Assembly: GCA_020975725.1 (NCBI GenBank)
Contig: QXJR01000028.1
Span: 186,001 to 250,000, forward strand
Source: Picocystis sp. L7
Taxonomy: Eukaryota > Chlorophyta > Picocystophyceae > Picocystales > Picocystaceae
Direction of reading: 5' to 3'
Length of the DNA: 64,000 nt
How positions within the stretch are numbered: position 1 is the first letter of the stretch; each line of letters opens with the position of its first letter. Positions 1-64,000 of this stretch are shown one piece after another. Position numbers and translations under genes: made by a program. The notes below the pieces were generated by a model. That model searched no databases. It was not told the origin of the DNA and saw only the letters and a program-made list of their open reading frames with translations.

Positions 1-1
1 G

Positions 2-2074
2 TGGGAGCAGCTCCATCCTGGTGATGTGCTGGTGAAGGTGAACAGCAGGATCATCACCCATTTCCTTGATCTAGAAAATTTGATGGACGACCTCGTGGGG
101 GAGGAGATTCATGTGGAGCTGGAGCGAGGGGGGAAGGGCGTCCACTGCTCTGTCATGGTCGGAGACCTGCATGCCATTACCCCCAGCAGATTCTTGGAGC
201 TTGGTGGGGGCACCCTTCAAGCGCTTCCCTACCAGGTTGCCCGTGTCCAGCAGCTCAGATGTGGACAAGTCTACGTAGCTGAAGCAGGCTACATGCTTCA
301 ACGAGCAGGCTTGCCTCGCCAGTCCATCCTGACGACCGTGGCCGGAAGACCTGTGGATTCGCTGGACCAGTTCATCAAAGTTTTTTCTACTCTACCGCAT
401 GGAAAACGCGTCCCACTTCAGTTCTTTGTGTTCCCTGACCGCCATCGAAGGTACACAATCATCCTTCATGTGGACCGGAGATGGTATGGAGAGCCCAGGC
501 TTTGGACTAGAGATGATCTGGCTGGAGTGTGGAGTGCTCGGGAGTGTGGTGCATACGAAGCTTCCAACCACAATAGCCTGGATGATTGCACGCCAAGCAA
601 CTTCAACCCTCGTTGCAATGCTTTCTCTAGCAATACGACAGATGTGCCTGCGCAGCTGTTGAGCTCTCTTGCGCTGATCAGCTTCAATATACCATCCATT
701 GCTATGGTAGATGGTGTCCACTCAGACTCGTTCAAAGGTAGTGGGCTGGTCGTTTACCATTCTGAAGAGTTGGGTCTTATAGTAACCGATAGAAACACAG
801 TGCCCATCGCTAGTGGGGATCTGCTTGTCTCCTTTGGTGCGCACCCGGCCGAAGTGACTGCTAAGGTTCGTTTCCTGCATCCCACGCACAACTTTGCGAT
901 TTGCTCGTACAACCCTGCCGAGCTCAATAAAACTACGAGAAAAGCCATACGAGCTGGAGAAATGTGTCTGGAGCCGCCTTTGAAGAGGGGTGATTCTATC
1001 CAATTAGTGGGATTGAGCAAGAGCATGAGGCCCACTGGCAGGGTCTCAACGGTAACATGTGCTGCTGAACCAGTCGTCGTCCATATTCCCGATGTACCCA
1101 GGTACCGATCAGTACACGAAGAAGTCATCAAAGTTGACCATGATTTTGGTTCAACGTTTGCCGGAGTCCTTGCAGATGAAAGGGGGAGGGTAAGAGCCCT
1201 TTGGGCCAACTTTGCCAGGCAGGTATCCGGTAGGGAGAAAGAGTTTTGCGCGGGAATACCATCCTCGATTTTCAAGCCATGGGTGGAATATTACAAGGGA
1301 TGCTGCACCAAAGATTTTAAAGAGCCGTCCGTGCTGGTGATGGATACTACACTGGTACCCATCTTACTTTCCAAAGCATCTAGTTTGGGCCTCCCAGAGA
1401 CGTGGATCGAACGGATGGTGCAGAAAGACCCAGAACGCCGACAGGTTCTAAAAGTTGCTACGTGTGTTGCTGGCTCTCACGCTGCGACTGTGCTTGAGGA
1501 AGCCGACATCATCCTTGAGATCAATGGAAAGCTAGTCACAACGTTTGCGGACACGTATTTCGCAATGGAGGATGGCAGGCTACCAGCTCTCGAAGGCGTG
1601 GATGGTTTACCTCGGGCTTTCGCTCTGACCATTTTTCGTAGGGGCAAGTTGCTGGAGGTGCAAGTTCATCCTGGCCTGGAAAAGAGTTTGGGCACCGATC
1701 GTCTCCTCCATTGGGCAGGCGCTCAGCTTCAACCCACTCATCGTGCAGTAAAAGAGCTCGGATTCCTGCCTGCTGGTGGGGGGGTGTACGTTTCACGCTG
1801 GCAATATGGATCCCCGGCTCACCGTTACGGCATCTACGCACTTCACTGGATCACGCACATAAACGGTGCTTCGACACCGGACCTGGCATCGCTCAAGCGT
1901 ATCGTGCAGGAATTCACGCACGGCAGCTTCGTGAGGTTGACGTTGGTGGATTTGCAGGGGAAGACCAAGGTGATTTCACTCAAGGTGGACCACGTCTACT
2001 GGCCCACTTGGGAACTGGTTCTTGATGCATCCACCGGCGAGTGGGAGCGCACCATGCTGCAGAACAAGCTGTAA
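2..2074 (+). CDS. DEG7: DEG7/NMA111-type HtrA serine protease, 3' part (5' end outside window)
   Basis: The frame is open from the first bases of the window and enters in the middle of a PDZ domain (GDVLVKVNSR), so the catalytic trypsin domain must lie upstream. After the end of this PDZ comes a second PDZ-like stretch, then a degenerate trypsin-like domain (GSGLVV, TDRNTVP and HPTHNFAI, which are hallmark segments of the second, inactive protease half in the NMA111/DEG7 family), then two further PDZ-like segments. About 690 residues are visible; full-length family members are about 1,000-1,100 aa. In plants DEG7 works in the chloroplast stroma and helps photosystem II repair; fungal NMA111 is nuclear. 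Targeting cannot be judged without the N terminus. The stop at 2072-2074 lies 17 bp from the stop of the convergent LSM7 gene. Confidence 0.85.
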   Translation, partial: WEQLHPGDVLVKVNSRIITHFLDLENLMDDLVGEEIHVELERGGKGVHCSVMVGDLHAITPSRFLELGGGTLQALPYQVARVQQLRCGQVYVAEAGYMLQRAGLPRQSILTTVAGRPVDSLDQFIKVFSTLPHGKRVPLQFFVFPDRHRRYTIILHVDRRWYGEPRLWTRDDLAGVWSARECGAYEASNHNSLDDCTPSNFNPRCNAFSSNTTDVPAQLLSSLALISFNIPSIAMVDGVHSDSFKGSGLVVYHSEELGLIVTDRNTVPIASGDLLVSFGAHPAEVTAKVRFLHPTHNFAICSYNPAELNKTTRKAIRAGEMCLEPPLKRGDSIQLVGLSKSMRPTGRVSTVTCAAEPVVVHIPDVPRYRSVHEEVIKVDHDFGSTFAGVLADERGRVRALWANFARQVSGREKEFCAGIPSSIFKPWVEYYKGCCTKDFKEPSVLVMDTTLVPILLSKASSLGLPETWIERMVQKDPERRQVLKVATCVAGSHAATVLEEADIILEINGKLVTTFADTYFAMEDGRLPALEGVDGLPRAFALTIFRRGKLLEVQVHPGLEKSLGTDRLLHWAGAQLQPTHRAVKELGFLPAGGGVYVSRWQYGSPAHRYGIYALHWITHINGASTPDLASLKRIVQEFTHGSFVRLTLVDLQGKTKVISLKVDHVYWPTWELVLDASTGEWERTMLQNKL

Positions 2075-2085
2075 GGTTTACGCGA

Positions 2086-2091
2086 TTTATT
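2086..2091 (-). terminator. AATAAA poly(A) signal abutting the LSM7 stop codon
   Basis: On the minus strand the LSM7 stop TGA is followed directly by AATAAA. The signal sits inside the 17-bp gap between the convergent LSM7 and DEG7 genes, so the LSM7 cleavage site must fall within the DEG7 coding sequence. Confidence 0.6.
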
Positions 2092-2564
2092 TCAAGTGGT
2101 CCCTTCTGCGGGCACGAAGGGGTTGGCGATTTCCCGCATCCCGTCCCGTGGACACACGAAGGTGACTGCTGTTCCCCTGCACACCGTCAATCCCACCCTT
2201 CGCTTCTTGTCCGTCAACGTCATGGGATCGTCTGGATCTGCACGCGGCGACGCATCGAACGGTGGTCAGGCATTTGCACCGTGTCGTTGGCCGCTCTATC
2301 CTTTCGTCCGGCGTCCGTCGCGCCTCACCTCGCAAGTACTCCACGGCGTCGTCCAGCACGAGGTTGAGCATTTGATCGTACCCTTTGAGCACGCCTTCCA
2401 CTGCAAGTTGCATTCAACGCGTCAGCGCACACGTCCTTGCGCTCCTTCCACCGCCTCCATGCCTCCCTTCCCCACCCACCTTCTCGCCCTCCTGCGAGCT
2501 TCACGCGCACCGCCTGGTCGATGCAGCCCTTCAGCTCGATGGCTGTGTCTTTCCTGGCGGACAT
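2092..2564 (-). CDS. LSM7: U6 snRNA-associated Sm-like protein LSm7 (two introns)
   Basis: This is a subunit of the LSm1-7 (mRNA decay) and LSm2-8 (U6 snRNP) rings. Reconstructed minus-strand exons are 2480-2564, 2329-2400 and 2092-2237, giving 100 aa. Introns are 79 bp (donor GTGGGT, acceptor TTGCAG) and 91 bp (donor GTGAGG, acceptor GTGCAG). The spliced product reads colinearly with LSm7: Sm1 motif VRVKLAGGRE, then VEGVLKGYDQMLNLVLD, then EYLRDPDDP, then Sm2 motif LTVCRGTAV followed by PRDGM and ANPF. Reading frames hold across both junctions, and length matches the family (about 100 aa). The ATG at 2564 starts just before the conserved core. Confidence 0.9.
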
Positions 2565-3499
2565 GGCTCCACGAACACGCCCTTTTGATCCTCGTTTGCG
2601 ATCGGTTCGACCGTTGCGACGCACGTGTGCGACGTCGGATGTGCCCACATCCACGTGGAAAGGAGAATATCGAAGCCCTGGCCTGGGGAGTTTCTTCTCT
2701 GAAGGAGGGACCTTAGGGAATGGCCATGGCGCTCCATCCGAGTGCGTGCCAAGGGAGAAGAAGGGGACGGGCCATGCATCATGGATCCGACGGATGTGGC
2801 GGACGGTCCTTGCAAATGAATGCATCCGAAAAGATCAGGACCAAGAGGCGAGGCGGGTAGGAAGAAACGTAGGATTCGTGACGAGAGCGATCGTACATAC
2901 GGTACTAGTGATTGCTTCGCGTGGAGAGATCTTGGGGAACATGAAGCTGGGCGATGCAAACCCGGCCCTGGGGAGAGCAACGCTCCTTTCTTCCTAACAA
3001 GCCTAGTTGGCTTGGAGGGAGGGTCTTTCGCAAGCGCGCCACTCCCAATGTGGGCATCTGGCTCATGAAGGTATCCGTTTTTCTTACCGAAAACTTTGCG
3101 AGCTTCGTTGTGAGCAATAGCAAACGGCGTTTACGGCCATTGCCCTTTGGGTTGCCGTTGAGTAGAAAATGAGGATAAAGCAACGATCGAATCGCTTCTA
3201 CATACCACTCTTCTCCTCGGTGGACTGAACCCATGGGAGGAGGAGATGGCTCCTCCACCACATATGCACATCCAGGTCCACACATCTCCCTCATCTTCCA
3301 TGGGAGAGACCAGTCCCTTCCTTCAACCTAGTCGGCCGTTTCATCGCTCTTCTTATCCTTCTCTTGGACACGTGCTCTCCCTTCACCACCCCCTTGTCCA
3401 TGAGACATCCATACGTGTGGGAAACCGCCAAGGTTTTGGGTAGGGTTTACAGGTGTGGGTTGGGTCCGATTGGATCCCAGAAGGACGCCTTGGGAGCGG
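2565..3499. other. intergenic, divergent promoter region of LSM7 and ASCC3
   Basis: I find no gene here. Several open frames exist on both strands, but none shows a recognisable family and they overlap each other. The stretch should hold both promoters and the ASCC3 5' leader. Confidence 0.5.
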
Positions 3500-6400
3500 A
3501 TGGATGGCGATGGCCAAGGCGCGTCGCACGTGCGATGGAGCGCGTGCTGGCGCACCGCATCCATCCCAGGATGTGCTTCTGGATCCGACACATCGGACCT
3601 GGAAGCGGTGCGGAGGCAGGTGATGCGCCGGTGGGAGAAACAGCTGGGCAAACGTGCGGAGTGCAACGAAGGTGCTCGGAACGGTTCGAGTTCAGCCAAG
3701 GACGTGCTGGGCGCCAAATTGATCGATGACTGGCACCGAAAAACTGCAGGCTTCAAAAGGGACTTCCATCACTTCGCTCGAAGCGTCTCCCAACTCGCAG
3801 GTGGAGAGCAGGCTCCACAGGAGGCGGAGGAAGCTTGCATTTTGGTGTGGGACATCCTCCATGATGGCACAGAGTCATGCCGAGGGGATCCAGAAAACAA
3901 CATCAAAGATACGATTCGGGGGATCTTTGGAATGGTGGATGAAGTTTCCATGAGGGAAACAATAAGACTGGGGATGCAACTGAAGGCACAAGGAAAAAAC
4001 TCCGTCCGCGGAAAAGGCGAGGGGGGCTCGGAGGGGAGTGAAGGGCAAAGAAAAGAGTTTGGAGAAGATCTGATCTTCACCCCCCCACCAACACAATCGG
4101 TCAAGCTTCTGCAATTGCAGCCGCGGACAACTCTACGTGAAAATGGTGCACCGCAGCCAGCTTCACGAGCCCGGCCATTGGTGCCCCAGCCAGAAGGTAC
4201 GCCAAAGTTTGACGTAGACAGACAAGATGAAGCCACAGGTGTTCAATGGCTCTCAGATCAGTGCCAGAAAATCTGCCCTGGAGAGGATGGTCACAGCCTT
4301 ACCTTAGGAGTGTGCAGGATTTTGCTGGGGGGATTGGACTCGGAAGCAATTGCATCAGAACTGTTTGATTTGCTTGGGGATCGTGGGTTTGAACTCATTT
4401 CCAGCATAGTACAACACCAACTGTCAATAAAAGAAGACGTCAATCACAGGATCAGGCGCCTCAAAGATGGTCTCAGCGCAAAGAAAGAATCGATTGCTCC
4501 TTCCTACGGTCAGCAGGTTACGGTTACATCTGACTACGAAAAGCACATGGAACGCCTCCATCGAAAAGAGACAAAGAGGGCAGGGAAAAGGGCAGCAGCA
4601 GAAGGTGGCAGCCAGATTGATTACATCTGCTCCATTGGTCTTCCGGCATTCCTTGAAGCCTCTACCGATTTCAAGAAGGAATCAGACGACGTGTCGTTTC
4701 CATTTGATAGCAAGAACCCGTTTACCAAACGAGGACTTCCTCAAGGAACCACTCGTTCCTACCAAAAGGGGTACGAGGAGGTCCGTGTGCCCCCTCCACC
4801 ATCCGAGCCTTTGGATCCTCTAGAACGCCTGGTGCCAATTAGTGACCTACCTGACTATGCTCAGCTTGCATTTGCTGGATTCGATCACCTTAACCGCATT
4901 CAGAGTAGGATCTTGCAGGCTGGCCTGTCTACCAATCAAAACTTGCTTGTCTGTGCCCCAACCGGTGCTGGCAAGACCAACATTGCCATGATCGCCATTT
5001 TGAGAGAGATAGGACAGCATATGCAGAATGGCATCATTCAACTCTCCGCGTTTAAGATTGTGTATGTTGCTCCCATGAAAGCTTTGGCGGCAGAGATGAC
5101 GTCTTCCTTTGGCAAGAGGCTGCAGTCACTGGGAATCTGTGTGAGGGAGTTCACTGGTGACATGCAGCTATCAAAAAAAGAATTGGCAGAAACCCAGATG
5201 ATTGTCACTACTCCAGAGAAATGGGATGTGATTACTCGAAAGGGGGGAGATGTTGCTGTGGCTGGTTTGGTAACCCTACTCATCATCGATGAAGTGCACC
5301 TTCTGAATGATGATCGTGGGCCAGTGATTGAAACTCTGGTGGCCAGAACTCTTCGCCAGGTGGAAGCTTCACAGAGTCTCATCAGGATTGTTGGCCTCTC
5401 GGCAACTCTTCCCAACTACAAAGATGTAGCAAGATTTCTGAACGTGAACGAGGAAAGCGGTCTGTTCCATTTCGATGCTTCTTACAGACCGATTCCTCTC
5501 CATACTCAGTTCATCGGCGTATCTGAGCCGAATATATTTGTGCGCAATACCAAAATGAATGAGATTTGCTATGAAAAGGTCATCGATGCTGTACAGAAAG
5601 GGAAGCAGGTCATGGTATTTGTTCATGCAAGAAAAGAAACATCCAAAACTGCACGTGCACTCATACAGCTGGCACAGGCTCGAGATGAAGCTGGTTTTTT
5701 CGATCCTGCTGAGCATTCGTTGCATTCCCTTTTTGACAGGGAAGTGAGCAAAAGTAGGAATCGAGAAGTCCAAGAATTGTTCTCTGGTGGTTTTGGAGTT
5801 CATCATGCTGGAATGCTCCGCACCGATCGAAATCTCTCAGAAAAGATGTTCTCAGCTGGTGTTCTTAAAGTGCTTGTTTGCACTGCCACTTTGGCTTGGG
5901 GAGTCAATCTACCAGCACACACGGTTGTGATCAAAGGGACCCAGGTTTATGATGCACAGCGGGGGCGTTTCTGTGATCTGGGAGTCCTGGATGTGCAGCA
6001 AATTTTTGGTAGGGCGGGGAGACCACAATTTGACACGAGTGGTGAAGGGATCATCATCACCACTCATGACAAGCTAAACCACTACCTGTCGCTGCTTACA
6101 CACCAGCTGCCAATAGAATCGCAGTTTACTTCGCTCCTCAAGGATTGCCTAAATGCGGAGATCACACTAGGTACAGTCTCCAACGTGAAGGAAGGCATCA
6201 AGTGGCTTGGGTACACATACCTCTTTGTTCGGTTGCAGCGAAACCCCTTGGCCTACGGTATGTCCTGGTCTGAAGTTCAGGTTGATCCACTCTTGGAGTC
6301 CAAGAGGAGAAGCTTGATTATTGAGGCAGCGAAAGCTCTTCATCAGTTTCAGATGGCAAGATTTGATGAGGCGAGTGGCAACATCTATATCACCGAGCTT

Positions 6401-9400
6401 GGAAGGGTGGCCTCCCACTTCTACTTGAAAAGCTCTAGCATCGAAGTCTACAATAAGCTTTTGAAGCCGCACATGACGGAAGCAGACCTCTTTGGCATGA
6501 TTGCACTGTCATCTGAATTCGAGAATGTTGCTGTCCGCAGCGACGAGGTCGTGGAGCTGGAGAAGCTGAAGAAGAAATACTGTCCCCTTGATGTACGTGG
6601 GGGCATCGAGAATCGTCAAGGAAAGGTTTGTGTGCTTTTGCAAACTTTTGTTTCGCGAGGTTTCATTGATGGATTTTCCTTGATTGCAGACTTGATGTAT
6701 ATATCTCAAAACGCAGGAAGGTTGTTCAGAGCTGTCTTTGAGATCTGTTCCAAACGCGGATGGCCTTCGTTAGCAGAGCTTGTCTTGATGTATGCTATTG
6801 CTGTGGAGCGGACCGTTTGGCCTTTTCAGCATCCTTTACGTCAGTTTGACAACATGCTGAAACCTGAGATCCTGACCAAGCTAGAGGAGAGGCGTTTATT
6901 CCCAGAGCAGCTCGAGTACATGGGAGCGAATGAGGTCGGGGCAATGCTACGCCTCCCTCAAGCCGGCGAAAAAATCAAGCGCGTATATTCTTGGCTTCCT
7001 GCTATAGAGTTGGACGGACAAGTTCAACCTATTACGCACTCTGTACTTCGCGTTACTCTCTCTATGCAACCCAACTTCTTTTGGTCAGATAAGGCCCACG
7101 GTAGTGCGGTGAGGTGGATCATCTGGGTAGAAGATACGGACAATGAGCACATTTACCACCTGGAACAATGGATTCTGCAGAAGAAGGCACTTCAGCAAGC
7201 TCCATTCAGATTATCGTTCACAATTCCTCTGGTCGAGCCTCGACCCTCGCAGTACCTTGTTCGATGCATGGCTGCAGATTGGCTGTGCCCGAGTTCAACT
7301 TTTGCCCTGCCATTTGATCAGCTGGTGCTGCCTCAGGAGCGCCCGCCTCATACGGAGTTACTGGCACTGAATCCATTGCCCAGGAGTGCTCTTCAGAACC
7401 CTAGATACGAGAAAATGTACGAAAACAAGTTTTCTTTTTTCAACCCTATTCAGACGCAAGTGTTCTTTCCGCTCTATCATATGGATGTGAATGTACTCCT
7501 TGGCGCGCCCACTGGCAGTGGCAAGACCATTTCCTGTGAGTTGGCCATGCTTAGATTGTTCAGCCACAACCCAGACAAGAAGGTGGTTTACATTGCCCCT
7601 TTGAAGGCCTTGGTGCGCGAGAGATTGGCCGAGTGGGGGACCGGCTTATGCAAGTTCCTCAACAAGAAGTTGGTTGAACTTACTGGTGATTACACTCCGG
7701 ACATGAGGGCCCTGAAAACAGCTGATGTTATAATCTGTACTCCTGAGAAGTGGGATGGGATCTCGAGGAGCTGGCAAAGCAGGTCGTATGTACGTCAGGT
7801 CGGATTGCTCGTGATGGATGAAATCCATCTCCTGGGGGCAGACAGGGGACCCACATTGGAAGTCATTGTATCAAGAACAAACTATATTGGATCCAAGACG
7901 AAGGAGCCAGTCAGAATAGTTGGGCTATCGACGGCGCTTGCGAATGCCGATGACCTCGGGAAGTGGCTTGGAATTCATGACATCGGAACATTCAACTTCA
8001 AGCCCTCTGTGAGGCCGATTCCAATGGAAGTGCACATCCAAGGCTATGCTGGGAAGTACTACTGTCCACGGATGGCAGCAATGAACAAACCATGCTACGC
8101 AGCCATTCAAACGCACAGTCCTGATAAACCTGTCATTGTCTTTGTTTCCTCTCGCAGACAAACAAGACTCACCGCTTTGGACTTGGCAGCATTTGCTGTG
8201 GCAGACGAGAAGCCTCGAGCGTTTACCCGCTTGAGCGAGGACGACCTGGAGCATCATATCTCGCGGGTTGCTGACAACAATCTGAAGCACACTCTTTATT
8301 TTGGCATCGGTCTTCACCATGCAGGACTGCCAGACGGAGACAGGAAAGTTGTGGAGGAGCTGTTCCTGGAAGGAAAAATCCAAATTTTGATTGCCACGTC
8401 AACTCTTGCTTGGGGTGTGAACTTTCCAGCGCATCTTGTGATTGTAAAGGGCACAGAGTATTTCGAGGCATCGGGAAAGCAGTATGTAGATTATCCAATA
8501 ACCGACATCTTGCAAATGATGGGGAGGGCTGGGAGACCCCAATTTGATGTGGTCGGGAAAGCGGTAGTGATGGTGCACGATTCAAAAAAAGAATTCTACA
8601 AAAAATTTCTGTACGAACCCTTCCCTGTGGAGTCATCGCTTTTGCAGCAGCTTCATGACCACCTGAACGCAGAGATTGCATCCGGTTCCATCAACAACCA
8701 ACAAGGTGCAGTGGACTATCTCTCCTGGACCTTCTTCTATCGCAGGCTCACCAAGAACCCATCCTACTATGGCCTGTCTGGAACGTCGCATGCGGAAGTC
8801 AAAGCGTTCCTCGAACAAAAGGTGCAAGCAACACTGGCAGACTTGAGCGAAGCAGGATGCATCATGCTGGAACCAGAGTCGGGTGACGTTTCCCCTCTTA
8901 CTTTGGGCAAGATTGCTAGTCACTACTACCTTTGCTATAAAACTGCCTCCCACTTCTCCAAGGACCTGCTACCAGGACTGGACGAAGTTCAGCTACTTCA
9001 TGTGCTGAGCGGCGCAGCAGAGTTCAGTGAGCTACCCGTGCGGCACAACGAAGATGGCTTGAATGCGGAGCTTGCAGGGGAGGTGCAGGTTCGTGTCGAC
9101 CCAAAAACTCTGGATGATCCACACACCAAGGCCAACTTGCTTTTCCAAGCTCACTTTGGAAGGGTTACACTGCCGATCAGCGATTATGTGACAGACACGA
9201 AATCTTGCTTGGACCAGAGCATGCGGATCGTCCAGGCCATGATTGAGTTCTCAGCGGACCGCAGGTGGCTGGACAGTCTCCTGGCGTGCATGGGTCTGCA
9301 GCAGATGCTCATGCAGGGCCTTTGGCAGGGTCAGAACAGCCTGCTTGTTTTGCCTCACGCCAGCAGCAGCTTCGTCCATGGCTTGCAGGAGAAGGGCATC

Positions 9401-9916
9401 TCTGATTTGCGTTCGCTTCTGGTCCTCCTTCACGAAAAGCCATCCAAGTTCCGGAAGTACCTGTCGAGGTTTGTGTCCCACCCTTCTGCTTGTTCCGAGG
9501 TGGAACGTGCGGTGCGTGCTCTGCCTCTTCTCCAGGCTCGTTGTCGGATCGTTCTTCCATCCCTCGAGGAGGAGGACGTCGCATCGAGCGGGAGGGAAGG
9601 TGGCGAATGGTATGTTTTGACGTTGGACTTGCGTGTCGAGGATCGGAACCGGTGCGCGTCGGTTCCCACGGCCCAAGCTCCTCGTTTTCCCAAGTCCAAG
9701 GAGGAAGGATGGTGGGTGGTGGTGGGCCATGCACACACCAAAGAGCTCCTCGTTCACCAGCGAGTCTCGTTCGCTTCCCAGAAGCAGGTGAAGCTGCAGG
9801 TGAACGCCCGCTCGGCTTCCTACCATTCGCTTTCGGAACGTACGGTGCACGTTTGGATCGTGTCGGACTGCTACATGGGCTTGGACGTCCGTCTCTCGGC
9901 GTCCCTTCCGAATTGA
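3500..9916 (+). CDS. ASCC3: ASCC3/Slh1-type Ski2-like RNA helicase
   Basis: A 2,138-aa protein with two complete Ski2-like helicase cassettes, each followed by a Sec63-like domain, the layout of ASCC3/Slh1 (human about 2,200 aa). Cassette 1 has Walker A APTGAGKT near residue 485, DEVHLL, a LSAT motif and QIFGRAGRPQFD. Cassette 2 has APTGSGKT near 1335, DEIHLL and QMMGRAGRPQFD; its motif III reads LSTA rather than SAT. Both cassettes look ATPase-competent, unlike Brr2, whose second cassette has altered motifs. ASCC3 drives splitting of collided ribosomes and supports alkylation repair. The frame is open slightly further upstream, but 3500 is the first ATG; the N terminus before residue 60 is not conserved and a short 5' intron cannot be excluded. 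Confidence 0.9.
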   Translation: MDGDGQGASHVRWSACWRTASIPGCASGSDTSDLEAVRRQVMRRWEKQLGKRAECNEGARNGSSSAKDVLGAKLIDDWHRKTAGFKRDFHHFARSVSQLAGGEQAPQEAEEACILVWDILHDGTESCRGDPENNIKDTIRGIFGMVDEVSMRETIRLGMQLKAQGKNSVRGKGEGGSEGSEGQRKEFGEDLIFTPPPTQSVKLLQLQPRTTLRENGAPQPASRARPLVPQPEGTPKFDVDRQDEATGVQWLSDQCQKICPGEDGHSLTLGVCRILLGGLDSEAIASELFDLLGDRGFELISSIVQHQLSIKEDVNHRIRRLKDGLSAKKESIAPSYGQQVTVTSDYEKHMERLHRKETKRAGKRAAAEGGSQIDYICSIGLPAFLEASTDFKKESDDVSFPFDSKNPFTKRGLPQGTTRSYQKGYEEVRVPPPPSEPLDPLERLVPISDLPDYAQLAFAGFDHLNRIQSRILQAGLSTNQNLLVCAPTGAGKTNIAMIAILREIGQHMQNGIIQLSAFKIVYVAPMKALAAEMTSSFGKRLQSLGICVREFTGDMQLSKKELAETQMIVTTPEKWDVITRKGGDVAVAGLVTLLIIDEVHLLNDDRGPVIETLVARTLRQVEASQSLIRIVGLSATLPNYKDVARFLNVNEESGLFHFDASYRPIPLHTQFIGVSEPNIFVRNTKMNEICYEKVIDAVQKGKQVMVFVHARKETSKTARALIQLAQARDEAGFFDPAEHSLHSLFDREVSKSRNREVQELFSGGFGVHHAGMLRTDRNLSEKMFSAGVLKVLVCTATLAWGVNLPAHTVVIKGTQVYDAQRGRFCDLGVLDVQQIFGRAGRPQFDTSGEGIIITTHDKLNHYLSLLTHQLPIESQFTSLLKDCLNAEITLGTVSNVKEGIKWLGYTYLFVRLQRNPLAYGMSWSEVQVDPLLESKRRSLIIEAAKALHQFQMARFDEASGNIYITELGRVASHFYLKSSSIEVYNKLLKPHMTEADLFGMIALSSEFENVAVRSDEVVELEKLKKKYCPLDVRGGIENRQGKVCVLLQTFVSRGFIDGFSLIADLMYISQNAGRLFRAVFEICSKRGWPSLAELVLMYAIAVERTVWPFQHPLRQFDNMLKPEILTKLEERRLFPEQLEYMGANEVGAMLRLPQAGEKIKRVYSWLPAIELDGQVQPITHSVLRVTLSMQPNFFWSDKAHGSAVRWIIWVEDTDNEHIYHLEQWILQKKALQQAPFRLSFTIPLVEPRPSQYLVRCMAADWLCPSSTFALPFDQLVLPQERPPHTELLALNPLPRSALQNPRYEKMYENKFSFFNPIQTQVFFPLYHMDVNVLLGAPTGSGKTISCELAMLRLFSHNPDKKVVYIAPLKALVRERLAEWGTGLCKFLNKKLVELTGDYTPDMRALKTADVIICTPEKWDGISRSWQSRSYVRQVGLLVMDEIHLLGADRGPTLEVIVSRTNYIGSKTKEPVRIVGLSTALANADDLGKWLGIHDIGTFNFKPSVRPIPMEVHIQGYAGKYYCPRMAAMNKPCYAAIQTHSPDKPVIVFVSSRRQTRLTALDLAAFAVADEKPRAFTRLSEDDLEHHISRVADNNLKHTLYFGIGLHHAGLPDGDRKVVEELFLEGKIQILIATSTLAWGVNFPAHLVIVKGTEYFEASGKQYVDYPITDILQMMGRAGRPQFDVVGKAVVMVHDSKKEFYKKFLYEPFPVESSLLQQLHDHLNAEIASGSINNQQGAVDYLSWTFFYRRLTKNPSYYGLSGTSHAEVKAFLEQKVQATLADLSEAGCIMLEPESGDVSPLTLGKIASHYYLCYKTASHFSKDLLPGLDEVQLLHVLSGAAEFSELPVRHNEDGLNAELAGEVQVRVDPKTLDDPHTKANLLFQAHFGRVTLPISDYVTDTKSCLDQSMRIVQAMIEFSADRRWLDSLLACMGLQQMLMQGLWQGQNSLLVLPHASSSFVHGLQEKGISDLRSLLVLLHEKPSKFRKYLSRFVSHPSACSEVERAVRALPLLQARCRIVLPSLEEEDVASSGREGGEWYVLTLDLRVEDRNRCASVPTAQAPRFPKSKEEGWWVVVGHAHTKELLVHQRVSFASQKQVKLQVNARSASYHSLSERTVHVWIVSDCYMGLDVRLSASLPN

Positions 9917-10699
9917 TCGTCAGAACGCGAAGCCTCGCTCTTCAACCTTTGTACCTCACGTTTGGACGTGTTGCGGTAGTTTTCCCACGTGGTCGTTCCC
10001 GTAGACTTCTCGCCTCTGCAGCAGGACCAAGGTGCTTCCCATCCCACCACGACGCTCTTCCGCCCTCGTGCTGTCCATGGACGCCTTCCCAGCTCCTTCT
10101 CCCACCTCCCTCGCCCACGTGCTCTCCTGCAGCGCACGCAACAGGCTGCGCGGTTCCGTCCATGTCGACATCTACGTCGGTCGGTTCCGTCGGTTAACTG
10201 CTAACAAGTGAATTGTGAAACGTTGTATTGAGTCAACAGATTGGGAAAGCACCCACCCACCATGCCACCCCATCCACCGCCCCAACCTTGCCTTACACCT
10301 GCATCCGATCCCGAACATCACGGGCAACGTTGCTGGGCAACGACAAGCCAGCTCCACGTCCACCCGTCGCCGGCTCAAGCATCGAAAGTGCAAGTCATAC
10401 CCACGCGCAGTTTCGTCGTCCTTTGAGGCGCGCATGTCGCATCTATTGCGCGCTTGTTACTTCATTTGGAACGCAAAGCCCTAGTCGCGCTGCTTCTCCA
10501 AGTCCTTTTCATCCCCCCCTCGGGCAGGGTGGACAGAGGAGGCTCGTTTGGTCGCAAAACGCCGCGTTCCACCAGCATCATGAAGTCGTGCTTTGGTCGT
10601 GCTTAAATCCGTTGCCGCACTTGTTCGTCGAACCGCGACACAAAACGCATCGGCAAGTTGTTGAACAACATCGAGGATAGATTCTTCGCAACAAGTGCA
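9917..10699. other. intergenic; possible short spliced minus-strand gene, otherwise empty
   Basis: An ATG at 10171 (minus) lies 22 bp from a GTTAAC element and opens a short frame with a candidate 91-bp intron (GTGGGA...CTGCAG); two downstream frames are possible and I recognise neither product. The rest of the stretch shows nothing I can assign. Confidence 0.25.
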
Positions 10700-11266
10700 A
10701 AGGTAGGCCAACGAAAGCAATGTTGACGAAGTGGAAATGGACTCGGAACAATAGCCTACCGTGAGGAGGAGCACGCGTACACGCCCACCGCGCGCGGCTT
10801 CGTTCGAGGACGAGGTGGAAGCACGTGCAAGCGCGTGCGGGCGTTCAACAAGGGTGTCCAATAAACTGTGGAGAATAAGACCACGTTCAAATCCTATAGT
10901 GCGAGGTATGGACGTGTCACGAGATGCGTTGTGGAATTGTTTTGTCCGTGAGAGAGCTCACGGTGAGGTGGCAATGTCAACGACCCAAGCGTTCAAGGGG
11001 TGTGCCCAACGCTTCCGGAACATCTTTGTGGACGAGTTTGGATCGACCATCTTGAACGCAAGTGGTGGCACGGTATTCAGGCAAAGTTGAAGCAAATGCA
11101 AAGCGGTTGCGATTAGGTTTTTGATGTGGTGGGAATCCACCAACCACGGCAAGTTCGTGAACGGTGACTTGAACGTTGCTGTCAAGATCAAGCGGTGTTT
11201 GGCATTGCCACCGAGGCTTGCGGAGTTGTGCCGCATTGTGGGACAAGGTAGATTGTATATTGTGGT
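10700..11266 (+). pseudogene. decayed Fanzor/TnpB-like RuvC nuclease frame
   Basis: One frame stays open for about 110 codons, meets a stop, then stays open for another 59. It contains in order RFRNIFVDEFGST and, about 50 codons on, STNHGKFVNGDLNVAVKI followed by KRC. That pair resembles the segment between RuvC-II and the terminal N-R-D-x-N-A-A (RuvC-III) motif of eukaryotic TnpB relatives, here with G for the usual R. An adjacent frame just upstream has GTIAYREEEHA, which could be the displaced RuvC-II region. There is no intact start, no zinc-finger cysteines and no visible ends, so this is a relic. The family call rests on motif memory only. Confidence 0.4.
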
Positions 11267-11617
11267 GGGCTAGCGCATCTATTGCTAGGAAGAATTGCAT
11301 GAGGAATGCCATGGAAGCCATTGGGAAAACCCGTGGATTGATGTTCGTGTTGGGCTATCTCGGTCTGGAACTACCCGGGGGATGTTCACGGTTGCTCTGC
11401 ACACCCTCTAGCCTTCTCTTTCGACACCCTATACCTTGACTTGACGGAATGAAGCAGGTTGCTTCACACTTCGGTTGGCCGTGTGTAACGGTGCACGAAG
11501 TTGACCACCTCGGACGGAACCTCCCAAAGCTCTCGCCTCGTGGGGTACGAGCCCCCATTAGGATGGACTCCATGGACCGCTGTCTTTCTTCGATTTTTGA
11601 CAGACCGTGGAGGGATC

Positions 11618-11636
11618 GGTCTTTGAACGGTCCATC
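11618..11636 (+). promoter_or_regulatory. GGTCTTTGAACGGTCCAT element upstream of eIF3d
   Basis: This motif, about 110 bp upstream of the eIF3d ATG, matches 16 of 18 positions of a motif repeated upstream of the H4-fusion gene (14524-14570). A role is inferred only from recurrence. Confidence 0.3.
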
Positions 11637-11742
11637 CCGGTCCCCGCCGCCGTTCTCTCTCTGTTTCTCCCTCGTTTGGGGATGGGTCGTGGACCGTGTC
11701 CCTTTCCCCAGGCCACGGCCTTCATCGCGTCCATTGGGAACG

Positions 11743-13584
11743 ATGGCGTCGAACCACACGCCACGCGCGTTCGTGGTGCCGCAAGTGGAAGACAATGCCG
11801 AAGGATGGGGACCCTGCAGCGTGCCTGATCACCTGAAGGACCTGCCGTACGCACCCTTCAACAAGGCGGACAAGATCGGAAGAGCCGCCGACTTCTCCGG
11901 TGCGACCTACGGGAAAGCACATTATGGTGCGTCGTGCTTTGCTCACTGCACGAAAGCAGAACGGGGAAAAGGCTTGGAAGAGGGATGGCTGACGCGATGG
12001 AGGGCACTTCGGATGCACAGGACGAAACCAGGCCGATCGAAACGCAGGAGATCGAAACGCACCGACCGCGTCCGTGTTCAACCTCGTCTACCAAGACGGT
12101 GAGGACGCCTACAAGCTCGTGGACAACAAACCCGTCACGAGACAACGATTCGGACCGCCCAGGAGGTTCCAACAGAGGTTCCAGAGGAGAGATCGGGATC
12201 CCAGGCGAGACATTGGACCCGAAAGAGAAGGTGTGGCCAACCACGCCAAGGACCGACCGCCCAGGACACGTCGTGGGAACTTCCAGCGTTTTGGAAGGTG
12301 GAATCGGGATGCAGGAAAGGTGCGTGCAAAGAGAAGTGATCGAGCGAAGAAAGCGAAAGGACGTCGGAACAGCGGCGCAAGAGACTGACGTGGAAGGTCA
12401 CTGTCTCGATCCTACAGGCCTCTCACGGACCCTCCGCCGAGGTGGGACCCAAATGGAGGATGCTGGAACAGATCCAATTCGCGGCGCTCACCAAACTCAA
12501 CGTGACGGAACCAGAAGCAGTGGACCTCGTGCGCTGCGGAAAGCTGGAGTGCTACGACAAGGCCTATGATCGCGTTACCCCCAAGTTTGCCAAGAAGCTC
12601 CGGAAGTTTGAGAACCTCGTGTTTCCAAACGTGACCACGAGCGAGGATCCAGTGATCAGGAGGCTGGAAGAAAAGATGGAGGGCAACGTGTATGCAACGG
12701 ACAAGATCCTCTCGCGCCTCATGTGTGCTCCGCGTTCAGCCTACTCGTGGGACGTCGTGGTGACGAAGACCGGGGACAAACTGTTCTTTGACAAACGTGA
12801 CCGGAGCGACTTCGACCTCCTCACGGTCCACGAGACGGCTCAGGAACCTCTGGAGGAGGATAAAGATCCCCACAACAGCGCCGGCGAGCTGAGCCAGGAA
12901 GCCACCCAGATCAATCAGAACTTCTCCCAACAAGTGCTGACCGAAGGAGAAAGGGCCATCGAATTTGAGGAAGGCAATCCGTACGAAGGGGGAAGTCAGC
13001 AGAAGTGTGCAAAGCAAGCCTACAGGTACAGGAAGTGGCAGCTTGACGAAAACACAGTTTTGGTTGCGCGCTGCGAGTTGGATGGATACACAGACAACAA
13101 GGGGCAAGATGCATTGTTGTCCATCAAGGCTTTGAACGAGTTTGATTCCAAAGCCACAGGGGTGGACTGGCGGCACAAGTTGGAGAACCAGCGGGGAGCT
13201 ATTTTGGCCACCGAGCTGAAGAACAATGCAAACAAGCTGGCCCGATGGACCGCAGAAGCACTGCTTTCTGGAGCGGACCAAATTCGCCTCGGCTATGTTA
13301 CCCGCAGCATGATGAAGGACAACCGCAACCATCTGGTGTTGGGTACGCAGATGTGCAAGCCAAGGGACTTTGCTGCACAAATCAATCTCAAGGTGGGTAA
13401 TCTTTGGGGCATATTCAAATCCATCGTTGAACTGTGCCGCACGCTAGCCGACGGGAAGTACCTGTTGATGAAAGACCCCAATAAGCAGACCATTCTTCTG
13501 TATCAGGTGCCGGAGGATGCATTTGATCCGGCGGAAGAGGAAGAAGAGGAAGAGGAAGAAGAAGATGTGAACGAGGAAGATTGA
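11743..13584 (+). CDS. EIF3D: eukaryotic translation initiation factor 3 subunit D (two introns)
   Basis: eIF3d is the eIF3 subunit that can bind the mRNA cap. Exons 11743-11926, 12048-12319 and 12418-13584 give 540 aa. Introns are 121 bp (donor GTGCGT, acceptor CGCAG) and 98 bp (donor GTGCGT, acceptor CCTACAG). The product is colinear with eIF3d: N-terminal EGWGPCSVP and ADFSGATYG, a basic RNA-binding segment rich in R/Q/F, ECYDKAYDR, SAYSWDVVV, LFFDKRDRSDFDLLTV, GVDWRHKLENQRGAILATEL, KLARW, KDPNKQ, and a C-terminal poly-Glu tail. Intron 1 ends in CAGGAG, where either AG keeps the frame, so a one-residue splice variant is possible. It converges on the H4-fusion gene with an 87-bp gap. Confidence 0.93.
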
Positions 13585-13671
13585 GCCACACTTTTTTTCT
13601 GTAAAGAATTTACAAGGGTTTGTGGGCAGCTGATGGACATTACTTCCTTGGGGCCTGTCGATTCTGCGTCT

Positions 13672-14409
13672 CTAGATGAGCCACACGGTTTTATTCAGGT
13701 ACATGACGCGATTCTCGTCCTGCAGCGCAAGGATCACAGCTTCGAGTTCGCCCTCGGTGACTGGTTCGGTTCTTTGGACGTGTACAGCCAGGGATGAAAC
13801 GGGGCAGCTGTCCACGTGTTCTTGCAAGAAGTACGACGCAATGTACGTCTGCAGTCTTTGCAACCTTTCTGCGTCCATCGCTTCCCCTTGCACGTCCGCT
13901 TGTTCGGTGTGTCCCACCTGGAACGCCTTGACCGGCGAGACGACGGGCTTTCGCAGCGGCATCTTCACCTTTTGCAATCGTTTGTGCCTGGGGAGCACGG
14001 CACCCGTCAAATTCTCCGCACCTGGCCAGAATCCATAGAGCGTTTGTCCTCTCCTTTTGAGCGCACGCAGCACGTCGATGGGCAGTACAGTGACCCTTTG
14101 TGCGTGTTCGGTATAGACGGCGATGTCTGGGAGGACCTGCTTCAGGTACCTCTTGAGCTCTTTCCTGGCCACATCGTAGAAGGAGAGGCTGACCCTCTGC
14201 ACGCCAGCCCTCCTGGCGAGTCTTCGGACGTCGTTTTTGGTGATGCCTTGGAGTGCACTGCGGTGGTTCCGAGTCCGGTGGTTTCTCTTGGTTCCTCCTC
14301 TCCCGCTTCCGCGCGCCTTCTTCCCTTCCGCTTCCCCCGTTCTTTGGGCCGGCGAGAAGGCCGCATGAGGCGCCTTGGCGACCACCCTTTTCGCACCCGA
14401 CTTGGCCAT
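13672..14409 (-). CDS. histone H4 variant fused to a C-terminal MCM3-like winged-helix domain
   Basis: A single uninterrupted frame of 245 aa. Residues 39-127 are histone H4: GGTKR tail remnant, LQGITKNDVRRLARRAGV, then VYTEHAQRVTV and DVLRALKRRGQTLYGF, the H4 signature. The N-terminal tail is longer than in canonical H4 (about 38 residues before the GGTKR) and diverged. After the TLYGF strand comes a basic linker (128-180), then residues 181-245, which read like the C-terminal winged helix of MCM3: VTEGELEAVILALQDENRVM and a terminal VWLI. Canonical H4 is about 103 aa and ends at TLYGFGG. I chose the ATG at 14409; an open frame continues upstream, but those residues are low complexity. An AATAAA occurs inside the last codons. 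A fusion of this kind is unknown to me; the H4 half is certain, the winged helix likely. Confidence 0.8.
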   Translation of the reverse strand: MAKSGAKRVVAKAPHAAFSPAQRTGEAEGKKARGSGRGGTKRNHRTRNHRSALQGITKNDVRRLARRAGVQRVSLSFYDVARKELKRYLKQVLPDIAVYTEHAQRVTVLPIDVLRALKRRGQTLYGFWPGAENLTGAVLPRHKRLQKVKMPLRKPVVSPVKAFQVGHTEQADVQGEAMDAERLQRLQTYIASYFLQEHVDSCPVSSLAVHVQRTEPVTEGELEAVILALQDENRVMYLNKTVWLI

Positions 14410-14523
14410 TCGCACTTCCTGCTGTGCGACACTTGCAGCTATGGACGTTCGTTCCCCTCTCCTTCCCCGAGGGTCCGAAAACCGCGGGAACCTCTCCCAT
14501 TGGTCCCCCCGTCCCCGTCCATG

Positions 14524-14570
14524 GACCGTCCATTCGCGATCTTTGGACGGTCCATTCGCGGTCTTTCCTG
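14524..14570. repeat. two tandem copies of a GGACCGTCCATTCGCG-type 22-bp unit
   Basis: The unit (ACGGTCCATTCGCG followed by A/G-TCTTT) is repeated head to tail with a period of about 22 bp, 115-160 bp upstream of the H4-fusion start. The same core appears once upstream of eIF3d, so it may be a regulatory site. Confidence 0.4.
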
Positions 14571-14720
14571 GTCCTTCCCTTTCGGCCTCGGACATCCCGC
14601 ACAGGGGCAGGTCGATCGAACCGCATTGGACCGCTGCACCAGGGATCCAGAGGGAGGGATCCTGGGATTGACCGAGAGAGAGAAGGAGAGGGGGATTGAC
14701 CGGGACAGAGGGTAGTGCCT

Positions 14721-14754
14721 CAACTTTTTGTAACGAGACGATTACAAAACGTTG
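14721..14754. repeat. recombinase-site-like inverted repeat A (13-8-13), left end of unit 1
   Basis: CAACTTTTTGTAA (14721-14733), an 8-bp spacer CGAGACGA, then TTACAAAACGTTG (14742-14754). The arms match at 12 of 13 positions in inverted orientation. Copies lie at 17342-17375 and 19963-19996. Confidence 0.7.
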
Positions 14755-14878
14755 GATCGAAATCTTGGGGAAAGATATCGATTAAAGAACTGCAGGTAGA
14801 TATCGATGGAACTAGGGTTTTTTCTCCCAGCCGTTACGAGGGGACAAGTTGTCGACCGATCCACGGCAGCGAAGGACG

Positions 14879-17041
14879 TCACGTAGATCCGCGAGCAAGT
14901 TCGCCATCTTCGTCGCGCTGGCACTCCCGTCTCCTGAGGTACGTCGCAGCCGTGCGCCAAGTTAGTTTGCGACCGTTGCGAGACGCGTTTGGTACGAGTG
15001 CTTGGACGTGTTGATAGATCTCGTCTGCACGATCTGCGGACACGACCGACCGTCCGTCCCATTCTCCTCGACGTTTAGCCTCCGACACGAGGCGACTCAT
15101 GAGGTAATGCAGGTCCGCGAGGTGTGGTCGTTGCTCTCTACGCACGTGAGCTGACGTGAGACGCATCCATGGAAGGTCGCCTGAGATGTAGGACACGAAT
15201 GCCTGGCGCACTGTCACCTTCGTGGGCAAGTCGACCGATGAAGCTGGCAATCGGAGCAGACCGAGCATTGCATTGGAATCACGTGCCTCCACCGTTGCTG
15301 TTGGTTGTTGCATCTGGACAGCATCCTCGATTCTCTGCATCAGCGGAGTGACCAAGTCACTCACCACACTGCGGATGGTGGCAGGTGTGATGTTACCGCA
15401 CTCAAAGTCCCTTTCTTGCATGCACTGAAGAAGGACATCACGGATGTCCTCCTTCAGTGTGTTCAACTTGGATGTCGCTTTCTCACAGTGGCTGAGGATG
15501 TGAACGTTCATTGGTATACCTGTAGGACTGAGGTCATTTCCACATCGGTCATGTGTTGACTCGGCACTCACAAACTCTGCAATGCATGACCTTGAGCTGT
15601 CCCTCCATAAGGGAATGCTTCGGAGAGGGTGGTTGCCTGGGAGGTTGTCATGGATCCACTTCTCATGGTACAGCAAGTTTGCAAGTAGATGCTCCAGCAC
15701 TATATCCAAAGCATTGGTTTTCCCGAATGCAGCAAATGTCAAGCGAGCAAGCCTACTTGCGATAGTCATATCCACTCCAGGGATGAAATGCGGGGGTAGT
15801 TGAGCAAACTTTGAGCCACTTGAGGGTGCATGACCTGCCACAATCCTTCCAATATATTGATCACCTGCTGATTCATACCTCAAGTATGTACCGAGAACTT
15901 TGCCGGTATCCCATCCGGCTCGGTTACAAATGCTCATCATGGACGGCCCATCAGTAATCCCTGATGTGACATATGTACTTGCGCCTTTTCTATTGGAATG
16001 AGTGCCAATATCACTTGGATCCAACCCATAACATTGCAATATTTCTCTGTTTTTCACCTTGAAGCGCTCCATGTGAGCCGAGTGAGCAGCGTAAATGTTG
16101 GCATGGGGGAAGATTGCATTGTTTTCCTTCCCCACCTCAAAGCATGCCAAGTATGCTGCCAAACAAAACAACGGGCATATTTCAGGGGTTGAAGGATTAG
16201 AATACACATGCTTAGGAAACCTTCCTTGCTTCTCACCATCCTGATCATTTTTCTGGTGCGGTATATAGACCCTCAACCCATCATTCTCCCATTGGAGGTG
16301 GGAGAGGCAAAGCCCACATGTACTATGAGCGCGTGCGGCCAAGTTCCACGAAAAGACATGAATTAGCAAGGCACCCAATACACCTTCCACAAGGAGCTTC
16401 TTCGAGATTGCACAATACAACTGATATGGAAGGGCCATTTTGCCTCTTTCATGGGTAGAGTTTGGGTCTACTCCTCTTTCTTGGGCCGAAACTCTTCTCA
16501 ATGCGTTCATGTATTCGCTCACTTGCTCATCAAACCATTCGGGCAAGGGGACATTTGCATGGCGATAGAGGTGTTTCAAGGCACTCCTATAGTTCCCATA
16601 CGTCCGCAAGTAAGTCTCACGACCATTGAAGTCCCTTTTCCTTTGTTGTGCCAAAAACATCGCCCAAGCATTGAAGTGCAAGCACTCCAAATTGACTTTA
16701 CCGACAAGCATAGTGTGGTTCAACTCCTCACAACTCGACAACGTATCTTTTATCGCAGCGAGACGATCCTTCTCATCCAAGAGTTGAAGAGAGGTCCTCC
16801 AAGTTTCTGTTATGAGTCCCCCACTTTGCAAAGATGGTAGATTTTCATAGTTGGCAAAGGCCCATGCCACAAAACGCTTGTTCATTCCTAGGTAAGCTTT
16901 CCGTGTCTTCTCGGACTTGCTATTCCGTTGTATCTCCCTCACGAGTGATGGTTGAAGGTGCTCCGAACCTCGGCCATGAAGCTCCGAACGTGGCGTTGGT
17001 TCCTCCGAAGGCGGAGGCTCGAACGGGCCCGTGGATGCCAT
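14879..17041 (-). CDS. Crypton-type tyrosine recombinase, copy 1
   Basis: A 720-aa protein starting at the ATG at 17041. An N-terminal SAM-like DNA-binding region (about 30-180) precedes the catalytic domain: Arg I in SWNLAARAHST (about R237), a Lys in PHQKNDQ (about 264), the box II HxxR as THSNRKGAST (H348, R351), AGW, then the nucleophile in GTYLRYESAGDQ (Y386 or Y389). All five classes of catalytic residue are present, so the enzyme looks active. The segment after it (PPHF and beyond, about 420-720) is a long C-terminal extension of unknown function. Such recombinases with AGDQ-x-x-GR after the Tyr recur in protist Crypton-like elements. It is the only gene of the unit. Confidence 0.8.
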   Translation of the reverse strand: MASTGPFEPPPSEEPTPRSELHGRGSEHLQPSLVREIQRNSKSEKTRKAYLGMNKRFVAWAFANYENLPSLQSGGLITETWRTSLQLLDEKDRLAAIKDTLSSCEELNHTMLVGKVNLECLHFNAWAMFLAQQRKRDFNGRETYLRTYGNYRSALKHLYRHANVPLPEWFDEQVSEYMNALRRVSAQERGVDPNSTHERGKMALPYQLYCAISKKLLVEGVLGALLIHVFSWNLAARAHSTCGLCLSHLQWENDGLRVYIPHQKNDQDGEKQGRFPKHVYSNPSTPEICPLFCLAAYLACFEVGKENNAIFPHANIYAAHSAHMERFKVKNREILQCYGLDPSDIGTHSNRKGASTYVTSGITDGPSMMSICNRAGWDTGKVLGTYLRYESAGDQYIGRIVAGHAPSSGSKFAQLPPHFIPGVDMTIASRLARLTFAAFGKTNALDIVLEHLLANLLYHEKWIHDNLPGNHPLRSIPLWRDSSRSCIAEFVSAESTHDRCGNDLSPTGIPMNVHILSHCEKATSKLNTLKEDIRDVLLQCMQERDFECGNITPATIRSVVSDLVTPLMQRIEDAVQMQQPTATVEARDSNAMLGLLRLPASSVDLPTKVTVRQAFVSYISGDLPWMRLTSAHVRREQRPHLADLHYLMSRLVSEAKRRGEWDGRSVVSADRADEIYQHVQALVPNASRNGRKLTWRTAATYLRRRECQRDEDGELARGST

Positions 17042-17129
17042 CGCCAACTAACATTTCAACCCTCGATCGGATCGATCCATCGATATCCATCCGATCCACC
17101 ATTGAGATCTTTCCCTCATTCGATCGGTA

Positions 17130-17163
17130 TCTTTTTTTGTAAGGATCTCGTTACAAAAAGTTG
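17130..17163. repeat. recombinase-site-like inverted repeat B (13-8-13)
   Basis: The right arm TTACAAAAAGTTG (17151-17163) is the exact reverse complement of the left arm of site A; the left arm (17130-17142) is a weaker match; the spacer is GGATCTCG, 8 bp. It lies just upstream of the recombinase ATG. Copies are at +2621 and +5242. Confidence 0.6.
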
Positions 17164-17248
17164 AGCCATCGATCGATGGAAAAACGGACAATAGGAAAGG
17201 AGGTCGTTTCGATAGGGAAAACGGGGCGGGATCCATCCACTCGTGAAT

Positions 17249-17281
17249 CAACTTTTTATAACGAATCGTTACAAAAACGGT
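17249..17281. repeat. recombinase-site-like inverted repeat C (13-7-13)
   Basis: CAACTTTTTATAA (17249-17261), spacer CGAATCG (7 bp), then TTACAAAAACGGT (17269-17281). Copies are at +2621 and +5242. Confidence 0.6.
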
Positions 17282-17310
17282 CCATTCGATAGGGGATTTT
17301 GGAATCCGGG

Positions 17311-17354
17311 TTACAAAATGTTGGGAGAAAGGGTAGTGCCTCAACTTTTTGTAA
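17311..17354. repeat. unit-unit junction flanked by outward-facing half-sites
   Basis: The right end of unit 1 carries TTACAAAATGTTG (17311-17323) and the left end of unit 2 carries CAACTTTTTGTAA (17342-17354). The 18 bp between them hold the junction, GAGAAAG next to GGTAGTGCC. The same junction recurs at +2621. Confidence 0.6.
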
Positions 17355-17499
17355 CGAGACGATTACAAAACGTTGGATCGAAATCTTGGGGAAAGATATC
17401 GATTAAAGAACTGCAGGTAGATATCGATGGAACTAGGGTTTTTTCTCCCAGCCGTTACGAGGGGACAAGTTGTCGACCGATCCACGGCAGCGAAGGACG

Positions 17500-19662
17500 T
17501 CACGTAGATCCGCGAGCAAGTTCGCCATCTTCGTCGCGCTGGCACTCCCGTCTCCTGAGGTACGTCGCAGCCGTGCGCCAAGTTAGTTTGCGACCGTTGC
17601 GAGACGCGTTTGGTACGAGTGCTTGGACGTGTTGATAGATCTCGTCTGCACGATCTGCGGACACGACCGACCGTCCGTCCCATTCTCCTCGACGTTTAGC
17701 CTCCGACACGAGGCGACTCATGAGGTAATGCAGGTCCGCGAGGTGTGGTCGTTGCTCTCTACGCACGTGAGCTGACGTGAGACGCATCCATGGAAGGTCG
17801 CCTGAGATGTAGGACACGAATGCCTGGCGCACTGTCACCTTCGTGGGCAAGTCGACCGATGAAGCTGGCAATCGGAGCAGACCGAGCATTGCATTGGAAT
17901 CACGTGCCTCCACCGTTGCTGTTGGTTGTTGCATCTGGACAGCATCCTCGATTCTCTGCATCAGCGGAGTGACCAAGTCACTCACCACACTGCGGATGGT
18001 GGCAGGTGTGATGTTACCGCACTCAAAGTCCCTTTCTTGCATGCACTGAAGAAGGACATCACGGATGTCCTCCTTCAGTGTGTTCAACTTGGATGTCGCT
18101 TTCTCACAGTGGCTGAGGATGTGAACGTTCATTGGTATACCTGTAGGACTGAGGTCATTTCCACATCGGTCATGTGTTGACTCGGCACTCACAAACTCTG
18201 CAATGCATGACCTTGAGCTGTCCCTCCATAAGGGAATGCTTCGGAGAGGGTGGTTGCCTGGGAGGTTGTCATGGATCCACTTCTCATGGTACAGCAAGTT
18301 TGCAAGTAGATGCTCCAGCACTATATCCAAAGCATTGGTTTTCCCGAATGCAGCAAATGTCAAGCGAGCAAGCCTACTTGCGATAGTCATATCCACTCCA
18401 GGGATGAAATGCGGGGGTAGTTGAGCAAACTTTGAGCCACTTGAGGGTGCATGACCTGCCACAATCCTTCCAATATATTGATCACCTGCTGATTCATACC
18501 TCAAGTATGTACCGAGAACTTTGCCGGTATCCCATCCGGCTCGGTTACAAATGCTCATCATGGACGGCCCATCAGTAATCCCTGATGTGACATATGTACT
18601 TGCGCCTTTTCTATTGGAATGAGTGCCAATATCACTTGGATCCAACCCATAACATTGCAATATTTCTCTGTTTTTCACCTTGAAGCGCTCCATGTGAGCC
18701 GAGTGAGCAGCGTAAATGTTGGCATGGGGGAAGATTGCATTGTTTTCCTTCCCCACCTCAAAGCATGCCAAGTATGCTGCCAAACAAAACAACGGGCATA
18801 TTTCAGGGGTTGAAGGATTAGAATACACATGCTTAGGAAACCTTCCTTGCTTCTCACCATCCTGATCATTTTTCTGGTGCGGTATATAGACCCTCAACCC
18901 ATCATTCTCCCATTGGAGGTGGGAGAGGCAAAGCCCACATGTACTATGAGCGCGTGCGGCCAAGTTCCACGAAAAGACATGAATTAGCAAGGCACCCAAT
19001 ACACCTTCCACAAGGAGCTTCTTCGAGATTGCACAATACAACTGATATGGAAGGGCCATTTTGCCTCTTTCATGGGTAGAGTTTGGGTCTACTCCTCTTT
19101 CTTGGGCCGAAACTCTTCTCAATGCGTTCATGTATTCGCTCACTTGCTCATCAAACCATTCGGGCAAGGGGACATTTGCATGGCGATAGAGGTGTTTCAA
19201 GGCACTCCTATAGTTCCCATACGTCCGCAAGTAAGTCTCACGACCATTGAAGTCCCTTTTCCTTTGTTGTGCCAAAAACATCGCCCAAGCATTGAAGTGC
19301 AAGCACTCCAAATTGACTTTACCGACAAGCATAGTGTGGTTCAACTCCTCACAACTCGACAACGTATCTTTTATCGCAGCGAGACGATCCTTCTCATCCA
19401 AGAGTTGAAGAGAGGTCCTCCAAGTTTCTGTTATGAGTCCCCCACTTTGCAAAGATGGTAGATTTTCATAGTTGGCAAAGGCCCATGCCACAAAACGCTT
19501 GTTCATTCCTAGGTAAGCTTTCCGTGTCTTCTCGGACTTGCTATTCCGTTGTATCTCCCTCACGAGTGATGGTTGAAGGTGCTCCGAACCTCGGCCATGA
19601 AGCTCCGAACGTGGCGTTGGTTCCTCCGAAGGCGGAGGCTCGAACGGGCCCGTGGATGCCAT
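17500..19662 (-). CDS. Crypton-type tyrosine recombinase, copy 2
   Basis: The translated protein is identical to copy 1 over its full length (720 aa, same start context). Its 5' flank contains sites B and C of unit 2. Confidence 0.8.
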   Translation of the reverse strand: MASTGPFEPPPSEEPTPRSELHGRGSEHLQPSLVREIQRNSKSEKTRKAYLGMNKRFVAWAFANYENLPSLQSGGLITETWRTSLQLLDEKDRLAAIKDTLSSCEELNHTMLVGKVNLECLHFNAWAMFLAQQRKRDFNGRETYLRTYGNYRSALKHLYRHANVPLPEWFDEQVSEYMNALRRVSAQERGVDPNSTHERGKMALPYQLYCAISKKLLVEGVLGALLIHVFSWNLAARAHSTCGLCLSHLQWENDGLRVYIPHQKNDQDGEKQGRFPKHVYSNPSTPEICPLFCLAAYLACFEVGKENNAIFPHANIYAAHSAHMERFKVKNREILQCYGLDPSDIGTHSNRKGASTYVTSGITDGPSMMSICNRAGWDTGKVLGTYLRYESAGDQYIGRIVAGHAPSSGSKFAQLPPHFIPGVDMTIASRLARLTFAAFGKTNALDIVLEHLLANLLYHEKWIHDNLPGNHPLRSIPLWRDSSRSCIAEFVSAESTHDRCGNDLSPTGIPMNVHILSHCEKATSKLNTLKEDIRDVLLQCMQERDFECGNITPATIRSVVSDLVTPLMQRIEDAVQMQQPTATVEARDSNAMLGLLRLPASSVDLPTKVTVRQAFVSYISGDLPWMRLTSAHVRREQRPHLADLHYLMSRLVSEAKRRGEWDGRSVVSADRADEIYQHVQALVPNASRNGRKLTWRTAATYLRRRECQRDEDGELARGST

Positions 19663-20120
19663 CGCCAACTAACATTTCAACCCTCGATCGGATCGATCCA
19701 TCGATATCCATCCGATCCACCATTGAGATCTTTCCCTCATTCGATCGGTATCTTTTTTTGTAAGGATCTCGTTACAAAAAGTTGAGCCATCGATCGATGG
19801 AAAAACGGACAATAGGAAAGGAGGTCGTTTCGATAGGGAAAACGGGGCGGGATCCATCCACTCGTGAATCAACTTTTTATAACGAATCGTTACAAAAACG
19901 GTCCATTCGATAGGGGATTTTGGAATCCGGGTTACAAAATGTTGGGAGAAAGGGTAGTGCCTCAACTTTTTGTAACGAGACGATTACAAAACGTTGGATC
20001 GAAATCTTGGGGAAAGATATCGATTAAAGAACTGCAGGTAGATATCGATGGAACTAGGGTTTTTTCTCCCAGCCGTTACGAGGGGACAAGTTGTCGACCG
20101 ATCCACGGCAGCGAAGGACG

Positions 20121-22283
20121 TCACGTAGATCCGCGAGCAAGTTCGCCATCTTCGTCGCGCTGGCACTCCCGTCTCCTGAGGTACGTCGCAGCCGTGCGCC
20201 AAGTTAGTTTGCGACCGTTGCGAGACGCGTTTGGTACGAGTGCTTGGACGTGTTGATAGATCTCGTCTGCACGATCTGCGGACACGACCGACCGTCCGTC
20301 CCATTCTCCTCGACGTTTAGCCTCCGACACGAGGCGACTCATGAGGTAATGCAGGTCCGCGAGGTGTGGTCGTTGCTCTCTACGCACGTGAGCTGACGTG
20401 AGACGCATCCATGGAAGGTCGCCTGAGATGTAGGACACGAATGCCTGGCGCACTGTCACCTTCGTGGGCAAGTCGACCGATGAAGCTGGCAATCGGAGCA
20501 GACCGAGCATTGCATTGGAATCACGTGCCTCCACCGTTGCTGTTGGTTGTTGCATCTGGACAGCATCCTCGATTCTCTGCATCAGCGGAGTGACCAAGTC
20601 ACTCACCACACTGCGGATGGTGGCAGGTGTGATGTTACCGCACTCAAAGTCCCTTTCTTGCATGCACTGAAGAAGGACATCACGGATGTCCTCCTTCAGT
20701 GTGTTCAACTTGGATGTCGCTTTCTCACAGTGGCTGAGGATGTGAACGTTCATTGGTATACCTGTAGGACTGAGGTCATTTCCACATCGGTCATGTGTTG
20801 ACTCGGCACTCACAAACTCTGCAATGCATGACCTTGAGCTGTCCCTCCATAAGGGAATGCTTCGGAGAGGGTGGTTGCCTGGGAGGTTGTCATGGATCCA
20901 CTTCTCATGGTACAGCAAGTTTGCAAGTAGATGCTCCAGCACTATATCCAAAGCATTGGTTTTCCCGAATGCAGCAAATGTCAAGCGAGCAAGCCTACTT
21001 GCGATAGTCATATCCACTCCAGGGATGAAATGCGGGGGTAGTTGAGCAAACTTTGAGCCACTTGAGGGTGCATGACCTGCCACAATCCTTCCAATATATT
21101 GATCACCTGCTGATTCATACCTCAAGTATGTACCGAGAACTTTGCCGGTATCCCATCCGGCTCGGTTACAAATGCTCATCATGGACGGCCCATCAGTAAT
21201 CCCTGATGTGACATATGTACTTGCGCCTTTTCTATTGGAATGAGTGCCAATATCACTTGGATCCAACCCATAACATTGCAATATTTCTCTGTTTTTCACC
21301 TTGAAGCGCTCCATGTGAGCCGAGTGAGCAGCGTAAATGTTGGCATGGGGGAAGATTGCATTGTTTTCCTTCCCCACCTCAAAGCATGCCAAGTATGCTG
21401 CCAAACAAAACAACGGGCATATTTCAGGGGTTGAAGGATTAGAATACACATGCTTAGGAAACCTTCCTTGCTTCTCACCATCCTGATCATTTTTCTGGTG
21501 CGGTATATAGACCCTCAACCCATCATTCTCCCATTGGAGGTGGGAGAGGCAAAGCCCACATGTACTATGAGCGCGTGCGGCCAAGTTCCACGAAAAGACA
21601 TGAATTAGCAAGGCACCCAATACACCTTCCACAAGGAGCTTCTTCGAGATTGCACAATACAACTGATATGGAAGGGCCATTTTGCCTCTTTCATGGGTAG
21701 AGTTTGGGTCTACTCCTCTTTCTTGGGCCGAAACTCTTCTCAATGCGTTCATGTATTCGCTCACTTGCTCATCAAACCATTCGGGCAAGGGGACATTTGC
21801 ATGGCGATAGAGGTGTTTCAAGGCACTCCTATAGTTCCCATACGTCCGCAAGTAAGTCTCACGACCATTGAAGTCCCTTTTCCTTTGTTGTGCCAAAAAC
21901 ATCGCCCAAGCATTGAAGTGCAAGCACTCCAAATTGACTTTACCGACAAGCATAGTGTGGTTCAACTCCTCACAACTCGACAACGTATCTTTTATCGCAG
22001 CGAGACGATCCTTCTCATCCAAGAGTTGAAGAGAGGTCCTCCAAGTTTCTGTTATGAGTCCCCCACTTTGCAAAGATGGTAGATTTTCATAGTTGGCAAA
22101 GGCCCATGCCACAAAACGCTTGTTCATTCCTAGGTAAGCTTTCCGTGTCTTCTCGGACTTGCTATTCCGTTGTATCTCCCTCACGAGTGATGGTTGAAGG
22201 TGCTCCGAACCTCGGCCATGAAGCTCCGAACGTGGCGTTGGTTCCTCCGAAGGCGGAGGCTCGAACGGGCCCGTGGATGCCAT
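20121..22283 (-). CDS. Crypton-type tyrosine recombinase, copy 3
   Basis: The translated protein is identical to copies 1 and 2 (720 aa). This copy is nearest to SND3 and is transcribed away from it; its 5' flank runs into the purine-rich SND3 promoter. Confidence 0.8.
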   Translation of the reverse strand: MASTGPFEPPPSEEPTPRSELHGRGSEHLQPSLVREIQRNSKSEKTRKAYLGMNKRFVAWAFANYENLPSLQSGGLITETWRTSLQLLDEKDRLAAIKDTLSSCEELNHTMLVGKVNLECLHFNAWAMFLAQQRKRDFNGRETYLRTYGNYRSALKHLYRHANVPLPEWFDEQVSEYMNALRRVSAQERGVDPNSTHERGKMALPYQLYCAISKKLLVEGVLGALLIHVFSWNLAARAHSTCGLCLSHLQWENDGLRVYIPHQKNDQDGEKQGRFPKHVYSNPSTPEICPLFCLAAYLACFEVGKENNAIFPHANIYAAHSAHMERFKVKNREILQCYGLDPSDIGTHSNRKGASTYVTSGITDGPSMMSICNRAGWDTGKVLGTYLRYESAGDQYIGRIVAGHAPSSGSKFAQLPPHFIPGVDMTIASRLARLTFAAFGKTNALDIVLEHLLANLLYHEKWIHDNLPGNHPLRSIPLWRDSSRSCIAEFVSAESTHDRCGNDLSPTGIPMNVHILSHCEKATSKLNTLKEDIRDVLLQCMQERDFECGNITPATIRSVVSDLVTPLMQRIEDAVQMQQPTATVEARDSNAMLGLLRLPASSVDLPTKVTVRQAFVSYISGDLPWMRLTSAHVRREQRPHLADLHYLMSRLVSEAKRRGEWDGRSVVSADRADEIYQHVQALVPNASRNGRKLTWRTAATYLRRRECQRDEDGELARGST

Positions 22284-22573
22284 CGCCAACTAACATTTCA
22301 ACCCTCGATCGGATCGATCCATCGATATCCATCCGATCCACCATTGAGATCTTTCCCTCATTCGATCGGTATCTTTTTTTGTAAGGATCTCGTTACAAAA
22401 AGTTGAGCCATCGATCGATGGAAAAACGGACAATAGGAAAGGAGGTCGTTTCGATAGGGAAAACGGGGCGGGATCCATCCACTCGTGAATCAACTTTTTA
22501 TAACGAATCGTTACAAAAACGGTCCATTCGATAGGGGATTTTGGAATCCGGGTTACAAAATGTTGGGAGAAAG

Positions 22574-22685
22574 AGGGATGCAGAGAGGGAGGGGGAGAGG
22601 GACAGGGGGAGAGAGGGAGAGGGATGGAGAGGGAGGGGGAGAGGGGGAGAGGGGGAGAGGGAAAGAGGGGGAGGGATCGAGTGGT
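22574..22685 (+). repeat. purine-rich GGGAGA tract in the SND3 promoter
   Basis: About 110 bp are almost pure GA, in short GGGAGA-like units. Similar GA-rich sequence precedes the array at 14668-14712, so the recombinase element entered what was one purine tract. Confidence 0.6.
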
Positions 22686-22753
22686 GGAGGGACAAGGACG
22701 AAGGTTTGGAACGGGATCGCACGTCCGCATCGCAGGAGGCGCATTCGAACACC

Positions 22754-23332
22754 ATGCAGCTCCGCCTGTTCGCGGCACCCGCGATCATGATGGGCCTACG
22801 TGCCCTGAAGATCGATCTCAAGGAACACGTGATGGTCACGTGGGTCGCACTGGTCGTCGGCGTGGCCCTCTCCTTGGGCGTCTGCCTCGCCATCTACGCA
22901 CGCGTGGCGCGATTGCGAAACGCTGAGGTCGCCAACAGCGCACCCAAGAGCGTCAAGGTCGGCAAGGGTGAAGCAGAAGAACAGATCACGCCCGGAGAAC
23001 ACGACGCGAGGTCACTCAAGAAACTCGTGACGGGTGTGTTCACCGGTTGTGCCTTCGCCGTCGCACTCGGACACTTCTTCAAAGTGCAACAACCCATCCT
23101 CTTGCAAGCCTTCATGCAGCCCATCACAGTGCTCACCCATCCGCTCTTCAAGCTTCACGTGAGAGGGAAGGCTGCGGAAGGAGACCTCGCCAGGCCGTTC
23201 AAGGAAGACGCCAATCCTTTCGAGAGCCTGACCAAACCAGCCGAACCTGAACCGCAGACGGCGCCGGCCGTGGAACAAAACAACGGCGAAGGTTCCGAAA
23301 CCAAGGACGAAGCAGAGAAGAAAGACGATTGA
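22754..23332 (+). CDS. SND3/PHO88-family ER targeting membrane protein
   Basis: A 192-aa protein. In yeast, Pho88/Snd3 is an ER membrane protein of the SRP-independent targeting route. An N-terminal hydrophobic helix (about 27-48) is followed by a charged loop, a second hydrophobic segment (VTGVFTGCAFAVALGHF), then the family-typical stretch QPILLQAF, FKLHVRGKAAEGDLARPF and NPFESL. The C terminus is acidic and low complexity. Length fits the family (about 180-190 aa). I chose the ATG at 22754; the frame is open upstream through the GA-rich repeat, which is not coding. Confidence 0.7.
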   Translation: MQLRLFAAPAIMMGLRALKIDLKEHVMVTWVALVVGVALSLGVCLAIYARVARLRNAEVANSAPKSVKVGKGEAEEQITPGEHDARSLKKLVTGVFTGCAFAVALGHFFKVQQPILLQAFMQPITVLTHPLFKLHVRGKAAEGDLARPFKEDANPFESLTKPAEPEPQTAPAVEQNNGEGSETKDEAEKKDD

Positions 23333-23555
23333 AGCTACGTCGCGGACGTTCGGACGAAACCACCGTTCCCTGCGAAGGCTTCCGGTACCCAAGAGTGTCC
23401 TGAGGAGACAAGACCCGCTCTCGCACGAAATGGAGAGCACGTCCAGCGAAGAAGCGACCGGCGTTTTTTGCTGTTGAGTAATTGGCTCGTCCGTTCAAAT
23501 GGAATCGAAGGTGAACGGTGCGGTTCAACGAGCACGACGTTCAGTAATCTGCTGG

Positions 23556-23561
23556 AATAAA
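23556..23561 (+). terminator. AATAAA poly(A) signal of SND3
   Basis: AATAAA lies 224 bp after the SND3 stop. A minus-strand AATAAA at 23570-23575, only 9 bp away, would serve the convergent small basic gene. Confidence 0.5.
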
Positions 23562-23693
23562 CGCTTGCTTTTATTACTCGTGGCGACGCACGTGAGTGTG
23601 CGCTATCTGCGTTTCACGTTCCGATGCGAACTTGAACCACGCAATATTTGACATCCCTACCCATTGCGCATCCCGTACGTACGCCGACGAGAC

Positions 23694-23909
23694 TCACTTG
23701 GGCAGTCGTCCGTGGTTCTTCTTCTGCAGACGTTTCTTCGCCGCCGTCAACTGCTTCCCTTTCTTCCCACGAAGCGCCGTCGCTCCCGCGGCCTTGACCG
23801 CCGTGATGGCCTTCCACTTGGTGTACTTGGTCTTCTTGCTCTTTCCCGTCTTCATCCCAGGCACGCGACCCTGCGCGAAGCTCCTCGCAGGCCGCCGACG
23901 TCCGCCCAT
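23694..23909 (-). CDS. small Lys/Arg-rich protein, unknown
   Basis: A 71-aa protein from the ATG at 23909, extremely basic (MGGRRRPARSF... and KKRLQKKNHGRLPK at the end), with an alanine-rich centre. It has no membrane segment and no family I recognise; composition suggests a nucleolar, ribosomal or organellar-ribosome factor, but that is a guess. A longer frame with an ATG at 24008 gives 104 aa. Support for a real gene is the AATAAA at 23570-23575, 118 bp past the stop, and the position directly downstream of the P450 poly(A) signal. Confidence 0.45.
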   Translation of the reverse strand: MGGRRRPARSFAQGRVPGMKTGKSKKTKYTKWKAITAVKAAGATALRGKKGKQLTAAKKRLQKKNHGRLPK

Positions 23910-24079
23910 CGCGCCGCCGCACCGTCGGTCGACGGTTTTGACTCCAATCTCCACTGGAGGGTGCATCCACTCCCTTTCCAGAGGGGACACAGGGAACCAC
24001 CCATCCATCTGATGCAGCTGAACATGGCCATGTGCATGGAAGGGAAGAGCGGGGGGACGGAATGGGAACTCACGGATGC

Positions 24080-24085
24080 TTTATT
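24080..24085 (-). terminator. AATAAA poly(A) signal of the P450 gene
   Basis: Minus-strand AATAAA 17 bp past the P450 stop codon. Confidence 0.5.
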
Positions 24086-24102
24086 TCAAGGAGGGGCCGT
24101 CC

Positions 24103-25671
24103 TCAGGTCACGAAAACTGGCATGCCGTTCTCGGGACCGACCGGAACAATCCAAGGGTGCGGTTGAACCACTTCCTTGTGGGCAGGGGTGAAATTAAATC
24201 TAGCCGCCAGTTGAGCCAATACCACGCTCGCCTCCCTTAAAGCCAAGTGCTGGCCTAAACAATTGCGTGGGCCTTGAATGAATGGAACAAAACTGAAGGG
24301 ATCAACAAGTGCTTGCTGAAAACGTTCCGGCCGAAACTCCGTCGGGTCCGGCCAATACTGCTCCAGGTTATGGGTAGCCTGTAGAAGACAGATGATGTGT
24401 GTGCCTTTGGGTATCCTGTACCCACACAAGTCCGTGTCCATAGTGCAGAGCCTGGTGACGGCAGGCACCACGCTATACTTGCGAAGAGTCTCCTTCAAAA
24501 CACAAAGTGTGTAGTCAAGACCACCTTCCACTCGCACGGCCTCGTCGATGGAAGCAAGCTCCTCCTCAGAAGCTCCATCTTGCGTTGCTGGGGCGCTGCT
24601 CAGGCCCACAGCTTTCGCCTCTTCCCTGACCCTCTGCAACTTTTCTGGATCGTAGGCAAGCTGATAAAGGGCCCAGGTAAGCATGGCGGAGGACGTCTCA
24701 TGGCCCGCCAGCACAAACGTCTTCAATTCATAGCTCAGCTGTTTCTCTACTTCGGTGCTCCATTCTTCCCCAAGGTGATCCAGTACCCTGTCTAAAATAT
24801 CAAACTTCCGTGCTGCCGCTGCTTTCCCATGTCGCTTGATTTCCTGCTCCCTCAGCTGGCGCCTTTTACGTATCAGCCCTACGATGTACTTGTCGAGAGC
24901 GGTGACATTCCTGCTGAATTCTACCCGAGTCCAGGATGGCAGGTACATGCGCCAAGGTCGCAGCACCCGCTTGTTTGCTTCTTCCATGATAGGCAAGTAA
25001 AGCTCCGGGAAGACTTCGTCACATTCCTGGGGTGTGAGTCCCATCAGTGCCTCTCCGATCACCTGCAGGGCGAGTCTCCGGAACAACTCCTCCAGGTCGA
25101 CCGTCTCCTTGGTGTTGCGTATTTTTTCGAGTTGGAGGCTGAATCGATCGACGGCTCTCTTGGCCATCCCCACGATTTCCTCCAAGATATCGATGCGGAA
25201 CACCGTCGACACCAGCAGCCTTTGCTTCCTCCAGAGTTCTCCTTCGCTCGTCACCAGTCCGGTTCCCAGCAAGGGTAGGAAAGGCTTGTACGTGAACGTC
25301 ATATCCTTGGTGTAGGCGCGGATGTTGCTCTGCCAGATGCTCTTGAGGAACCTTGGTTCCGCCACTACGACGAATTGTTCGCCGAAGATGTTGAAACGGA
25401 TGATGGGCGATATCTCGAGTACCCATTTGGCGAAGAGGTCCCATGGGGTCTGTCTCATCAGCGTGATACCGTGTCCTAGGATCGGTATGCCACCAGGTGC
25501 CTTTGGGATGTCCTTGAGCTTGCGTCTGCGCGTCGCGGAACCCACAAAGTGCGCTGCGACGGCGTAGGAGGCCGTCAACACCAGGCCCAGGACGAGCAGC
25601 AGCGCGGCTGCAGCCGTTGGACGTTCCTGCACGTCCTTCCACGCCTCCATCGCGATCGTTCGTGCGGCCAT
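24103..25671 (-). CDS. cytochrome P450 monooxygenase
   Basis: A 522-aa protein. An N-terminal membrane anchor (about 14-40) is followed by the proline hinge KAPGGIPILGHG. The I-helix oxygen-activation motif is AGHETSS (near 316), the K-helix ExxR is in KETLRKY (near 393), then the PERF-type segment FRPERF, and the heme-binding loop FIQGPRNCLGQ (Cys near 470). All catalytic motifs are intact. Sequence flavour fits the plant CYP72/CYP4-like clans, but I cannot assign a family or substrate. I chose the ATG at 25671, which puts the anchor about 14 residues in; the frame is open 38 codons further upstream. It is divergent to RecX across about 700 bp. Confidence 0.88.
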   Translation of the reverse strand: MAARTIAMEAWKDVQERPTAAAALLLVLGLVLTASYAVAAHFVGSATRRRKLKDIPKAPGGIPILGHGITLMRQTPWDLFAKWVLEISPIIRFNIFGEQFVVVAEPRFLKSIWQSNIRAYTKDMTFTYKPFLPLLGTGLVTSEGELWRKQRLLVSTVFRIDILEEIVGMAKRAVDRFSLQLEKIRNTKETVDLEELFRRLALQVIGEALMGLTPQECDEVFPELYLPIMEEANKRVLRPWRMYLPSWTRVEFSRNVTALDKYIVGLIRKRRQLREQEIKRHGKAAAARKFDILDRVLDHLGEEWSTEVEKQLSYELKTFVLAGHETSSAMLTWALYQLAYDPEKLQRVREEAKAVGLSSAPATQDGASEEELASIDEAVRVEGGLDYTLCVLKETLRKYSVVPAVTRLCTMDTDLCGYRIPKGTHIICLLQATHNLEQYWPDPTEFRPERFQQALVDPFSFVPFIQGPRNCLGQHLALREASVVLAQLAARFNFTPAHKEVVQPHPWIVPVGPENGMPVFVT

Positions 25672-26379
25672 GGCGCGCGTTTCCGTCCACAAACAGGCGC
25701 CGAAGCGGTGTGAGACGATGGCGACGAGGCGGTGGCGACACCGAAGCTCCACCACCTCCCCTTTTCTCTCCGGACGATTTCCCATGACCCGACGAGGATG
25801 TCTCCGGCAACCACCGCCGAAACCACCTCCATCCTCTGCGGCATGGGATGGTCCTCCGGTTTCGTCCCTTCCCGGCGGGGGGTCTCGATCCCACGCCCTT
25901 AAGCGGGTCCGCTTCTGTGCGCTGTCCCTCCTCCTAGGGAGGGATCGAGGCTCCCCTCGGGCGGTCCTTCAGGGTCCCTGGGTGTGTGGTTCGTGAGGGG
26001 AGACAGCTGGACAAGACCAGCCAGGATGGGAGGTGGAGAGCAACCAAGCGCGGCATTTGCGTGCATGGTAGACGTCGTAGCAAGTGGCAGATCCCACCAG
26101 AACGGGAGGGAGAAGGACATGGGGGAGGATGGAAGCCGCACGGAGACGAACCCAAGGCAGAAGCACCGATGCAAAGCGATGTTGGGTGTCGCGTACCCAG
26201 GGCACACCCCCTCCCCTCTTCACAACCCGTTCACAACCTAGTTTCTCGCACGCCTCCGAACCCCCGCCCTCCCTTCGACCGAGGATCCCTCCGAAAGGGC
26301 GGATGGTTCCCTTTCGAAAGGCGCTCTTCTTCCCTTTCGAACCCGGGGATCGTCGGGTTCGTTCTTCCGATGGAATCGG
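25672..26379. other. intergenic, divergent promoter region of P450 and RecX
   Basis: No gene seen. The part near RecX (26280-26350) repeats short palindromic CTTTCGAAAGG-like words, also found upstream of other genes here (29632-29665, 55010-55025). A 386-codon frame across this stretch overlaps RecX out of frame and has no recognisable domain. Confidence 0.4.
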
Positions 26380-27135
26380 ATGGGGATCCGGTGGTGTCGG
26401 AAACGCATCGGATCCGCCATAGCCACGAACGCGCGCATCCGCGTCCTCGCACGTGTCTCGAAGGCGCCAAAGTTGGACTGGAATCAGCAAGGGAACATGA
26501 GGATCGTCGCACGTGGACTCTTGAACCGTCCGAGGACGAGGTCCGTGCGCTTGCAAGGCGCAAGGACGTGGTCGAGCGAAGGCGAGGATGGAGACGACGC
26601 AAAGCGGTCCGTTTCACCGCGAAGGGACTCGTCTCGGTCTCGAAAAGGGACGAAGACGAATCAGGTGGATCGTGCGACGACGTCTGCGGTCCGAAGTCTG
26701 GCCTACCGCATGCACACGCGCGTGGAATTGCTCCAGAAGCTGTCCTCGAAGGGGTTCGACGAGGAAGCGGTGGAAGCGGCCATGGCACACGTGATGGAAT
26801 TGGGATACCAGAACGACGTGGAGTACGCCGAAGCCTTCACCAGGCACAAGTGGCGCACTGGAAAGTGGTCTCCGACACGCATCCAATCCGCACTCCAACA
26901 GAAAGGTCTGCTGGAAAGGGATGCGCACTTGGGCGTGACCAGTGTGTTTCAAGAAGGGAAGATACGTGGAGACGAACACCTCGAAGATCTTGTGCGAAGT
27001 GCGCGAAAACGCGTCGAATTCAACCGCGACGTGGATCGAACGTCCCAGAGGAGACGACTCGTGGCGTGGCTGCAGCGACGTGGACACGAATGGAGCACCG
27101 TCGCGTCCGTGCTACGTGCCGTGGACCTCTATTGA
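26380..27135 (+). CDS. RECX: RecX-family regulatory protein, probably plastid-targeted
   Basis: A 251-aa protein. Residues about 100-250 are a RecX fold of three-helix repeats: RSLAYRMHTRVELLQKL, SSKGFDEEAVEAAM, MELGYQNDVEYAEAFTRHK, and a terminal repeat with QRRRLVAWLQRRGHEW. RecX inhibits RecA filaments in bacteria; in plants and algae it is inherited with the plastid, whose RecA it should modulate. The first about 95 residues are basic and serine-rich, as in a transit peptide. The first ATG (26380) is used. It converges on the hydroxyacyl-CoA dehydrogenase after a long gap. Confidence 0.8.
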   Translation: MGIRWCRKRIGSAIATNARIRVLARVSKAPKLDWNQQGNMRIVARGLLNRPRTRSVRLQGARTWSSEGEDGDDAKRSVSPRRDSSRSRKGTKTNQVDRATTSAVRSLAYRMHTRVELLQKLSSKGFDEEAVEAAMAHVMELGYQNDVEYAEAFTRHKWRTGKWSPTRIQSALQQKGLLERDAHLGVTSVFQEGKIRGDEHLEDLVRSARKRVEFNRDVDRTSQRRRLVAWLQRRGHEWSTVASVLRAVDLY

Positions 27136-28601
27136 CACCTGCATGAGATGCATTCACAACACCGCACATCGAATGTGGATACAACACGCACACTGTTCAC
27201 CTGTTACGATTTGCAGGGCTTGGTTCGGTGGAAGGTCCGCCTGCACGGCTCGCCGAACTCCGACACGCTTGGCACGATCCGACGCCGTGCTTTGCGTTGC
27301 ATTCGCTTCGTCGACGCTGCACCGTTTCGTTCTGCATCATCCACTCGGCCATCTCCTTGGACTGCGTCAATAGTGCCTTTCCTCGTCTAGAGCCATCTTC
27401 ATTCTCGGGATGTGATGGTGGACAAGCCGGGCAGCTGGCAGCCATTGGCACGAGTTGGACACAACCGACCCGCGAAAGAACCCAGACCACGATCTTGCAA
27501 GGGCAGCGGGGATCCTGTCGGCTCATTTAACTGCACCCGGCCAAGGCTGAATGGATGCAAGGCAGAAACAAAAGGAAATTGGCCATCCTGCTGGAATTTT
27601 CAAAGCGCATGATGGTCCGAAGTTGGTAGGGAAGCTGGGCAATCTGATCTCCAGGACCAAATGTACTTGCTCTGGCGAATAATTTTAAGTACACTCTTGA
27701 TTCAAGCTTACATCTGCTCTCTGCCGAGTGTGTCCGGGCTCCCAAGCAGGTTATGGACTGTGGAGTGTGGTAGATGCTGAGCAAAAATGTCTGGGCTGTC
27801 CACGAAAATGACACACATGTTGAAAACAACCCAAGCGTCAATGTAAAGGAAAGATGCCGGCTAGCCGGCCCATTTCCTGGTCCCACTTCTTCCTTGCATT
27901 GAATCTGGGATACATGAAATATATCCAAGGGCATGGATAAACTGGTGGTGTTCTAATGATGTTTGCAGCACGTGATAAACAAATGTCTTACCAGCACGGT
28001 CGATCACCATCGCAGGTAGCTTTGTTATCAGACAGGGTATGGAGAGTGAGAGCCATGAGTATGGAAAGGTAAGCTCAGGAATGCTCTCTTGCTGGTGTGC
28101 AGAGATGCGCTTGGAATTTCGCTTGAATGCCGATTTTCAATTTTTGAAGTCTACCGGGTTGTTCACCAACACGCAGAAACCTAGCAAGATTTCGTTTTTG
28201 AACCGTGGCTTCGCTGTCAGGAGCGAATTCGCATGTGTAGGAGTCCATGGTCCACACTAGCAGACTCGAGCATACGCGTTTGGGGACATGGGGAGTAGAC
28301 CACCCAAGGCTGTAATGGTTTTTGTTTCCCATATTCGGTCAAGAGTGAAAGTGACTATGCAAGGAATCAAATCGGTAGCTTCAATGGAGCGTAGCAAGGG
28401 GAAAAGCAACGTTGATGCCCATAAAACGAAAGGACAGAAAAGGGAAAGCCCGAGCAAATTGTTCAACAATGCGTCGGAAACAAGCATTCGTGACATGTTT
28501 GGGTGAAAAAGGGTCAATCTCCACCCTTCCACGCTGTCTTGCAGAGCCTGCTTGCAATGCATTCTATCTAAATAATCAGCAATCATTCTCGTATCAGATC
28601 G
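27136..28601. other. long convergent intergenic stretch, no gene recognised
   Basis: This 1.47 kb between two 3' ends is more AT-rich than its surroundings. On the plus strand, 28039-28506 is one frame of about 156 codons broken by a single stop, with no family I recognise. No tRNA arms were noticed. Confidence 0.4.
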
Positions 28602-29498
28602 CTATTCTTTCCCTCCAGAAGTGAAATATGTGTAGACACCGCACCCAGTCTTTCTGCCCAGCTTCCCTGCATCCACGTACTGCACCAGCAAAGGACATGG
28701 TCTGTATTTACCATCCCCGGTGCCTTTGTGGATAGACTGCAAGGTGCTAAGGCATACGTCCAATCCAAGAAAATCTGCCAGGCTGAGTGGTCCAAGCGGT
28801 AAATTGGTTCCCAGGTGAAGGCCAAGGTCAATCTCCTCTGCTGAGCTGACTCCTTCCATGAGCACGAAGAAGGCTTCGTTGATCATGGGCATTAGGATTC
28901 TGTTGATGACGAATCCTGGACGATCAGCAGAAGTGCAGGTAACTTTTCCCATGCTCTCCACGAGCTCTTTCGCTGCGTGGTAGGTATCGTAGTCCGTCCC
29001 CATGCCCTTGGTGATCTCCACCAGCTTCACAACGGCGGGCGGATTCAGGAAGTGTACACCGAGCACTTTCTCGGGCCTCTTGGTCGCCCCAGCGATGCGC
29101 GTGATAGATAATGCACTAGTGTTCGTAGCCAGGATGGCATGTTTGGGGGTGATCCGGTCGAGCTTGTTGAAAATGGTTCGCTTCAAGTCCTCGTCTTCAC
29201 CGATGGCTTCGATGACGAAGTCTCGGTCGCCCATTTCTTTCAGGTGTGTGGTGACCCGTATGCGCCCGATTGTCTCCTGGGCTTGTTCATGGGTGATCGC
29301 TTCCTTCTCCACGAATCGTTCGAGCGATTCACGGATCGTCTGCAACCCGTTTGCGAGTGCTTGTTCCGTCTTGTCCACCATCAACACCTCCAGCTTGGCG
29401 GCCGCGGCCACCTGGGCGATCCCGGATCCCATCTGGCCGGCACCCACTACGCCCATCGCTCGTACCACGCGCGAGGCGACCTCCGGCGCTCCTTTCAT
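28602..29498 (-). CDS. 3-hydroxyacyl-CoA (3-hydroxybutyryl-CoA) dehydrogenase
   Basis: A 298-aa protein. The NAD-binding Rossmann motif GVVGAGQMGSGIAQ lies at about 16-29; FVIEAIGED and ILATNTSALSI follow; the catalytic His is in GVHFLNPP, with the partner segment DRPGFVINRIL; the C-terminal domain has GLHLGTNLPLGPL and a final GRKTGCGVY. This is the short bacterial-type HBDH architecture (about 285-300 aa) without an enoyl-CoA hydratase domain. It oxidises 3-hydroxyacyl-CoA with NAD+ in beta-oxidation or short-chain acyl metabolism. No PTS1 is visible (it ends SGGKE), and the N terminus is short, so compartment is open. I chose the ATG at 29498; the open frame upstream is low complexity. Confidence 0.88.
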   Translation of the reverse strand: MKGAPEVASRVVRAMGVVGAGQMGSGIAQVAAAAKLEVLMVDKTEQALANGLQTIRESLERFVEKEAITHEQAQETIGRIRVTTHLKEMGDRDFVIEAIGEDEDLKRTIFNKLDRITPKHAILATNTSALSITRIAGATKRPEKVLGVHFLNPPAVVKLVEITKGMGTDYDTYHAAKELVESMGKVTCTSADRPGFVINRILMPMINEAFFVLMEGVSSAEEIDLGLHLGTNLPLGPLSLADFLGLDVCLSTLQSIHKGTGDGKYRPCPLLVQYVDAGKLGRKTGCGVYTYFTSGGKE

Positions 29499-29810
29499 CT
29501 CGCTTTCGCGTCGCTTTCGCTCCGCTTCGGACGGCGACGGATCTCCGACACGGTGTTGCGACACGTCCCAACGACTCCAACGATCGCCCGGTCTACCTTC
29601 CTTTCGAACCTGGATCTGACCGGAACGCCTCCCGGTTCGAAAGGCAGATCCCGTCGGATCGAAAGGAGGGGGGAGATCGGAACCACCGGGTTGGGAGGGG
29701 GATCCTCCTCCCTCTCCTCCCATCCCCCTCTGAGAATAAACTCCCAGGGGTGGGTTTCTCGGGGGGGCGGGGAGGGGGGAACGAATGCCGACACGTAACC
29801 GACCTTTCGG
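29499..29810. other. intergenic, divergent promoter of HBDH and dipeptidase genes
   Basis: About 310 bp, rich in G-runs and TTCGAAAGG-like words; no gene seen. Confidence 0.4.
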
Positions 29811-31313
29811 ATGGGCATGGCCGACCGAACCGAGCGGAAGGGAGGCTCATGGACGAATCGATGGATCTGGAAGGCCATGGTGGGGATGTGTTGGACCGCA
29901 ACGGTGGTCCTGGGCGATCTGAAAGACGTCGAAACGCACCTCCAGAAACGCAAGGAAGCGTACCTCGAGCAACTGCAGGAACTGATCGCCATCCCGTCCG
30001 TGTCGGCGCTGGACAGCCATCGAGAGGACGTGAGAAGAGCCGCGAGTTACGTCCACGAAAAGATGGTGAAAGCTGGTGTAGAACACGTGGAGGTCATGGA
30101 GACCGGAGGACATCCCTGCGTGTACGGCGATTGGCTCCACGCACCTCCGGGGATGCCAACCGTGCTGCTCTACGCGCACTTCGACGTGCAGCCGGTGGAT
30201 CCGTTGCACCTCTGGAACGACCAGCCCTTCTCCGGACGGGTGGAAGGAGAGAACATATTTGGAAGGGGGGCCCAGGACGACAAAAGCGGGCTGCTCACCC
30301 TCATCCAGGCCTTCGAAGCGTGGATGAATGTGAACAAAGGGCTCCCAGTGAACGTCAAGTTCCTGCTGGAAGGACAGGAAGAGATCGGAAGTCCGAACAT
30401 GCCCGATTTCATCCAAAAACACAAGAAAAAACTTGCGGCCGACATGGCTTTCAGCGCGGATGGATCTCAGCCAGGAGCGGATGTGCCTGGTCTGTATATG
30501 GGCTTGCGTGGGGCTACAGCTGCACAGATAGATGTGCAGACGGCCGCTAGAGATGTCCACAGCGGCAGCTTTGGAGGGCTGGTGCAAAATCCAATACATG
30601 TGCTGGTGCAGTTACTGTCCACAATCTTTGATGCCCAGGGTAGGGTCAAGGTGGAAGGGTTTTACGATGACGTCTTGGACATCAGCAATGAAGTGCGACG
30701 AGATCTGATAAATATTGGGCATGATGCGCAAAAGGCATGTGCCGCAGTGGGAGCCATTGCTCCTTTTGGTGACGAAAACTATACGCCCTTGGAGCGTATC
30801 TACTTGCGTCCATCCTTCGACATTCTCGGTATTTGGGGAGGGTTCCAAGGGGAGGGAATCAAGACGATCATCCCTTCCAGTGCGCACGCAAAGATATCTT
30901 CCAGGATCGTTCCAAACCAGGACCCTGACAGAGTGTACAAGGCCTTGGAAAAGCACGTCCAAAACTTTGTTCCGGCAGCAGCCAACGTGTCCATTCACCA
31001 GCTGAGCTTCAAAGCTATACCTTATGCTGGAAGCAAGGAAACACCAGGCAACCTCGCTGCAAAGGAGATACTCCATGGGCTGTATGGAATAGAGCCCATC
31101 TATCCTCGTATGGGAGGAAGCATCCCCATCGTTGCGCTCTTCAAGCAACACCTCGGCATTGACACCACCACCCTGGCATTCGGTCTCGATAGCCAAGGTG
31201 TGCACGCTCCCAACGAGTACCAACCACTGGCGTACTACGAGATGAGCAGGCTAGCATACGTCCGTCTCTTTGCCAAGCTGGCGGAAATTGCAGCCAAGCA
31301 CACTGAACTTTGA
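29811..31313 (+). CDS. M20 metallopeptidase, cytosolic non-specific dipeptidase (CNDP2-like)
   Basis: A 500-aa di-zinc peptidase. Metal and catalytic motifs in order: YAHFDVQP (near 125), GRGAQDDKSG (near 160), the Glu pair in LEGQEEIGSPN (near 195), a dimerisation-domain segment with DVHSGSFGG, and the C-terminal GGSIP region with LDSQGVHAPNE. This is the CNDP/DUG1 subgroup, which cleaves dipeptides including Cys-Gly from glutathione turnover. Length matches CNDP2 (about 475 aa) plus a short N-terminal extension. The first ATG (29811) is used; an ATG at 29877 would remove a stretch ending in a hydrophobic WIWKAMVGM segment. It converges on the ZIP gene with a 63-bp gap. Confidence 0.88.
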   Translation: MGMADRTERKGGSWTNRWIWKAMVGMCWTATVVLGDLKDVETHLQKRKEAYLEQLQELIAIPSVSALDSHREDVRRAASYVHEKMVKAGVEHVEVMETGGHPCVYGDWLHAPPGMPTVLLYAHFDVQPVDPLHLWNDQPFSGRVEGENIFGRGAQDDKSGLLTLIQAFEAWMNVNKGLPVNVKFLLEGQEEIGSPNMPDFIQKHKKKLAADMAFSADGSQPGADVPGLYMGLRGATAAQIDVQTAARDVHSGSFGGLVQNPIHVLVQLLSTIFDAQGRVKVEGFYDDVLDISNEVRRDLINIGHDAQKACAAVGAIAPFGDENYTPLERIYLRPSFDILGIWGGFQGEGIKTIIPSSAHAKISSRIVPNQDPDRVYKALEKHVQNFVPAAANVSIHQLSFKAIPYAGSKETPGNLAAKEILHGLYGIEPIYPRMGGSIPIVALFKQHLGIDTTTLAFGLDSQGVHAPNEYQPLAYYEMSRLAYVRLFAKLAEIAAKHTEL

Positions 31314-31376
31314 GGGCAATGGTGTCCTTTGCCTCTGTTTTGCACATGGCAGCCAAGGCTTGCTCCGGAATGGAAT

Positions 31377-32300
31377 CTACGTGTTGTAAAGCAACGTTGT
31401 GAGCATCAATACCACTCCAGCAAATATACCAAAGAAGAGGTACGCATCTTGACGGCAACGCTTGCCTTCAGGCCACAGTTCTACTCCACACACGGCAAGC
31501 ATCACCCCACCTACGAACCCCATCATGTGCTGCAGGAACCGCGGGGTAATATTGCTCCCAATCAAAAGCAATGAGGCCAGTGCTCCAAGTGGTTCTGACA
31601 GCCCAGAAGCGGTTGCCAATGCTACTGCTTTCCACCGGCTTCCAGTTGCCGCAAAAACGGGTGCAGCTACGATGATACCTTCGGGTATGTTGTGCATGGC
31701 AATGGCAAAGGCCACTGTAGGTCCGATTTTTGTGAAGCTGCTGTAGGCCACGGCCAATCCTTCGGGTAGGTTGTGCAGAGTCATAGTAATGGCCATGAGC
31801 ACACCGAGTCGCACGAGATGTTCGGCGGAATGCCGGGCATTCTTGTCCCTCCCGTTCGCCACGAGGACTCTCCTTCCCATGAGATCCGTACTGGCCGACT
31901 TGCGCAACAACGCTCGTTCCTCTGGCGTGGGATCGGTAACTCGATCTCCCTCGACATGCTTTTCCTTCTCGTCCATCCACCGTATGTCTGGCACGAGTGG
32001 AGCAAGCAGCAGGTAGGTTGCGGCTCCAGAGGTGGTGACAGATGCGATCGTGACGAATCCGTTTTCCATTCCATTCCTCACCAACAATTCGACGAAGGAC
32101 AGGCACGCCATCACGCCGATTGCCACACCCAGGAGACAAGCGAGCGTGGCTTCAGTGGGAGACTTCAAAACCGCAAACACGGCTCCCAAAGACGACGCCA
32201 TGCCCGCCAGCAGCGAGAGCTCCAGCGAGCGCGCTTCCTCCGCCGTCCAAACCATCGTCCATGTGCAGGTGTCCGATCGTTCTCCCTTCTTATCGGACAT
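31377..32300 (-). CDS. ZIP-family metal transporter (ZTP29/ZupT-like)
   Basis: A 307-aa membrane protein with about eight hydrophobic segments. The two diagnostic metal-site motifs are HNLPEGLAVAY and HNIPEGIIVAAP on consecutive helices, as in the GufA/ZupT/ZTP29 subfamily. The loop between helices 3 and 4 is charged but lacks the His-rich cluster of many ZIPs. It should import Zn2+ or Fe2+ toward the cytosol, from outside or from an organelle (ZTP29 is in the ER). I chose the ATG at 32300 (MSDKKGERS); a second candidate follows 15 codons later. Confidence 0.85.
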   Translation of the reverse strand: MSDKKGERSDTCTWTMVWTAEEARSLELSLLAGMASSLGAVFAVLKSPTEATLACLLGVAIGVMACLSFVELLVRNGMENGFVTIASVTTSGAATYLLLAPLVPDIRWMDEKEKHVEGDRVTDPTPEERALLRKSASTDLMGRRVLVANGRDKNARHSAEHLVRLGVLMAITMTLHNLPEGLAVAYSSFTKIGPTVAFAIAMHNIPEGIIVAAPVFAATGSRWKAVALATASGLSEPLGALASLLLIGSNITPRFLQHMMGFVGGVMLAVCGVELWPEGKRCRQDAYLFFGIFAGVVLMLTTLLYNT

Positions 32301-33713
32301 CCGTCGGGTTCGATTGGGACCGTCCCGTCCAATCGAACCCGTTTCATTTTCCCAGTAAAAAAAGCCTGGTGCGGGTGGTTTTCTCCAAAGCCACGACTCG
32401 TCGAACGTTCGCAACGAGACGGTACGGTTCCGCACGAGATGTGGCAATCCATGGATCGTCCTCGTACAGCGCGAGAGTCACCGAGAGGAAAGGAAGGAAC
32501 AGATTGGCAAACGTTGCTCCCAGAAATCCCCTCAACATGGGCGGAGAAGTCTATCCGCTCGTCGACAATGGGCAAAGTATACTTCATGGATGTAGAAGAA
32601 CGCAAGCGGGTTCGAGTCGCAAAAGTTCCTATGCCGAGGCAAGAAGACGGAGAGTTAAATCTCTTCACTCCCGAATCTCCAAACAACACAACTATTAACT
32701 CAGCAATCGCATCCCTTGTTCCATCGTCAGTGGGACAGGAAGGAAGGACGAGGCATTCTTCATCGCATGGGTGGCGTGGGAAAGGGGCATGCTAGCAAGG
32801 CCAAACAATTTCATTGAAAAGACGGTACAAGATCGGCCCCAACTACGTCCCGATTCTACCCGTTCCTTAAACACTAAACAATCCTACATGACCGGTAATT
32901 GAATCTTGGTATGTGTTCTTAGGAATGTGCTTGTATTCACTTGTACCGAAAGGGCAAAAACAATTGAATCCATGCTTCAACAAGGATCCTCACAATGCCG
33001 AATTAGCACCATGCATCCTAAAGCATTCAAAACGATCATTCGAGGGTGCATCGACCCTTCTCACGCAACATTGTGTGTTGCGACTTTACTCCGACCGTGT
33101 ACGGTTCTTGGGGAAACTTCTCGGGCCCGTTTCCTCAAACACATAACGTCAACGATCTCAAACGACTGCGGGGGAAGAATTGTCGGCATTGCATGTGAAA
33201 GAAATGATCGGCTGATACTATGAAGGGGGTGTTGGGTTCAACGTCGGCCCAACCCGGGCATGTTGATGAGGAGATGTCATGGCTCACATGCGCGTGCACG
33301 GATTGTCGGGGTCTTTTTTCACGTCGAACGGCATGATCCAGCCGCATCTTTGATACCACAACCTTCCAATTTCCAAGACAAGGCGAGCACGCTCGCCTTT
33401 CCACGCACACCAAGATTGCTCGCCATATAGCAAAGGACCTTTCGTGGCCTTGGCATGAGCACGAGGCCTCAACAACCGGGTTGCGAAGAGAAGCATGGCG
33501 GGTGGGACGGTTCGCCAAGTCTTGTATGCGTGTGGGACCGCACGAGGCGTGCCGATGTTCGGTGGCGGATGGTCCCTGGGAGGAAGACGGGGACAGCGGG
33601 TGTGAGCCAAGAAGACGGTCTCAGGGACAATGAGGGAGGGAGTGAGGGAGGGAGAGGTTGAGAGAGATTGAGGGAGAGAGCCTTGGAGGGAGAGGGATTG
33701 AGAGGGAGAGCGC
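32301..33713. other. intergenic, divergent region of ZIP and complex I subunit genes
   Basis: 1.4 kb with no recognised gene. The last 100 bp before the NDUFB2-like ATG (about 33610-33712) form a GGGAGAG purine tract like that in front of SND3. Confidence 0.4.
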
Positions 33714-34250
33714 ATGTCGAGCATGGCCGCACGTGGCGTCCTCCGCGCCGCTTGGCGCCTCGCCTCAGGACAAGCGAGGTCGGCCTTCCCTGCTGGAGCT
33801 GCCACTGGTAGAAGTCAAGAAGGCACACGTAGCTTGTCGGAGGGTAGCAAGCGGGGGTTCGCCGCAGGTACGTGGTGGTTCGTTCGCGCACGGCGAGGTC
33901 GGTTGGACGTGCTTTGTGGCTGACCACGTGCGTCGATTTGGCTCGTGGATCGCAGGAGCGCATGGGAAAAGCATCACGTACGAAGGATTGACCCTCCACG
34001 AGCCTTCCAAGGCCCACAAGTTCGTGGCTTACGCCATGTCTTCCGTCATGTGGTGCGTGTCCCGTCCGGGTTGGAACCAAACGCGCGTCCGAGGACGCAC
34101 GTCGAGTGCATCGCTGACCGAGCAGCGCACCTGAAACGCAGGTTCTGGATCTTCTATCGCTTCTACAAGGACGGGGACGCGCTGCTGTACGGACATGCCG
34201 TCCATTTCGAACACGAGGACGACGAAGAGGTGGAAGAGGGACACCACTGA
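33714..34250 (+). CDS. mitochondrial complex I subunit, NDUFB2/B8-like (two introns)
   Basis: Exons 33714-33867, 33956-34052 and 34142-34250 give 119 aa. Introns are 88 bp (donor GTACGT) and 89 bp (donor GTGCGT), both with CGCAG acceptors, and frames agree at both joints. The N-terminal 45 residues are Arg/Ala/Ser-rich, a mitochondrial presequence. The mature part reads AHGKSITYEGLTLHEP, HKFVAYAMSSVMWFWIFYRFYKDGDALLYG and an acidic, His-ending tail. A short protein with H-x-G-x-x-x-Y-x-G-x-x-x-H, one membrane helix, then W-x-F-Y-R-x-K-x-D-G matches the plant/animal NDUFB2 (AGGG) subunit. The assignment relies on this short pattern. Confidence 0.7.
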
Positions 34251-34408
34251 GCAGGCGTCCTTGGACGCACACCCTGTCGCATCGCCACACGAAGCGACAT
34301 GCCTTCCCCACCATCACGAACGAAAGCATGCATCGAGGCGGAACGTCGACGTCGAAGGAAGTCGCGGCAGGAACGGAACGTGCGTGTCGAAGGACGTGTG
34401 GGTGAGAT

Positions 34409-34893
34409 TTATGAAGATGCGCCAGCAAGGGCTGCTGCCAGCGCCGGCGTGTGCGTCAGAAGCTCGCGCAGCTGTTGGTCCAGCTCTCCGGCTTTCTTCT
34501 CGCAATAGTGGATGTTCTTCTTGAGGGTATCCACGTCTTCTTGACATCCCGCTTGGGCCTCGTCGATCTCCTGCATCAACACTGGCTTGGGCGCCATCAC
34601 GAACGAACGGCCGAGCGCACGGTACAGCGTCACGTCGTCTGGCAATCCTTCCAGCTCCGTCTTCGTGAGCTTGGCCCTCTGCCGCTCGCCGTCCTTGATG
34701 CGCACTTGTTGCTTGAGCTGTTCGACCGCGGAACGAAGGCGTCGGCGAACCTGGTCAGCTTGAAGCGACGTCGGACGCGCGTCGCGAGCGTCGCGTTCCT
34801 TCCACGCACCTGTCCCAATTTGTTGGAAACGTCCACGAAGCCGGACTGGAGCTCTTCGAACTCCTTGCGCTTGTCCTCATCGATGCCTTCCAT
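34409..34893 (-). CDS. PFDN1: prefoldin subunit 1 (one intron)
   Basis: A beta-type prefoldin subunit, part of the hexamer that hands actin and tubulin to CCT. Exons 34810-34893 and 34409-34717 give 130 aa. The intron is 92 bp, donor GTGCGT. An in-frame upstream acceptor would give a 59-bp intron and 11 extra residues, but the 92-bp choice restores the coiled-coil spacing of human PFDN1 exactly. The product has helix 1 (DEDKRKEFEELQ...), the beta hairpin region (TLYRALGRSFVMAP) and helix 2 (CQEDVDTLKKNIHYCEKKAGEL). It converges on the NDUFB2-like gene. Confidence 0.85.
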
Positions 34894-35384
34894 CGCCGCA
34901 AGCCGACGAAAGTCAACGATGCCGACCGTCGAGGGACGCGCGTCAAGACCCAGGCGCGTGCTCGTGCCCACCAAAGAGACCGCAAGGGAACCTGCAGATA
35001 GAAGTGCAGCGTTCGCAAAGGCCGCGACCTGCCGTAGATCGCGACGCGAGCGCGCGGATGGAGAGAGATGGAGGTGTCGGTCCGCTTGGAAAGGGAGGAA
35101 TGGGACCTGGAGACAACACCCCCACGAAGTCGAATGGAACCGAACTTGTGGACACAAGAGACAGCCAACATCCGAACGAAACCGCCCCGACACAAGCGGG
35201 AGAATGTGATGGACCGAAGCAGGGTACGGGAGAAGGTGAAATGCACGTGCTTACTTGTAGAAATGGATCAAAACTTGCGGGGAGACAGCAGGCCCACAAA
35301 CCATTGCATAGAGATGGCAAGAGAGAAAGCATCAGGACAGGTCCAAGTGTAAAGACACAGCGTCAGCAGAATCGTATTCTTCCG
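34894..35384. other. intergenic: prefoldin promoter and OSCA 3' flank
   Basis: About 490 bp; no gene recognised. Confidence 0.4.
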
Positions 35385-38057
35385 TCATTGCCCGTCGATT
35401 GCATCGGAGTTTGACTCCTTGCTCTGTCCCTCCTCGTCGCCAGGTTGCAGCACCTCCTTGAAGGTTTCCTGCCTGTACCCCGGCAGGCGTCGCTGGTATT
35501 GTGCTGGCAGCTCATAGTCCAGGGCGGTAATCTTATCACTCATGTCTGGGGGGTAGTAAGATGCAATGGAGCCAGCGGTGTACCTTTGCTCAGTCTCTTT
35601 GTCCAGCATAGAAAGCTGATATAATGATAGGGTACTGTAAGGATCCGCAAACATGGCCTTGGTGTAAAAGTATCCAATAATGCTGAAGATGGGCAAGAAG
35701 ATGGACACAACGAACAAACCGACCGCCGCGTACCAACAGTATCCTATCCACAAAAGTTGACTAACCAACATACCCACGAAGAGGCACTTGTGGATGATAG
35801 GCCACAACATCCCATTCGTGTCGACCGGGTTATAGTACACAAAAGAAAACTGATTTCTCCACAGCACTGTGCATGTCAAGCAGTACCAGAGTCCAAATGG
35901 TGCAAACATGGGGTTCATGACACAGAACACGACCCCAAGGAGCACAATGATCAAGCTTTCACCATGCCATTTCACATAGAACGAGATCCTCACCCTCCAC
36001 GCCCTCAACCTGCCGCTCTCATTCATGGCAATGTTGCGGTAGACCGCGTAGAAAATAAGCCAAACCCATCTACAGAGTTCCAGGCACATTCCAATCATCG
36101 AACGTCCAATGACCCACAGGAGGAGAACCATAGCCGAACCAGGTGTAGCGAGCGCAGCAGATTGCAGGATATCTTCCACAGAAATATTGCTGAACACATC
36201 TGAAAATGTTGAATTGAACACCGATCTTGAAAGTATGGTGGAGAGAAAGATGGACACAAAAAGAACCCAGAACATCTTGTAGACTGCTCCTCGCATCACT
36301 TCAGCATGACTGACAGCTCCCTGCCATACGGACATAAATTGGACTAGAAGAGCGGTCCCGTTTAACAACCCTGTAATGCATGCTCCTGGCACCAGCGCCT
36401 CAAAGACAGTCTGCACAAAACTGCTGTCTGTCAGAAAGGAAAGCCAGCTCCAGGCATCCTTGGAAACGACCTCATCCAAGTTCGCCAAACTCGTGGCCAT
36501 GGCTGTGAGAATAACGTAAAGCACAACGATGCCCACTGCGGCAAAGAAAAAAACCACCTTACGTAACACTCGATCCTGCCATGTGAGGGTGACGTTCTGC
36601 CACATGATTTCGTCCTCATCCGGGGCTTGTTGAACAAGCCAGTGAAGACTATCATGGTAATGGCGTGTTTGGCTAGCCTGCAGAGCGATCCGCTGGGTGT
36701 TAAAGGCTGCGAATGAAGTAATAGACTTTGTCCTGCGTGCTTCTGCTCGTTCTTCCTCCAAAAGTCGGTGCAGCTGGACGGCTGCCATTGTCCGTTCGCC
36801 CACTTCTTCTTCTATTTTAGCCCTCTTGTCCTCATCCAAGTGAATGGTCTTTCCAGTCCATCTCTTGTAGTATCCCTTCTTCAGTACATCTTTCCTGTAC
36901 TCAATACCCCGGATGAGCTTATCCCTCTTACGCTTCAACTCAATCACCTTGCGCGTGTCCGGTACAATAACGCACTCCGCAAAATCTTTGTGATACACTT
37001 CTTCCAAAAACGCTGAGACTTCTTCCTCAGTGATCCCTTTCTCAACCTTCCGAAAGCGACTTTGGATGTCTGCTTCTACTTGCCTTGCCAGCTTCTTGGT
37101 TGCCTTGAAGAATTTGTCCTTATTTACTCTTTCTTTCATGTTATGCAAAGGTATTTTCTGATCTGACAAGATATCTGTGATCAGCACTGTGTAGTCAATA
37201 GATCCAGTCTGCCTCAGAGCCATGAAGTCCATCCTATACATCAGCAAGTCCCTGTATGTGCTGTGCAGCAGGAAGTGAAAGTAGGCAGACAAGAGGTAGA
37301 ACGCAATCATATGCACCCACATAAGGGAAGGGTAGACATTCACAATGGCACTCACCGAGAATTTCTGAGCCCAGATGGTAGGGTCAGAGCTTTCAACGCC
37401 TTGAGTGTAAGTGATGGGAACAAGAAGTCCCCATCCAATGATGGTGGACACCAGGCAGAAGTTCCAACCGATCTGTAGCAGCCTAAGGTACACAAGCGCA
37501 TCAAGGCCACCCGTGGCGGCCACCTCGTCCTCATTCCTCTTGACGAGATCTGCAACCCAGAACATTTTGCTCGGAGGTTCAGGAAATTCACGGTTTTTGA
37601 GCTTTCTGCCCATGCTTTTCAATACCAAAAGTGGCACGTACACCTTTTTGAATATCTCCCACCCTCTTGCCCACTGCCACAGTACAAGGAAGACCGCCAA
37701 GACGCCCAGGTTGATGCCGAGAGAAGTCAGAAACGCGTTTTTGGACGGATATTGCGACGTGAGGTCGGTGGTATCTCTGCATTCCACTTCAAAGACCGGT
37801 GCATCTGGCTGCACGAACCACACCGACCGTGCCACCACGAAGTTGTCTTCCACATTGGCCGACACGGCGATTTCCAGCTTCACATCACCATACGGGGTTG
37901 AAATAGAATTCAGAACGTCGTTCGGTCGCGGACAGTACGTTTGCGCTCGGCACACATCCCAGATTCCGACGGTCACGAGCATCCACGCCAGCCAGGTCCA
38001 CGTGCACCGGGTTCCCTTTCCATTCCTGCGCGCATTCCGTCTCCCGGCGCTTCCCAT
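35385..38057 (-). CDS. OSCA/CSC1-type hyperosmolality-gated cation channel
   Basis: An 890-aa polytopic membrane protein. A signal-like helix (about 20-38) and an extracellular segment precede the first channel helix (about 110-130). Two more helices follow, then a long cytosolic domain (about 270-510) rich in charged helices, then the conserved 7-TM core (RSN1_7TM-like), starting at VVFFFAAVGIVVLYVILTA and including helices around NISVEDILQSAALATPGSAM and the late MNPMFAPFGLWYCL...FVYYNPVDTNG segment, a strong family marker. OSCA/TMEM63 proteins are mechanosensitive, calcium-permeable channels. The C-terminal tail is acidic. Length is a little above the family's usual 750-800 aa. Confidence 0.88.
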   Translation of the reverse strand: MGSAGRRNARRNGKGTRCTWTWLAWMLVTVGIWDVCRAQTYCPRPNDVLNSISTPYGDVKLEIAVSANVEDNFVVARSVWFVQPDAPVFEVECRDTTDLTSQYPSKNAFLTSLGINLGVLAVFLVLWQWARGWEIFKKVYVPLLVLKSMGRKLKNREFPEPPSKMFWVADLVKRNEDEVAATGGLDALVYLRLLQIGWNFCLVSTIIGWGLLVPITYTQGVESSDPTIWAQKFSVSAIVNVYPSLMWVHMIAFYLLSAYFHFLLHSTYRDLLMYRMDFMALRQTGSIDYTVLITDILSDQKIPLHNMKERVNKDKFFKATKKLARQVEADIQSRFRKVEKGITEEEVSAFLEEVYHKDFAECVIVPDTRKVIELKRKRDKLIRGIEYRKDVLKKGYYKRWTGKTIHLDEDKRAKIEEEVGERTMAAVQLHRLLEEERAEARRTKSITSFAAFNTQRIALQASQTRHYHDSLHWLVQQAPDEDEIMWQNVTLTWQDRVLRKVVFFFAAVGIVVLYVILTAMATSLANLDEVVSKDAWSWLSFLTDSSFVQTVFEALVPGACITGLLNGTALLVQFMSVWQGAVSHAEVMRGAVYKMFWVLFVSIFLSTILSRSVFNSTFSDVFSNISVEDILQSAALATPGSAMVLLLWVIGRSMIGMCLELCRWVWLIFYAVYRNIAMNESGRLRAWRVRISFYVKWHGESLIIVLLGVVFCVMNPMFAPFGLWYCLTCTVLWRNQFSFVYYNPVDTNGMLWPIIHKCLFVGMLVSQLLWIGYCWYAAVGLFVVSIFLPIFSIIGYFYTKAMFADPYSTLSLYQLSMLDKETEQRYTAGSIASYYPPDMSDKITALDYELPAQYQRRLPGYRQETFKEVLQPGDEEGQSKESNSDAIDGQ

Positions 38058-39288
38058 TCCCTCTTCGGACCCTGATTCTCCTCCTTCGATCTTCCAGGAG
38101 GGTCCCAGTCGCGGTCACGTCGCGCCTGAGAGCCGAGCACGAGCGCGACGTGCGACGAATCGCGCGAAGAAATGGCCATTCGAATGCCAACGTCTCCCAG
38201 AAACCGAGTCCTAGAGAATATTCTCTACCGGATCCTTGGGGGAAGGATCGGTCCTTGGACACATGGGTGCTTTCCTCCCCAAGGGCAAGGGCCATGGGTC
38301 GGCCTGGGATGTATACCAGGAGATCGGGTGCTTGAAAGGGGGGATCGTGCCCTTCGGAAAAGGGAACAGTACCGGATGGAAAGGAGAACAAGTGCCCGAG
38401 GACGAAGTGGTCTACCACGTGGAACTGGAGAAGCTTGTGCTTATGGTGGATCGATCCTTCCCCGAAACGTCCATGGAGAAGCCTGATCGACCGGGATGGG
38501 ATCGATGATCACAGAGGTTAGACGTTGATGCGTGCCACGGAACCGGGCCAAGAAATCGTTCGCACCAAGGGCCCATGTGCTAGTAAAATGGCAGCCAATG
38601 GGCATCGATCCAACAACGCAGCTTTGCACCAGCTCTCGCATGCACTATGGATCCGAACAGTGTGCTTCCGAGAGGTACAAGCCTTACATAGGCCGATGCA
38701 ACATGCAGATAACGTGCTTCTCGACACCGCTTCAAACGCGGTGCAAGTACATGCCCACCAGCGATTGCCACCTCCTACCTCCCAAAGAGTACAAAGAAAA
38801 ATCCAAGGAGATGGAAAACTTTGCAAGATGTTCCCGTTCCAATGCTTTGTCAGGTCACAGCACACAAATGCATGTGCCGGACACCCCCCCCGCACAAACC
38901 CTTACCTCTTGCAAGGAGAAGCAGCGAACGGATGCACATAGAGATGCCGTTCGGAGCTTCTGCCACAAGATCCAAAAGGGTGCTCGAACGGATTGAGCCG
39001 GTTGCTTACAGGCCAGTGAGCTCTCCATTGCTTCTACTTGACTGTGGCAACTCCTAAACGCCTGCAGAGCCAGGTAGCTTGCAGGATACCGGTGCGGACA
39101 CGGAGAACACAGTGTCATCGTCCCCATGCAAAAGCTTCTACGTGGCGGTGCTGTGCTTCGGACGAGTATTTGCTATGACTACCATCACAGCACACAAGAT
39201 TCTTATTCGATCGGATTTCCCTCCAGTCTGATGTGTTCTTGGCCCAGCGTTTTCATCCGCGAAAGACTCCACTCACGCTTGCACAAGT
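38058..39288. other. intergenic, no recognised gene
   Basis: 1.2 kb between two minus-strand genes, holding the OSCA promoter. A plus-strand frame of about 154 codons (38532-38996) is open, but I recognise nothing in it. Confidence 0.35.
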
Positions 39289-39939
39289 TCACCCTTGTGA
39301 CATCTGCTCGCCGATTTGTCCCTCCACCAACGCGATGTTTTCAAGCATTGCCGCAAACTGCCGCTTGAAGAAATCTAGGCTGGCCTGGAGGTATTGTTCT
39401 TCCTCTTCTAGGCGGACCGTATCTCGTTGAAGATGCTGGATCTCTTTCACAGATGCCGAGACCTCGGGTAGATTCGCGCATGCTTTGTAGAGACCTTCGT
39501 ACTCGTCAAGTTCCTTTTGCTGTGTCTGGACTACAGATATCTCTTGGACGAGGTTCGAAATTTCTTCTCGGGTGGTTTGGCTTTCTTTTCGCAGGTGCTC
39601 TTCCCTCTCCACGAGTAGCCGTCGTTCGTGTTGGCTCGCATCCAGGACCATCCCGAGCTGTTTGACTTGGGATCGAAAGCTCCTGATCTCTTCCACCATT
39701 TGCTTTCGCGCATCCTGGATTTTGTCGTTGTCTTTTGCGTCCGCTTCTTCCAGGAGTCGGAAGTACTTGGCTGCGAGCTTGGCCATGGCTTGTTCGCGTC
39801 CCACCGCCGCGTTTTGCAGCAGGATCCTCTCCGCCATGACTTTTTCGTACTCGTACGCTTCCATGGTTCGCGTTCCACTCCCTTTCGTCCTCGAGGGCGC
39901 GTTCTGCGCCTTGGCTTGAGCCTGCGACGCCATTCCCAT
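39289..39939 (-). CDS. THOC7: THO complex subunit 7
   Basis: A 216-aa, almost wholly coiled-coil protein. The N-terminal third has the THOC7-like basic/helical start (KVMAERILLQNAA, MAKLAAKYFRLLEE), and the C-terminal part has the family pattern Q-x-E-L-D-E-Y-E-x-L, LPEVSASVKEI, a Leu/Glu heptad region, then DFFKRQFAAMLENI before a final short helix; this parallels R-K-K-Q-F-x-x-L-L in plant and animal THOC7. THO couples transcription to mRNA export. The first ATG (39939) is used. A TATA-like box and a GTTAAC element lie 33-55 bp upstream. Other coiled-coil families are possible, but the length and order fit THOC7. Confidence 0.7.
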   Translation of the reverse strand: MGMASQAQAKAQNAPSRTKGSGTRTMEAYEYEKVMAERILLQNAAVGREQAMAKLAAKYFRLLEEADAKDNDKIQDARKQMVEEIRSFRSQVKQLGMVLDASQHERRLLVEREEHLRKESQTTREEISNLVQEISVVQTQQKELDEYEGLYKACANLPEVSASVKEIQHLQRDTVRLEEEEQYLQASLDFFKRQFAAMLENIALVEGQIGEQMSQG

Positions 39940-39971
39940 CCGCACGCGACACCGTCGGTGTCGGTCCCGAA

Positions 39972-39990
39972 GTTAACCGACGTGTTTACA
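39972..39990 (-). promoter_or_regulatory. GTTAAC element with TATA-like box upstream of THOC7
   Basis: CCGAAGTTAACCGA is shared base for base with the sequence upstream of the MST-like kinase gene (48051-48064); in both a TTTA-rich box lies next to it on the side away from the start codon. Confidence 0.4.
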
Positions 39991-40169
39991 ACCTGGGGGG
40001 GACATTCGAGGATCGGATTCGTTGGGGACGAGGACGAGTCCAAGTTGGCGTGGTGCAACTTGCTGCCACACAAGCACGGCGTCGAGCATGGACCAGGCGT
40101 CGTAGGAGACGCGACCGAGGCGTTCGCTGGAGTGGGAGACGCGTCGGAGGTGGATCCAGGAGGAGTGGC

Positions 40170-40856
40170 ATGGCGACGCGACGCCTCGCACGGGCCCTGG
40201 TGTCGGACCTGGACCTGCGTTCCTTGAACGGCGTCGCTTGGAACCGGACGGATCCTTTCCAGCGGGCGAGGGCCACAGAAGTGGTTCGGAGGACGTTGAA
40301 GACCCACTCGGATGCCGCCGTCCGACCTGGAGAAGCCGTCGGAAGGGAAGTGATCTATCGTTGTGCGTGGATCCGTCCCATCCGACTGCTGGTCCGGTTG
40401 AAGGTGTTGCAGCTCTGCGGCGTGGGTGCAGCCATGGTCCCCTTGTCTGCAGAGCTCTCGAACAAAGCCATGAACACGACGATGGTGCTGGTGTCGTCCG
40501 GGGTCGTCGTCGGCGCAGCGGTCGCTTCGCTCGCCATGTGGTACTACTCGCGTCGTTTCGTGGGAGAACTGGCCCTGGTGGAAGATCGCACGCGCCTGCG
40601 CGTGAGCACGTTGGATTTCTGGGGCAGGCGGCAGGACGAGGAGCTGGATCTGGCGTCTTTGATCCCACCTTTTTCTCGTCGTTCTACGACGACGTCGGAC
40701 GTGGTGCTTCGGTCGAGCTTCGTTCCCCTGCAGGCGATGGGTGGACGCCAATACATGCTGGCCTGGCGCGTCAACGCCGTCCCGTCGGACCTCCTGCTGC
40801 GTGTCCTCGTCGGAGAACCCCTCCGAGGTGCGTCGCATGCGCCTGTGGCGCCTTGA
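40170..40856 (+). CDS. TMEM186: TMEM186-like mitochondrial inner-membrane protein
   Basis: A 228-aa protein. In animals TMEM186 belongs to the MCIA complex that assembles complex I. Pattern in order: V-I-Y-R entry motif, first hydrophobic helix (VLQLCGVGAAMVPL), second helix (VLVSSGVVVGAAVASLAMW), YYSRRFVGELALVED, LRVSTLDFWGRRQD, the F-W-G-R-R-x-D block being the family hallmark, and a beta-strand-rich C terminus ending in R-Q-Y-M-L-A-W. The N terminus is Arg-rich, as in a mitochondrial presequence. The ATG at 40170 is chosen over an open upstream frame with Arg repeats. It is divergent to THOC7 (230 bp). Confidence 0.72.
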   Translation: MATRRLARALVSDLDLRSLNGVAWNRTDPFQRARATEVVRRTLKTHSDAAVRPGEAVGREVIYRCAWIRPIRLLVRLKVLQLCGVGAAMVPLSAELSNKAMNTTMVLVSSGVVVGAAVASLAMWYYSRRFVGELALVEDRTRLRVSTLDFWGRRQDEELDLASLIPPFSRRSTTTSDVVLRSSFVPLQAMGGRQYMLAWRVNAVPSDLLLRVLVGEPLRGASHAPVAP

Positions 40857-41109
40857 AGCACCGCATCCGCGGCATCACGCCCAAGCGAATATTCGCTCGA
40901 TTCGCTCGATCTTCGTCCCACCCCTTTCCTTGTGTTCGTTGCCTTCGACGTGTGGGGGGGGAGTAGAAGGGGGAAGGATCCCCTTTCGCGTGGGATCTTG
41001 AAAGGGAAAGACGTGGGGTTTCATGGGGTGGACTGAAAGGAGGATGGGTCGGGTGAACTCCTTGGAGGCGTGGCAGCACCAGAACGTCGCAAACGCAAGA
41101 GCAGACGCC

Positions 41110-42186
41110 ATGCCTGTTCCCGTCGCCGACACCCATCCGACCGGAAAAGGCGTGGCTGCTGCGACGCCGCAGGTCATGGCTGCATCGTCCTGGAGCGCAC
41201 TGGCCGGAAAGGGAGGGAGCGAGCCGTCGAGAACGAAGGAAAACGTTGGAGAACGAACGAAACAGGTGACGTCGATCGAGAACGAACACGACGGACCCGC
41301 CGTGGAGATCCGAAACCTCGACTTCAGCTATCCTGGCGTGGATGGACAGCCCTTGGCTGGCGTGCCACCGCTCATCCAAGACCTCAACTTGGAGCTGCCG
41401 AAAGGAAGCCGATGCCTGTTGCTAGGTGCCAACGGTGCTGGCAAGACCACCCTCCTGAAAGTGATCGGTGGGAAGCACATGGTGCCCAAAGATGCAGTCC
41501 TCGTGCTTGGAAGGCCGGCATTCCATGATACCGATCTCACATCCAGCGGAAACCTCTCCTACATTGGAGGACAGTGGGAAAGAGAAGTGGCGTTCGCCGG
41601 TTACTCTGTACCCTTGCAAGGAGACTTCTCTGCACAGCAAATGATCGATGGAGTGCCGGGAAAGCACACCCAAGAGAGGAAGAAACATGTGATGGACGTC
41701 TTGGATGTGGATCCAGACTGGCGTATGAACACGGTGTCGGACGGACAGCGACGACGCGTGCAGCTGGCAATGGGCCTCCTGAATCCCTTCAAGGTGCTCC
41801 TGTTGGACGAAATCACGGTGGATCTTGATGTGTTAGGAAGGGCAGATCTGATGCAGTTTTTGAAGGAAGAGAGCGAGAAAGGGGCTACCATTATTTACAC
41901 CACGCATATTTTTGATGGGCTGGAGTCATGGCCCACGCACATCGCATACATCAGCCATGGACGGCTCCAAACGTTTCGTAAAGCAGAGGACATACCGGAG
42001 CTCAAGCAGGGTTGTCTTTTGGAGCTTGTGGAAGGCTGGTTGCGCAAGGATCTGGAGGAAGACCTTGCTAATCTTCCCAAAGAGGAAAAGCACAAGAAAT
42101 TCGAGTACATCAGGAACAATGGCTGGGTGCCAGGGCGCCTTACGAGCTCGCTAGCGGGGAGCAGCAACACTGTGATGCGCCGTTGA
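41110..42186 (+). CDS. soluble ABC ATPase, ABCI20/ABCI21-CAF16 type
   Basis: A 358-aa single nucleotide-binding domain without membrane helices. Walker A is LLLGANGAGKTTLLKVIGGKHMV; the family-specific segment AFHDTDLTSSGNLSYIGGQWEREVAFAG follows; the signature is SDGQRRRVQLAMGLL; Walker B KVLLLDEITVDLDV; the switch His is in IYTTHIFDGLESWPTHI. The C terminus GWVPGRLTSSLAG is also diagnostic. Plant ABCI19-21 form a cytosolic complex linked to cytokinin responses; yeast Caf16 associates with CCR4-NOT. The start is uncertain: an in-frame ATG at 41023 adds 29 residues; homologues begin close to the ABC domain. Confidence 0.85.
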   Translation: MPVPVADTHPTGKGVAAATPQVMAASSWSALAGKGGSEPSRTKENVGERTKQVTSIENEHDGPAVEIRNLDFSYPGVDGQPLAGVPPLIQDLNLELPKGSRCLLLGANGAGKTTLLKVIGGKHMVPKDAVLVLGRPAFHDTDLTSSGNLSYIGGQWEREVAFAGYSVPLQGDFSAQQMIDGVPGKHTQERKKHVMDVLDVDPDWRMNTVSDGQRRRVQLAMGLLNPFKVLLLDEITVDLDVLGRADLMQFLKEESEKGATIIYTTHIFDGLESWPTHIAYISHGRLQTFRKAEDIPELKQGCLLELVEGWLRKDLEEDLANLPKEEKHKKFEYIRNNGWVPGRLTSSLAGSSNTVMRR

Positions 42187-42490
42187 GTGTTGCATCTGAT
42201 CAAGGCATGCAGTTGATTTCCCCTGTCATAACCGTTCGTCATCTCAAGATCGGCAAGTCTTTTTTGTGCTAGCTGCGGTCAAGAGTGGATCGTGGTAACA
42301 CCGGGAGAAGAAGTGAAAGAGAGTTACATTCGACGGCACGGCGACTGGGATGCTGCCGCGCAATTTTCCCTCTGTATTCGTGCAGAAGCAGAACACCTGA
42401 CAATATCATCCTTCATGTCAACAAGAATTGTTGTCTTACATTCTCCTCGTCTTCCAGTTGCCTTTTTCAGAGTGAAGTGTCCATGGTCTC
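42187..42490. other. convergent 3' flanks of ABCI20 and lumazine synthase
   Basis: About 300 bp; nothing beyond untranslated sequence is seen. Confidence 0.4.
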
Positions 42491-43187
42491 TCACCAGGTC
42501 GGCGCGGTCACCTTGCCCTCAGAGCCAAGCTTCTTCATCAAGTTGCCCATCTCGATTGCTGTAGCGGCGGCTTCCGCACCTTTGTTTCCCAGCTTACCGC
42601 CTGCTCTATCTAGCGCCTGTTCCATAGTGTCGCAGGTGAGCACGCCGAAGATGATGGGCACTCCAATGCTAGTGCTGGCGGATAGGATACCGCTGGCTGC
42701 GCTGTTGGCCACAGCTTCGTAATGGGTGGTCGCTCCACGGATCACTGCACCGATGCAGATCACTGCATCGTATTTTCCAGTCTCTGCCATCCGTTTGGCC
42801 ACCACAGGCAGCTCGAAACTTCCCGGAACGTACGCCGTCTACGTGTCGCAACGCGATAACACGTCAGCAGCGTTTCGGGGTTGGTTTGACGCGTCGCATT
42901 CGGTGCAGATCCGCTTCACGTACGTCGCAGTCCTCTCCAACGATTCCATGGGCTTCGAAGTGATCCAGTACGCCTTCGTAGAGCGGCTTGGTGATGAGAG
43001 AGTTGAACTTGGCCACGACCACAGCGACCTTCAGTCCGTTGGACATCACGCCGCCGTGGTACGTCGCCGCGAGACGGACATCCCTGGTGCGTTGGCGTGC
43101 GGTCCTCGCCTGCACATGGACACGTGCCAATCCTAATCGTTTCGCATTCGCACGAGGCGCGTGTTGCGATCCTTGTGCCGCCTTCAT
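42491..43187 (-). CDS. 6,7-dimethyl-8-ribityllumazine synthase, plastid-type (one intron)
   Basis: The penultimate enzyme of riboflavin synthesis. Exons 42924-43187 and 42491-42838 give 203 aa; the 85-bp intron has donor GTACGT and acceptor CACGTAG, phase 0. Residues 1 to about 57 are Ala/Arg/Gln-rich (transit peptide). The enzyme core follows: [94 protein letters not shown]. The active-site His pair region (G-A-T-T-H-Y) and the phosphate-binding segment are intact. The first ATG in frame is at 43187. Confidence 0.92.
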
Positions 43188-44683
43188 CGCCGTTGACGCG
43201 CCGACGCGCACGGTTCGAACCACCACCAAATGAATGTCACAACTATGTCACAACCTTTTCTCTCGGACAACACCAGAAGCCATGGTGCCTACACGGAGTG
43301 GGAAGGTGCAACAACCACGAAAAAGACAACCATAGAATAGGAAGGGACTCGAAACACGGCCATATTGGAATCATGGAGAGTGAAGGAAGGAGCGGAGCAG
43401 TGGAAATTGTCGTAGGAGACGAATCGGCTTCGAGGAGGACGAGAAGAAGGGTGCCACACGGTCAGCCAATTGCTTAGCTCGCATGGGAAAGACGGCCACG
43501 AACTTGTTTGCATGATCTGCACAAGAAGGATAGGCACCACCTCGCAAACGTGCAACGCTTTTCCTCGCTTGAGTAGGTACCCTTGCTCTTCCGATATGCC
43601 GCGGTGTTGCAACAAGAAGAGAAAGCATGAAGTGAGCAATCCAACCTCGTTTCTACCGACACTCGATGTAGAGTACGTAGCAATATGGTGCAAGGGTGTT
43701 TAGAAATCAATCAAAAATCAATCGGACGAGACATTCGTTGCGTTTATTTGCAATAGAGACCCACCGCATGGGCCAAAGCAAAGTCACACGCACGCCGACT
43801 TATATCGGTAGTGTGAGTGAGCGATTCACTCAAATGTTTTAAAAGTCATCGTGACCGTTCCAAGAAGGTTATACTGCACAGATGGAACGAATGCAGATCT
43901 TCAAGTGCGGAATATACCAAACCTTACGCGACGTAGCATTTCTTTCAAGTGTCGTAGGTTGTAGCGTGTCCTTTAAACACTGCATTGCAAAAATAATTAT
44001 TTCGCATTCAAGGCATCCCTTTGCCTTTGTAGGAGGTTGCTCGATCAGATGGATCGCATCCATCCATGGTTGGAGGCCGACAAACACTCGCCCGGGCTTT
44101 CGGTTCGAGAAGCACACGTAGGCTATGGTTCCTTCCCTTCTCCCAAGTTGACGTGCTTTGTATCCGCCACGTTCCTTTTCCTCCGACGTGTTGGCGCATT
44201 GGAAGGTTGCAATTGTCGTGGTCACCTCGGACCGCTTTTCTCGTTGTCTTCCAAAAATGCTCACGCTCCGCTTGTTCGACCGTGGCAGCTTTCGTCTGTG
44301 CCAGTAGTGCACGTCCTTCTCCGCTCCCCTTCTCTCCATCCAAGCCGCACGGGACGGGTCCGTCCGACCTTTCTCCGTTCGTCCTTTTGCTTCTGTTGGA
44401 CGCACGAGTGGCAAGGACGCGTTTGAGTGTGAGTTGGTACGGCCTGGTACAGGATGTGCATTCGAGGGCGTGTTCTTCCGCTTCATGGGGGGTTGTGCAA
44501 CAGAGACGAGGGGGAGTGGCTGTGCCTGTCACCAGCCTGGCTGGGTTTGGATGTGGAGATGGGGTGTGCTTCTGCACCACACGTGCATGTGTCCATTCCA
44601 TGGTGGATGCAGCGACACCCATCCTGTTCGGCTGGAGGTGGCTTCGCGCGTGGCTGCACACCACGAAGGATCGAGAAGGAAGC
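43188..44683. other. intergenic, divergent region of lumazine synthase and DNAJC21
   Basis: 1.5 kb with no gene recognised. Open frames of 100-130 codons occur on both strands around 43290-43700, without a family match. Confidence 0.4.
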
Positions 44684-46318
44684 ATGCGAGCTACCCAGGC
44701 GTCCGCCACGTGCTTGTACGGTGTCCTGGGCGTGCCTCCAGACGCCGACGCCGACGCCATCCGACGCGCGTATCGCGCACGTGCGCTGGAATGGCACCCA
44801 GACAAGAATCCGCACCGCCTGGAGGAGGCGCAGGAGCGCTTTCGGATCGCCAGGAACGCGTACGAGGTGCTGAGCAACCCTGCCGAACGCGCCTGGTACG
44901 ATCGACGTCGGGACGTCCACCGAAGCGGCGGAAATGGAGGCGATGGAGACGCCTTCGCGGACCAAGGACCGATCGATTTGGCGCGCTACGTGGACGAATC
45001 CTGCTTCTCCGGCTTCGGAAGCGACGGGAGAGGCTTCTACGCGACCTATGGACGCGCCTTCGACGAGGTCGAGGCCGTGGAAGACGCGGCGGCCGAGGCG
45101 CAAGCGCGATGGGAACGCGTTCCCATGCCGCCTTTCGGCGGACCGAACGACGAATGGGACGTCGTGTCGCATTTCTACGCGCGTTGGGAAGCCTTCGCGA
45201 CGTGCAGGAGCTTCTACTGGGCCGACAAACACCAGTTCGCATCCGCAGACAGCCGAAAGGTGCGTCGGATGATGGAAGACGAGAATCGGAAGGAAAGGAA
45301 ACGCGCCAAGCGGGAGTACTTGGACGACGTGAAGCGACTCTTGACCTTCGTCAAGCGAAGAGATCCGCGCGTGGCTGCCCACCAGGCCTTGGCCAAGCAG
45401 CAGCAGGAGGAGCGGAGGGCTGCCCAGGAACAGAAGAGGAAAGAAGAACAACAAGAAAGGATACGAAGAGCCAAGGAATACGTCGAACCAGAATGGGTCC
45501 AGAACCAATCCCATGTAGTGCTGGAAGACGATGTGGAGAGCCTGGAAGAAGAGCAACACGAAGCGTGGGAGGAGGAGGATCGCACGGGAGAGACAGGAAC
45601 CGAGCTCGAAGGAGAAAGCGAGTGCAGAGGAGCGGGAGGGGAATCCACAGCTGCAGAAAGCCTGTACTGCGTTGCCTGCAAGAAGAAGTTCAAGTCCGTG
45701 AAGCAGAGGGTCAACCATTTCCAGTCCAAGAAGCACCTAGACAACGTGGCCAAGTTGAGAGAAACACTCCTCCAAGAGGAAGGGCTCGAGGAGGAAGATC
45801 TCCACATGTACGATGATCTGAACACCAGCTCCTTCCAAAACTCGGGGCAGCAATCCGAGCAACCAGGAAGACCGAGCAAGAAGAAGAAGAAAAAGAAGGC
45901 GGCTGCTCAGAACCGAAACGCTGCACACGCTGGTTCAGGAGGTGCCCCTGCTGCAGACGATGATGGAGAGAGAAACACGACAGGAAGGCACCGTACCCTC
46001 GAAGAAGAATTAGAGCAACTGGACGTGGATGACCACGACGTTTCTCCATGCGCTGGTTCCAGGGACAACCACGTGGACTTGACAGATGAAGTGGAGCAGC
46101 TGCACCTGGATGCAGAGGACCCCTCCTCATTCGGCAAGGAAGCTAGCACGCACGAAGAAAAAAAGAAAGAAAAGGAAGGGAAGAAAGTACGAAAGAAGAA
46201 ACAGACAAAGGTGGCAAACGGGGCAGCCAACGCATGCAAGATCTGTGGTGCAGCTTTCGAGACGAGGAACAGATTGTTCCAACACATCAAGGAAACGGGA
46301 CACGCTGCCTACAAATAA
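44684..46318 (+). CDS. DNAJC21: DNAJC21/Jjj1-type J-domain zinc-finger protein
   Basis: A 544-aa protein. An N-terminal J domain (about 9-75) contains ALEWHPDKNP and an NAYEVLSNP end; a central DnaJ-associated region (F-G-x-x-x-D-E-W-D-V-V-S-H-F-Y) and an acidic/basic coiled coil follow. A C2H2 U1-like zinc finger (CVACKKKFKSVKQRVNHFQSKKH, split here as C-x2-C near 327) and a second C2H2 finger at the end (CKICGAAFETRN... H near 517-540) complete the DNAJC21/Jjj1 layout. It recycles the 60S export factor Arx1 with Hsp70. A Lys/Glu-rich stretch (about 385-500) separates the fingers. The ATG at 44684 is chosen although the frame is open for 206 codons upstream. It converges on the kinase gene with a 36-bp gap. 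Confidence 0.88.
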   Translation: MRATQASATCLYGVLGVPPDADADAIRRAYRARALEWHPDKNPHRLEEAQERFRIARNAYEVLSNPAERAWYDRRRDVHRSGGNGGDGDAFADQGPIDLARYVDESCFSGFGSDGRGFYATYGRAFDEVEAVEDAAAEAQARWERVPMPPFGGPNDEWDVVSHFYARWEAFATCRSFYWADKHQFASADSRKVRRMMEDENRKERKRAKREYLDDVKRLLTFVKRRDPRVAAHQALAKQQQEERRAAQEQKRKEEQQERIRRAKEYVEPEWVQNQSHVVLEDDVESLEEEQHEAWEEEDRTGETGTELEGESECRGAGGESTAAESLYCVACKKKFKSVKQRVNHFQSKKHLDNVAKLRETLLQEEGLEEEDLHMYDDLNTSSFQNSGQQSEQPGRPSKKKKKKKAAAQNRNAAHAGSGGAPAADDDGERNTTGRHRTLEEELEQLDVDDHDVSPCAGSRDNHVDLTDEVEQLHLDAEDPSSFGKEASTHEEKKKEKEGKKVRKKKQTKVANGAANACKICGAAFETRNRLFQHIKETGHAAYK

Positions 46319-46338
46319 GGGGCTAGGCGCGTGACCGC

Positions 46339-46344
46339 TTTATT
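46339..46344 (-). terminator. AATAAA poly(A) signal of the MST-like kinase
   Basis: Minus-strand AATAAA 10 bp past the stop, inside the 36-bp gap to the DNAJC21 stop. Confidence 0.5.
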
Positions 46345-46354
46345 TCAGCCTCCT

Positions 46355-48013
46355 TCAAGCCAGAAGGACGTTGCTAAGCATCTCCCAACAGTTCTGGATA
46401 TCCTTTTCTGTTTGGAGGATTTCCTTATCTGAAAGGTTGTGCTGTGCAAGATGCACTTTCAGGCTTGCAAATTGACGCAGCAAGTTATTGATTGTGCCGT
46501 GTTTGAGCCTCTCGGCTGCAAGCTGCTTGAGTTGTTCCTCCGTGTGCTTGATACCTTGCGCTCCCACCAGTGGTTGGACCAAGTCCTTGACCTCGTGGTC
46601 AAAATCAAAGTCTTCTTTGCCCAGGTATGCACTAGGATCCACACTGAATAGGGGTTTGACTGGCAGGTGGGATGCTGCACTGCCTCTATACCACTCAAGC
46701 AACGATTCGCGGAATTCTTCTTCCTCTGCAGGTCCATCCGTTTCTCCCAGCATGTACTTGATCGCTAAACCCAGATTCCCCCTGCCCCTCCCTGTCACTG
46801 CAGTTCCTCCCTTGACCGTCTTCTCGATCATGGTGGATTGACCCACCGCATCCTCAGTACGTGCAAACAATTCAGCAGGGATAGGCTTCCTACCTGATGA
46901 TCCCTCAGTGCTACCACTGGCAGCTGTACCGCCCGCGCGCGCAGTCCCCCTCCAGCTGAGCCGTCCTGTGGATGCCATGGTGTGTCCAAAGATCCCCATT
47001 GGTAGCACTAGCTTCTTAGACTGCATTTGCACCTCCAGAGCTTCCCTAAATTGCTTGATGGAAGGTACGAGGCTTTCCACCACAAGTTCTTCTGCTTGGA
47101 CTCTCTGGATGAATTCATGCTGCAGCAGTTCTGCGGTTGTGGATCTCAGTTCGGGGTCCTTCTGAAGGCAGCGGTTGAGGAAATCCCGGAACCCAGAACC
47201 CCACTTGGCAGGCTCTGCAAGCGTGGGTGGTTCGTCTCTGGAAATCATGAATATGACTCTCATGGGATGCACATTCCACCTTGGCGGACACGTTTCCGCC
47301 ATTTCGATGGCAGAGATCCCCAATCCCCACACGTCTACTTTCCCGTCATACCTACTTTCTTGGATGACCTCTGGAGCCATCCAGTGTGGCGTCCCAATGA
47401 AGGTGTTCCTCTTGGAGAGCGTGTTTGTGAGTTGAGAGGCGATTCCTAGATCAGCTAGTTTGACCTTTCCTTGATCTGTGAAGATAATGTTTCCACATTT
47501 GACATCTCGGTGCAGTCGATTCATCTGGTGCAGGTATTGGAGTCCTAGCAGGGTCTCCCTGCACACGTAGGCGATCTGATCCTCGGTGAGAGGCTTTTCT
47601 TGCGCCAACATGACATCACTGACACTCCCGCCCCCGCAGAACTCCATCACGATCCACAAGTATCCAGCATGGTAGAAACTGTCGAGGTACTGCACGACGT
47701 TGGGATGATCGCAGTCCTTGAGCAGCTGGATTTCCTTGGACAGATCCGCCAAGCCTGCCTCGTCCTTGCCGTCCGATGGAACGATTTTCACGGCCACTTT
47801 CTGTCCTGTTTGTCGATCCATGGCTTGGTACACCGCGCCATAGGATCCTTTTCCGACGCTGCCTTGAAGCTCGTACCTTTCTTCAGGAGCGACGCTGGTC
47901 GTGGTGGGCGTCTTCTCTTCCTCGTCCACATCATCAGCTGCACTTCTGCCGCCTTCTCCCACCGTTCCTGCTCCATCTTCCTCCTCGTGCGCCTCGTCCA
48001 TGGCGACGTCCAT
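46355..48013 (-). CDS. STE20-family Ser/Thr kinase, MST/Hippo-like
   Basis: A 552-aa protein with an acidic N terminus and a kinase domain at about 47-300: P-loop GSVGKGSYGA, VAVK lysine (K75), HRDVKCGN (168-174), then DLG instead of DFG (188-190), and the GCK-II activation segment KRNTFIGTPHWMAPEVIQES, nearly that of MST1/2. DLG occurs in some active kinases, so loss of activity is not implied. The C-terminal half is Ser/Gly-rich followed by a helical region (about 470-552) that could be a dimerisation module, but I do not see a clear SARAH domain. A TATAAA and GTTAAC element lie 43-60 bp upstream of the ATG. Confidence 0.88.
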   Translation of the reverse strand: MDVAMDEAHEEEDGAGTVGEGGRSAADDVDEEEKTPTTTSVAPEERYELQGSVGKGSYGAVYQAMDRQTGQKVAVKIVPSDGKDEAGLADLSKEIQLLKDCDHPNVVQYLDSFYHAGYLWIVMEFCGGGSVSDVMLAQEKPLTEDQIAYVCRETLLGLQYLHQMNRLHRDVKCGNIIFTDQGKVKLADLGIASQLTNTLSKRNTFIGTPHWMAPEVIQESRYDGKVDVWGLGISAIEMAETCPPRWNVHPMRVIFMISRDEPPTLAEPAKWGSGFRDFLNRCLQKDPELRSTTAELLQHEFIQRVQAEELVVESLVPSIKQFREALEVQMQSKKLVLPMGIFGHTMASTGRLSWRGTARAGGTAASGSTEGSSGRKPIPAELFARTEDAVGQSTMIEKTVKGGTAVTGRGRGNLGLAIKYMLGETDGPAEEEEFRESLLEWYRGSAASHLPVKPLFSVDPSAYLGKEDFDFDHEVKDLVQPLVGAQGIKHTEEQLKQLAAERLKHGTINNLLRQFASLKVHLAQHNLSDKEILQTEKDIQNCWEMLSNVLLA

Positions 48014-49347
48014 CGTGTTGCGAATCCGACGTCGGTCGCTTCACCACGTTCCGAAGTTAACCGAATGTTTATAAAAACTGGGACCACAACACCATGGACC
48101 GAACCGTGGAGAGGCACCCAAGGCTTTTGCTACGTGGTTATGAACGAAAGTGAAACGATGTCATAACGAAGATTCCATGTACGAGAGTGCAGTGGCAACA
48201 CAAGCTCCGGGTGTAACAAGTCGCATGTCCAAGGTTGTCGCGCCCTTGCATCGAACACTCCGAATGGACAATACAACGCCACGGGAAGGGCATGCGGCCC
48301 GCCCTTGCCTGTTGACTTCCGACGCACACCCATCACGGAGTAGTGTGCGAAGTGCCGATTTTTCGTTCGAAACCTAGCCACTCCTTACAACTCCGAATGG
48401 TAGTTGATGGGAGAGGTCTTTTCGAGCACGCGGTCTTGCATGGTCACCAATCAAGGCGTACACCTACAAACACACACTTGGCTTGAGCTTCTCAGACCGT
48501 CTTTGCAACAAAACATTCTTGTCGAAACAACAAACTATGTATTCGGGTCGGTTATAAAAAGAATCTTCCGTGCAGTGCATGCCCTCGTTGATTGAAACTC
48601 TACGCATCCCTACCCGAGCACAAAACCGTCACAATAAGGGCCTTTGACTACCAAAGTTCACAATGCAATTGTCGACCCTTGTACGTGTTTAGTTGAGATC
48701 GATTGCTCTGCGTCTTTTTTCTATTCGCCTGGACATTTGGATCCATTCTTTGTGGGGTAGAGCAAATAATCGGTAGAGGACCAAGACTTGAGAAGGTCCC
48801 TTGTCCCAAACTTGCGCGTTCAAGCGTCCTTCTAGATGACGGGCCGCATTGACTAGGCGACTTTGAGGCGAGAACCGCATGCGGACACCACGGATCGGTC
48901 CCCCAAATGCTTGAAGGCGCAAGGAAATACATTGTTTCATCACAGTGTGAAGGACGCGCTAGCTTGGTGTTGGTGGAGTGAGGGCCTCGGGCCATGATCA
49001 CTTGGCCCCAATTGCAAGGATTGTGAAATCAAGGATCGAGCGTTGGACGTACCATCCTCTTTCGAGAGCAAGACGGGCAATGCATGCACGGGACAGTTTT
49101 TGGTCCCAAGGCACGTGGATGGATTGCTTGTAGGCCGAACAACACCCCATCCATCCATCCTTGTGCCATCCATCCATCCATCCATCCATCCATCCATCCA
49201 TCCTTGTGCCATCCATCCATCCATCCATCCATCCATCCATCCATCCATCCATTGTGCCATGTTCAGGTATGGCACAGGGTTGGCGGTGGACCTGGTGGAT
49301 GAGAAGCCAACCACAAGAGAGAGGTGGTGGACGGAGTCGCAGCAGGC
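48014..49347. other. intergenic, divergent region of kinase and cis-prenyltransferase
   Basis: 1.3 kb. It holds the kinase promoter (CCGAAGTTAACCGA at 48051-48064 with TATAAA beside it) and a CCAT microsatellite. No coding gene is recognised. Confidence 0.4.
49147..49252. repeat. (CCAT)n microsatellite with TTGTG interruptions
   Basis: Three blocks of CCAT repeats are separated by CTTGTG; the array ends about 95 bp before the cis-prenyltransferase ATG. Confidence 0.85.
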
Positions 49348-50277
49348 ATGGCGGACCGCGATGGACAAGCATGGCCACCACCGTGGATGCGAAAGGGGGT
49401 GATGGCGATGCTCCGATGCGCATGCGGGAAGGAATGGGAACCGCCCACGCACGTGGCCTTCGTGATGGACGGAAACCGACGGCATGCCGACGCCAAGCGC
49501 GTGCCGAAGGAAGAAGGACACCGAGCGGGATTCCAAGCGCTCCTGCGCGCGCTGGGATGGTGCTTCGAAATCGGCGTGCGACACGTGAGCGCCTACGCGT
49601 TCGCCATCGACAACTTCAGACGCGACAGGGACGAAGTGCGCGCGCTGATGGACCTGGCCGAAGACAAGCTCGAAGCCATCGCCCAAGACGAGACGCTGGC
49701 GCAACACGACGTGCGCGTGCGCGTCGTCGGCGACCTGGAAAAGCTGCCTCAAGGCGTGAGAAGGGCGGCAGAACGAGCCATGGAAGCCACCCAAGCGAGG
49801 AAAGGCGCGTGCTTGGACGTTTTCCTCGCGTACGCCGCACGCGACGAGCTGGCCAAGGCCGTCGCGAGCACCAGGAGAGACGTCGGCAGCGGACGATTAC
49901 AACCAGGACAAGTGGTGGAATCGGAACTCCTGAAACGTACGATGAACCGAGGAGCGCCGCCAGTGGACTTGCTCGTGCGCACATCTGGAGAACGAAGGCT
50001 CTCGGACTTCTTGCTGGCCCAAAGCGTGCACGCGCACCTGGTGTTCCTCGATGTCCTGTGGCCTGAACTCAGCTACTGGGACCTTGCAAGAGCGATGCTG
50101 GAACATGGGACGGCAACCTTTAGAAAGAGAAAAAGGTCCCGTCGGAAAGTAGAATGGAACACGGAAACAGAATCACGTTCCACACTGAAGACCGAAAATT
50201 TATCCTCGTCGGTACAAACACGCATGAACAGCGCACTGGCGGCATGCCACGGTGGGTGCAAGGAGCAGGCAGGATGA
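49348..50277 (+). CDS. cis-prenyltransferase (dehydrodolichyl diphosphate synthase)
   Basis: A 309-aa protein. Catalytic motif [13 protein letters not shown] (Asp near 41); [42 protein letters not shown]; and the conserved C-terminal box [16 protein letters not shown] with [14 protein letters not shown]. This is the eukaryotic DHDDS/RER2 type that makes dolichol backbones for N-glycosylation. It lacks the C-terminal R-x-G of DHDDS/NgBR partners and ends in a basic, low-complexity tail. The first ATG (49348) is used; one 13 codons later is also possible. It converges on Gemin5 (68 bp). Confidence 0.88.
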
Positions 50278-50345
50278 ATCATGGTGCAAGGTACGAAAGC
50301 TTACATCAAAGCTCGGACAAAGCAATTCAATGCCTGCTCCAGGAT

Positions 50346-53300
50346 TTAAGCGCTGACTTCTTTCCACCCTTCTCCGGGCACCACTGTGGAAGGGAGGGGA
50401 GCGGCGGAGTCACGAAGCGCAAGTAATTCCTCCCTGGTGTAGCCTCGCTTATCTGTCGAGGATGAACCAGAAGTTTGGGACAAATAAGGAAGGAACTCTG
50501 CTAGCTCCCGCTTGTTCACGCAGTAAGGGTGGATCCAGCGAGCTATGGCTCGTGCAATCATTTGCTCCTCAATGTCAGAGGCCTGCCGCACCAGCTCCAA
50601 GGCAGATCTAACCAGGGGAGGAAAAGGAAATCCATCGAAACCAAGGAGGAAGCCCCGCACCTTCTCCAAATGCTCTGTCAGGAGAGACAGGGTGACCTGT
50701 CCCAGTTCCAATTTCTGTCCAGAAACTGCCACCTGCCAGCCCTCGATCAGGCACTCCCTCCAGCTGGACCCCGAGGGATTCTCCGACTCCAAATTGGATA
50801 CGGCGTGGAGCACTTGCAATAAATCAGCCTGCTCATCCGAGCTTAGGTCCCCAATACATGTGCCTTCTGCTGCACAATGAACAAGTGTCTGCTTCGCAAC
50901 GCTCAGCCTTTCGAAACAAACCTGCAAGGCTTGTTGTCGGGCATATCTGCTCAACAAAATACCATCTGCGATGACTTCCAACCTTCCCTTACCCTTCAAA
51001 CTACTCGTTGAAAGTTCCTTGTAGAACAGAAATGCGGATGCAGCAACACCAAGCTCTCCCTCCCTGTTCTTGAGCTTATTCAAAATGGCATTATTTAAAC
51101 CAATGCTGAATCTTTTGGTGATCTGGTCACTCTCGATGCTGTGCAGTGCTTTCCGTTCGGACTTTATCGGGCCTACTGTGTCCCCAAGTATTCTCAACAT
51201 AGTTGAATGGACCATCCGAGCCACAGCCTGGGCAGGATCAACCAATTTATCAAATACCGGCGGTAAAGTCTCAACCACTATCGCAGCGTCATGTGAAGAA
51301 CACGGAGCCGTATCAGGAAACGTGCCTTTTCGAAGCATATCAGACAGTACAGCAAGATTTTCAAGAGCAATTCGATATGGATAAGAACCACTAAATGTCC
51401 ATCTCTCCACTCTTTCATAGACTTCCCCCTTGTTCTCTGCAACAACTGCGAAAGAAGCCAAAGTGGCGAATGCCAAGGTGATGAACTCCTTGTGGGAACT
51501 ATCTGTCTCCTTCGTGAGTCGCACACACAGTTCGGCCGCATTGCGTAGGGAATGCAGATATTTCAGGAATGAGCTGGAGTCTCTGGCAGCACCAACTACA
51601 ACACGCACAGCATCCCCTCGGCGCCCTTCGATGACTAGCCGTCGCGCTTCTTGCTCGGCATCACTGTTGGAAACAAACGGCGTTGAGTCAGCAAGACCTT
51701 TTACAGCTGCCAGCATTTTACTATCTTGCTCTAAATTTCGTCTTCGAAGCATCTTTGTTGCACCCTCTACATCCCCAATAGCTAGAAGCTGCAATGCTGC
51801 CATTTGGACTTGGCCCTTTTTCTCCAAAAGGCTTGCATACGACTTGGTGGCTCGTTCCCAAGCACTTCTACCCGCCCCGGCAGCCAAGTTTACCATAGCA
51901 GCATTGACACACCCTTCGCTGAAAAAGCGTTCCATCGCAAGTGCATAATCTCCCCTCCAGTAGGCGAGTGCACCAGCTTTGACTGCATTTTCTTCAACAT
52001 TCTCATCCACTCCCAGGTACTCCGACTCGGAGTGCAATAGTTGCATGAAAGACACTGCCTGGGCATTCAAGGATAGAGTCACATCCTTTGCACCAATATC
52101 TGCAATCCAAGGAGAGATAGGTCCAAAACTATAGCTCTCTGGAGCAGTTTTCACCAAGGAAGCACAGCCCAAACCACTCAGACCCTCAACTCCAATGCAA
52201 GCAAGATTAGCATCCTGCTGATCGCCCTGCGCCTGCTCAAGCTCACCTGAGCTTGAGTTCAAGTACCATAGCCGGATGCTTTGATCCTCTCCTCCAGTGA
52301 TGAACGTCCGAGGTCCGGTTTGCACGGCAGAAAGTATGGGCCCGTCGTGTCCCTGTGAAGAGCATACTACATCAGCCTTCCAGCTCCTACCTGCCTTGCC
52401 TGGGGATGTTTCTGATAACAGGCGAATGATGCTGACAGATCCATCAGCACTTGCTGCCACAACAGCAAGATCGTCCCCTTCCAACCATATGCTGGAGGAA
52501 ACTGCATGCTTCCGACTATGCGCCCTCAGCTCCACCAAAGCTGAATGATCTGCTGCAGGCTTCGTGTTTTTGCTTCCTTGTTCACGAGGCAAGTGACTCG
52601 GCGATGATGGCAAAGAATCCACCCCAGCAATATCTTCAAACTCCTTCTTCTTCAAGTTGGCACTTGCAGCAGCAAGGGAGCCATCTTCTTTAGTTAAGAG
52701 AAACCAGTTGCTGGTCTCGTGAGTGCTACTCGAATTCCAAGAAATGGATGACACCTTTGCAGTATTCTGCATGCCAGCGGTGACTTCAAACACACCGTTC
52801 TCATACGTGTACACCCTCAATTGCCCGCTGCTGAATGCTACTGCAATGGTAGCTCCTCGCCTGTCAACGTTTCCTTTCCGCCAAGCAAAGGCAGAAATAC
52901 TGCCCATCAGACCCTCGTCCAAGATGGAACCAATGTCTTTGGTTCCTTTCCTCCAATTTGAATCACTGTACTCTTTGTCAGGGCTGGACTCATGACTGAA
53001 AAGATGACCATCTATTCCCAAGCTATAAACAATCTCCCCAAGCCACTGGACTTGCTTCACAGGACCTTCGTGCATGCCTTTAAATATTCGGGCACTCCCC
53101 TGCTCGTCCATGAAGTGCCCAACTTGTCCTCCAGCTAGTCCAAAGGCAAGAACATTCCTCTGGGAATCACTCCAGCAAACGGCTGTCACCTTGCACGCAG
53201 ATGGCAAACCTTTCCACAGAACAATCGCATGGCGTGAAGGTAGAATGGTGCCAAATTCATCTACTGATTGATGCAGGTCTTCCCAAACGTTTTTAACACC

Positions 53301-54584
53301 ATCGGACGGCAAATTTTTCCCGAGGCTGTCATTGTCGCATTTGCGGCTATTAAGTATCCGTACAACACTGTCCCCACATCCCATCGCAACCTGACCCTGA
53401 CCATTCACCGCCAAGGCATACACGAATCCTCCGAGGGTGGACAGCTTGGAAATGGGTGCTTGTTCTGGTAAGGATGCATCCCAGAGTGCACATGCCCTAT
53501 CCATTGAGGTGGATAAAAAGTGTCCTTGCGTGTTTAAGGTTCGCAAGCAAAAGACAGGTCTTGTGTGAAAGCTTTGAAAAGGTGAGGGCTGGCCTGCCAG
53601 GGCTAGTCCTGTGCGACCAATCTGCAAAGACCACAACAGAGTTCTACCGGCTCCATCGGCTGTGACGATGCGTAGCTCGTTTTCATCATCACAGGAAATC
53701 CAGTCTGCAGCAATCCAACGCCGATTCTTTGAAGAGTCTTCATTGGAAAATCTGGTGGGCAATGTGGTGTTCATCACTTGCAAAGGTAACAGCCTGCTCT
53801 CCTCCACGGAAAACTTGGGCCCTCTCCGTGAGAACTGAAAAATTTTCAGCACATTATCTCTTCCTGCGCTCAGAAGCCAAGTCCGTCTCTCCTTCCTGTC
53901 TGGAGCTCCTTCGGGTATGTACTCTGGATGCCAGGCAAGCGCGGTCACTTCGGCACCGTGTTCAGCAAACTTCTGTGTTTCGTTCAGTCCACTTTCGAGG
54001 CATACTAGATGGAGCCCGCCTTTCGCATCCGCAGCTACTGCTTCCAGTGGATAGCGCGTGGAGGCTGCAATGCAACATATTCCACATGGTGAGATGGAGA
54101 TGGAGTCAGATAGCACTCCTGTGCGTTTGCCAATGGTCCATGCTTCGAATTTACCTGATGCTCTCCCCACAAATGCCTTGTTTCCTGAGAGCACGCTCCC
54201 GCAGATTGCGGTGATGGGCACTTTGTCTGTCGATTTGATCTTGGTGGGTTCTGAAGTCTTGGTGTCCCAAACGTGGAGGCTTCCGTCCTGACAGCCCACC
54301 ACCGCCACGTGACTGGTACATGGACCGCGTAGGTAGGCCACGACGGCTGCCCTGGAGAATCCGCGTCCATGCTTGAGCACCACTCGACCTTGCAGGAATC
54401 CGCCTTCCTTTCCGATACGTAGCACCACCACTCCGGTGTGTGCTGCATAGACCATCTCTTCTCCTCGGACGTCCACGTCCACGGCGTGCGTGGTGTACCA
54501 GTTGGGCGAAGGAGGCAGCCACATCCTTCTGCACAGCACATGTCCACGTCCACGTCCATCGGAGAGGTGTTCCTCCATCGCCAT
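50346..54584 (-). CDS. GEMIN5: Gemin5-like WD40 protein
   Basis: About 1,412 aa. The N terminus LPPSPNWY is the Gemin5 start signature; two WD40 propellers follow (about 25-760), with typical segments such as VAVVGCQDGSLHVWD, LSTSMDRACALWD, LGGFVYALAV, KVTAVCWSDSQRNVLAFGLAGGQVG and ITGGEDQSIRLWYL. The C-terminal half is a helical TPR-like region (LAYWRGDYALAMERFFSEGCVNAAMVNLAAGAGRSAW and repeats) as in the Gemin5 dimerisation module. Gemin5 recognises snRNAs for Sm-ring assembly and regulates translation. Start choice is open: ATGs at 54584, 54578 and 54524 fit homologues; a frame open to an ATG at 54908 sits 9 bp after a GTTAAC. Confidence 0.82.
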   Translation of the reverse strand: MAMEEHLSDGRGRGHVLCRRMWLPPSPNWYTTHAVDVDVRGEEMVYAAHTGVVVLRIGKEGGFLQGRVVLKHGRGFSRAAVVAYLRGPCTSHVAVVGCQDGSLHVWDTKTSEPTKIKSTDKVPITAICGSVLSGNKAFVGRASGKFEAWTIGKRTGVLSDSISISPCGICCIAASTRYPLEAVAADAKGGLHLVCLESGLNETQKFAEHGAEVTALAWHPEYIPEGAPDRKERRTWLLSAGRDNVLKIFQFSRRGPKFSVEESRLLPLQVMNTTLPTRFSNEDSSKNRRWIAADWISCDDENELRIVTADGAGRTLLWSLQIGRTGLALAGQPSPFQSFHTRPVFCLRTLNTQGHFLSTSMDRACALWDASLPEQAPISKLSTLGGFVYALAVNGQGQVAMGCGDSVVRILNSRKCDNDSLGKNLPSDGVKNVWEDLHQSVDEFGTILPSRHAIVLWKGLPSACKVTAVCWSDSQRNVLAFGLAGGQVGHFMDEQGSARIFKGMHEGPVKQVQWLGEIVYSLGIDGHLFSHESSPDKEYSDSNWRKGTKDIGSILDEGLMGSISAFAWRKGNVDRRGATIAVAFSSGQLRVYTYENGVFEVTAGMQNTAKVSSISWNSSSTHETSNWFLLTKEDGSLAAASANLKKKEFEDIAGVDSLPSSPSHLPREQGSKNTKPAADHSALVELRAHSRKHAVSSSIWLEGDDLAVVAASADGSVSIIRLLSETSPGKAGRSWKADVVCSSQGHDGPILSAVQTGPRTFITGGEDQSIRLWYLNSSSGELEQAQGDQQDANLACIGVEGLSGLGCASLVKTAPESYSFGPISPWIADIGAKDVTLSLNAQAVSFMQLLHSESEYLGVDENVEENAVKAGALAYWRGDYALAMERFFSEGCVNAAMVNLAAGAGRSAWERATKSYASLLEKKGQVQMAALQLLAIGDVEGATKMLRRRNLEQDSKMLAAVKGLADSTPFVSNSDAEQEARRLVIEGRRGDAVRVVVGAARDSSSFLKYLHSLRNAAELCVRLTKETDSSHKEFITLAFATLASFAVVAENKGEVYERVERWTFSGSYPYRIALENLAVLSDMLRKGTFPDTAPCSSHDAAIVVETLPPVFDKLVDPAQAVARMVHSTMLRILGDTVGPIKSERKALHSIESDQITKRFSIGLNNAILNKLKNREGELGVAASAFLFYKELSTSSLKGKGRLEVIADGILLSRYARQQALQVCFERLSVAKQTLVHCAAEGTCIGDLSSDEQADLLQVLHAVSNLESENPSGSSWRECLIEGWQVAVSGQKLELGQVTLSLLTEHLEKVRGFLLGFDGFPFPPLVRSALELVRQASDIEEQMIARAIARWIHPYCVNKRELAEFLPYLSQTSGSSSTDKRGYTREELLALRDSAAPLPSTVVPGEGWKEVSA

Positions 54585-55304
54585 CCACACGTTCAGCTCT
54601 TGCCAAATCGATGAAGTGGTGGTGGAAGACCTGAGTTTCCGACACCCAAGGCGTCGGATGGATGAGGGGAAAAAGGTACCCCTCGAGAGTTTCTTCTCCG
54701 ACAGGTGGAGAGGGGTCGCTCTCCTCCGTCGCAGGTGGTCGCCACGCGTGAAATTGCCATGTGTGGAGTCCACGGAAGGAAGACGAATCGTCCCAGGCAT
54801 TCGGAGTGGAAATGGGTCCGACAGCGTGCCGATGCGACGCCTGCAAATGTGCGGTCGGTGGGATGGGTGTCGAAAAGACCAGCGGTGCATCGATCTCGTT
54901 TTTTGCATCTTTCCAGGTTAACTTTGGGAGAGCCAAGACAGCCACCGACCTTTTTTCACCCGATCGAAGGATCTGGTGACCGGACGAACCTTGGATGCGA
55001 AAGGACGTCCTCCTCCAATCGAAAGGGAAACGTTCCGGGTCAGAGGGGTGTGGGATGGGACAAGCCACGTCGGTGACCCGAACCACCCCGGATCCCGCCT
55101 CTTCGGCAGACGTCGGTCCCTCGGGTAAACGGACCGCCGGTCGATCGACCGATGGCGGGAAGTCCCGTGGCCCGCCGAGGACGAGACCGGTCCCCCTGGT
55201 CCGGGCTGGGAAACGGTGGTTGGGATCCGACCCCAACAAGTCACCAGGGTCGCCAGCGTTGACTTGGTACGTCACACGAGCAAAGGAAGCTGGACGGCAC
55301 TGCA
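54585..55304. other. intergenic, divergent promoters of Gemin5 and POC5
   Basis: 720 bp. GTTAAC at 54917-54922 could mark a Gemin5 transcription start. No other gene is recognised; a 444-codon minus-strand frame here is a shadow. Confidence 0.4.
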
Positions 55305-56099
55305 ATGGACACCAATGCAAGCGCAGGAGGAAGAGGGAGGCATTGGGAAGCGATGGAAGGCTGGGCCGATGGAGATGCGGAAGACTACAGGGCCAGGTCG
55401 GCGCGATTCGAGGAGGAAGTGCAAGAGCGACCGGAAGCAGAAGAGGCACGGGAATTCTCTGCTTACGTAGAAGAAACCAATGCACCCTTCCGGGAACTTC
55501 TCACAAAGAAGTTCCTCGATACCAGGCAACGGCTGATGGCCAGGTATCGGTCCAAATACGAGGAGGAAATCGAAGAGTTTGCCAGGAGTCTGGCCACCAA
55601 GGAAAGGGAACTGAAGCTTGCCCGCGCAGAGGCTCGCATCAAGGAGTTGCATGCTCATAGGCTAGAAGTGAAACTCGAGAATGTACTTGAATTTCTTCGG
55701 AAGAAATCCATACAAGTTCAAAACTACCGAATTGCCAATCAGTACATTCAGGAATGGAAGTCAAAAGCTGCCTTTCACAGTCGATCACACAGGTGCGCAG
55801 ATAGAGCCAGCCAAGCCTGTAAAGCAGTCCGTCTGAAAGCACCCTTCCATGCCTGGCTATCCTACGCCCGATTCATACGCACAACCTATGGGAAAGGAGA
55901 AGCAGGTGCGAAGTACGAAACGGCAATATGCAGCACGAAAGAGAGACTTCAGTCCTCAAGAGACAAGTTGGAGCAGTTCACTCGCTGCAACGAGGAAATA
56001 AAAGAAGAGGACAAACGCGAGTTCATGAGGGGTGTTTGCAAGCTAAACCTAGAGGCACTTCGAATCATGAAGTGCCAGGGTGCCTCCTTCGAAAGCTGA
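55305..56099 (+). CDS. POC5-like centriolar coiled-coil protein
   Basis: A 264-aa protein, mostly coiled coil (about 35-140 and 200-245). It holds a Trp-centred segment resembling centrin-binding motifs (FHAWLSYARFI) and near the C terminus EFMRGVCKLNLEALRIM, which matches the FMRGVCALN-x-EAM block I associate with POC5. POC5 is a centrin-binding protein of the centriole distal part. The protein is shorter than human POC5 (575 aa), lacking its long Ser/Pro tail. The call rests mainly on this block. Confidence 0.55.
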   Translation: MDTNASAGGRGRHWEAMEGWADGDAEDYRARSARFEEEVQERPEAEEAREFSAYVEETNAPFRELLTKKFLDTRQRLMARYRSKYEEEIEEFARSLATKERELKLARAEARIKELHAHRLEVKLENVLEFLRKKSIQVQNYRIANQYIQEWKSKAAFHSRSHRCADRASQACKAVRLKAPFHAWLSYARFIRTTYGKGEAGAKYETAICSTKERLQSSRDKLEQFTRCNEEIKEEDKREFMRGVCKLNLEALRIMKCQGASFES

Positions 56100-56204
56100 T
56101 GAGGGATGCATGGCAATCTGCATAGGAGAGGCAACGCATCGCCCTATCTGTGCATGCACAAAAACTTCACATGCTCGATAAAACACATTCACGTGTCATG
56201 CACG

Positions 56205-56795
56205 TTACTTGTTTTTCCTTTCGATGAATCCATTGACGTATTCCCGCAAGTCCACGTAGTCATCCAGAGCAACCAGTGTAACTTTGGCCCCGTCCTTCAA
56301 TGTGAGGATCATGTCTCCCCACAGCCCTAAGCAGCGTGGAATGGTCACCACATCGACCACGTCCTTGTAAAAGATAGAAAAGTTCTTCTTCGAGAACGGA
56401 GACCGTTGAAGCACGAGCACACGACGGTTGGTGAACTTGTAACTTTGCCAGAGATATCTGCCGATGGAAACGGCTGTGAGCGGGAGGTACAGCACAAAGA
56501 CTCCCAAAAGAAGACTTACCAGAAGCTCCGACGTCGCGGTTTTCCCTTCGTAATATACCTTCTCGTCCCATGGCAACGTCTCCACCTCAGCATCTGGTGA
56601 GCCTTCACCACCCACCGCGTTGCAGGCGCAATTTCGATGCGCTTTCGATCCGTCCTGCACCAAGACACGGTCCCTTCCCAAGCACCTCACCATGTTGGAT
56701 CTGCGGAGCGACACCACCTTCGTCGCCACACCGTTCCCTGCGCGCTTCGACGCACAGGGATGCGTTTCGACGCGTCTGCACGTCGTCGCAAGCAT
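56205..56795 (-). CDS. membrane-anchored bacterial-type PH (bPH/DUF304-like) protein, probably plastid
   Basis: A 196-aa protein. The first about 60 residues are Arg/Ser/Ala-rich (transit-like). A WDEKVYYEGK segment precedes one or two membrane helices (SELLVSLLLGVFVLYLPLTAV). Then comes the PH-like domain: YKFTNRRVLVLQRSPFSKK, YKDVVDVVTIPRCLGLWGDMILTLKDG and a final helix LREYVNGFIERK. T-N-R-R-V followed by V-x-x-I-P-R-x-x-G-x-W-G-D is typical of plant and cyanobacterial relatives. Function of these proteins is unknown. The first in-frame ATG is at 56795. Confidence 0.65.
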   Translation of the reverse strand: MLATTCRRVETHPCASKRAGNGVATKVVSLRRSNMVRCLGRDRVLVQDGSKAHRNCACNAVGGEGSPDAEVETLPWDEKVYYEGKTATSELLVSLLLGVFVLYLPLTAVSIGRYLWQSYKFTNRRVLVLQRSPFSKKNFSIFYKDVVDVVTIPRCLGLWGDMILTLKDGAKVTLVALDDYVDLREYVNGFIERKNK

Positions 56796-57170
56796 CTCCG
56801 AGGCTGGCACACACGCGTTTGGCGACGGTCGCGGCGGAGTGGTCCACGTTCACGACACGTGTTGGCGCGTCGGTTCTCTTATCCACCCATATCTGATCCC
56901 AGCCCCCCCCCCACCTGCCACATGGACCTTTGCAATTGCATGAAGATGATCCTTCGGTTCGCAAAGCAAAGTCCAGCTGCAGCAAATGCGGGTGCTAGAA
57001 TGGACGCCTTGCTGAAGGTAGGGCGACGTGCAGAGAGAAGCGGCGGAGAGGAAAAGACAGAGCAGGACAGGACTAGTTTATTGCTTGTGGGGGAAGGCAA
57101 GATGTCGATGACGTCCCCCCCATGGACGCAGAAGCAGCGATTCACACTAGAAGCGTTCACAGAAAGGATC
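56796..57170. other. intergenic: bPH gene promoter and NSL1 3' flank
   Basis: About 375 bp; nothing recognised. Confidence 0.4.
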
Positions 57171-58000
57171 TCACCGCATGTAGGGGGACATGAGCGTGGC
57201 ACGGGCAATGCGCCTCCTTGTGTTGATTTTTCCTGTGGACACGGCTTCTCTGACTTTGGGAGACTCGTATGACTCCTTATCATTGGTGATTGGAGACAGT
57301 ATAGCCTTCTCTATGTCGCAGGGGCTTCTCCTACCCCTTTCATCCTCCATGGCGCGGACAATGCGCTGCATCCTGGTCAGTGCTTCTTCCACCCTTGCCC
57401 TCATTTTCGGGAGGGAGCTGGAGTAATTCTGGAATTTTTGTTGCAGGTCTGCCGGGGCTGGAGATGGAACCTGCACCTCTTCTTGCTCTTCTCTTTCCTC
57501 CGATTTGGGTGAAGGAGGCCTCAAGCAATTCAGATTTTCTTCCAGTTGCTTCTGGAGCAGTGCCGGGACATCGGTGCGATGTTTGGTGATGCGCTGGGCC
57601 AGTTCGTCCACTTCTTTCTTCAGCGACTCCAGCTCCCCGTCAGAAACCTGAGCAATCTGTGCTCCTTCTTTCCCTGTGGGTGTCTTGAGCACGTCTTCAT
57701 CTTCTTCCCAGGATTCTCCCTCAACGCAGATGTTTGCTTTGAGCTTTTCGCCCACCACGGCCTGGCGGACATTCGAATTCTCAAGCGTCAGCTACGCGAC
57801 CTCGCTTTCCTCCCGGTACCCTGATCGTGTTCTTTCTACTCTTTCTTACGCACCGTCATCTGGGAGAGCACTCTTTTGAGCACTTGGGCCCTCTCAGGCG
57901 GCAACGTGGCCTCTTTTTCCGAAAGGTATTCTTTCGCGGCTTCGGAGAGTCGCTCCTGCAGCTTCTCCACCTCTCCGGCGCTCTTCATGCAGACCTTCAT
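57171..58000 (-). CDS. NSL1: kinetochore MIS12-complex subunit NSL1/MIS14-like (one intron)
   Basis: Exons 57854-58000 and 57171-57791 give 255 aa; the intron is 62 bp, donor GTGCGTAAG, acceptor GCGTAG, phase 0. The spliced product aligns in order with NSL1: VCMKSAGEVEKLQERL, LSQMTLTLENSNVRQAVVGEKLKANICVEGESW (the family's F/W-x-x-N-x-x-I/V-x-x-x-x-W core), then DGELESLKKEVDELAQRITKHRTDVPALL with the typical K-R-x-x-x-P. The rest is helical with acidic patches. NSL1 links the inner kinetochore to NDC80. The start at 58000 is the ATG nearest the conserved region; the frame is open to 58216. Kinetochore proteins diverge fast, so the call is moderate. Confidence 0.62.
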
Positions 58001-58708
58001 GGGGGCGGTTCCAAATGCTTGGTATCCCTGTCCTCCCTTTCGATTGCTCCACGCACGTGCGCTTGGCGATGTCCAACGCTCGTTCGAAACGTTGCGCTTG
58101 TCGCGATGCGCGCGATGGAATCTCGTCGATGGGACGTCGGCAACCAAACAACACCATCTGCAGCGTTCGTCGCAGAGGAGGGATGCACTCCCGTTGCTGG
58201 ATCCTCGGCGAGCCATGGTTGCCAGCCTTCCTCTCCCCTTTCCGAACAGCTCGCGCAGAGGACAGTGTTTTCTCCCTCACAAGCTCTGCGGTCTGCGTTG
58301 TCGATTCGAAATGCGGGGGCGGGTGCCAACGGTCGGATCCGGGGGACACCGCTTCGACGCACCCGTTTTCGTCCCTGTTTTTCGTTCGAGTTAACTCCAG
58401 GGGGCGGGGAGCTGGACCGGAGGAACAGCCCGACCCCCCTCCTCCACTTAACCCCAGGTATAATTTTCGAAACTTTCGCCTCAACCCCTGACGATTCGCG
58501 ATCGATGTGAAGTTCACATCTGTATCCTCTCTCTCAAGATATGGTTAATTAACCCCGAAGGAGGGGGATCCAGGAGGTCGGTCTGTCGCAAACGCCATCC
58601 AAGTCGGGAACGGATGACAGCTCGGCGCGAAGACGTGCCAAGCGGGCGAAAGAAGCGTCGAAGCAAGGCATACAGGCCAGAGAAGTAGGTTGGAGAACCT
58701 GCAGGTCC
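58001..58708. other. intergenic, divergent promoters of NSL1 and lipase
   Basis: About 700 bp. GTTAAC occurs at 58390-58395. A 5' exon of NSL1 could lie here, but I cannot define one. Confidence 0.35.
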
Positions 58709-60715
58709 ATGTGGGGGAAGAAGAAGACGAAAAGCCGCGCGGAAGCCACACGCAGACTCATCAACGCCGAGCTGCACGTGGAGAGCCTCGAAGATACCCA
58801 CAACGTCCTGATCGCTGCCGTGTTGTCCGAATGCGTGTACAAAGATGGCGTGGAACATGCCATGGAAATGATGGAGTCCTTCAAGAAGGGTTTCCAAGGA
58901 CTGGCACCCCTGCTGCACGTGCAGGCTTGCTTGGGAACATCCAAGCACAAGTACTTGGTAGGAGAGAGCGAAGCCTCCGTCTTCGTGGCGTTCATCGGTA
59001 CGAATGAAGTAAAGGACCTGTGGACCGATGCCAACATTTTTAAAAGACACGTGTTCGAAGATTTGGTGGAAAGTGGGGAAGTGGCGCCCAAAGCAACCGC
59101 ACACGGAGGATTCTTATCCAGGGCAAGGCATACGCCCATACGGCAACTGTACGATGCTGCCAGACGCAAGAACAAAAGGCTGATCTTTTGCGGCCATTCT
59201 CTGGGAGCGGGGGTGGCGTCCCTGTCCATGGTTAGGCTGCTGGGTGCCGTCATGACGGAGGAGAGCAAGTCGGCGAAACGTCCAGTTTGCATCACGTTTG
59301 GAGGTCCGGCTTTTGCCAGCGCCAGTCTTGCCAAATTCGTTCATGACAGCGGATGGGACGCGCTCTTTCGCAACTACATGCTCGTGGAGGATATCGTGCC
59401 TCGAATGTTGGGCCTGCAGCATCATTTACAAGGTGCACAGGGTCCGTCGGATGCATCGTCCGGATCCCCTCAGATCGTTTCGGTGGAGGCCCAGACATCT
59501 GCACCCAAGCGGATGTTTGTTCTGTTTGGGTTGCAGCTCATTCTCCGAAACGATCGGTTCGAGCAGTTGGAGACCCGAAGAACGGATTCCTCACCGCAGA
59601 ACAGCGAAAGCCTGACGAGGGCGTATCTACAAGCTTTCCGCAGCAGGTTCGAGAAGCACAGGATGAGGAGCTATCGACAGTCCATGGTGAGCCTATGCTT
59701 TCGCCATCTTACGGCAGAGAAGATCGCGGCAATTGCTCCCACGCCCGCAACAACAACCATGGCCTCGATCGTTCCTGCGCTGAAGATCGCCGTGGCGATG
59801 GTGAGGCTCCCGGCTTCTTGGTCAAGCGTTCGGACCGCTTCCAGGGTTTCCAAAAAGGCTTTGGTGCCTTTTCGAGTCCACGGGGAGCAGTTGGACTTTT
59901 GCAACCGGGTGGAGATTTTTGCGGGGCAGACTCGATGCCCGCATGTTGTATCGGAGACTCAGCCAGGCATCCTCGCGGGGAAGGTCAAGCTGGATCCCAA
60001 GGCTGTCCCCGCGTTGCTGGCAGGTGTGCAACGTTTGCGTTTGATCTGCGCGGACGACTTTTCAAGCGACGAGGTTCCGTTTGAGTTGCGGACCAAGCAC
60101 GTGCTGGTGGTCGGGCTTCCAGAGGACGAGGGCGAGTCCTTGGTGCGGGCCCTTTGCGGTCCAGCTGTTGTGGAACGCGGCGGAGTATGGCATGCCGTAT
60201 CGGACGGCGTGGTCTCTTACCAGCTTCGTTCGATGGGTGCGGATCCCCTCCCTGTCCTACGCCGCGTTTGGTCTTGGACGTGGGGCACGGCACGTTTGGC
60301 GTGGTCCCGTGCCTTGGCCGTCCCCGCGTTGCGTAGGTTGGGTCGGAGCATGCGATTGTCTCCAGGGTCGTGTCCGGCCTTGCCAGATGCCGTCTTGGTG
60401 GTGGTGATGTCGGGTCCATGGATGTCAGGGGGGAACCTTCCAGCACGTTTGGCACAAGGGGGAACGTCCACGTACGTCCGAGCGGCGCACTGGGCGTCGG
60501 TTCCCGTCGTGGTGGCGCACGTCGAGCCCGCGTCGTCTCCCGAAGCAAGGGCGGCGTTTCCTTCGCCTGGGAACGTCGGCGAGGCGGTGCACGTGCGCTT
60601 GCATCGATCCGTTTCGGTGGAAGGAGCGGACGCGTCGTGGGACGTGGACGACCTGGCGCAACTGGGACGACTCCTGCGCCTTAACCTCGACGTGTCCCTT
60701 CCCTCCAAGCTCTGA
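58709..60715 (+). CDS. class 3 (fungal-type) lipase with long C-terminal extension
   Basis: A 668-aa protein. The alpha/beta-hydrolase core lies at about 25-260: VFVAFIGTNEVKDLWTDANI (oxyanion region), ATAHGGFLSRA, the nucleophile elbow LIFCGHSLGAGVAS (GxSxG), ITFGGPAFA, then a D in YMLVEDIVPRML, as in sn-1-specific triacylglycerol or diacylglycerol lipases. A candidate His is not obvious. The 400 residues after the core match nothing I know; they alternate predicted beta strands and helices. No signal peptide is seen, so it is probably intracellular. Confidence 0.8.
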   Translation: MWGKKKTKSRAEATRRLINAELHVESLEDTHNVLIAAVLSECVYKDGVEHAMEMMESFKKGFQGLAPLLHVQACLGTSKHKYLVGESEASVFVAFIGTNEVKDLWTDANIFKRHVFEDLVESGEVAPKATAHGGFLSRARHTPIRQLYDAARRKNKRLIFCGHSLGAGVASLSMVRLLGAVMTEESKSAKRPVCITFGGPAFASASLAKFVHDSGWDALFRNYMLVEDIVPRMLGLQHHLQGAQGPSDASSGSPQIVSVEAQTSAPKRMFVLFGLQLILRNDRFEQLETRRTDSSPQNSESLTRAYLQAFRSRFEKHRMRSYRQSMVSLCFRHLTAEKIAAIAPTPATTTMASIVPALKIAVAMVRLPASWSSVRTASRVSKKALVPFRVHGEQLDFCNRVEIFAGQTRCPHVVSETQPGILAGKVKLDPKAVPALLAGVQRLRLICADDFSSDEVPFELRTKHVLVVGLPEDEGESLVRALCGPAVVERGGVWHAVSDGVVSYQLRSMGADPLPVLRRVWSWTWGTARLAWSRALAVPALRRLGRSMRLSPGSCPALPDAVLVVVMSGPWMSGGNLPARLAQGGTSTYVRAAHWASVPVVVAHVEPASSPEARAAFPSPGNVGEAVHVRLHRSVSVEGADASWDVDDLAQLGRLLRLNLDVSLPSKL

Positions 60716-60751
60716 GTTCGGTCTCGTGAGCGCGTCGGATCTCCATCGGCA

Positions 60752-61582
60752 ATGCGGATGCGCTTCTTGACCGGACAGGCCGTCCAATCGACGCTTGCGA
60801 CGCTGGTGCAGGTGGTGCAGGAGACGCCGACGGTGAAGCGCTTCGTCCTGCGTCCTCGCGACGCTTCGTTCGCCTTCCGAGCCGGACAGTGGATCGACTT
60901 GCACGCGCCAGGCGTGGACCGCGTCGGCGGATACTCCATCTGCACGTCGCCGAAGCAGCTCCTGGACCACGGCACCTTCGACGTGGCGGTGAAGCGCGGC
61001 AGGACGGATCCCACGCATTGGCTGCACACCTCTGCAGGCGTGGGAGACGACGTGTACGTGCGCGTGGGCGGCGAATTCGTGGTCCAGGACGAGGAATGGA
61101 CGCGTCCCAGGCTGTTCGTGGCCGGCGGCATCGGCCTGACGCCGTTGCTTTCGATGCTTCGCGACACCTGGTCGCGCGAGAAGGCACCCACCGACGTGTC
61201 CAGATGCCATTTGGTGTACACGGCATCGACGTCGGACGAGCTTGCCTTTCGGCGCGACCTCGAGGCGATGCGACGCGACCACGCCGACGCCTTCCACTGC
61301 ACCATGCACGTGACCGACGCGGTTCCGAAGGTCCACACGCCTCTCTGCGTCTCCATGGACGGTTCCAAGGCCAAGAAGGATGGCTGCCTGGTCGTTCGGC
61401 ACGGTTTGGTGTCGCAGGAGGACCTCCACCAAGCCATGGTGCGATTGCAAGCGCATCCAGGCACTGAAGACGAGCCCACGGCGTACGTGTGCGGTCCACC
61501 CGCCATGGCCGAAGCCATGCTGAAGCACCTGCACGGATTGGGACTCGCACGCGATCACATCCGATGCGAACGATGGTGGTGA
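60752..61582 (+). CDS. OXNAD1: OXNAD1-like FAD/NAD(P)-binding oxidoreductase
   Basis: A 276-aa protein of the ferredoxin-NADP reductase fold. The FAD domain has FRAGQWIDLHAPG and GGYSICTSP (R-x-Y-S/T-x-x-S variant, here G-G-Y-S); the nucleotide-binding domain has LFVAGGIGLTPLLSML and ends with AYVCGPPAMAEAML and a terminal aromatic pair WW. These fit OXNAD1, an uncharacterised mitochondrial protein. The FAD-binding Arg that precedes Y-S in most relatives is not present at that site (it reads VGGYS). It starts 36 bp after the lipase stop. Confidence 0.8.
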   Translation: MRMRFLTGQAVQSTLATLVQVVQETPTVKRFVLRPRDASFAFRAGQWIDLHAPGVDRVGGYSICTSPKQLLDHGTFDVAVKRGRTDPTHWLHTSAGVGDDVYVRVGGEFVVQDEEWTRPRLFVAGGIGLTPLLSMLRDTWSREKAPTDVSRCHLVYTASTSDELAFRRDLEAMRRDHADAFHCTMHVTDAVPKVHTPLCVSMDGSKAKKDGCLVVRHGLVSQEDLHQAMVRLQAHPGTEDEPTAYVCGPPAMAEAMLKHLHGLGLARDHIRCERWW

Positions 61583-61679
61583 GCTTTCATCTCCTTCCCT
61601 CGTCCATCCTTGGAATGGTTTCCTGCACCTTCCCTGTGTTCCCATGGACGAAGTCTTCCCGACCAACCATCACACGCGC

Positions 61680-62579
61680 ATGGCGACGAAACCGACGCGT
61701 CGCTCGCCTTCGCCACGCGCGCGCGTCCTTCCCGACGCACCAGGAAGGACGATGCGAGGCTCCTGCGGCCCTGCCGAGGCGCGTGCGAGGCGGAACGCGC
61801 GGTCCTGCGCGTGGAAGACGGTGCGATGCGAGGATGCCGACGCCGGATCCGACGCGCGTCCGCGTCGAAGGCGGCTCCTGAGCGGCGCGTCCATCGCTTC
61901 TGCGGTGGCGCTGGGCGGGAACCTCGGCGGATGCACGTCCTGGACGCTGGCGCACGTGCCTGCGTCTTGGACGGACGCCATCAAGCTCGATCGCGTCTAT
62001 CCCGTGCGTGGGAAGAAGCGCTGCTACGACGTCCAGCGCGGATACGAGTTCTTGTATCCGGAAAGATGGCTGGCGGATCGAACCTTGTACGTCAAAGCTG
62101 CAGAACGCGTGCCCAAGCTGGATCCTGGACCCTTGGACGCGCCATCCAGGAGAAACCAAGCAGTACGAGAACCTGTGGCTGGTTTCGGACCGCCAGGAAC
62201 GGATGGGGAAGTGAACGTGAGCGTGGTGGTGGCGCCCATCCCGCCTGGATTCCAATGGAATGCCATCGGCACGCCCGAACAAGCCGCGGATTCGCTGCTG
62301 GAGAAGAGCATCGCACCGCCAGGATCGAAGAAACGCGCCACCCGGCTGGACGCGCAGGAACGCACGGATGACAACGGACAGCTGTATTACACCATGGAAT
62401 ACGTGGTGGAAACGCCGCGCTGGAAGAGACACAACAGTGCGGTGTACGCGGTTCGGAAGGACATGCTGTACACGCTCAACGTGGTGGCGCCGGAAGACCA
62501 ATGGGAACAACAGAAGGAGCAGCTCCGGCCGATCGTCCAAAGCTTCCGGTTGGTCCCACCAAAACCGCAGACCTGGTGA
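61680..62579 (+). CDS. PsbP-domain protein of the thylakoid lumen
   Basis: A 299-aa protein from the ATG at 61680 (another ATG at 61644 adds 12 residues). The N terminus is Arg/Ser/Ala-rich (plastid transit), then RRRRLLSGASIASAVALGG, a twin-arginine type lumen signal, then a PsbP fold: GYEFLYPERWLADRTLYV, EVNVSVVVAPI, a loop with GTPEQAADSLLEK, YYTMEYVVETPRWKRHNSAVYAVRKDMLYTLNVVAPEDQW and QSFRLV. PsbP and its relatives stabilise or assemble photosystems. It is the clearest sign of photosynthesis in the window. The paralogue (PPL/PPD type) cannot be fixed. Confidence 0.85.
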   Translation: MATKPTRRSPSPRARVLPDAPGRTMRGSCGPAEARARRNARSCAWKTVRCEDADAGSDARPRRRRLLSGASIASAVALGGNLGGCTSWTLAHVPASWTDAIKLDRVYPVRGKKRCYDVQRGYEFLYPERWLADRTLYVKAAERVPKLDPGPLDAPSRRNQAVREPVAGFGPPGTDGEVNVSVVVAPIPPGFQWNAIGTPEQAADSLLEKSIAPPGSKKRATRLDAQERTDDNGQLYYTMEYVVETPRWKRHNSAVYAVRKDMLYTLNVVAPEDQWEQQKEQLRPIVQSFRLVPPKPQTW

Positions 62580-63266
62580 ACGGACAACGACCGACGAGCG
62601 TCCCCGCCGAAGTGGCGTGCAAACTCCATTCCACGGGGTCACCTCCAATCGCAAACGCGCATGGGACCCTCCCACGGACCAATGGACCTGGAAGCCTCGG
62701 CGTGCGGGTGCACATGCAAGGCGGAATGCATCCTCGGCGCAAAAGACCCCTCGTTTGGGCCCGTGGAGAGGACCGTCAGGCGCGCACGTTCCCTCGGGTC
62801 CTTGGAGTTTTCCACCGCGCTTGATCCTTGCACGGAAGGGACCCTGGACGATGGGATTGGGTGATCTGGTTCGTAAGACGGAAGCTCTGGTTTCTCCTCC
62901 ATGGACGTCCTCGCTTGGATGGGAAGGTCGTGACCCTGCTCCCCATTCGTCTTTTTCTTCCGTCCGATGTTCTCCTTTGATCCCGCTGGATCGCTGCACG
63001 TGCGGTGGACCACGCCGTACCAGGGACCGGTCGCTGTTCCTTCGTTGGACGGTCTGCAGCCCACGTGCATGGACACCTCCCGCTTGCATACACGTCCATT
63101 GCATCCAGGCCATCCAATCCGTCTCGTGAGTTCCTCCACAGGCTTGGATGGGATGGATCCATGTCGATGGCCCGACCTGTGGTCTTGGATGAAACTGCAC
63201 CACCGTGGTGCAGGAAAGGAGAGGAAAAGGGGATCCTCTTTCCCCGCGATGTGGACGAGCACGAGG
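62580..63266. other. intergenic, promoter region of the EamA transporter
   Basis: About 690 bp; no gene recognised. Minus-strand frames of 267 and 776 codons that cross it are shadows. Confidence 0.4.
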
Positions 63267-64000
63267 ATGCGCACGTGCGCGCCTCGTGTGTCGCGTGCGA
63301 TCGCACGTGGCCGTCGATCGCGTCCAGGGAGGGTCTCCGCGCACGGGAAGGAAGAGAAAAGCAGCTCGTGGTCGGTGCTGTCGCCGAGGACCAAGGGCCT
63401 CGCCATGCTCAACGTCGTCACGATGCTCTTCGCGTCCAACATGGCGCTGGTGAAGACCGTCGAAGGAGATCAAGTGGGACCCGTGGAGTTCGGGATCGTG
63501 CGGTTTGCATTCGCAAGCCTGGTGTTCTTGCCGTTCCTGAGGAAACAAGACGTGGAAGAGATGGGTGTGAAGCGACCAGCCATCGAGCTGGGAACGCTCG
63601 CATTCCTGGGATATGGGATGCAAGCCGTGGGACTGCTCACCGCGGATGCGTCGCGATGCTCGTTCATCTCCGCCATCACGGTGATTGCCGTGCCCATCGT
63701 CGCAGGACTGAGCGGACAGAAGATCAAACCGATCAATTGGATCGCGGCCGGGATCGCACTGGCGGGCGTTTCGCTGTTGGAATCCGGCGGCAATCCTTCC
63801 ATTGGAGACTTCTGGGCGCTGGGAAGCTCCATCATGTTTGCCACGCACATCGTGAGGACCGAGAAGTACTCCAAGAGACTGCCCTCCACCGCATCCGTGC
63901 CCCTTCTTGCGCTCCAATTGCTCACCATCACCGCACTGGCCACGTTGTCCGCCGGTCTCCTGTATGGGAATCAGCTCCTCCCTTTCCTCGATCCGGCACA
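63267..64000 (+). CDS. EamA/DMT-family transporter, plastid-targeted (3' end outside window)
   Basis: The frame runs off the window end; 244 codons are visible. The first about 45 residues from the ATG at 63267 are Arg/Ser/Ala-rich without acidic residues at first (MRTCAPRVSRAIARGRRSR), a plastid transit peptide. Then the EamA repeat begins: SPRTKGLAMLNVVTMLFASNMALVKTV, GIVRFAFASLVFLPFL, ELGTLAFLGYGMQAVGLLTADASRCSFISAITVIAVPIVAG, INWIAAGIALAGVSLLESGG and the start of the second repeat (DFWALGSSIMFATHI). Such carriers move metabolites across the plastid envelope; the substrate is unknown. Confidence 0.8.
   Translation, partial: MRTCAPRVSRAIARGRRSRPGRVSAHGKEEKSSSWSVLSPRTKGLAMLNVVTMLFASNMALVKTVEGDQVGPVEFGIVRFAFASLVFLPFLRKQDVEEMGVKRPAIELGTLAFLGYGMQAVGLLTADASRCSFISAITVIAVPIVAGLSGQKIKPINWIAAGIALAGVSLLESGGNPSIGDFWALGSSIMFATHIVRTEKYSKRLPSTASVPLLALQLLTITALATLSAGLLYGNQLLPFLDPA

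Follow-up and report, generated by a model that had tools for sequence, protein, structure and literature searches.

Does a single reading frame in the green alga Picocystis sp. L7 join a histone H4 to a replication-type winged helix, and what could such a histone do? The genome comprises 20.5 Mb in 30 contigs and has eukaryotic genes (among them eIF3d, nucleosomal histones, and ORC2), and the window, that is, the whole 64-kb stretch of DNA analysed, has a GC content of 55%. The original prediction placed an H4 fold and an MCM3-like winged helix in one frame at 13672–14409.

The Locus and Its Reading Frame

These coordinates are correct, with the minus strand as the coding strand, since the plus-strand reading contains a stop. 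The minus frame at 13672 is open upstream to at least 14595, and the ATG at 14409 yields a protein of 245 aa. An independent record, P0001, starts at the equivalent methionine and is 98% identical across the 245 aa; upstream of this ATG the frame shows little conservation. The features discussed below are as follows.

12442..13584, plus strand: gene for eIF3 subunit D (eIF-3_zeta; PF05091, E 1e-154, profile positions 168–532 of 532)
13672..14409, minus strand: coding sequence of the H4–winged-helix fusion, 245 aa, stop codon at 13672–13674 (open frame and P0001 match)
14296..14409, minus strand: N-terminal tail, residues 1–38, net charge +7, identical at 23/38 positions in P0002 and 24/38 in P0003
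14029..14295, minus strand: histone H4 region, residues 39–127, ending in TLYGF (PDB H4 chains, PF15511, landmark residues)
13879..14028, minus strand: linker, residues 128–177, of which 128–163 are basic (+7) and conserved and 164–177 variable
13675..13878, minus strand: MCM3-type C-terminal winged helix, residues 178–245, net charge −5

Because a second minus frame (13691–14626, 311 aa) and a plus frame (13816–14715, 299 aa) are also open at this locus, the length of an open frame is weak evidence here, and the case for a fusion gene rests on homology and conservation instead. In each of the four parts of the protein, codon usage speaks weakly for the coding frame (0.05–0.26 bits per codon), and one antisense frame is also positive in the H4 and winged-helix parts. 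The fusion gene and the eIF3d gene are convergent, with 87 bp from stop to stop, and an Rfam scan of the window returned no match at gathering scores.

Upstream of the fusion gene, positions 14702–22289 hold an element in three head-to-tail copies (unit 2621 bp; at least 99% identity over the 257 nt compared in all three). It encodes a protein of 722 aa that resembles tyrosine recombinases (weak Pfam match), and it carries imperfect inverted repeats of 34 nt. The genome contains 55 matches to it, fragments included, among them several head-to-tail arrays such as four consecutive copies on C24. It is presumably a mobile element of the Crypton or DIRS type, amplified in tandem.

The Same Fusion in Other Records

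The same fusion occurs elsewhere: according to precomputed Pfam annotation, P0001, P0002, and P0003 (98, 78, and 77% identical) keep both domains. On rescanning, P0002 fell slightly below both Pfam cut-offs (PF23191, 25.6 vs. 27; PF15511, 25.4 vs. 28.1) and P0003 below that of PF15511. Conservation is distributed in blocks. The histone fold (residues 56–127) is identical at 67/72 positions in P0002 and 68/72 in P0003, linker residues 128–163 at 36/36 in P0001, 32/36 in P0002, and 30/36 in P0003, and the winged helix at 57/68 in P0002. The N-terminal tail is less conserved in P0002 and P0003, and linker residues 164–177 match at 4/14 positions in P0002. The pattern seen when the window protein is compared with P0002, conserved blocks on either side of a drifting hinge, is consistent with a genuine two-domain protein. 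Within the linker, an SPVK motif (residues 158–161), which we take by consensus to be a CDK-type site, is invariant across the four close sequences.

Two far more divergent records, P0127 and P0129, show the same domain order. The originally proposed fusion of an H4 fold and a winged helix in one frame thus recurs in three close and two distant records. In P0127 the C-terminal domain is of the MCM3 type by sequence (linker −6, winged helix −2). In P0129 it is a winged helix by AlphaFold2 (pLDDT 81–96; linker +8, winged helix 0), which had no Pfam match at E ≤ 10, gained just 5.2 bits against a portion of the MCM3 profile, a value reached by 0 of 1000 shuffles, and found cullin and MCM4-type as well as MCM3 chains among its best clean structural matches. 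Given the charges in these two proteins, the combination of a basic linker with an acidic winged helix is not general.

Five of the nine proteins in the family search contain the winged helix (P0001–P0003, P0127, P0129) and four do not (P0125, P0126, P0128, P0004). None of the matches has an MMETSP or EukProt source. Because this search was word-based and limited to 8000 scored candidates, its result, at least five fused records, is a lower bound on the spread of the fusion. In a tree of the H4 part only, the six sequences taken as fused are separated from the rest by a branch whose support, 54/68, neither establishes nor dismisses them as one group. A viral origin was considered and rejected, as scans of viral contigs with A1, P0127, and P0129 gave no relative confirmed by tblastn.

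We conclude that H4 is almost certainly joined to an MCM3-type winged helix in one conserved frame, and the occurrence of similar fused histones in other records makes this fusion look like a real, overlooked histone variant.

A C-Terminal Winged Helix of the MCM3 Type

AlphaFold2 models a winged helix at residues 181–245, where one had been expected (helices 180–197, 204–212, and 219–231; strands 201–203, 235–238, and 241–244; pLDDT 76–82). Its best match is MCM3 by Pfam, by PDB profile search, and by structural Z score. Residues 178–245 alone match PF23191 (WH_MCM3_C) with 30.5 bits (E 4e-7), above the curated cut-off of 27; within the 307-aa frame the match is slightly below it, at 26.8 bits. 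An MCM3-only profile gave 33.5 bits against the fusion C-terminus, compared with 6.3 for the best of 200 shuffled C-termini. When a profile built from four fused winged helices was searched against the PDB, MCM3 C-termini made up seven of the nine matches at E ≤ 10 (best E 2.5e-4). The MCM AAA+ domain (PF00493) is not among the six Pfam families that match the fusion protein at E up to 1.

The original prediction took this domain for a DNA-binding module, a wording that is not supported: the winged helix is acidic (−5, within the range of 0 to −5 found for 16 MCM3 winged helices), and that of MCM3 is a protein dock for ORC–Cdc6, according to the available portions of two reports (PMC7395460, PMC5538431). 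The strongly basic part of the fusion protein is the linker.

An independent MCM3 with its own winged helix, as had been anticipated, is encoded in the genome (L018, 802 aa; winged helix at C9:257662–257847). We therefore rejected the idea that the fused domain is the displaced end of MCM3, all the more so as it is no closer to the winged helix of L018 (23% identity) than to the other MCM3 winged helices aligned (19–29%). In a quick tree built from 20 chosen MCM3 rows, the alga falls together with Chloropicon, environmental relatives, and an MMETSP alga (97 SH-aLRT), which places its MCM3 in the green lineage. P0007, an MCM3 relative recorded under the name of the eel Gymnothorax javanicus, takes third place among the matches to the alga's MCM3 (47% over 79%), with a better E-value than the listed plants, and forms a long outgroup branch in this tree.

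The Histone H4 Half

Residues 39–127 are H4, as claimed: PDB H4 chains are matched with E 3e-25, and the best 60 of 241 matches are all H4. The general core-histone model PF00125 matches the fusion protein weakly (E 0.094). AlphaFold2 predicts helices at 58–67, 75–103, and 110–119 with a pLDDT of only 44–61, perhaps because this part was folded without a histone partner.

The alga has three canonical H4 loci (L010, L011, L012), in all of which H4 frames can be read, and we therefore rejected the possibility that the fusion is its only H4 gene. With 51% identity to the alga's canonical H4, the fusion H4 is a strongly diverged variant; bulk H4 is near-invariant and lacks a C-terminal extension, and the fusion protein, with 118 residues beyond TLYGF, is not canonical on either count. 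R35, R36, R39, R40, R45, R78, and the C-terminal YGF are retained in the window protein and in P0001–P0003, and T80 is also retained in the window protein; we take these arginines and T80 to be the residues that anchor H4 to DNA. Among the residues facing H2B/H2A, Y72, H75, K91, and R92 are kept, and Y88 is replaced by R and R95 by Q, both at positions that we assume to lie on the H2B/H2A side. K77 and K79 are lost, and an H4-like basic N-terminal patch is partly retained.

P0125, P0126, and P0128 are further divergent H4-type proteins without the winged helix. At the position of Y88 they have R in P0125 and L in P0126, a loss common to the fused family, and H in P0128. P0126, from Diversispora, is probably a fungal H4E and scores −1.9 bits against the MCM3 winged-helix profile.

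Proposed Role and Alternative Explanations

In our view, the best overall explanation, to which we give a probability of roughly 40%, is an H3-pairing H4 variant ("H4-WH") that presents an MCM3-type ORC–Cdc6 docking module on chromatin. Its parts differ in strength: pairing with H3 and incorporation into chromatin are probable, docking of the winged helix on ORC–Cdc6 is tentative. The available parts of the yeast studies report that the MCM3 winged helix suffices for ORC–Cdc6 binding and contacts Orc2 at its winged helix and Cdc6 at its AAA+ domain (PMC7395460, PMC5538431), and those of a human study that a substitution in this domain impedes MCM recruitment, mildly, and loading (PMC12830165). 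The alga encodes Cdc6/Orc1-type proteins (two loci) and ORC2, so that the presumed receptor exists. At 23% identity to the alga's MCM3 winged helix, the docking surface may nevertheless have been lost. The altered Y88 and R95, the lost K77 and K79, the low pLDDT of the H4 part, the sub-threshold Pfam scores of P0002 and P0003, and the differing charges in P0127 and P0129 also weigh against this explanation.

In the strongest alternative, the H4 variant is incorporated into chromatin and its winged helix binds another partner (another MCM subunit, a Cdt1-type partner, nucleic acid, or a silencing or transcription factor), giving a specialized nucleosome without a role at origins. The fold is common to many modules: in structural comparisons taken from VIA-align, Z-DNA-binding domains, an MCM4-type chain, and the winged helices of APC2 and cullin-1 trail MCM3 by no more than 0.5 to 2 Z units, and with such near-equal scores the fold alone cannot choose a binding partner. 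Moreover, the Pfam family that the C-terminal piece matches next best is CDT1_C (PF16679), with weak matches in three of the four members of set A10 (best E 0.0015), and the identity to MCM3 winged helices is low. We nonetheless regard this alternative as somewhat unlikely, because MCM3 ranks best by all three measures and the domain shares its acidic charge.

An improbable explanation is a soluble, non-nucleosomal protein with a histone fold and a winged helix, comparable with TAF, CENP-S/T, or histone-chaperone-type proteins. It would take H3 or a different histone-fold protein as its partner and regulate replication or transcription away from nucleosomes. As H4 hardly varies as a rule, the low identity to the canonical H4 encoded in the same genome speaks for this reading, as do the altered Y88 and R95 and weak matches to CENP-S in the fusion protein and to both TAF and CENP-S in the distant records P0127 and P0129. 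However, the best 60 PDB matches are uniformly H4, the DNA-anchoring arginines and the YGF end are retained, and so, in part, is the basic N-terminal patch.

The alga also has an H3 fragment (L004; G000:C3:1026081–1026389) with an altered loop 1, ISPEPLRWTAEAL, which judged by eye is probably its centromeric H3. A centromere-specific H4 partnering this CENH3-like protein is very unlikely: the candidate partner is present, but no direct link connects it with the fusion, and we know of no centromere role for an MCM3-type domain. Least credible of all is an artefact in which two genes, or an intron, share a frame by chance. Chance open frames are common in this stretch, which speaks for it, but the same join recurs in the close and distant records, the only GT...AG pair read by eye right after the H4 part (34 nt) would break the frame, and the conservation of linker residues 128–163 (30 to 36 of 36) speaks against an intron or gene boundary at this point.

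Under the preferred reading of a chromatin-borne ORC–Cdc6 dock, the H4 part would pair with H3 and become part of tetramers or nucleosomes, at certain sites or during a certain phase of the cell cycle, and the C-terminus would leave the particle through the basic, partly flexible linker, which could lie along DNA. The acidic winged helix might then dock, as in MCM3, on the Cdc6–Orc2 face of DNA-bound ORC–Cdc6. The histone could thereby tether or compete for the origin-licensing machinery, either recruiting ORC–Cdc6 or competing with MCM3, and SPVK would permit cell-cycle control. Such a histone might serve to mark origins or parental histones. In a bolder version, which we consider unlikely, H4-WH would represent an ancient class of H4 variants that has been overlooked in several eukaryotes only distantly related to one another. 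Nucleosomes built with it would carry their own MCM3-type licensing dock, and it would be a histone, instead of DNA sequence or a histone modification, that marks the origins.

Many eukaryotes lack a strict origin sequence, which makes the specification of origins by chromatin a long-standing problem. Since the domain type originates from the helicase subunit that first touches ORC–Cdc6, the fusion raises a testable question: is a histone by itself able to promote or hold back the licensing of origins by recruitment or restraint of the machinery?

Comparison with Known Systems

In agreement with the original prediction, no H4–winged-helix fusion is described in the titles and opening lines of abstracts among the papers listed by literature searches, in which subscription papers and bioRxiv preprints were thinly covered. 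The available parts of PMC4751559 and PMC10878826 call H4 the most conserved of the histones and the one with the fewest known variants. The fusion shares with canonical H4 the histone-fold sequence, the DNA-anchoring arginines, and the TLYGF end, but has a longer N-terminal tail and, past TLYGF, a folded domain. With the MCM3 winged helix (PF23191) it shares sequence family, topology, acidic charge, an N[RQ][VIL]M motif, and the C-terminal position; unlike MCM3, it lacks the AAA+ domain, and the winged helix is carried by a histone and has diverged from the alga's own.

The nearest described H4 variant that we found is fungal H4E, likewise a divergent variant with longer tails that exists beside canonical H4; as far as the available text goes, H4E is nuclear and interacts with H3, whereas the C-terminus of the A. 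nidulans protein is just 7 aa longer and a winged helix is not mentioned (PMC10878826). If H4E is taken as a class of H4 variants with a short C-terminal extension and no folded domain there, the fusion, with its winged helix, falls outside it. The H4 proteins of dinoflagellates and perkinsids, compared by description only, are also divergent and in some cases elongated, and the accessible part of their description mentions no winged helix (PMC4751559).

A parallel in layout lies outside H4. Histone variants that carry an additional domain at the C-terminus have a precedent in macroH2A; for H4 the arrangement appears to be new. MacroH2A consists of a core histone, a basic linker, and a folded non-histone C-terminal domain, the macrodomain, and the fusion has the same layout. 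The components differ, H2A and a macrodomain in one case and H4 and a winged helix in the other, and no macrodomain is among the six Pfam families matching the fusion protein at E up to 1. An H4 that is conserved and bears a folded domain at its C-terminus would give H4 its own counterpart of macroH2A.
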